Shown here piece by piece: positions 1 to 25,995 of a DNA stretch of 25,995 nucleotides. The notes beneath the pieces are model-generated. The model was not told the origin of the DNA. It made no database searches and worked only from the letters and a program-made list of their open reading frames with translations. The stretch comes from a virus: positions 1 to 25,995 of IMG/VR virus record IMGVR_UViG_3300019487_000539, one strand, 5' to 3'. Positions within the stretch are counted from its first letter, which is position 1. Every line of letters starts with the position of its first letter. The translations under genes and the position numbers were made by a program.

Positions 1-198
1 GAGAAATTCAGGATTGGTGCCTGGCGCTTGGCCGCCCGCCAGTATACCTGAATAGCCCCAGCCTGCCTGCTGCCGCCATTCCTGGTCCTTCGACGAGTTC
101 GGCGTCACGCCAGGGCCAAGCGGCAGAAACGGCACGCCAGCGGAATCGACGGGACAGAGCCAGTTGATGCCGGCGTATTCAGCGGAGACGCGCACCAT
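1..198 (-). CDS. Hypothetical phage structural-operon protein (3' end cut by window)
   Basis: This minus-strand reading frame begins with ATG at 196-198 and stays open to the window edge, giving 66 visible residues. Its ATG overlaps the stop codon of the upstream gene (TAATG), the tight coupling seen through the rest of this operon. The visible part is rich in Gly, Pro and Trp and has no motif I recognise. Its position after several virion-type genes suggests a tail, neck or fibre component, but that is inference from location only. Confidence 0.6.
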   Translation of the reverse strand, partial: MVRVSAEYAGINWLCPVDSAGVPFLPLGPGVTPNSSKDQEWRQQAGWGYSGILAGGQAPGTNPEFL

Positions 199-815
199 TA
201 CTCAATATCCGTGTTGACAAGGACCTCAGCCAGGATCGCCGAGTCCACGCCGCTCGCGCCCTCGTTGCTGTAGTACACGTTCACGTGCCCCACGGCGCCG
301 GGGATCGGCATGCGGAACGTTTGGGCGCTGCCCCAGATGATGTCCGCGCTGTCCTTCTGGTTGACCAGCCCCTCGAACAGGTCGATGCTCGTGTTGGTCA
401 CAATCTTGTCAACGGTGGACCATTCGGAATCGGCCTCCGTCCCCGTGTCGCGGATGTAGATTTCGTTCCCCGCCGCAAAGCCGGTGGTGGAGGCCACGGC
501 CATTACCACCTCGCCGACCGGTTCCGTGGCGGTCAGGGCCTCGGTGGCAGGCGCCGCGCCGGGATCCGTCGCCTTGAAGGTGACTACCTTGAACCACGAG
601 TCGGCGGGCGGCGTTGCCGTCTGGTCCAGTGAGGCCATCACATGGAACTCCGGCTCCAGACCGCCGGGGTCTACTTCCTCGATGTAGGCGTGCCGGCAGA
701 CCACCATGCAGTCGAGCGCCGTGCGCACGTCCACGGCCGTGCCTTTCACCGACTCCGGATTGGTCACCGCCTGATGGGCGAGGATCGTGCTCTTCGTCTG
801 GGTATAGTCAGCCAC
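198..815 (-). CDS. Hypothetical phage structural protein, 205 aa
   Basis: I place the start at GTG 813-815 because AGGAGG (825-830) sits 9 nt upstream; the frame is open further up but would run deep into the preceding gene. The protein starts VADYTQTKST. It is mostly predicted beta-strand with short acidic loops and includes a stretch (AAGNEIYIRDTGTEADSEW) resembling surface beta-domains of virion proteins. It overlaps the preceding gene by 8 nt and shares a TAATG junction with the next. I do not recognise the family. A head-completion, neck or tail role is inferred from neighbours. Confidence 0.65.
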   Translation of the reverse strand: MADYTQTKSTILAHQAVTNPESVKGTAVDVRTALDCMVVCRHAYIEEVDPGGLEPEFHVMASLDQTATPPADSWFKVVTFKATDPGAAPATEALTATEPVGEVVMAVASTTGFAAGNEIYIRDTGTEADSEWSTVDKIVTNTSIDLFEGLVNQKDSADIIWGSAQTFRMPIPGAVGHVNVYYSNEGASGVDSAILAEVLVNTDIE

Positions 816-1338
816 TGCGCTCCGCCTCCTGAAGGTTCTCGACCGTGATCTCACCCTCCGCGCCGGGCCCCATCACACGCGATTGGTTCGCCGCGGAGCC
901 GTTCCCGCCGCCAGGGCCTGTCCCGTCGGCGGCCAATAGCTGCTCGGCGACCGTAGCCAGCCGCGTGGCGTCCGCCAGCAGGGCCGCGCGGGTGTTCGTT
1001 ATGACCGAAGGGAATATCTGGACCAACGCATTGCGGCTGGAGAGCAGCGAGGGGTTGTAGGACCCGTGGGCAAACAGGACGTTGAACCCGAACTGCTGCA
1101 GCGCCGTCAGCCCCGTGACCGGATGCAGCACTTCGGTCCAATCCAGCGAGCGCCTTGCCTGATCAACGCTGACCGAGGTCGCGAACACGAAGTGGTTGGG
1201 GCTCGCCGGCCGGTTCATAGTCCGCGCCGTGGCCGGACCGTAGGCCCCACGGCCGCGAACCGTGTGATTGGCCTCCACATAGGTCTTGATCGCCGTCAAC
1301 TGCTGCTGGCGGATTGTGGGGGCGGTACTAAGCTGCAT
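808..1338 (-). CDS. Hypothetical phage protein, 176 aa
   Basis: ATG at 1336-1338 is preceded by AGGAAAGG about 10 nt upstream. The N-terminal 45 residues are basic and helical. The middle contains a helix-rich region around LTALQQFGFNVLFAHGSYNPS, and the last 35 residues are Gly/Ala/Glu-rich and probably flexible. No signal peptide or membrane segment is visible. It overlaps the next gene by 8 nt, so the two are probably translationally coupled. I do not recognise the family. Its place between head-type proteins suggests a virion assembly function. Confidence 0.62.
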   Translation of the reverse strand: MQLSTAPTIRQQQLTAIKTYVEANHTVRGRGAYGPATARTMNRPASPNHFVFATSVSVDQARRSLDWTEVLHPVTGLTALQQFGFNVLFAHGSYNPSLLSSRNALVQIFPSVITNTRAALLADATRLATVAEQLLAADGTGPGGGNGSAANQSRVMGPGAEGEITVENLQEAERSG

Positions 1339-1395
1339 CGCGATTTGCCCTTTCCTCGAAAGCGCAAAACACTACTTTGGCGACTGCTCGCGTCA

Positions 1396-2016
1396 TTACG
1401 GCTTGGTGATTTCCTGCCAGAAGTAAGAGGCCACCACAACGGCCGCCGCACGAGTCTGAAGGCTGATGCAAGAACCTTCGTCCAGGATCACGGCCCCAGC
1501 CACATCGAAATCCTGCACCAGGCCGGCGACCAGGCCCGTGTTGCACATTCCCAGCATGCAAATCGCCACCGGGGCGGCAGCCAGGGTTGCTACGCGGTAG
1601 CAACGGACCTTGGGATCGGCGCCTACGCCGACTCCCAGCGCGTTGTACATCGTGCCGTCGGTGGTTGTAACCGGCGCGACGGCGTTGCGCAGATTGGCTG
1701 CCAAGCAGAAGTCTGTAATGGCGGCCGGTTCGGCTGTGAGATTGATCTGCACACGCAACAGCACGCCGTACACGCCCGAACCCATCGGGTTATAGAGGGT
1801 CAGGGCGGGCGTCGTGGCCGACAAGCCAGCCTGCGTCGTGACCGCCGTGCCGTAGGCGTTGGCCCCCCAATAGCAGTTGCCGCTGAGCACGGCATCCATG
1901 TACTTGCCGTGCGACAGGCTCATCAACTGAGCGCCGCTGCCGGCCGGCGTGCTGCGTGCCGCATGGATCGAACCAGGCTTCACCAGACCGCCGCCAGAAA
2001 TCAAACTCAAATCCAT
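1396..2016 (-). CDS. Hypothetical phage structural protein, 206 aa
   Basis: The start ATG (2014-2016) follows AAGGAG with a 7-nt spacer; that Shine-Dalgarno overlaps the stop codon of the 52-aa gene upstream. The protein is Ala/Gly/Val/Thr-rich with alternating hydrophobic residues, typical of a beta-rich capsid or tail surface protein. The N-terminal stretch SLISGGGLVKPGSIHA and a Cys-containing central part (DFCLAANLRNA, ICMLGMCNTG) are visible. There is no signal peptide. The family is not recognised; a virion role is inferred from operon position and composition. Confidence 0.65.
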   Translation of the reverse strand: MDLSLISGGGLVKPGSIHAARSTPAGSGAQLMSLSHGKYMDAVLSGNCYWGANAYGTAVTTQAGLSATTPALTLYNPMGSGVYGVLLRVQINLTAEPAAITDFCLAANLRNAVAPVTTTDGTMYNALGVGVGADPKVRCYRVATLAAAPVAICMLGMCNTGLVAGLVQDFDVAGAVILDEGSCISLQTRAAAVVVASYFWQEITKP

Positions 2017-2027
2017 GTTTCAGCTCC

Positions 2028-2186
2028 TTATAACAGTTCACGGATGGCTTTCAGCTCCAGGAGTTCACGGATGGCTTTCAGCTCCAGGATCATGTGTTCG
2101 AGTGCCAGCAAAATTGCAGCATCGAACGTCGTGTGAGCCTCCTCATGGCCTCGTTGAATAATTCCACCTGAAGCTCCAGCGCTCAT
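2028..2186 (-). CDS. 52-aa leucine-rich small protein with an internal tandem repeat
   Basis: This short gene starts at ATG 2184-2186, behind CAGGAG that overlaps the stop codon of the preceding gene, and its own TAA (2028-2030) overlaps the Shine-Dalgarno of the following gene. Both couplings support it as real. The C-terminal 19 residues are two copies of the nonapeptide LELKAIREL plus a final Leu, encoded by a perfect 27-nt tandem duplication. The region is predicted as a charged amphipathic helix able to form a coiled coil. The N-terminus is Gly/Ser-rich. Function unknown; a small assembly or oligomerisation helper is possible. Confidence 0.6.
   Translation of the reverse strand: MSAGASGGIIQRGHEEAHTTFDAAILLALEHMILELKAIRELLELKAIRELL
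2036..2089. repeat. Perfect 27-nt tandem duplication inside the 52-aa gene
   Basis: Two adjacent identical 27-nt units (2036-2062 and 2063-2089) keep the reading frame and add nine codons to the small leucine-rich gene. The lack of any difference between the units points to a recent slippage or recombination event. Confidence 0.9.
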
Positions 2187-2189
2187 CGC

Positions 2190-2516
2190 TTACTCCTGGA
2201 TGTAGTACACGACCCCGCTGAGCTGCACTGACGCGCCCAGGACAACCTGAAACTCTGTCCCGGCCCCGCACACAAACCAAGGGAACGTTCGATCGCCCAG
2301 CGCGGTGATGTCCAGCGTCAGCGCCGATAAGGTCATAGGGCCAGTGAAAGTCGCCGCTGAACTTTTGAATTCCCAGGTCGTGGCAACGCTCGTAGTCAGG
2401 ATCATGCCCAATACCACAATCCGCTTGCTGCCTGAGGCCGCAATAAGCGTGACCGTGCCGCTGCCGCTGTTGTCAATAACGGCCCGCTGGATGCGGTCTA
2501 AATTGGCAATCACCAT
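2190..2516 (-). CDS. Hypothetical beta-rich phage protein, 108 aa
   Basis: The protein starts MVIANLDRIQRAVIDNSG and continues with regularly alternating hydrophobic and polar residues (SGTVTLIAASGSKRIVVLGMIL), as expected of an all-beta sandwich. Its length and pattern fit small head or neck accessory proteins of tailed phages, but I cannot name the family. No convincing Shine-Dalgarno precedes ATG 2514-2516. The preceding gene ends 14 nt upstream, so re-initiation is likely. Its stop codon lies inside the ribosome-binding region of the next small gene. Confidence 0.68.
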   Translation of the reverse strand: MVIANLDRIQRAVIDNSGSGTVTLIAASGSKRIVVLGMILTTSVATTWEFKSSAATFTGPMTLSALTLDITALGDRTFPWFVCGAGTEFQVVLGASVQLSGVVYYIQE

Positions 2517-2530
2517 GACTATTTACACTA

Positions 2531-3064
2531 TTACACCGCGGCGCTGAACGGAGTTGCTTCCGTGCCAGTGCCTTGCAGCCAGGCCTGCACGGACCACTGA
2601 TCGGCCGCCACGTCAGTCAACACGATGAAGTCCCCGATGATGCCCCCCTTGGTGGAGCCATTCAGAGTGATCGTGTCATCCGTGGTGCCAGCCTCAAATG
2701 CTACGTCCGTGTCACCGCCGTCTTGCGCCATCCAAGCCGTGCCGTCCATCGTGTCGGTGGCGTCTGCCACCCGGATGACATGGTTGTTGGACGTGACGGT
2801 CGTGCCCACAAAGAACCTGTACCAGTTGCCCGTGCCTGTGGCGGCCGGCAGAGTGACGGTGATCCCCGCGGCGCGATTGAGCGTGATCGTCTGCCCGGCG
2901 TGGCTCGCGGCTGTCACCGTCAGAGTGGCCGCCGTAGCATTTGTGAGAGTGCCAAACGCTGCGTTCAAACGGTCGCGCACCGCGTTGTAGGCCGTCGGAT
3001 TCGTCAAAGCGGCGCGAAGGTGCGTCCGCGCTACGGCAGGCAGGTCAGAGCTGGGAACCGGCAT
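2531..3064 (-). CDS. Phage structural protein with duplicated C-terminal beta domain, 177 aa
   Basis: The start ATG (3062-3064) has TTGGAG 9 nt upstream. A short helical N-terminal part (about residues 1-38) is followed by a Thr/Gly/Ala-rich beta domain of about 137 residues ending TGTEATPFSAAV. The same domain, with the same ending, forms the C-terminal part of the decoration-like protein encoded at 10112-11077. I recognise this type of domain (ITLNRAAGITVTLPAATG, then GTTVTSNN, then GSTKGGIIGD) as widespread in phage virion proteins. It probably decorates the capsid or a fibre. The last ~50 nt of the two genes are nearly identical, suggesting recent exchange. Confidence 0.78.
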   Translation of the reverse strand: MPVPSSDLPAVARTHLRAALTNPTAYNAVRDRLNAAFGTLTNATAATLTVTAASHAGQTITLNRAAGITVTLPAATGTGNWYRFFVGTTVTSNNHVIRVADATDTMDGTAWMAQDGGDTDVAFEAGTTDDTITLNGSTKGGIIGDFIVLTDVAADQWSVQAWLQGTGTEATPFSAAV

Positions 3065-3110
3065 GTCTGCTTCTCCAAGGCAAAGTGTTCCAGCGCAGCC
3101 TTGAACGAAG

Positions 3111-3632
3111 CTACCATTTCACGGTATGTTCGGCGGTCAACTTTTCCTTGAGTTCGCGCTTGCTGAGCTTTTTCAGGTCGGGATTGCGCTTCAAGCGCTC
3201 TTTCATCAGCCGCTTCATTAGGCTGGGGCCGATCTTGCCCTTTTTGGCTGCGGCTAACGGATCGCGGTCTAATTCTACATGATCGTGGCGCACAAGCCCA
3301 CGGCAAGTTGTGTTTTTTAGCCGGCAGACCTTTTTGATGTGCCGACGGCCTTCCGTGGGGTCTACAAAGCCTGCCGGGTCGCCCGGCTCGTCGGCCAAGT
3401 CGGGGACGTAGACCGCGTTGTAGTTTGGCCGCTGGCCTGTGATCTGCTCATAGCGTTTCGTGATTTTTTCCAAGTACCACTCCTCGCCTTGAAACTGGTC
3501 GGCCAGGGTGCCGCGGCCGGCAAAGAACTCACGGTCGGTAAGCGAACCAGGCGCGCGGCGCGCGGCAAACATCTCGCAGAGGCGGCAGAGGTTGCCGTAC
3601 AATTTGCCGCCGCATTTAGTGCAATAGGTCAT
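3111..3632 (-). CDS. Zinc-ribbon protein with basic C-terminus, 173 aa
   Basis: I start the gene at ATG 3630-3632, which overlaps the stop codon of the preceding 48-aa gene (ATGA). The longer open frame upstream overlaps that gene in another phase. The N-terminus carries two CxxC pairs (CTKCGGKLYGNLCRLC), a compact zinc ribbon. A middle acidic region (DLADEPGDPAGFVDPTEGR) and a Lys/Arg-rich C-terminal tail (LKKLSKRELKEKL) follow. Nucleic-acid or protein binding in packaging or assembly is plausible. The family is not recognised. Confidence 0.7.
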   Translation of the reverse strand: MTYCTKCGGKLYGNLCRLCEMFAARRAPGSLTDREFFAGRGTLADQFQGEEWYLEKITKRYEQITGQRPNYNAVYVPDLADEPGDPAGFVDPTEGRRHIKKVCRLKNTTCRGLVRHDHVELDRDPLAAAKKGKIGPSLMKRLMKERLKRNPDLKKLSKRELKEKLTAEHTVKW

Positions 3633-3775
3633 GTTTTTCGCTTCTTCTTTTTTAAGGGCTTGCCGGTCTTGTAGGATTCCTTCGTAGCCGACTGGCAAAT
3701 CGCATAGGGGTTCCCGGCTTTCGTGCTCTCTTTCAGCTTTTGCACGCAACGGTGGACTCGCGTTCCTTTAGGCAT
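3629..3775 (-). CDS. 48-aa basic small protein starting MPKGTRVHRC
   Basis: ATG 3773-3775 has a perfect AGGAGG 9 nt upstream, located inside the end of the preceding gene. The stop codon (TGA) overlaps the next ATG. The protein contains two Cys (MPKGTRVHRCVQKL and YAICQSATK) and ends in a run of Lys/Arg (KPLKKKKRKT). The pattern xVHRCVxK...NPYAxCQxxTxxSYxTGKP looks like a recurrent small phage-encoded protein, though I cannot name a family. A nucleic-acid-binding role is suggested by composition alone. Confidence 0.7.
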   Translation of the reverse strand: MPKGTRVHRCVQKLKESTKAGNPYAICQSATKESYKTGKPLKKKKRKT

Positions 3776-3992
3776 AGGTCATGTCCTCCTGAATATGGGT
3801 GAACTCTTCCAGTACGTGGCCGGTGGGCGGACAAGCCGCCCGCACATGACAATCCTTGGCTTCGCCTATTGACGCTAAAAATGCTGCGTACTCCCTGGCG
3901 TCGGCCTGGCTGCGATAGGGAAACTGCGCAATTCGCTCCTGGCCTGTTATGGGGTCTACAAACGCCACATAGAACACGTCACTTTCCGCCAT
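3768..3992 (-). CDS. Hypothetical protein, 74 aa
   Basis: ATG 3990-3992 lies inside the end of the portal gene (14-nt overlap), with AAGGGG about 10 nt upstream. The sequence begins MAESDVFYVAFVDPITGQERIAQFPYRSQADAREYAAFL, which reads as two beta strands followed by a helix. The last codons overlap the start of the 48-aa gene by 8 nt and carry its Shine-Dalgarno. No motif is recognised. It is probably co-translated with the portal gene. Confidence 0.68.
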   Translation of the reverse strand: MAESDVFYVAFVDPITGQERIAQFPYRSQADAREYAAFLASIGEAKDCHVRAACPPTGHVLEEFTHIQEDMTYA

Positions 3993-6540
3993 TGGATTTC
4001 CCCTTGGGCTTCTGCTTGGGCTGCTGGGCTTGAATCTTCATCTTTTCCCTCATCATCTTCGTCTGCATCGACGTTTTTTCCTTCATGGCCTGGCTCTGTA
4101 CCTTGGCCTTTTCCTTTTCGGCGTCCATCTGGGCCATATGTTCATAGGCGGCGCGGCGCATCTCAGCCGCGTGCTCTTCGCCGGTCTGCTGCATGTCCTG
4201 CTGGTGCGACGCGGCGTCAAACATCAACCCCTGCTGCGCCTTGGTTTGCTCAAGCTGCATTTCCTGTTGCGCTTTGCGTTCTTCCAACTGAGCCTCAGTC
4301 TGTTTCGTTTGAATATCAAGCTGCGCTTCGATCATCATTTTTTGCAGGTCGGCCTGAGACTCTTGCTGCCTTGTGTGAGCCTCAAGCTGCTTGACCTGCA
4401 TATCCAGGTGCGATTCGATCTGTTTCCGCTGGACCTCTTGTCTAAAGCCTTGCAGCTCAAGCTGCACCTTCTGCATCTCGACGGTGGTTTTTTGCAGGTC
4501 GGCCTGGCTCTTTTGCACGTCAGCCTGGAGCTTGGCCATTTCAAGCTGGGCCTCCTGCTGCATCATCTGCTGCTGCTCAGGCGGCATCTCCGGCTGTTGC
4601 GGCACGCGCGGACCCATCAGCATGTCATCCACTTCCAGGTCGATGCTCTCGGCCCACTTCCGCGCCAAGGCGTTGACGGGGTTCGTGTCGCCCGTCACGT
4701 CGGCATGCTTGGAAAGTTCGGGAAAAAGGATCGGCAGCGCCGCGTTCATGTTCTGCGCGTCGAGTTGCTTGTTGCGCTTCCGCGCCGAGCCTGCCTCCAC
4801 GCTGGCCTTGAGTCCGCGAAGGATGATTTCCGGGTCTTCGTCTGTGATGAACTTCTCCCAGAACCAGGCGCCCACGGCGCCCACGCGCTCCTTGACGTCA
4901 GAGGACTCAACCTTCATCCGGGTGACGAACATTTCCATCTGCGCCATGTCGCTTTGCCACGACTCCACCTTGCCGGCCATGTAGTCGGGACGAATGGAAA
5001 TCTGCTCGCGTTTGGCTTCGATGTCGGTGGCGCTACGAGACTGCGTGTCCTGGAACAGTTCTTCTAAGCCCACTCGCTTTTCAAAGTTCTGGGACACGCG
5101 GTCAATCATCTCCCAGACTTCCTTGTTGACTTCCGGCTGCTTTAAGAACGTCACGGACTGCTGAATATCTTTCAGCATTTGGGGAATGCGGGCGAACACC
5201 ATGTCCTCGCCGCCGCGGAACAAGGGTTCGATATGCTTAGCCGCGCTCTCCAGGCAGACCACGAAATCCCGCGATGAGCTCCAAATCCTGTTAGCCAGAT
5301 GGGACATGAAGACGTTGAGGTACGCCAGTTCACCCAGGCCAGGCGCTAAAGGCGCGATCGGGTAAGGCGAGCCAGGGCGGCGGTAGAACTCCAGCACGGC
5401 GCAGGGCCAGCGGTCATCTTTCCAGAATGGGATCGGCCAGCGGAACATCCGTTCCACGCTCTCATCGTCCGCCTCGCGGACTTTGGCGGATGGCGCGTTA
5501 AGCGGGAAAGGGATCGAAGGCGAGACGGCGATGTAGGCGTAGTCCCCCACGACTTTATCAAGCGCATCGCGGATTGGCGATTTGACCCCGTACAGCCTTC
5601 CGCCAGGCCCCATCTTGGACCAGATTTCGTAGACCACGATCAGGTCTTGCGTCTTGCCCTGATTGCGGTGATGGCGATGGAACTCGTCGCTGTTGCCCAT
5701 GCCGCGGGCCGTGCCGCTCTCGTACTGCGTGTATTTGCGCAGCGAAGTCTTGGGCAACTCGAATTGCCGCTCCCATTTCCACCAAGGTTTGACTCCCTTA
5801 CGGACAATGAAGTAGGCGTCAGAAGCATCGGTGCAGTCGGGATCGTAGTAGAGGTTTTTCTGATCGTCCCAAAAACAGCCCGTCAGCACGCGCTTGGAGC
5901 CTGGCATCTTGTACCAGTCGGGCCAGGCCACGCCGCGGCCGACGACTAGGCCCTGCGTGATCGCCATGCTGGAGTGCTGCGACAAGCCCCCGTAGGGCAT
6001 CTCGTCGGGCGTGTAATTCAGCCACGTCTGGAACAACTGCGACTGGATATGGTTGGCGGCGGCCTCCATCAAGCCGACTCGCTGCGCCTCTTGGTAGAGG
6101 GCCATCGCCTGCTGCATGATCGGATCAGGGGGCGGCTCCATCTCCTGACCGTTCATCATCCCTGGCGGCTGGTCAGGGGGCGGCTGCGGCTGATAACCAG
6201 GCGGCAGGAACATTTCCGGCGCTAAATCCAGATAGCGCCGGGGGCGGACGGTGCGATGTGGATTGCGCCAGTAGAGATACGGCCCGTAGCGGGCGACAAG
6301 CTCAAAGGCTTTTTGCAAGGTGATGCGGAAGCGCGGCGCGAGACCCTGCCCCAGATACTTGTTCATGAACTCCGGCTTCCACATGAACCCGGAGGCTTCG
6401 GAGAAGAACGCCGTACACTGGTCGCTTACGGAGTCGAAGTCTTTGCGAACACGGATCGCTTCCTCAACGACCGACAGCCAAGCTTTCTGGACAGGTCGCA
6501 GGAACTCGTATTTCTGGGTGTCCGCGAGTTCGGCAGCCAA
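3979..6540 (-). CDS. Portal protein with long coiled-coil C-terminal extension, 853 aa
   Basis: Size, position shortly after the large terminase, and the body sequence fit a podovirus-style portal (the dodecameric DNA gate at one capsid vertex). Examples are a helix-rich region around GLGELAYLNVFMSHLANRIW and a later RSATDIEAKREQ segment of the kind found near the portal C-terminus. Residues ~647-853 are a Gln/Met/Lys/Glu-rich, almost purely helical extension with repeated K/Q-x-Q-A-D/E-L-Q-K units, ending in a basic tail. The start is uncertain: an in-frame stop lies just upstream, leaving only TTG (6538-6540) or ATT before it and no clear Shine-Dalgarno. Confidence 0.75.
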   Translation of the reverse strand: MAAELADTQKYEFLRPVQKAWLSVVEEAIRVRKDFDSVSDQCTAFFSEASGFMWKPEFMNKYLGQGLAPRFRITLQKAFELVARYGPYLYWRNPHRTVRPRRYLDLAPEMFLPPGYQPQPPPDQPPGMMNGQEMEPPPDPIMQQAMALYQEAQRVGLMEAAANHIQSQLFQTWLNYTPDEMPYGGLSQHSSMAITQGLVVGRGVAWPDWYKMPGSKRVLTGCFWDDQKNLYYDPDCTDASDAYFIVRKGVKPWWKWERQFELPKTSLRKYTQYESGTARGMGNSDEFHRHHRNQGKTQDLIVVYEIWSKMGPGGRLYGVKSPIRDALDKVVGDYAYIAVSPSIPFPLNAPSAKVREADDESVERMFRWPIPFWKDDRWPCAVLEFYRRPGSPYPIAPLAPGLGELAYLNVFMSHLANRIWSSSRDFVVCLESAAKHIEPLFRGGEDMVFARIPQMLKDIQQSVTFLKQPEVNKEVWEMIDRVSQNFEKRVGLEELFQDTQSRSATDIEAKREQISIRPDYMAGKVESWQSDMAQMEMFVTRMKVESSDVKERVGAVGAWFWEKFITDEDPEIILRGLKASVEAGSARKRNKQLDAQNMNAALPILFPELSKHADVTGDTNPVNALARKWAESIDLEVDDMLMGPRVPQQPEMPPEQQQMMQQEAQLEMAKLQADVQKSQADLQKTTVEMQKVQLELQGFRQEVQRKQIESHLDMQVKQLEAHTRQQESQADLQKMMIEAQLDIQTKQTEAQLEERKAQQEMQLEQTKAQQGLMFDAASHQQDMQQTGEEHAAEMRRAAYEHMAQMDAEKEKAKVQSQAMKEKTSMQTKMMREKMKIQAQQPKQKPKGKSNGGK

Positions 6541-6577
6541 AATTGTGGCGGGCTGCCGGCGTCAAGTCTTGGGGAGG

Positions 6578-6892
6578 CTACGCTGGACGCTTTCGTGTCT
6601 TTTGTAGTTTTCCGTTGCGTTCCACCGACGGCTTGGGTGGCAGCCAGCGGATTTCATCTACGAACGGCTTACCGTCCTTGAGTACGACCACGCGCACCAG
6701 GGAGTTTAGTTGCGTCTCGCCGTCGATGACTTTGGTTTCCTGTTGGGTCGTCAGGCCGATGAGCTTGCATCCAAGCATCTGCTGGCAGTAGCTATCCGTC
6801 TGGTCGCGCAGAGATTTCAAGTATCCTTTGCGCTCTTGGGTTGAGGCGGCATCCCACCAGTCTTCATTTGTCGCGCCTTGTTCTTTGGTCAT
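6578..6892 (-). CDS. Hypothetical protein, 104 aa
   Basis: The ATG (6890-6892) overlaps the stop of the preceding gene (ATGA, 4 nt), so translation is probably coupled. The protein begins MTKEQGATNEDWWDAASTQER, continues with an amphipathic helix containing two Cys (SYCQQMLGC), then a beta-like stretch (LVRVVVLKDGKPFVDEIRW), and ends in a basic tail. No family recognised. It sits between TerL and portal, where phages often keep small packaging or assembly factors. Confidence 0.66.
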   Translation of the reverse strand: MTKEQGATNEDWWDAASTQERKGYLKSLRDQTDSYCQQMLGCKLIGLTTQQETKVIDGETQLNSLVRVVVLKDGKPFVDEIRWLPPKPSVERNGKLQKTRKRPA

Positions 6893-7386
6893 GCCGGTTG
6901 CAGCACCTTCTTGCGCTTCAAAAGGCCGTTCACCCGCTGGAATGTCCAGTTCCCGCCGTGTTTGCGGTTCATCTGGTCAGCGATGTCTACTGCGGGCATC
7001 CCCTTGGAGAACATCTCCGCAATCTCGTTGGCATAAAACTCCTCTTCCTTCGCCTGCTTCTCGGCTCGCTGCCGTCGCGATTCCTCTTCGCTCTGCACCT
7101 GCTCCGCCTGCTGCCGCTTTCGTTCCTGGCGGCGCGCTTCGTGAGCCTCAATCGTGTCCCAGCCGCCGTACTTCCGCTGTCTCTCGTTGGAAAGCAACGG
7201 ATCGGTGACGTGCCGGACCAGCGTTTCCACGAGCAAGTCGGTGCGGCGGTCGGCGATCAGCGATAACCCCAAGACGGCAGGGTTCTCGTGCATGATTTCC
7301 TGCACGATGGATGGAATTCCGCGAGAATTGATGTCGGCTAGGCGGTAAAAGATGACTATGCTGCCAACGGAGGGCGTCGAAACCAT
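6889..7386 (-). CDS. Hypothetical coiled-coil protein with possible C-terminal helix-turn-helix, 165 aa
   Basis: ATG 7384-7386 has AAGGAG 8 nt upstream, inside the end of the terminase gene. Residues 1-75 form a mixed alpha/beta part (MVSTPSVGSIVIFYRLAD...). Residues ~80-120 are a highly charged Arg/Glu/Gln helix, very likely a coiled coil. Residues ~120-160 (FYANEIAEMFSKGMPAVDIA, then WTFQRVNGLLKRKKV) look like a helix-turn-helix or resolvase-type DNA-binding segment. It could help packaging or regulation; the family is not recognised. Confidence 0.66.
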   Translation of the reverse strand: MVSTPSVGSIVIFYRLADINSRGIPSIVQEIMHENPAVLGLSLIADRRTDLLVETLVRHVTDPLLSNERQRKYGGWDTIEAHEARRQERKRQQAEQVQSEEESRRQRAEKQAKEEEFYANEIAEMFSKGMPAVDIADQMNRKHGGNWTFQRVNGLLKRKKVLQPA

Positions 7387-7389
7387 TGT

Positions 7390-9132
7390 TCAACTCCTTG
7401 GTGCTACCCCAGGGCCGCAGTAAATCGGGCCTTCGCCCGGCTTAGGATGCTGTCGTTGCCAAAAATTCTTGAACCAAGTGTAAGACGAACTTGGTTTTTC
7501 TTCAAGGTTAGGCGCTTCGTACTCCGGGTTCGTCGCCACCCAATACCTCAAGCAGTCGCAAAGGCAATCGACTTGACGCTTGGCAGGTTTTTCAGTAATG
7601 AACCCCTTGTCATCCGTGGCTTTCACGTATGTTTCCAGCATCAGCAGAAAATTCGGGCAGCGGTCGGTCATGACGCGCAGCCACGGCCGCCTGGAAGGGT
7701 AGGGCACAATCATCTTTTCCCGCACGAGGGCAAGGCCAGCGTCCAAATCGTCGCTGGACCACATGAAATTGCTGCCAGTGACTTCCGATTGCAGGCCAAC
7801 TTTGGCGAAAGCGTCGGCGTAGACCTGCTGAATGTTCTGCGTGCTTCCCATCGGTGTCATGCGGCCCGCGGCAAAGTCGATGATGAACCGCCGAAAGTGA
7901 TGGCTCCGCGCTTTGTGCTCAACAGCCTTGGCCAGTTGCGTGGCGTCCGAATTGGGCAGGTAGACTTCATCGAAAATCACGCCCGCTACGCCCAACTTAG
8001 GCGGCGGAATCGCGCAGAATAAAACGCCAGGGTGCGTGTGTCCGGGATCGAGGATCAGGTCGCAACACCAATCTCTGGGGATGGCCTTCGTGCTGCGCAG
8101 CAGCTTGTCGATGTCGTCGTCAAACGCTTCGTCCTCTGCGGGGGTACAGTGGATGGAGGGCGTGAAGTTAGGCCACACCAGATAGTCGCCGGAAACCAAC
8201 TCGCCTTCGTCGCGGCGGCGGCGCTCATCTTCCGACCAGCCACGAAATCGCTTGGCCTTTTCCTCTGAGTCGATATAGGGGTTCGCCGAGAAAGTCATCC
8301 TGACTTCCTCGCAATCCGGGATTTCCGAACCGCGCTGCTGTTCGCAGCGTTTGATGAGGTCGATGAGCGCGAAGTTGACGTGTCCGGGGTAGACTGACCA
8401 GACAATCCGTCCCTTGCGGTCGGAGATGCGGGCTTGCCATTCGGCGTAGTGCTTTGGGAAGCGAATGGCCTCGTCCACCCAAATTAAGTCGCAGGCCACA
8501 CCTTGCTTGGCTTCGGCCAATGAGGTGAAGGCAAAAATTTCTGTGCCGTCGCTGTCCGGGTAGCCGGGAAATCCGGGCTGAGGCTTCAAGACGACGCGGG
8601 TAAAGTGCCTCGCCGCCTTGCTGTGCCAGGCGATGCGTTTGATGTAACGCTTGGGAATCAGCGGCGGGGCCGGCACGACTTCGTTGCGGTCTTTGCGTTT
8701 CTTGTCTGCTTCGGAGAGCGGATTGAAGGCCCGCCATTGCCCGGTATTCTCGTCGCGGAGCATGGAAAGTTCAGGGGCCGACGTGAAGAGTTTGCCCCAC
8801 AAAGGATCGGCGATATGCTTTTCGCCGTAACCGATGACCCAGATACATAGAGGTCGGTTTTGTGGCCAGCGCCAGGGGAGTGGCTGGCCATCGCAGCCGA
8901 TGATCGGCATGCCGGTGGCGGCTGAAGCGACGAGCGCAGCGGCGCAGGCTGTTTTCCCAGAGCGGTTGCCGCCTCGCAGCAGCAGCTCGGAGGCGCGCGA
9001 CATGAAGGCCCGTTCCTGATGAGGCAGGGGGCGGAAGATTTTCAAGCCTTCGGTCTGCCGGCGCGACAAAGCGCCGGCGACTTCTTTCATCCGTTTCGAG
9101 TTGAACAACTCTTGCCGCTCATGGAGTCCCAC
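7390..9132 (-). CDS. terL: Terminase large subunit (ATPase and nuclease), 580 aa
   Basis: This is the motor that pumps DNA into the prohead and cuts it at the portal. The N-terminal ATPase shows Walker A GGNRSGKT at residues 54-61 and Walker B LIWVDE with D220/E221. The C-terminal RNase-H-like nuclease has its acidic residues in LILDPGH (D362), RRFIIDF (D419) and DCLCDCLRY (about D526). The length is normal for the family. The ATG at 9130-9132 overlaps the preceding gene by 46 nt and has only a distant GGAG, so a slightly downstream start is possible. The stop overlaps the ribosome-binding site of the next gene. Confidence 0.93.
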   Translation of the reverse strand: MGLHERQELFNSKRMKEVAGALSRRQTEGLKIFRPLPHQERAFMSRASELLLRGGNRSGKTACAAALVASAATGMPIIGCDGQPLPWRWPQNRPLCIWVIGYGEKHIADPLWGKLFTSAPELSMLRDENTGQWRAFNPLSEADKKRKDRNEVVPAPPLIPKRYIKRIAWHSKAARHFTRVVLKPQPGFPGYPDSDGTEIFAFTSLAEAKQGVACDLIWVDEAIRFPKHYAEWQARISDRKGRIVWSVYPGHVNFALIDLIKRCEQQRGSEIPDCEEVRMTFSANPYIDSEEKAKRFRGWSEDERRRRDEGELVSGDYLVWPNFTPSIHCTPAEDEAFDDDIDKLLRSTKAIPRDWCCDLILDPGHTHPGVLFCAIPPPKLGVAGVIFDEVYLPNSDATQLAKAVEHKARSHHFRRFIIDFAAGRMTPMGSTQNIQQVYADAFAKVGLQSEVTGSNFMWSSDDLDAGLALVREKMIVPYPSRRPWLRVMTDRCPNFLLMLETYVKATDDKGFITEKPAKRQVDCLCDCLRYWVATNPEYEAPNLEEKPSSSYTWFKNFWQRQHPKPGEGPIYCGPGVAPRS

Positions 9133-9428
9133 AGCTCCGGGTCGATTTCGCCTTTGGCGTCAGCCAAGAAAATACCAGCGTGAGTCGCCGCTGCTTTGGC
9201 GAAGGACAGGAGCGCGTCAGTCGCCATACACATTGGGAACGAATTCCTCATCCAGCGTGTGTAGCTAGACATCAAGGTTCTGTCGATCAGTTTCGCCGCA
9301 GAGTTGCCGTCGCGGTCTGCGGCCTTCGGCTCCCACTGCTTGGCAAGCTCGTCCATTATCCGAAGCTGCTCAGGCCCAGCGCGCGGAACGTGCTTCAACA
9401 CCACTTCGTCTTGGAATTCGCTGTTCAT
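9087..9428 (-). CDS. Hypothetical protein upstream of terminase, 113 aa
   Basis: ATG 9426-9428 overlaps the stop of the preceding gene (ATGA), with AGGAA about 9 nt upstream. The protein is helical and charged (EQLRIMDELAKQWEPKAADRDG), with a central part SYTRWMRNSFPMCMATDALLSFAKAA and no membrane segment. It overlaps TerL by 46 nt. Location suggests a packaging partner, perhaps part of a split small-terminase function, but no family is recognised. Confidence 0.66.
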   Translation of the reverse strand: MNSEFQDEVVLKHVPRAGPEQLRIMDELAKQWEPKAADRDGNSAAKLIDRTLMSSYTRWMRNSFPMCMATDALLSFAKAAATHAGIFLADAKGEIDPELWDSMSGKSCSTRNG

Positions 9429-10003
9429 GGCGATCGTTCCTGAGGTTGCTCGGCATTCTCGGCGCTGGCCCGCGCAGTGTCAAGGCTCGACATCCATTGC
9501 TCAAACAACACGTTCAGCTCCTTGCGCAAATCCTCTTCGCTCATGTCGTCCACGTCCTTGCCGCCGCGCTCAACTTCATTGGCTGTGACGAGAAGTTGCG
9601 CGACCGCCTTGTAGGCGTTGAGCTGGGCGTTGCTGCCGGGATCGGCTGCCATGATTGACTCGTACCAGCCCTTGGCGAAACAGCGCAGCGATTGAAAACA
9701 CTCCAGGATTTCCCGGATCAACTCGCTGATCTTGGGCAAGGTGCGGGTGTCTGGGTCAAGCTGCGAGTGCAGGTCCTTGACCATGCGGGCCAGTTGGACA
9801 CGGCTCATCCCCTCGCGCCTCAAGATTTTCTTCTCTACGCTTTCTGCGTTGCGGCAGCCGCGGCAATGGGTGTCGTAGACGACATAAGTTCGACCTTTCC
9901 CTTTGCCGGGGCGCTTTTCCACGCGAGTCTGGCTGCGGAAGGCTTCGTAAGGAAGCGTTTCATTGCAATGCCGGCAGAGTTTTTCGGTTTTGAATTTAGA
10001 CAT
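9425..10003 (-). CDS. Zinc-ribbon protein in the small-terminase position, 192 aa
   Basis: ATG 10001-10003 follows TTGGAG with a 7-nt spacer. The N-terminus has a split zinc site, CRHC (residues 10-13) and CRGC (about 47-50), separated by a basic loop. The remainder is helical (GMSRVQLARMVKDLHSQLD, ELIREILECFQSL) and ends acidic. Genes just before TerL normally encode the DNA-recognising small terminase, so that role is plausible, but the sequence does not prove it. It is the first gene after the terminator at 10018-10051, so it may need readthrough or its own promoter. Confidence 0.66.
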   Translation of the reverse strand: MSKFKTEKLCRHCNETLPYEAFRSQTRVEKRPGKGKGRTYVVYDTHCRGCRNAESVEKKILRREGMSRVQLARMVKDLHSQLDPDTRTLPKISELIREILECFQSLRCFAKGWYESIMAADPGSNAQLNAYKAVAQLLVTANEVERGGKDVDDMSEEDLRKELNVLFEQWMSSLDTARASAENAEQPQERSP

Positions 10004-10017
10004 GATTCAACTCCAAT

Positions 10018-10051
10018 AAAAAACCGCGATCCGGCGTACACCGGATCGCGG
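10018..10051 (-). terminator. Rho-independent terminator between decoration and packaging genes
   Basis: A perfect 11-bp inverted repeat (CCGCGATCCGG / CCGGATCGCGG, 10024-10051) with a 6-nt loop is followed on the minus strand by six T residues (10023-10018). It sits between the decoration-protein gene and the pre-terminase gene. It would limit transcription of packaging genes relative to abundant capsid genes. Confidence 0.85.
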
Positions 10052-10111
10052 CCCCCAAGACCGACGCCGGTTTTGCCCAAGTTAAGGGTGAAGCGGCGTG
10101 GTTTACTTTCG

Positions 10112-11077
10112 CTATACCGCGGCGCTGAACGGAGTCGCTTCCGTGCCAGTGCCTTGCAGCCAGGCCTGAACGCAAAACTGGTTTGAGGCCACGTCGATCA
10201 GGTCGATGCGGTCGCCGATGATGCCGCCCTTTGTGCTGCCGTTCATCGTCATCGTGTCGGACGTGCCGCTCGTCTCAAAGGCCACAAGCGTGTCGCCGCC
10301 ATCCTGCGCCATCCAAGCCGTCCCCTGCATGATGTGGGAAGCGTCCGCCACCTGGATAATGTTGTTGTTCGATGTGACCGTTGTGCCTGTGTAGAACGTG
10401 TAGCAGACCCCGGAGCCCGTCGCCGCCGGCAACGTTACCGTGATGCCTGCCGCCCGGTTGAGGGTAATCACGTGGTTCCCGTGCGCGGCACGGGTCAGCG
10501 TGATTGTGGCAGCAGTTACGTTGGTCAAAAGCGGCACGGCGGCCCCGGCCCTGACGTTGGTGAAATCGACATAGGCCCGGTAGAGGGTGTCAGCGGCCGA
10601 AGTCGGCGCCATCATGCGACCGAACACGGTCCCCGTCTCGGCGCTAAGCGCCTCCACGATCTTGCCGCCGGCGGCCGTCATAATCGGGTCTCCGGCCGCA
10701 ATCTCCGTGGCGTTAGCCGTGGTGACTTCCGTTGGGCCGCGGCGCACCAGCCAGAAATAGCTGTTGCTCGGAACGGTCGTAGCCAAGTGCTCGTCAGCGA
10801 TGCCGTCGGCCACTTCATTGGCGGCGGCCACGGCAGAGACCGCCTTCAGCGCATCGCTGCCCGACCAGTCGAACTTGTAGGCCAAGCCCTTGGTGACAGT
10901 GCCGCCGGTCTGGTTCTGGACCAAAACGCACTCGACATCGTAGCCGGATTGCTTGGTCAAGACGCCCGTCGTGACCCCGTAATCATTGTCAGGGAATACG
11001 TGCCGCAGCCCGACCAGACCGTCAGGGATGCTCGTCCAGCTTTTGCCGCGGGTGAATAAGCCTTGTCCTTTATCCAT
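10112..11077 (-). CDS. Capsid decoration / head-fibre-like protein, 321 aa
   Basis: It lies immediately after the major capsid gene, where tailed phages place decoration proteins. The first ~185 residues are a beta-rich domain resembling DUF2190-type capsid proteins (GYDVECVLVQNQTGGTV, EIAAGDPIMTAAGGKIVEA). The last ~137 residues are the Thr/Gly-rich domain shared with the 177-aa protein at 2531-3064, including the identical ending TGTEATPFSAAV. ATG 11075-11077 has a modest AGGG upstream. No signal peptide. The fused domain probably projects from the capsid surface. A terminator follows, so it closes the head transcription unit. Confidence 0.75.
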   Translation of the reverse strand: MDKGQGLFTRGKSWTSIPDGLVGLRHVFPDNDYGVTTGVLTKQSGYDVECVLVQNQTGGTVTKGLAYKFDWSGSDALKAVSAVAAANEVADGIADEHLATTVPSNSYFWLVRRGPTEVTTANATEIAAGDPIMTAAGGKIVEALSAETGTVFGRMMAPTSAADTLYRAYVDFTNVRAGAAVPLLTNVTAATITLTRAAHGNHVITLNRAAGITVTLPAATGSGVCYTFYTGTTVTSNNNIIQVADASHIMQGTAWMAQDGGDTLVAFETSGTSDTMTMNGSTKGGIIGDRIDLIDVASNQFCVQAWLQGTGTEATPFSAAV

Positions 11078-11136
11078 TTGCTTCTGACCCTACAATTAAG
11101 GGGAAGGGATGTTGTCCAGCGCAGCCCTTCCGTCGT

Positions 11137-12273
11137 TTACGCATAAGCCTTCAGCTTCCCGAAGAACTTCGGCTGATAGCGGACGTTTCCGAAAAAGCCG
11201 GCGTAAAACAGGTAGTTCATGGTCCGCATGTCGAACTCCGGCCCCTTCGTGAAGAACATGACGGGCGCGAGCGAGGCCAGTTCCATCTGTTGGGCGTTGA
11301 TGATGTAGCCATTGCCGGCCGGCACGTCGAACTCGCTCTTAATCATCAAGCCGTCGAACTTCAGCACATCCGAGAAACCCAGGTCTTCAGCCTCGCTGTG
11401 CTGGACCGTAATCCGCATTTTGGCTTCTTGGTAGTTCTGGAAATCGACGAAGAAGTTGCTGGCCAGAAAGCAGGAGGTCGGCTTGCCGTCGCTTCCGCCG
11501 TTCTTGGTCAGCCAGTGGACCCCTTGCCGCAGCACGCGGGCGCAGTTGTCTTCCCAGGAGGTCGATCCAGTTCCCCAACTCGTGGAAGACGTGTTCAAGA
11601 GAGTCGGCGAAAGCGCGTCATAAGCGCTCGATCCGGCGCCGTGCGGCCAGTCCGTGGCAATCGAGGCGTTGGGGCGAGACGCGGTTGCCAAGTCAGTGGA
11701 CCAAGTGCCGCCCAATGCACCAACGTCCGTGTCTTGGCCGCCGTATTTGTCGTCTGGCTTGGCGACTAGATCGGCGGCGACAGTGGTCCCGGACGCCAAG
11801 AACGTCTCCATCCCGTGAATCCGATTGTCGTTGTTGGCCGCATCGCCGTCGATATAGAACTCGCCGTGGAACTTGTTGTCCAGCGATTGCCGGAGTTGCG
11901 GAATGATACGGCGATAGCGGTCCACAATGGCCACTTCGCCCTTGTTCATGAGACGGTCCTTCTCGTGCATCTTGTCGGTCACGATGTAGCCGCGCCAATC
12001 AGTAGTCAGCGACGTGAACAGGTCGTGCTCGTCGAAGGAAATCTCGCCGCCGGCGCCGTGAGCCGTGACAGGAGGCTCGTCATGCTGTATCAACCAAGTG
12101 TTGGTGACGCCGTTTTCGTCGTAGATGATCCGCCCGTACTTGGCCAATAAGGAAAGCATGAGCCGCTTGCGGATCGTGAGGTCCGACGCGCCAGCGAAAT
12201 ACTTGGCGGCGGTGGCCTTGATGACAGCAAGACCTTCGCCGGCCGTTTGGGTGACGGAAGGAGTCGTAGGCAC
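11137..12273 (-). CDS. Major capsid protein, 378 aa
   Basis: The start is GTG 12271-12273, preceded by TTGGAG 9 nt upstream. Length, position between a scaffold-like gene and a decoration gene, and composition fit an HK97-fold major capsid protein. An N-terminal helix (SDLTIRKRLMLSLLAKYGRIIY) precedes a loop and the long helix region (RRIIPQLRQSLDNKFHGEFYIDG). Central Ser/Gly-rich loops and a C-terminal half with VFFTKGPEF-like beta segments (PVMFFTKGPEFDMRTMNY) follow. It has no embedded protease. A separate scaffold precedes it. I infer the fold; no single diagnostic motif exists. Confidence 0.8.
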   Translation of the reverse strand: MPTTPSVTQTAGEGLAVIKATAAKYFAGASDLTIRKRLMLSLLAKYGRIIYDENGVTNTWLIQHDEPPVTAHGAGGEISFDEHDLFTSLTTDWRGYIVTDKMHEKDRLMNKGEVAIVDRYRRIIPQLRQSLDNKFHGEFYIDGDAANNDNRIHGMETFLASGTTVAADLVAKPDDKYGGQDTDVGALGGTWSTDLATASRPNASIATDWPHGAGSSAYDALSPTLLNTSSTSWGTGSTSWEDNCARVLRQGVHWLTKNGGSDGKPTSCFLASNFFVDFQNYQEAKMRITVQHSEAEDLGFSDVLKFDGLMIKSEFDVPAGNGYIINAQQMELASLAPVMFFTKGPEFDMRTMNYLFYAGFFGNVRYQPKFFGKLKAYA

Positions 12274-12294
12274 GGCTCAAATCTCCAATGAGGG

Positions 12295-13419
12295 TTAGCG
12301 GCTGCGCAAAATCATGCCCCGCGAGTCCATCTCCTCGTTGAGCATCGAGTCCCAATCGAGGTCGGCGGCGGCTGCTTCACTGCCGCCTTTGCCGTTCCGG
12401 CTGTTGGTAAAACCGGCGCCATCCTCTTCCTTCTGCTCGCGGATGGCCTTCTGGATGAACTTCTCTTTCCTGACGGCGTTGCGCTGTTGGGCGGTAGGCG
12501 GCGGAGGCGGAGCTTCTGCGGGCTCGGCCGTTGGCGGCGACTGTTGCTGCTGCTGGTACATGTGCAGGTCGCGCTCGGCCATTTCGATAGCGTGCATGGC
12601 GCGGTGAGTAGGGTTCTGCTCGCCCATCTGAAAAGCCCGCGCGGCGTGCTGGTAGAACATCTCGCCGAATGGCTTTAAGATTTCCCGCTTGGTGACGGGA
12701 TCATATTGGATGTTGCCTTGCGCGTCAGTGACGAAGATGTCGTGGTGCCGATGCTGAAGGTAATTGTGCAGGTAGGCTTGCCCTTGCTGCTCTTGCTGCC
12801 AGTAAGAAAAATACTGCGGCAGCGACTCGTAGATTTCTTGCCGCAGTTGCTCCACAAGGGGCATGACCTGAGACTGTGTAAGCTGCGGGAACTCCCTGGC
12901 AATCTTGCGCAGAGTGTTCAACTCCCATTCCTTGGCTTTGCCGTAGCGCTCAGCCACTGAAGGCGCTACTAGGCCGGCCGATTCCGGGCGCAACACCCAG
13001 GTTCCAGTCTGCGGATCGTAAGCAACGTGCTTTTCCCAGCGTGGGTCAAGTTCCTCAACGGGCCATTCCGTGGCAGGCTGCTGAGGGGCGGGTTCCTGCT
13101 GCTGGGGCTTGGTGCGCCGCTTCTCCTCGCGCTGCGTATACCACTCTTGGAATTCCTGGTCTTCTTGAAGCTCTTGCGCCCACTGCCCGGCCCGCACATA
13201 GGCCATCGTGTTGGGGTCGAGACTGCGGCCCTGCTCGGCAACCCGGTAGAGTGCCTTTAGCGCAGCCTCGTCGCTTTCAAATTCGTTGCCGTCTACGCCG
13301 CCTTCCTTCGAGAGCCATTCGCGGACGCTAAACGGCGGCGGCGCGTCAGATGAGGCCGAGAGCTGTGGGTTAAATGTCGGCTCGGCTGGAAGACTGTCTT
13401 GGGGGTTGGCTTCTGGCAT
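12295..13419 (-). CDS. Scaffolding-like protein, 374 aa
   Basis: The gene directly precedes the major capsid gene, the usual place for the scaffold that templates prohead assembly. The protein is acidic to neutral, Gln/Glu/Pro-rich and mainly helical, with poly-Gln (MYQQQQQSPP) and poly-Pro stretches, and ends in a charged helix (KEKFIQKAIREQKEEDG) and an Arg-rich tail, like scaffolds whose C-terminus binds capsid protein. I place the start at ATG 13417-13419. The frame is open ten codons further to a TTG at 13449, and neither has a good ribosome-binding site. A 31-codon ORF in another phase (starting near 13464) overlaps the start and might couple translation. Confidence 0.72.
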   Translation of the reverse strand: MPEANPQDSLPAEPTFNPQLSASSDAPPPFSVREWLSKEGGVDGNEFESDEAALKALYRVAEQGRSLDPNTMAYVRAGQWAQELQEDQEFQEWYTQREEKRRTKPQQQEPAPQQPATEWPVEELDPRWEKHVAYDPQTGTWVLRPESAGLVAPSVAERYGKAKEWELNTLRKIAREFPQLTQSQVMPLVEQLRQEIYESLPQYFSYWQQEQQGQAYLHNYLQHRHHDIFVTDAQGNIQYDPVTKREILKPFGEMFYQHAARAFQMGEQNPTHRAMHAIEMAERDLHMYQQQQQSPPTAEPAEAPPPPPTAQQRNAVRKEKFIQKAIREQKEEDGAGFTNSRNGKGGSEAAAADLDWDSMLNEEMDSRGMILRSR

Positions 13420-13485
13420 GAGATGTCTTGGGGTGGGCGTTGGCCGCAATCCTAAGAATTTTCATGCACTCAGCGAGAACTACAA

Positions 13486-13513
13486 TTGACAAGCTAGCTG
13501 AGATCGGTACATT
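13486..13513 (+). promoter_or_regulatory. Sigma70-like promoter of the DUF1580-like gene
   Basis: TTGACA (13486-13491, perfect -35) is followed 16 nt later by TACATT (13508-13513, 4/6 match to -10). The start codon is only 9 nt beyond, so the transcript would begin at or within a few bases of the ATG. Confidence 0.45.
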
Positions 13514-13522
13514 CAGAAGGAT

Positions 13523-13954
13523 ATGGAGAGTTTACAAGCTACAGACGAACATGCGCCGTTGACGCTTTCAGAGTTATTGAAAACGCTGTCGTTAAAACGC
13601 GGCTACGACACAGCCTGGAGTTGGGCAACCAGCGGCGTGCGGTGCCCATCGGCGCCAGAGGGACGCTTGAAGCTAGAGACTTTCAAGATCGGGCAAGTGT
13701 TGTACACGACCTTGAATAACTACTACCGCTTTGTGTCTCAGCAGAACCCTGGTCGCCTGATGATGGCCGCCAAAGGTAAGAGCGGCGACAAAGCGATCGT
13801 CACTTGCCGCGGCTGTAGCCGCTGCCTGCAATTTCATATCAGGGACGATATGGCGGCCGATTTGGAGGGCTTTGATTGGAAGTGGCTGCGCGGGAACTGG
13901 TGGTGTAAAAGTTGCGCTGGTTTGCCGTGGGCCACCAATCGACGACCGTTCTAA
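13523..13954 (+). CDS. DUF1580-like helix-turn-helix protein with C-terminal zinc ribbon, 143 aa
   Basis: Residues ~12-70 resemble the DUF1580 type of planctomycete protein: LTLSELLKTL, then a Trp-rich turn, then LKLETFKIGQVLYTT, the pattern of a small excisionase-like DNA-binding domain. The C-terminal half holds CRGC (with a third Cys, CSRC) and CKSC, a probable zinc ribbon. The gene is divergent from the structural operon and has its own TTGACA promoter, which fits a regulator of that operon. AAGGAT lies directly against the ATG, too close for normal Shine-Dalgarno use, so leaderless translation is possible. DUF1580 assignment is by eye. Confidence 0.66.
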   Translation: MESLQATDEHAPLTLSELLKTLSLKRGYDTAWSWATSGVRCPSAPEGRLKLETFKIGQVLYTTLNNYYRFVSQQNPGRLMMAAKGKSGDKAIVTCRGCSRCLQFHIRDDMAADLEGFDWKWLRGNWWCKSCAGLPWATNRRPF

Positions 13955-14593
13955 CTCACCTGTCAATGAACTGTTTAAGGTTCCTAGCTGCCAGAAAAAC
14001 CGGCAAATCGACGACCGATGAACTAGAACTACGACGAGGATTCTTGTAGCATCTCCCCAAGACGCAAACCATAGCCCACTCCAACAGGGCAACCCCTGTC
14101 CGGCGACAGCAGGGTGGCCGAGGCCGCACAACCTGCCGCACCAAATGTGGCTGCGCCACAACGAACCGGGAACATAGAGACAACGCCCCCGCCCGGCAAG
14201 GATCGCCCCAAGCGAGCGCAGTTACGCTGGGTAAACCAGCTTCAGACGGGAAAGCAAGGGACGAAAGGTCCAAGCCCCGTGGCCACAAGGGGGCGTTGCG
14301 CTTATGCCGCACCTTCTAGCGCGCCTAGCGCACACATTCCAGTGCACATTGCCTATCTTACCGCAAGCGTTTCTGATGGAAAAATTTCTGGGTGGGAATA
14401 TCATGTAGGGTCGGGCCAAAAGGGGCCTGCCGCGGGGCTTCGGGTGCCTCAACGGCAACGCCAAATAGGCAAAGGCTTTGCGACTGCCTAGCCATTGAAC
14501 AATATTATTGCTAGCATCAAAAATCATCTTAAACAGCATGAATAGCCCCTACCTGAATCCCATGAATCTACCCCATTCCTGTTGGCGGCAACC

Positions 14594-14620
14594 GGCGGCT
14601 GGCGGCTGGCGGCTGGCGGC
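14594..14620. repeat. Tandem GGCGGCT heptamer array
   Basis: Three exact copies of GGCGGCT (14594-14614) are followed by a partial fourth. The array sits just before a TATATATA tract and a GC-rich palindrome, downstream of the regulator gene on the minus strand. Confidence 0.8.
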
Positions 14621-14644
14621 GCGGCCTGGTCGGCTACTATATAT

Positions 14645-14662
14645 ACACGCGCGGGCGCGTGT
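14645..14662. repeat. GC palindrome next to an AT tract
   Basis: ACACGCGC and GCGCGTGT (8-bp perfect inverted repeat, 2-nt centre) follow directly on an alternating TA tract. A second overlapping inverted pair, GCGCGGG / CCCGCGC, spans 14651-14672. It could act as a hairpin behind the ribbon-helix-helix gene or as a protein-binding site. Confidence 0.6.
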
Positions 14663-14675
14663 GTTCCCGCGCATG

Positions 14676-14864
14676 CTACCTCGGCGGAGGGGCTGGTTGG
14701 CTGCGAGCGTGTGTGAGGAGTACACCCCTGGCCCACGTTGACAACTTGCTGCCGCCGACGGCCTTGAGTTGGGATCGTTCGGCCTGCGATAGCCGTAGCT
14801 GTAGTCTGTAGTTTCGCTTATCTGCTAGGGCTGGTCGCCCACGCTTTGCTGGCTGTTCTTTCAT
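14676..14864 (-). CDS. Ribbon-helix-helix-like DNA-binding protein, 62 aa
   Basis: The sequence KRGRP near the N-terminus, then a beta-strand-like YRLQLRLSQAERSQLKAV and a final STWARGVLL helix follow the strand-helix-helix order of ribbon-helix-helix proteins, as in plasmid mobilisation factors and antitoxins (xLRLSxxERxxL...LSxWARxxLL). ATG 14862-14864 has no Shine-Dalgarno but lies 6-7 nt past a -10 element, so it may be read from a leaderless mRNA. It faces a divergent promoter for the small membrane protein at 15006. Repression of that promoter, and of its own, is a natural guess. Confidence 0.6.
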   Translation of the reverse strand: MKEQPAKRGRPALADKRNYRLQLRLSQAERSQLKAVGGSKLSTWARGVLLTHARSQPAPPPR

Positions 14865-14870
14865 GCCAGT

Positions 14871-14899
14871 ATTGTGCACAGACAAAAAATTAAAGTCAA
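14871..14899 (-). promoter_or_regulatory. Sigma70-like promoter of the ribbon-helix-helix gene
   Basis: On the minus strand TTGACT (14899-14894) is followed by a 17-nt spacer and CACAAT (14876-14871); matches are 5/6 and 4/6. The expected transcription start coincides with the ATG at 14864. Confidence 0.55.
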
Positions 14900-14928
14900 C
14901 TGCCTTGACGAGCCGACAATTTGTCTGT
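14878..14928. promoter_or_regulatory. Operator-like inverted half-sites between divergent promoters
   Basis: ACAGACAA (14878-14885) and TTGTCTGT (14921-14928) form a perfect 8-bp inverted pair placed symmetrically over both promoters. The second overlaps an 11-nt palindrome GACAATTTGTC (14915-14925) lying between the plus-strand -35 and -10. This layout suits binding by the adjacent ribbon-helix-helix protein; that link is inference. Confidence 0.45.
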
Positions 14929-14933
14929 ACGAT
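14905..14933 (+). promoter_or_regulatory. Sigma70-like promoter reading into the small membrane gene
   Basis: TTGACG (14905-14910, 5/6) with a 17-nt spacer and TACGAT (14928-14933, 4/6). Transcription would begin near 14940 and produce a transcript holding the 18-bp inverted repeat and the 35-aa ORF. Confidence 0.5.
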
Positions 14934-15005
14934 TAGTCCGGTGACGAATCCCGGTAGACCCTTCTGTGACCGATGAACGATGGTCCTTTCTTCAGGAGAA
15001 ATGCC

Positions 15006-15113
15006 GTGTCCGACGTTATCAATGTGTCCATCGTTACCGGTGGCTTACTCATCACACTCTTCTTGGTCACTTGGGCCGCTAACGCCCTTGCTGACTGGTG
15101 GGAGTCTGAGTAA
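15006..15113 (+). CDS. 35-aa single-helix membrane protein
   Basis: GTG 15006-15008 has AGGAGA 7 nt upstream. The peptide begins with a short polar stretch, has one hydrophobic helix (IVTGGLLITLFLVTWAA, about residues 9-25) and ends in an acidic, Trp-rich tail (DWWESE). It is enclosed by the 18-bp inverted repeat and driven by a promoter facing a ribbon-helix-helix gene. Such a small hydrophobic peptide on a structured mRNA recalls type I toxins (for example Hok, whose mRNA ends pair), but no antisense RNA is shown. It could equally be a superinfection-exclusion or holin-modulating peptide. Confidence 0.6.
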   Translation: MSDVINVSIVTGGLLITLFLVTWAANALADWWESE

Positions 15114-15130
15114 GCAAATCGCTGACAGCT

Positions 15131-15148
15131 TGGCCCCTTTGGGGGCCA
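15131..15148 (+). terminator. Hairpin after the small membrane gene
   Basis: TGGCCCC and GGGGCCA pair (7 bp) around a TTTG loop. No T-run follows, so it is at best a weak terminator or an RNA-stability element. It abuts the right arm of the 18-bp inverted repeat. Confidence 0.4.
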
Positions 15149-15189
15149 TCGTTCATCGGTCACGGTTCTTGTGAAAGGAGTTTGCTATA

Positions 15190-15244
15190 GGGCGGGGGGT
15201 CAGTGGTTTCTAGCCGCACAACGCGGCAACCGGCCCGCGCGGTA
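15190..15244 (+). repeat. 55-bp direct repeat, copy 1 (leader of the 131-aa gene)
   Basis: This stretch is identical over 55 nt to 16591-16645. It can fold as GGTT-TCTA-GCCGC, ACAAC loop, GCGGC-AACC. It lies directly upstream of the ribosome-binding site of the next gene. Confidence 0.95.
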
Positions 15245-15257
15245 CTGCGGGTGGAGG
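15234..15257 (+). promoter_or_regulatory. Leader hairpin abutting the Shine-Dalgarno, copy 1
   Basis: CCCGC (15234-15238) pairs with GCGGG (15247-15251), immediately followed by TGGAGG. The same CCCGC-loop-GCGGG-TGGAG arrangement precedes the gene at 17018. The conserved placement suggests control of ribosome access. Confidence 0.5.
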
Positions 15258-15265
15258 GAGGGTTG

Positions 15266-15661
15266 ATGCGTTACAAGTACATCGTCGTTGCGCGGCACGA
15301 CAGCGAGCGGAATAGCTGGATCGAATGTGGAGATATACGACACTTTGAGTCCGGCCACCGAACCTATTCCGCTGCCTCTGTCGCGGCAGCGCGAGCACAC
15401 ATTGCGAATGGTGGTTGCGATGGCTCAAACAGCCTCGCGAATATCCTGGAATACGGATTTCCGATCCGTGGCAGGTCGGGAAACCCTACACAAAAGTTCG
15501 AGCGGTTTATGGCTGCGGTAAACGCTGGAAACGCTGGTGATTGGTACGAGCACGACGGACATATCTATTGTGCAACGTCGATCTGGAACCACATCGAATT
15601 CGTTCCCTCGCCGGGAGCGTGCAACCCACTGCCAGGAGTTGGTGTGCGGGTCCATGAATAA
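15266..15661 (+). CDS. Hypothetical protein, 131 aa
   Basis: ATG 15266-15268 follows GGAGGGAGGG with a suitable spacer. The longer open frame upstream is produced by the 55-bp repeat and is not counted. The protein starts MRYKYIVVARHDSERNSW (beta strand), then a helical Ala-rich part (YSAASVAAARAHIANGG), and ends with a Trp/His-rich section (DWYEHDGHIYCATSIWNHIEF). No signal peptide or membrane helix. Family not recognised. It is the first larger gene of the plus-strand accessory block. Confidence 0.68.
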   Translation: MRYKYIVVARHDSERNSWIECGDIRHFESGHRTYSAASVAAARAHIANGGCDGSNSLANILEYGFPIRGRSGNPTQKFERFMAAVNAGNAGDWYEHDGHIYCATSIWNHIEFVPSPGACNPLPGVGVRVHE

Positions 15662-15713
15662 TCTCGATGAGGACGTGGCCAAAATCGAATCGCTGCTAAG
15701 TAACAGCCTCCTG

Positions 15714-15739
15714 CCCTCGCCCCCCTTCGGGGGCGAGGG
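15714..15739. repeat. PSPPFGGEGW-type palindromic repeat, copy 1
   Basis: An 11-bp perfect stem (CCCTCGCCCCC / GGGGGCGAGGG) with a CTTC loop, followed by GTTGGCTG. The 33-nt core is identical at 17478-17510. When translated it reads PSPPFGGEGW, a form I associate with dispersed palindromes in planctomycete genomes. It separates two genes and may also terminate or stabilise RNA. Confidence 0.85.
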
Positions 15740-15771
15740 TTGGCTGGCCAACCATTTGAAAAGGAGTCTGC

Positions 15772-15942
15772 ATGACCGAAGTCGTTTCCTTTGTCCTACG
15801 CTGCCTGGGCTTCTTCGCGGGGCCGGTGCTGTTCCTAGCGGGATGGCACAGCGTCCGCGAGTGGCCGACTGCGGGAGCTGTGCTCATGACCGCAGGCGGC
15901 GCTTGGCTCTGGCTGGCGTATGCCACCACGGGAGAAGAGTGA
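15772..15942 (+). CDS. 56-aa two-helix membrane protein
   Basis: ATG 15772-15774 has AAAAGGAG with a 6-nt spacer, a strong ribosome-binding site. The sequence has two hydrophobic helices, FVLRCLGFFAGPVLFLAG (about residues 7-24) and AGAVLMTAGGAWLWLAYA (about 34-51), joined by a short charged loop, and an acidic C-terminus. It follows the palindromic repeat. The fold would suit a tiny holin-like or exclusion protein. Family not recognised. Confidence 0.7.
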   Translation: MTEVVSFVLRCLGFFAGPVLFLAGWHSVREWPTAGAVLMTAGGAWLWLAYATTGEE

Positions 15943-16006
15943 AAGTCGCCCTCCGCTCATTCGCCCCGAACAGCGTTGTCCGCGGGTCGCGCCGCGGCGG
16001 GGCTCT

Positions 16007-16026
16007 GGCTGCTCCGAAGGGCAGCC
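16007..16026 (+). other. Stem-loop in the leader of the 165-aa gene
   Basis: GGCTGCTC and GGGCAGCC pair with one G-T wobble around a CGAA loop, 29 nt before the TTG start. It may shape translation initiation of the next gene. Confidence 0.4.
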
Positions 16027-16054
16027 GTACCAATCCTGTGTGGAGGATTCTGTC

Positions 16055-16552
16055 TTGAATAGTCAGAAGTACGACGTGGCTGTCAGCAATGGCAGCGTCA
16101 ACCGCATCGCTTCGATGGCCAACCGCGTTCAGTTGCAACTGGAAGCGGACGAAGCCATCCAGGCCAGCCAGGAGCGCCTGCGCGAGGTCGAGAAAGAGGA
16201 CCAGACGCGCCGGGAGCGATTGGAAGCAGCGATGTTTGAGTACGGCAAGATTCGTCTGCTGTACGTCCAGGCTTGGCGGGGCATCTTTGTCTCGCGTAAG
16301 TCTGGTGACATTGTGAAAGAAGCTGGCGCCCACGGCGACAGCGAGGCCAGTCGCCAGAAGATGGTGACCTGCCTGGCTGCCCACGCGGCCCTGTTTGGCA
16401 GCGGTTTTGACGCCGTGGCCATCGTGGGCCGCGACTGCGAGCGCGCCCAGCAGGAGGCCAAAGCGGAGTACGACCGCCGAGTCCTCAATGGGCAGGACCA
16501 GCCGCGAAACGTGAATGGCACCTGGACGCAGTCGCAAGAGTTGGTTGACTAA
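16055..16552 (+). CDS. Hypothetical coiled-coil protein, 165 aa
   Basis: I start at TTG 16055-16057 because GGAGG lies 8 nt upstream; the open frame extends about 45 codons further but that part is Arg/Pro-rich and overlaps the membrane gene. Residues ~25-70 form a long charged helix (LEADEAIQASQERLREVEKE) likely to be a coiled coil. It is followed by a mixed part (YVQAWRGIFVSRKSGDIVKEAG) and a helical Ala-rich section. No known motif. A strong hairpin follows the stop. Confidence 0.66.
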   Translation: MNSQKYDVAVSNGSVNRIASMANRVQLQLEADEAIQASQERLREVEKEDQTRRERLEAAMFEYGKIRLLYVQAWRGIFVSRKSGDIVKEAGAHGDSEASRQKMVTCLAAHAALFGSGFDAVAIVGRDCERAQQEAKAEYDRRVLNGQDQPRNVNGTWTQSQELVD

Positions 16553-16571
16553 AGGTCGGGAACCCCCGATG

Positions 16572-16598
16572 CCCCGCCCTCGTTCAACGAGGGCGGGG
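16572..16598 (+). terminator. Strong GC hairpin after the 165-aa gene
   Basis: CCCCGCCCTCGTT and AACGAGGGCGGGG are exact reverse complements around a single C (in practice an 11-bp stem with a 5-nt loop). No T-run follows; the 55-bp repeat starts inside its right arm. It may act as a terminator or RNA 3'-end stabiliser. Confidence 0.55.
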
Positions 16599-16645
16599 GG
16601 TCAGTGGTTTCTAGCCGCACAACGCGGCAACCGGCCCGCGCGGTA
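16591..16645 (+). repeat. 55-bp direct repeat, copy 2 (orphan)
   Basis: Identical to 15190-15244, but here followed by tandem GTAGCTGCGGCCTGG units and no plus-strand start codon with a ribosome-binding site, so it has no evident downstream gene. Confidence 0.95.
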
Positions 16646-16676
16646 GCTGCGGCCTGGGTAGCTGCGGCCTGGGTAG
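16643..16676. repeat. 15-nt tandem duplication
   Basis: GTAGCTGCGGCCTGG occurs twice in a row (16643-16657, 16658-16672) and is followed by a partial GTAG. It directly extends the end of the 55-bp repeat. Confidence 0.85.
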
Positions 16677-16699
16677 TAGCTCGCCCACTGCTGCGAATT

Positions 16700-16828
16700 C
16701 TAGTAGCCGCTTCGCTTCTTGGCCATCTTTGTCTTGCTACCGCCAAGCGTGCTGTCGCCGACATTCTTGACTGTCTTTGTCGGCAGCTTGCTGCCGCCCT
16801 TCTTTTCGCCGTTGCCCTTCTTCTTCAT
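16700..16828 (-). CDS. 42-aa lysine-rich basic peptide
   Basis: ATG 16826-16828 follows TAGGAG with a 7-nt spacer on the minus strand. The peptide (MKKKGNGEKKGGSKLPTK...) has 13 Lys in 42 residues, many Gly/Ser/Thr, no Cys, and ends KKRSGY. It is the only minus-strand gene in the plus-strand block and shares its ~190-nt upstream region with the divergent gene at 17018. Nucleic-acid binding or disorder is suggested by composition; function unknown. Confidence 0.58.
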   Translation of the reverse strand: MKKKGNGEKKGGSKLPTKTVKNVGDSTLGGSKTKMAKKRSGY

Positions 16829-16948
16829 TTTGAAACTCCTATAAGTGGTTTGACCCAAATACATTACCAACCGTGCCGACGCAAGTAAAGATGACAGCCA
16901 CGAACCGAGCGCCCTGCGCCCTGCGGGGCACCAGGTTGGTGGTTGTTG

Positions 16949-17008
16949 CGTCCCCAGCGTAGGGGACGTGAAAGGCAAGCCGGCCCGCGCGGCTAACTGC
17001 GGGTGGAG
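16949..17008 (+). promoter_or_regulatory. Structured leader of the 149-aa gene (leader hairpin copy 2)
   Basis: A 7-bp hairpin CGTCCCC/GGGGACG (16949-16968) is followed by CCGGCCCGCGCGG, shared with the end of the 55-bp repeat. Then CCCGC (16984-16988) pairs with GCGGG (16999-17003), which abuts TGGAG. The last part matches the leader of the gene at 15266. No convincing promoter was found in the 189-nt gap. Confidence 0.45.
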
Positions 17009-17017
17009 AGTTTGGCA

Positions 17018-17467
17018 ATGACGACTTACCAAGTTTTTCGGCGTGGATTCAATCTGGCGAACAACCCGTCTCGTGGAGCGCGGCCGGAGGATTGCACGCG
17101 GCAGGTTGCGACCGTCGAGGCCGCGGACGAGCACGAGGCCGTCAGGCTGGCGCAGCAGGATCACGGCGTCACCGTCTACAACGGCCAGTGTATCTGGGCA
17201 ACCTCAGAGGAGGAATGCTTGGCTGAAAAGGTCAAGCTAGCGGAGGCTCACAAGGGCCAGGTGCTCGTGAAATACTGGCGCGGCACAACCCCCTTAGAGG
17301 ACTGGTGCTCCAGCGCCGAAGAGATTGACGACTGCCTGGATATGCACAGCAACGCCTACGGCCCAACCTTCGAGGACGCCGAGGGCACCGCCCTTGACTA
17401 CGAGGAAGCCTGCAACGTGGTGCGAAGTGTCACCGCAAAGCCTGACGCGCGAGGGGCGGGCCGGTGA
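17018..17467 (+). CDS. Hypothetical protein, 149 aa
   Basis: ATG 17018-17020 has GGAG 9 nt upstream; an upstream in-frame GTG at 17003 overlaps the ribosome-binding site and is less likely. The N-terminal part (MTTYQVFRRGFN... VATVEAADEHEAVRLAQ... GVTVYNGQCIWATS) reads as a small alpha/beta domain. The C-terminal half is acidic. The last residues (VVRSVTAKPDARGAGR) come partly from a 25-nt segment duplicated in the next gene in another reading frame. Family not recognised. Confidence 0.68.
   Translation: MTTYQVFRRGFNLANNPSRGARPEDCTRQVATVEAADEHEAVRLAQQDHGVTVYNGQCIWATSEEECLAEKVKLAEAHKGQVLVKYWRGTTPLEDWCSSAEEIDDCLDMHSNAYGPTFEDAEGTALDYEEACNVVRSVTAKPDARGAGR
17420..17444. repeat. 25-nt direct repeat, copy 1 (C-terminus of the 149-aa gene)
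   Basis: The 25 nt are identical to 17728-17752 but are read here as VRSVTAKP. The other copy encodes a zinc-binding CAKC and so is probably the original. Confidence 0.9.
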
Positions 17468-17477
17468 TGTTCAACAG

Positions 17478-17503
17478 CCCTCGCCCCCCTTCGGGGGCGA
17501 GGG
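17478..17503. repeat. PSPPFGGEGW-type palindromic repeat, copy 2
   Basis: Same 11-bp stem and CTTC loop as at 15714, again followed by GTTGGCTG. It lies 10 nt after the stop of the 149-aa gene and before the zinc-finger gene. Confidence 0.85.
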
Positions 17504-17543
17504 TTGGCTGCTGACTAAAACCAAAACTGCGAGAACCCCAAAA

Positions 17544-17903
17544 ATGACCAAACAGACTCGGTCCTACAGTGACGCAGCCACGAAAGCGGCCAGGCACGCC
17601 GCTGGCTTGTGCCATAGCTGTGGCAATCGAAAAAGGCACCAAGGACAAATCAATTGCCGGCGTTGCGCAAAGCTGCTCGCTGCTTTGTGCGCCTTGAATC
17701 GGAAAAATCGCAAAGAGGCCGGAGTCTGTGCGAAGTGTCACCGCAAAGCCTGGAAGGGAACAACACGCTGCCGTCTCTGTCAAAAGAAAGACGCCGAACG
17801 GCAGCGGTGTAGAAGGCTTGTCAAATTGATAAGCCGAGACGACGACGAAAGTCATCCGGCACATTCGTCCGCATCAGAAGGGACTGACGGTCGGCGACAC
17901 TAA
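17544..17903 (+). CDS. Small protein with two zinc-ribbon pairs, 119 aa
   Basis: ATG 17544-17546 has only a weak upstream GAGA. Four CxxC pairs are visible: C23/C26 (CHSC), C38/C41 (CRRC), C62/C65 (CAKC) and C76/C79 (CRLC), making two similar zinc ribbons, each with basic linkers. The rest is Lys/Arg-rich, with a Ser/Asp-rich tail. The duplicated ribbon (CxxCGNRK... and CxxCHRKAW...) suggests nucleic-acid binding. The 25 nt encoding the third pair recur in the previous gene. The stop is one base from the convergent gene's stop. Confidence 0.7.
   Translation: MTKQTRSYSDAATKAARHAAGLCHSCGNRKRHQGQINCRRCAKLLAALCALNRKNRKEAGVCAKCHRKAWKGTTRCRLCQKKDAERQRCRRLVKLISRDDDESHPAHSSASEGTDGRRH
17728..17752. 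repeat. 25-nt direct repeat, copy 2 (zinc-ribbon of the 119-aa gene)
   Basis: Encodes the CAKCHRKA part of the second zinc ribbon; identical to 17420-17444 in the upstream gene, where it is read in a different phase. Confidence 0.9.
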
Positions 17904-17904
17904 A

Positions 17905-18135
17905 CTAGCCCTTCCGAATCAACCACTCAATCACACACGTCGCCAAAGGCCAGAAAATATGCCCTGCCAGCACCCCGAAGGCGAACGGGATAATCGGGAA
18001 GCGTCTGGATAGCTCGTAAATCTGCACGCTGATGGTCGCTTGCGGCCCAAACTTGAGTCCGACGAAAATGGTATACGCCACGAGCGCTACCGTCGTGAAG
18101 AGGATCACCAGTTTGGTCACATCGCGCGGGTCCAC
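17905..18135 (-). CDS. Two-helix membrane protein, possibly holin-like, 76 aa
   Basis: GTG 18133-18135 begins a protein with two hydrophobic helices, LVILFTTVALVAYTIFVGL (residues ~9-27) and IIPFAFGVLAGHIFWPLATCVIEWL (~48-72), joined by a polar loop (GPQATISVQIYELSRRFP). The C-terminus is basic (IRKG). Length and topology fit a small phage holin or membrane accessory. It overlaps the end of the zinc-ribbon gene upstream by 19 nt. A second holin-like candidate is encoded at 24698-24937. Confidence 0.68.
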   Translation of the reverse strand: MDPRDVTKLVILFTTVALVAYTIFVGLKFGPQATISVQIYELSRRFPIIPFAFGVLAGHIFWPLATCVIEWLIRKG

Positions 18136-18344
18136 TTACACGGCCCTTGCCAGTCCTCTTTCCAGCAGTTCACTTCCCATTCGGTGGCTCGCACTTCTCG
18201 CTCGTAGCAGTCGCGGCACACGGGCTTGGCGTCTTTCCAAAAACTGTTCCGCGAGTTCAGCCGAACCGCTTTGACCTGATTCCACGCTGCGGCGTATTTC
18301 AAATCGGATTCTTCTATGGGTGCTCCACAGCGACGGCATCGCAT
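18117..18344 (-). CDS. Zinc-ribbon protein, 75 aa
   Basis: ATG 18342-18344 starts MRCRRCGAPIEESD. CxxC at residues 3-6 and CRDC at 43-46 make one zinc ribbon split by a basic linker, and two more Cys lie near the end (NCWKEDWQGPC). The open frame extends far upstream but that part is Ala/Val-rich and overlaps the secreted gene in another phase, so I reject it. No strong Shine-Dalgarno. A probable metal-binding phage protein of unknown role. Confidence 0.62.
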   Translation of the reverse strand: MRCRRCGAPIEESDLKYAAAWNQVKAVRLNSRNSFWKDAKPVCRDCYEREVRATEWEVNCWKEDWQGPCKWTRAM

Positions 18345-18389
18345 AATTGTTGCTCGCAGCATTTCCGGCCCTGCGCGGCCGTTGGAGGG

Positions 18390-18427
18390 CCGGGGCGGCG
18401 GTCCGTAACGGTTAGCCGCCGCCCCGG
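18390..18427. terminator. 12-bp GC hairpin between secreted and zinc-ribbon genes
   Basis: CCGGGGCGGCGG and CCGCCGCCCCGG form a perfect stem, with a small CCGT/ACGG stem in the loop. There is no T-run on either side. It could end or protect the mRNA of the secreted-protein operon. Confidence 0.5.
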
Positions 18428-18442
18428 AGCTGAGGTGAACAA

Positions 18443-18709
18443 CTACAATGCCCGCTGCAACAACTGCCGCGGGGCAAACGGACCCAGCGCACGCGGCAAC
18501 GGCGCAGGTAACTGCGGAATCCGGTTGATCGGACCTTGGAGCAACCGCGGCGCCGGGGCCGGCAACCGCCGCAACAGCCTTGGCAATGGCGCCTGGGGCC
18601 GGCGTTGCAGCAGTCCGCGACGAGGCTGTTGGGCGTCCACGGAAGCCGCGAATCCCAACAGCAACGACGCTGCCAAAAGCAGGCGAGACAATGACCACCT
18701 ACCTTTCAT
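18443..18709 (-). CDS. Secreted Leu/Pro/Arg-rich protein, 88 aa
   Basis: A clear signal peptide starts MKGRWSLSRLLLAASLLLGF and should be cleaved near SVDA-QQ (about residue 26). The mature ~62 residues consist almost only of Leu, Pro, Arg, Ala and Gln, with repeated RLL/LPAP/PRLL units (LPRLLRRLPAPAPRLLQ, LPAPLPRAL). It is strongly cationic. It follows the Gly/Tyr-rich secreted gene with a 2-nt gap, so the two are probably co-translated. The composition resembles proline-arginine-rich membrane-active peptides, but a cell-envelope protein is as likely. Confidence 0.62.
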   Translation of the reverse strand: MKGRWSLSRLLLAASLLLGFAASVDAQQPRRGLLQRRPQAPLPRLLRRLPAPAPRLLQGPINRIPQLPAPLPRALGPFAPRQLLQRAL

Positions 18710-18711
18710 GG

Positions 18712-19035
18712 TTAGTACACCCGCCGCAGGTTGCCAAAGGCGTCTTTGACGAACCGACCGCGGAAGCGGCTGAACTTGTTGAAGTTGTTGAAGTTGCGGC
18801 CGTGGAATCCATAGCTGTTGAAGCTATTGAAACCATAGAATGGGGCCGCGTAGCCCTGCGTACAGACTGGCGCCGGCACACAATTGGCGAAGCTGTTGTA
18901 GCCGCCAAAGCCAGCGCCGTAGAAGTTGCTCCCGCCGTAGAAGCTACTGCCGCAGCCACCATAGGCTTGGGCCGTCGGCTGAGCGCTCAACGCGAGCGCT
19001 AATACGGCCGCGACAATCAAAAGGAAACGCTTCAT
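18712..19035 (-). CDS. Secreted Gly/Tyr/Phe/Asn-rich low-complexity protein, 107 aa
   Basis: ATG 19033-19035 follows GAGGAGGAGG with a 6-nt spacer, a very strong ribosome-binding site. The signal peptide (MKRFLLIVAAVLALALSAQP) is followed by a low-complexity body: YGGCGSSFYGGSNFYGAGFGG, then a Cys-containing middle (CVPAPVC), then FNSFNSYGFHGRNFNNFNKF and a basic tail. Such Gly/aromatic/Asn-rich sequences are disordered and can self-associate. Planctomycetes often encode short secreted proteins of this style. It shares an operon with exported CxxCH proteins. Confidence 0.7.
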   Translation of the reverse strand: MKRFLLIVAAVLALALSAQPTAQAYGGCGSSFYGGSNFYGAGFGGYNSFANCVPAPVCTQGYAAPFYGFNSFNSYGFHGRNFNNFNKFSRFRGRFVKDAFGNLRRVY

Positions 19036-19071
19036 GGTAAACCTCCTCCTCTTCAAAAAATGGTTCCGACT

Positions 19072-20289
19072 CTAAGGTTTTGGCGGGGGCGGCGGCGTTT
19101 CGCTCGCCGGCCCACCCTTCATCAACATCGCTTCCATGTCCGCAAAGGCTTGCTTGGCTTCCGCGCTCAGCTTGCCGCCTGGCGGCATGCTGCCATCGCG
19201 GACCCGCCCAAACACCTTGGGGATCTGGTCCTCTTTCACGCTCTCGATGGCCAAGGCCGAGCCTTTGCCCATCAGTAGTTTTTCGCTGCCGCCGCCGGTG
19301 TCCGGTCCCCCGTGGCAGCGCAGGCAGTTCGCTGAGGCAGCAGCCGCGAAGCGCCGGAACGTCTCGTCGGCACCGCCCTCCAAGGGGAGGGTTGGCGGCG
19401 TAGCGGGACTGCCCCCCGCTTCGGGCAGGACGCGAAAGGTCGCTGTGCCATTCCTGTCCGTCTGGATTTGCAAAGTCTGGCTGCGGCTGGGCGTCATCAA
19501 GGCCGCCATCGCCCGCCATCGCTCAAGCTCCGTCTGATTCTGCTGCTGAGCCAACTGACTGCGCATTTGCAACTCGTGTAACACCCTGGCGGAATCAGTG
19601 ATTTGGCCCAAGATGGCGCGCGTCTCGCTGCTGATCCGCACGCTGCCCGCCTCGCGAGCGACATCCATGCTCGCCAACGTGTTGGCCAGCGATCCAAAGT
19701 CGAATTCACGCAAGGGGGCCGCGAAGCTGTTGTAGGTTGGGTCCACACTGCCGTAGACCGTGTTCCCCTGCACTTGCGGCAGGTCGCCAATCAAAATGCT
19801 CGCCGGGTTGCCGCCTGCCTGCTGAATAGAAAGGCTTTGGCTTTGCATCGCTCCGTAGGGCGTTTGAACACCGTAGCCCTGCTGGTATTGCTGAGTTGCC
19901 GGAAAGTGCTTGTTCATCAACTCCGCAAACCGGGCCGTCTCGTCGCGCTTGCCGAGCACTTCCAGGAAACGTCCCTGCCACCCTTTTTCAGGCGCGCCGT
20001 GCCCATTGCCATACACGTAGGCAGAAGCCTGCGCCGAATTCTGGCCGTAGATCTGTTGGTCGTAGGCTTGCTGCTGTGGCTGGAATTGTTGCAACTCAGC
20101 CTGAGTCAGCGGGCGCACGGGCTGGCTGTACCATTGGCCGTAGTGGTAGCTGTGCCATGTGTAGACCCAACCGTCCGGCTTGCCGGTTAAATCGGTCCAG
20201 ACGTAAGTGTTGTCACCCAGGGGAACCCACGCCGCTCGCGCCGGGAGTCCGCAGCACAGCACGCAGAGAGTAATGATCCAGGATTTCAT
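19072..20289 (-). CDS. Exported protein with C-terminal cytochrome c domain, 405 aa
   Basis: A signal peptide (MKSWIITLCVLCCGLPARAA) is followed by a Gln/Tyr-rich region, a helical middle and a C-terminal cytochrome c-type domain. Haem attachment is CLRCH at residues 322-326, and GSMPPGG (Met 368) supplies the likely axial ligand. A proline-rich tail ends it. Cytochrome c maturation in the periplasm is expected, so it probably works in the envelope of the host. The linker before the haem domain (LPLEGGADE) is encoded by a palindromic element. It overlaps the preceding CxxCH gene by 4 nt (ATGA) and must be co-translated. Confidence 0.78.
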   Translation of the reverse strand: MKSWIITLCVLCCGLPARAAWVPLGDNTYVWTDLTGKPDGWVYTWHSYHYGQWYSQPVRPLTQAELQQFQPQQQAYDQQIYGQNSAQASAYVYGNGHGAPEKGWQGRFLEVLGKRDETARFAELMNKHFPATQQYQQGYGVQTPYGAMQSQSLSIQQAGGNPASILIGDLPQVQGNTVYGSVDPTYNSFAAPLREFDFGSLANTLASMDVAREAGSVRISSETRAILGQITDSARVLHELQMRSQLAQQQNQTELERWRAMAALMTPSRSQTLQIQTDRNGTATFRVLPEAGGSPATPPTLPLEGGADETFRRFAAAASANCLRCHGGPDTGGGSEKLLMGKGSALAIESVKEDQIPKVFGRVRDGSMPPGGKLSAEAKQAFADMEAMLMKGGPASETPPPPPKP

Positions 20290-22550
20290 GGAGCCATGAT
20301 CCCCTTCTTTTCAACCGCCTTCCGTTTCAACACTTTTTTCAGAATCTCTTTCTGATCTAGAGTTTGCACCGGGCGCGGCTTGACCCTATTGATTTTAGTG
20401 CGTAGAGCCTGTTTTGCCAATTCGACCTGTGCCATCTTGCCGGAAGTCAGGAGGCTCCTAGTCATCGCGTCGAAGTAAATCAACTCCCACGCCGGCCGGG
20501 TGATAAACTGCGGCGACTCCGGGTTAGCTGGGTCGCCAACCACCAGCCGCAGCCAGGCGATATGCGGGTCCAGGATCGTAATGTTGAGCCGCGGCGTAAT
20601 GGAAGGCAGGACATAGCGGATTAAGTCCCTGGCGGCCTTCTCGTCTTTCACGTCGTATCCGAGCTCGCGCACGGCGACGAGCGGCAAAATCCAGGTGTAG
20701 GTGTAGTAACCGTAAAGCTGCGATAGATGCAGGCAGGCTTCGTCGGCCCCCCACGGTTCTTTGAACTTGTGCATCCGGCCGTCCGGGAGCTTGATGCCCG
20801 CCGTGGCCCGGTAACAGGCGTCGTCAAAGTCGTCCCGGCTGCGAACGAGCGCCGCGCGAGTCGTCGGGTCCGTGGGGTCCCACTCATACAGCCCAACCAG
20901 AGTATCAGACAGGTCAAAGAGGTCCTGCGCGCTCGATACATCGTCGAGGATGTCAATATGCCCAGCGGTAAGCGTTTTGATGTCGTTGCGGATATTCATA
21001 TGCCCGCGGTTGGGACCGTGGCAGCGGATGCACGAGATACAGCTTTGAAGTCTCGTCGTGTACGGCTCTGGAATGCGATGATCTGAAACGATAAAATCTG
21101 GAGCGCTGTTTTGAAGAACACCAGCAGCGTTGAACAACAGAAACAACAGCATGCCGTTAGGGCGCTCAACGATTACTTCGGCTGCCGCGAACTCAAAGGC
21201 AATCAAGTTAAGAACCGGCGAGTTGGCGGCTGCCACCTGATCGTCGCCGGGGTCTTCCGTCCACGTCGCTAGCGCTCCGGCCACGCTAGGACGCACGCCC
21301 TGGCCTTGGGCCATGTTGATAGCCCGCTCGCGGCCGGTGACGAAGCTGTAGAACATCGCCGCGCGGTTCTTGGAGCGGAGCTGATCGACCACCTCCAGGT
21401 CGATGCCGGCGTCAAGTAGCGCCTGCTCGAAATCGGTGTTGCCATCCACGCCAGCCTGCACGCCAGCCAGTTGGTAGTACAGGCCGGCTCCGTGCCCCAG
21501 GTCCACGCTGCTTGTAGCTCGGTGGACAAAGTACGGCGAGTAGGTGATAGCCGCGTCGGACTGCGTTAGCTCCACTAGTTTGTCGAGTACACCGCCAATA
21601 TTGGCGTGCCGGGCCGGCACGGGGACTTCGACGTTGGCGGCCAAGGCCCCCGTCCCGCTACGGCGGGTTTGCTTGGTCGCCGCATCGTCGATCTTGTCGG
21701 CCTGACGAACTAGCTCATCAACCGCGTCCCGCAACAGCTTGAGCGCCGAAAAAAAACCCGTGTAGTCACCATCCGTGCCGCCGCGGCGCTCGCGGTGTGC
21801 CCTGTCGGCGTCCGCGACGAAGCGTTTGAGCACAGCCAGGTTGAACTGCCGTCGTTTGGAAAGCTCTTGTTGCAAGCCGCCGAGCCGTAGGAACTCGGCC
21901 CACTCGCGTTCCACGTCGGCTGAGCGGATCGCTTTCAACTCGTCGCGGACTTTCTGCAACGCTTCGTCGGTCTTAATGAAAAAAACGTTGAGCGCGTCGA
22001 TGGTATTCGTTCGGGCGATGTCCAGCTCGTCCGCCAGAACCAGAAATTCATGAAAGTAGGGGTCGAAGGCCAACTGCTCCCAGGTGTCGATCAGGTTTTG
22101 CAGGTCATCGACTCGTGGCGCAAACACCCGTAGATCAACACGGATGATGTTAGGGTGCACCCACACTGCGTAGTGGATGAAGCTCGACTGCGAGACCACG
22201 AGATTCAGCACGAACTGGTTAACGCGAACGTGCAGTTCGTTCTGATAGCTGGGAATAAAGAGGTAGCGAAAAAAGGGGGTGTCTTTGACTGGATCGTACT
22301 TGAGCGCATCGGCCAGTGCGATCCGCACGGCATCGAGCGGCACCAGAAAGCGGCCGATTTGGTACGTCTTGCCGCCCGGCAGCGGCGCTTCCAGTGGATG
22401 GCGGATTTCTTCGCCTGGCTCAGCGTACGAAGCCGGCTGAAAGAGCGTCATCCACAACGGAGCTGCGCCAAGAAAGCTGCATCCCGCGAAGAGAGCCGCG
22501 AGCACGAGCAGTTCTCGTAGCGCAATTCTGAAAACGAAGGGGGCGCCCAA
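20286..22550 (-). CDS. Large exported CxxCH (cytochrome c-like) protein, 754 aa
   Basis: The TTG start (22548-22550) directly abuts the TGA of the upstream gene, with GAGG 9 nt away. A hydrophobic N-terminus (LRELLVLAALFAGCSFLGAA) is a signal peptide or, because a Cys follows, possibly a lipoprotein signal. Residues ~60-290 include long helices. CISCIRCH (504-511) is a haem-binding CxxCH with an extra Cys, followed by helical repeats (YEWDPTD..., YGYYTYTWILPL). The last ~50 residues are basic. The family is not recognised beyond the haem motif. It is coupled to the cytochrome c gene downstream, so they probably act together. Confidence 0.7.
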   Translation of the reverse strand: MGAPFVFRIALRELLVLAALFAGCSFLGAAPLWMTLFQPASYAEPGEEIRHPLEAPLPGGKTYQIGRFLVPLDAVRIALADALKYDPVKDTPFFRYLFIPSYQNELHVRVNQFVLNLVVSQSSFIHYAVWVHPNIIRVDLRVFAPRVDDLQNLIDTWEQLAFDPYFHEFLVLADELDIARTNTIDALNVFFIKTDEALQKVRDELKAIRSADVEREWAEFLRLGGLQQELSKRRQFNLAVLKRFVADADRAHRERRGGTDGDYTGFFSALKLLRDAVDELVRQADKIDDAATKQTRRSGTGALAANVEVPVPARHANIGGVLDKLVELTQSDAAITYSPYFVHRATSSVDLGHGAGLYYQLAGVQAGVDGNTDFEQALLDAGIDLEVVDQLRSKNRAAMFYSFVTGRERAINMAQGQGVRPSVAGALATWTEDPGDDQVAAANSPVLNLIAFEFAAAEVIVERPNGMLLFLLFNAAGVLQNSAPDFIVSDHRIPEPYTTRLQSCISCIRCHGPNRGHMNIRNDIKTLTAGHIDILDDVSSAQDLFDLSDTLVGLYEWDPTDPTTRAALVRSRDDFDDACYRATAGIKLPDGRMHKFKEPWGADEACLHLSQLYGYYTYTWILPLVAVRELGYDVKDEKAARDLIRYVLPSITPRLNITILDPHIAWLRLVVGDPANPESPQFITRPAWELIYFDAMTRSLLTSGKMAQVELAKQALRTKINRVKPRPVQTLDQKEILKKVLKRKAVEKKGIMAP

Positions 22551-22691
22551 TCAAGTTTCCTCTTCCTCTTCGTCGCAGTAGGCGTCTTCCAGGTCCGTGA
22601 TCCGATCTTCCAGCGACCGCAGCCGAAAGTGGAACACCAACAAGAGCAAGCCTAGGCATATCCAGGCGGCCAGTTCCATCGCCAGTTCCAT
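22551..22691 (-). CDS. 46-aa single-helix membrane protein with acidic tail
   Basis: ATG 22689-22691 starts MELAMELAAWICLGLLLLVF, a duplicated MELA followed by a hydrophobic helix (residues ~8-20). After it come a basic turn (HFRLRS), a charged helix (LEDRITDLEDAY) and a glutamate run. The second ATG, four codons later, is an alternative start produced by a 12-nt tandem duplication (22669-22692). Its stop touches the next start (TGATTG). It could be a spanin-like or anchoring peptide; unproven. Confidence 0.62.
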   Translation of the reverse strand: MELAMELAAWICLGLLLLVFHFRLRSLEDRITDLEDAYCDEEEEET

Positions 22692-22700
22692 CAGTCCCAC

Positions 22701-22865
22701 TCAGCGTGACCTGCATGCCGTGTGCTTCCGGTACTCCGGGTCGCTCGTGGTTCTGTTGATGAGTTCTTGGGCTTTTTGGCGCGACGTGTACAGCGTGACC
22801 TGCATGCCGTCGCTCAGATCGTCGAAATTGCCGCTCAGGATGATCCAGCGGGGCTGGGGGCGCAT
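22701..22865 (-). CDS. Hypothetical protein, 54 aa
   Basis: ATG 22863-22865 lies 3 nt after the stop of the metalloprotease gene (TGA at 22869-22871), so re-initiation is likely. The sequence RPQPRWIILSGNFDDLSDGM, then VTLYTSRQKAQELINRTTSD, has the alternating look of a small alpha/beta protein. The last residues (HTACRSR) are created by a 20-nt repeat of an internal segment in another phase. A longer open frame in a different phase covers the area but is Pro/His/Arg-rich and unlikely. Confidence 0.5.
   Translation of the reverse strand: MRPQPRWIILSGNFDDLSDGMQVTLYTSRQKAQELINRTTSDPEYRKHTACRSR
22702..22810. repeat. 20-nt direct repeat in the 54-aa gene
   Basis: CAGCGTGACCTGCATGCCGT occurs at 22702-22721 and 22791-22810. 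The upstream copy encodes GMQVTL and the terminal copy is read in a different phase and supplies the stop codon. Confidence 0.9.
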
Positions 22866-22868
22866 ACA

Positions 22869-23789
22869 TCATATTCTCGCTACGTGCGGCAGCGGCAACG
22901 GCTCAAGCGTCATAACGTCCACGGCGATATTGGTGCCCTTGATCCGATAGCGAACAGGCGGATCGCCCGGCGGTGGAGGCGGTGGAGGCGGCGATGGCGG
23001 CGTGTTGGCGCCGTAACGGGTCACTACCTCGGCCGCGTCGGGCGGCTGAATCCGCAGTATGTCGCCACGATAAAAGGGCTGCATCAGCGCCACAGGGCCG
23101 TTGGGAGCCAAGTGCGGCAGTCCCAGGGCGTGGCCCATCTCATGAGCGATCACCGCTTCTAAGTGAATCCGTCCCTGCAAGGGAGGGCCTTCGCCGGCAA
23201 ACCAAATTTCTCGCGAGTCGTACCGCTGCTGCATGACATCGTTGGCAGCCGCACCGCAAGGCAGCATGGAGTCGGCCAACACACCGCCTGGCCCGCCAAG
23301 GTCGGCCACTGTAAGGATGACGTTCGCTGTGCGGAGATTGACTTTATAGAACATACCGACGCCGCAGGCATCGTCCCATTGTTTCGCGGCGCGCTCGGCG
23401 GCGGCCTTGAAATCAGCGTCACCGACGCCCGGCAATGTGCCGAGCACGCTATAGGTAATCTCTTTGTGGGGCCATTTGCACGGTTCCCCGACAGCTTGCA
23501 CGCTGTCAGGCGTGCCGCAAATCCGCGGCTGAAACAGCGAGTGCTGAGTCACCGGGCCGGGATACTCGTCGGGCAATAAGCTAGCCCACGACTGGTACTT
23601 TCTGATGGCTCTGCGAATGGCTTCCCAATGCACATCCACCAGCTTCGCGGCCGACTGCGGCGTGATTTTCACTTGCTTCGACCAGGCCAGCCAACCCAAC
23701 TGGACGAGCCGCATGATGATTGTGGCCCAGACTTCCGGCGGAATGTCGAAGGACAGCGACAGTGCCTGCTTGGGTTTCTTACGTGCCAT
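22869..23789 (-). CDS. Matrixin (M10-type) metalloprotease with cysteine-switch prodomain, 306 aa
   Basis: This is a zinc endopeptidase. Its catalytic core shows HEMGHALGLPH (H216, E217, H220, H226) with the Met-turn VALMQPFY (M236). Upstream, residues ~30-85 form a helical part like the peptidoglycan-binding-type prodomain of matrix metalloproteases, ending in PRICGTPD (C91). This resembles the PRCGxPD cysteine switch that keeps the enzyme latent by zinc coordination, with one residue inserted. A Pro-rich linker (~264-277) leads to a short C-terminal part. No signal peptide is visible. The start is ATG 23787-23789, overlapping the previous gene by 11 nt. Confidence 0.8.
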   Translation of the reverse strand: MARKKPKQALSLSFDIPPEVWATIIMRLVQLGWLAWSKQVKITPQSAAKLVDVHWEAIRRAIRKYQSWASLLPDEYPGPVTQHSLFQPRICGTPDSVQAVGEPCKWPHKEITYSVLGTLPGVGDADFKAAAERAAKQWDDACGVGMFYKVNLRTANVILTVADLGGPGGVLADSMLPCGAAANDVMQQRYDSREIWFAGEGPPLQGRIHLEAVIAHEMGHALGLPHLAPNGPVALMQPFYRGDILRIQPPDAAEVVTRYGANTPPSPPPPPPPPGDPPVRYRIKGTNIAVDVMTLEPLPLPHVARI

Positions 23790-24141
23790 TGGACGTTCTC
23801 GTCTCGTTAAGCTGCTGCGGGCGAGGCACTTCACAGTTAGGGATGTTGTCGGCCGCCTCGCACCCCCACTCGTACATCTGGTCGGCCCACTTGCGGATAG
23901 CGGTCAGTTCCTCTGTCAACTCGTGATGAAGTCGCTCCAGTTTCAGGACGGCCGCGGCGACGCGCTCATTGCCCGTGCGGTTGGCTCGGCTCTGGACTTC
24001 CAGGCGGGCGATGTCCTTGCCTTGACTGTCGTCTGTAATGGTGCGTTCATCAAGGCGTTCTTCGGCAGTGTGGAGCCGCGAGAGCACTTCGGCAAATCGC
24101 TGCTCCACGGTGTTCTTCCAGTTGTCCCAGCAGCCGAACAT
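23779..24141 (-). CDS. Coiled-coil protein, 120 aa
   Basis: ATG 24139-24141 lies 3 nt after the TGA of the preceding gene. Most of the protein is one charged helix with heptad-like spacing (FAEVLSRLHTAEERLDER, then LKLERLHHELTEELTAIRKW), so a coiled coil is likely. A Cys-containing end (EWGCEAADNIPNCEV) follows. There is no classical signal peptide. It overlaps the metalloprotease start, so they are co-translated. It might be a lysis accessory or a partner of the protease. Confidence 0.65.
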   Translation of the reverse strand: MFGCWDNWKNTVEQRFAEVLSRLHTAEERLDERTITDDSQGKDIARLEVQSRANRTGNERVAAAVLKLERLHHELTEELTAIRKWADQMYEWGCEAADNIPNCEVPRPQQLNETRTSNGT

Positions 24142-24144
24142 CGC

Positions 24145-24330
24145 TCACCCGGTATATGGAATTCCAAACCTGTCCAGCAGTCGCCTGCCGTAGTAACACT
24201 GAAACCACAAGTCGCGATTGAGGTCGGCGACATAGGGGTTGTCGCGTCGGCAAACGCTCCCGTCTTTGACTTGAGCCCGGTCGCCTGGAGATTCCTTTTC
24301 GTCTTTCATTTCGTCTTTCATTTCTGCCAT
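24145..24330 (-). CDS. Hypothetical protein, 61 aa
   Basis: ATG 24328-24330 overlaps the end of the exported-protein gene by 13 nt, with GAGGCGG about 9 nt upstream. The N-terminus has a tandem MKDEMKDE (a 12-nt repeat), is highly charged, and the C-terminal half is more structured (PYVADLNRDLWFQCYYGRRL). Its stop is directly before the next start. No family recognised. Confidence 0.58.
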   Translation of the reverse strand: MAEMKDEMKDEKESPGDRAQVKDGSVCRRDNPYVADLNRDLWFQCYYGRRLLDRFGIPYTG

Positions 24331-24752
24331 AGCTTCCGCCTCTTCTCATCGGGCCACCAGCGCCGCTCGGTCATCTCCCGGTCATCCAAAGTGCGGCTCT
24401 TCCACAGCTCGTTCGTCCTCACAAACCCCTCGCCCCAAGATACCAAGTAGTCGCCGCGCTCCAATCTCGAAACCTTGAATCCAGAAAGCCCTTCCCAACG
24501 CCAGTCGCGTATCCGGTAATCATGTCTGCCGCCTTCGCGAAACAGGATCGCCGTTCGCTCGGCCCCGTCTCTCCCAAACGTGTTCCACTCGATGGAGTCG
24601 CAATGTTCAAGGCCCCAGTCGCGTGGCTGTAGAGCCGTGGCGGCGGTCGCGAAAGAAACCGCCACGGCCCACAGCGCGGCGCGAGAGAGAATCTTAGCTA
24701 TTGCGACCCTGCATATTTGTGCGGCAGCGGAGTGCGCGTATCGCTGGCCCAT
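24318..24752 (-). CDS. Exported small protein, start uncertain, 144 aa
   Basis: The mature part (about LQPRDWGLEHCDSIEW to the end) is rich in Trp, Arg and Asp with a beta-strand pattern (YRIRDWRWEGLSGFKV). It is preceded by a hydrophobic segment (ALWAVAVSFATAATA) that works as a signal peptide. I use ATG 24750-24752, which overlaps the holin-like gene by 55 nt. Closer starts would be non-ATG codons after the holin stop. The frame is open still further but that part is Arg-rich and unlikely. It lies in the lysis-type operon; role unknown. Confidence 0.55.
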   Translation of the reverse strand: MGQRYAHSAAAQICRVAIAKILSRAALWAVAVSFATAATALQPRDWGLEHCDSIEWNTFGRDGAERTAILFREGGRHDYRIRDWRWEGLSGFKVSRLERGDYLVSWGEGFVRTNELWKSRTLDDREMTERRWWPDEKRRKLWQK

Positions 24753-24937
24753 TTCTTGACGAGCCAGAGCAGCCCGGCGCTGGCGATGTCCACCAGTTCT
24801 TTGTAAGTGCCAAAGTCGAAGGAGCCTGACAGTTCGACGGCTTTCGTGGCGAAGGCTACAAGGCCGAACCAGAAAGCGACTTTCAGGACTTCGCCGACTT
24901 CGCCGGCTGTCACGGTAAACCTGGAAGAACCGAGCAT
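24698..24937 (-). CDS. Holin-like two-helix membrane protein, 79 aa
   Basis: ATG 24935-24937 has AGAGGAG about 10 nt upstream. Two hydrophobic helices are visible, VLKVAFWFGLVAFATKAVEL (residues ~17-36) and IASAGLLWLVKKW (~50-63), with a polar hairpin and a basic, hydrophilic tail. Size and topology fit class II holins, which permeabilise the membrane at lysis. It opens an operon that also encodes an exported protein, a coiled-coil protein and a metalloprotease. No recognisable endolysin is present in the window. Confidence 0.66.
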   Translation of the reverse strand: MLGSSRFTVTAGEVGEVLKVAFWFGLVAFATKAVELSGSFDFGTYKELVDIASAGLLWLVKKWASDTRTPLPHKYAGSQ

Positions 24938-24962
24938 TTTTTGAACACTCCTCTCTCACGTT

Positions 24963-25033
24963 AAAAGAAAAAGCCACAGCGGACAGTCACTCCTTGACTG
25001 GCTAGGGGGGCATCATTGACCCTCCGCTGTGGC
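24963..25033 (-). terminator. Composite terminator ahead of the lysis-type operon
   Basis: GCCACAGCGGA (24973-24983) and TCCGCTGTGGC (25023-25033) are exact reverse complements. Between them, CAGTCA/TGACTG makes an inner hairpin. On the minus strand the outer stem is followed by TTTTTCTTTT. It would end transcription of the methyltransferase unit; the following gene begins 26 nt later. Confidence 0.75.
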
Positions 25034-25097
25034 ACCCACCCACACTGCCCTTGTTTGCGGTTTTGCTCTGTCGGCAGGCGTCCCTGCTGACTATAAG

Positions 25098-25229
25098 CTA
25101 GCGTGACTGTCTGGAAAACTCAAGTCTGGTCTGGCTCACAGCATTTGCGGCCTGCGCAGGCTCATCGCATTCTCCGCACAAGTTCGACAAATGCCGCGCC
25201 AGCTTGGAGCGCCAGGACTTGATTTCCAC
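25098..25229 (-). CDS. 43-aa CxxC small protein
   Basis: GTG 25227-25229 directly follows the TAG of the methyltransferase frame, with AGGAGG 5 nt upstream, so initiation should be efficient. The peptide is basic and helical at first (VEIKSWRSKLARHLSNL), contains one CGEC pair and ends RLEFSRQSR. A single CxxC could bind metal only as a dimer or with other ligands. Function unknown. Confidence 0.55.
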   Translation of the reverse strand: MEIKSWRSKLARHLSNLCGECDEPAQAANAVSQTRLEFSRQSR

Positions 25230-25995
25230 CTAATCCTCCTCAAACAAGCTCCGCTGCCCCGTCGCGACCTGCGCCGGCTCGGCCAGTTCGGCGAACACCT
25301 TCCAGCGCTCCAGCCGAGCCGCCGCAAGGGCGGCATAAGCCGGCGATGCCTCGATGCCGATTCCGTCGCAGTTGTGCATCTCGGCGGCGATTAAGGATGT
25401 CCCCGTGCCGAGGAAAAGGGGTCCAGAACCAGCGGCTTCGCTGATTCTGGCCTCACTTTCTCGAAGTACGATTTTAGATGCTCAGGCAGTTGTTGAAACT
25501 GCTTGCCTGATAGCTCTAACCGATAAATTGAGCAAGTACAAGTCGGACGAAAGCCGATGGTTGTGCATTTATCTGGTGTATCCCAGCGATTGGCCAGCAG
25601 TCCAACTTGCGGCCTTATGTGTGCCTTTGCCGCATAGCTGCTACTTGACGGGCGCTTCTCTGCGTACTCTGTCTTAACTACCCTCGCCCAAGGACTGCCG
25701 CAAGCCGCGCAGTTGCCCGCCTCGCTGCACGACGCCTTGATTAGTGTCAGCGGGAGACTAAGGCTAAAAGAGGCATAGTGACTCACCCACTCCTTTCCCC
25801 CGCACTCTCGGCATGGTCGCTTCGTCATGCCCTTCGTTACTTCCGGCCCGATGTACAGCCGATGGCAGGCGTAGCAGAATTCGTACTTCGGCCCGCGACG
25901 TGGAAATGTCTGCACGCTCCGCATGTTCGCGCCCGCTGGGTTGCTGGCAGCGTCAAGCACTTTGCCATTGACGTGCCTCTTGTCTGTTGGTGATC
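25230..25995 (-). pseudogene. DNA methyltransferase, 5' end outside window, frameshifted in motif I
   Basis: The frame is open to the right edge and reads NPAGANMRSV, a zinc-ribbon-like CYAC...CREC, CAACGSPWARV and TIGFRPTCTC, a pattern of phage DNA N4-cytosine/N6-adenine methyltransferases. At LVLDPF the frame runs into TAA (25391). The adjacent phase continues exactly as expected with LGTGTSLIAAEMHNCDGIGI and ends QRSLFEED-stop at 25230. One missing base, or two extra ones, around 25411-25420 (CCCCTTTTCC on the minus strand) separates the two halves of the SAM-binding motif DPFxGTGT. It may be a real mutation, a sequencing error or programmed frameshifting. The catalytic DPPY/NPPY motif would lie outside the window. 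Confidence 0.72.

Follow-up and report, generated by a model that had tools for sequence, protein, structure and literature searches.

What are two genes for exported proteins with heme c motifs doing in a phage genome? The window, by which we mean the whole 25,995-base stretch analysed, is an entire IMG/VR virus record in which a 754-residue and a 405-residue gene (p754 and p405) lie on the same strand (-) as genes for the terminase large subunit (TerL), the major capsid protein and further phage proteins. The original prediction had proposed that the pair might be envelope-directed cargo, a host cassette captured by the phage, or host DNA next to a prophage end. The pair and its phage context are as follows.

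7390..9132, minus strand: terminase large subunit (context; profile matches)
11137..12273, minus strand: podovirus-type major capsid protein (context; profile matches)
19072..20289, minus strand: p405, predicted exported monoheme cytochrome c with CLRCH and the Met ligand motif SMPPGG
20286..20289, minus strand: ATGA, stop of p754 and start of p405 (window sequence)
20286..22550, minus strand: p754, predicted exported protein of 754 aa with a TTG start and a heme c motif

Between the capsid genes and the pair with its neighbors lies a segment of about 4.5 kb that holds plus-strand ORFs and repeats. Two exact repeats, one of 56 nt (15189-15244 and 16590-16645) and one palindromic, GC-rich and of 34 nt (15713-15746 and 17477-17510), lie between plus-strand ORFs in this dividing segment at 13.5-18 kb. 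Elsewhere in the window, a 300-nt direct repeat with 76% identity (2532-2831 and 10113-10412) corresponds to a C-terminal domain (ITLNRAAGITVTLPAATG) common to two late proteins.

The features originally claimed for the pair hold. The genes overlap by ATGA at 20286-20289, and each product has a CxxCH motif (CIRCH in p754, CLRCH in p405) and a signal-type N-terminus with a strong hydrophobic core, as judged from hydropathy and not from a dedicated predictor. The TTG start codon of p754 at 22550 is preceded by GAGGAAGAGG, and its CIRCH occupies residues 507-511 (about 21018-21032). ISC-RCHG is invariant across 13 aligned p754 homologs and SC..CH across 15, with no other invariant His or Met in the alignment that could serve as second axial ligand; a five-coordinate, perhaps peroxidase-like heme site is therefore possible, and we offer this as speculation. 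Searches of p754 against Pfam, PHROGs, NCBIfam and PDB sequences returned no match, none to an oxidoreductase included, and a fold search with its structural model (mean pLDDT 69) returned no credible one. p754 thus defines a family of predicted heme c proteins, heme binding being read from the motif, that lacks a counterpart in these four collections. The homolog in contig L020 (5162-7003) starts with MNRRSFLITGAKALAI, a Tat-type signal, and the other homologs are of the Sec type.

In p405, CLRCH falls at residues 322-326 (about 19312-19326) and is followed by GSMPPGG, the Met ligand motif that had been noted in the smaller protein. CxxCH is invariant in 13 p405 homologs and also present in L076, and the distal Met ligand (MP) is found in 12 of the 13 and in L076; the L020 protein has APKCPP in its place and hence no Met ligand. 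The invariance of CxxCH among p754 homologs and among p405 homologs led us to reject a chance occurrence of the motif. The p405 match to Cytochrome_CBB3 (1.4e-4) is under the cut-off, and the curated cut-off of PSCyt1 (PF07635) is passed by the p405-type proteins of L032 and L029 but not by p405 of the window. A PDB sequence search with p405 gave no credible match, and its model is poor (pLDDT 51), with an N-terminal beta region and a helical middle predicted at low confidence.

Relatives of the pair were found with patterns and alignments. Single-protein scans of the viral and genome collections found nothing, as did a tblastn search of plasmids with p754. Three viral contigs with true relatives were recovered with a DNA pattern for ISCIRCH; a second DNA pattern aimed at variants and an alignment with randomised rows, built to steer search patterns, yielded none. 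The alignment of the window with the three contigs then recovered 14 viral records and, from 257 Gb of prokaryote sequence, just two loci, counts that are lower bounds because the collection scan requires near-exact motif matches. After removal of repeats there are 13 distinct members including the window, and a planctomycete prophage and the published 595-kb huge phage LR756511.1, which carries the genes unannotated in its public record, bring the total to 15. Members beyond the window thus comprise 11 distinct IMG/VR phages, the huge phage, the prophage and a 17-kb Phycisphaerales MAG contig, the last being one of the two prokaryote loci. The other, a 33.6-kb phage contig in a Candidatus Parcubacteria MAG, has match coordinates identical to those of a viral contig (L030/L038) and nearly equals it in length, and is probably a binning error.

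Full-length p754 relatives are almost confined to phage sequences. A profile search of 392 Planctomycetota genomes found them in only two, the Phycisphaerales contig, which is short and phage-like, and genome G382. In G382, TerL (phrog_38, 1e-70), portal and decoration genes come after the p754 gene, which identifies this locus as a prophage; here a p754 homolog does adjoin TerL and portal, the neighborhood that the original prediction had in mind. Two contigs that carry the pair, of 55,426 and 90,921 bases, have phage gene content and 127-bp direct terminal repeats, which suggest complete genomes. The contigs represent different phage types: capsid E and a Mu-like portal are encoded by the 55-kb phage, the pooled ORFs of G005 and G013 include genes for crAss-like ring and muzzle proteins, and one jumbo phage has Tail_P2_I. 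Depending on the contig, the genes sit among TerL and portal, tail, or portal and capsid genes, that is, among late structural genes. Because they recur across independent assemblies, an assembly artefact was rejected. Planctomycetes are the presumed hosts on the strength of the G382 prophage, the Phycisphaerales contig and chromosomal relatives, all of them evidence from outside the window. The 91-kb phage (L020-L024) also carries many nucleotide-sugar and surface-sugar genes (epimerases, DegT aminotransferase, phosphoheptose isomerase) and a transketolase.

The conserved unit is larger than the pair originally noted, in that an upstream protease and a downstream third secreted protein belong to it. 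In the window, the neighbors of the pair are the following.

17905..18135, minus strand: membrane protein ORF of 76 aa downstream of the module, holin candidate by hydrophobicity only
18443..18709, minus strand: Arg/Pro-rich ORF of 88 aa with a signal-like N-terminus, uncertain module member (ORF list)
18712..19035, minus strand: small Gly/Phe/Asn-rich protein, 107 aa from ATG, predicted secreted from its signal-type N-terminus, third exported gene of the module
22551..22691, minus strand: ORF of 46 aa with one N-terminal transmembrane segment and an acidic coiled-coil-like tail
22869..23789, minus strand: metzincin protease (Peptidase_M10 1e-14, HEMGHALGLPH)
23779..24141, minus strand: coiled-coil-like protein of 120 aa preceding the protease, weak phrog_5975 match, function unknown
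24698..24937, minus strand: ORF of 79 aa with hydrophobic segments, holin candidate by hydrophobicity only

The module order is kept across divergent phages. A p405-type cytochrome c comes after p754 in 14 of the 15 members, the G382 prophage being the exception, and the 4-nt overlap of the two genes recurs in L027, L028, L029 and L032; in L040 several small genes intervene. In 13 contigs checked for a signal, the cytochrome c gene is followed by one for a small, predicted secreted protein; none was identified in L031. Distances among p754 proteins correlate with those among p405 proteins across phages (Mantel r 0.83), a correlation that joint inheritance alone may explain. As local variations, an HNH-like gene (11428-12006) sits between the two genes in L034, and a CAP-domain (PF00188) protein is encoded nearby in two large phage contigs (L032, 16139-16483; L039, 12146-12706).

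Upstream of p754, the 46-aa ORF of the window stops directly before the start codon and the metzincin lies beyond it. In eight members the gene before p754, or the one beyond a single small ORF, encodes a protease, and these proteases have three unrelated folds: metzincin (window, L020 and L044), papain (L027 and L076) and subtilase (L030, L039 and the G382 prophage). Catalytic motifs are intact in all eight. Protease type switches at least five times among the eight tips of the p754 tree, as expected under selection on role rather than fold. By hydropathy (by eye for the N-terminus of the L027 protease), the upstream proteases have no signal peptide, whereas p754, p405 and the small protein have signal-type N-termini; the window metzincin has a Pro-rich linker and C-tail. 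No protease lies immediately upstream of p754 in the jumbo phages L031-L033 and L034, where other genes are found, and in L040 a subtilase is encoded 8 kb downstream. Taken together, the pairing of p754 with p405, joined by the small secreted protein and frequently by a protease, is well shown as a recurring module in different phages.

The origin of the pair is indicated by Planctomycetota chromosomal proteins that match p754 more weakly. These are about 600-1160 aa long, and 11 of 11 combine an N-terminal CxxCH with a later NG-x-[SA]CxxCH in a single chain. The p405 profile matches most of their N-terminal parts, some weakly, and PSCyt1 is over the cut-off at the N-terminus of both relatives examined with Pfam. 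By these motifs and profiles, the phage pair appears to correspond, in two pieces, to a single planctomycete chromosomal protein, which argues that p754 and p405 act together. In a maximum-likelihood tree one branch (100/99) separates the 15 phage proteins from the 11 chromosomal ones, which fits one old capture. No phage neighbors were seen at the two chromosomal loci for which neighbors were listed. Given that the pair recurs inside phage genomes and that its relatives are single-chain planctomycete proteins, the original ideas of a captured host cassette and of envelope-directed cargo are supported, and the third option, host DNA, is not.

Based on these data, we propose that p754 and p405 form the core gene pair of a late egress or lysis module for planctomycete hosts, in which a protease would replace the peptidoglycan endolysin (probability about 0.42). 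The host would export p754 and p405 and attach heme c to them, and in the envelope the two would come together to form a split version of the host protein. The protease would meanwhile build up in the cytoplasm and exit through a holin-like pore, and protease, heme pair and small secreted protein would then disrupt the planctomycete envelope and release virions. We favor egress because the module order is conserved in divergent phages, because the eight upstream proteases keep intact catalytic motifs in three folds, because the exported trio has signal-type N-termini and the proteases have none, because the genes sit among late structural genes, because the distances of p754 and p405 correlate, and because all 11 chromosomal relatives are fused. 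The near absence of six peptidoglycan-hydrolase families from 11 phage records argues in the same direction: Amidase_2, SLT, Phage_lysozyme, Amidase_3, M23 and NLPC/P60 gave, over 1.9 Mb, a single M23 hit above the cut-off, which belongs to the 595-kb phage, and a further weak M23 hit, in a search that overlooks weak matches, the papain of the 55-kb phage (G001) having escaped it. The full Pfam list of that phage (63 ORFs) includes no peptidoglycan hydrolase. More tentatively still, diverse planctomycete phages of up to 595 kb may share an endolysin-free egress system made of a holin-released, exchangeable protease, a secreted split-PSCyt1 heme c pair and a small secreted protein. Planctomycetes, whose wall was long regarded as proteinaceous, are now known to possess peptidoglycan (PMC4432640). 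A hydrolase of some kind would hence be expected, which counts against the endolysin-free reading, and unrecognised hydrolases in the phage genomes are possible. The lack of a protease immediately upstream in L031-L033 and L034 likewise counts against egress.

Other roles would account for part of these observations. The heme pair and protease might remodel the envelope, altering surface proteins of the infected cell and so blocking adsorption by other phages. Three exported products, the repeated swapping of the protease type and the spread of the module over different phage types would all suit such superinfection exclusion, but proteases that lack signal peptides would need a pore to get to the surface and the late-gene position suits egress better, and we consider this role unlikely. 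Less likely again is that the pair acts as a decoy, a split copy of the planctomycete protein with PSCyt1 and NG-SC-CH that interferes with its host counterpart. Kinship with the chromosomal single-chain proteins speaks for it, as does a protein-kinase-like stretch seen by eye in the N-terminal part of one of them; however, that host protein has no known function, phage and host sequences are far apart, and the protease and small secreted protein would be left unexplained.

Equally doubtful is an auxiliary metabolic role, in which the two proteins would be periplasmic electron carriers that sustain host respiration during infection. The C-terminus of p405 is that of a monoheme cytochrome c with a Met ligand motif and its relatives match PSCyt1 over the cut-off, but p754 has neither an invariant second axial ligand nor an oxidoreductase match, p405 of L020 has no Met ligand, and proteases and the small secreted protein are frequent companions. 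Highly improbable, and rejected here, is that the pair is host DNA adjoining a prophage end. The plus-strand ORFs and repeats between module and capsid genes would suit such a boundary, but homologs would then be expected to be always chromosomal and the opposite is seen: modules homologous to this one are embedded in contigs that have terminal repeats and in the 595-kb phage, and full-length members occur in just 2 of 392 Planctomycetota genomes, one as a prophage and one on a short phage-like contig.

How phages leave planctomycetes, with their unusual envelope, is barely known, and one planctomycete phage is reportedly released without lysis (PMC10945688). The sharing of a module by unrelated phages suggests a barrier peculiar to the host and supplies named genes for its study, and the p754/p405 module is a possible marker for phages of planctomycetes. 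In the open-access literature we found no report of a cytochrome pair in planctomycete or huge phages and no description of such a module. PSCyt1 and the proteases are known separately; their linkage in one module is, as far as tested, new.

Several known systems resemble the module in part. Borg extrachromosomal elements carry multiheme cytochromes and are archaeal; they too place heme c proteins on a mobile element but differ in being archaeal and multiheme, and they have neither phage structural genes nor a protease module. PSCyt1 (PF07635) is a partial likeness: the L032 and L029 proteins pass its cut-off, p405 of the window does not, and chromosomal p754 relatives carry the domain N-terminally. 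In phages it is found at the C-terminus of a distinct protein, which has an N-terminal region and a signal peptide of its own. The chromosomal PSCyt1 plus NG-x-SCxxCH proteins, for which we found no family name, combine, in 11 of 11 cases, the two heme motifs with the p754-type region in one chain; they are fused with the cytochrome first, whereas the phage proteins are split with p754 first and form their own branch. The module also resembles phage lysis cassettes (holin, endolysin, spanin) in its late position, its signal-less and exchangeable catalytic protein, its small membrane proteins and its three exported products. It differs from them in that no recognised peptidoglycan hydrolase accompanies it, its catalytic protein being a protease of changing fold and its exported partners predicted heme c proteins.
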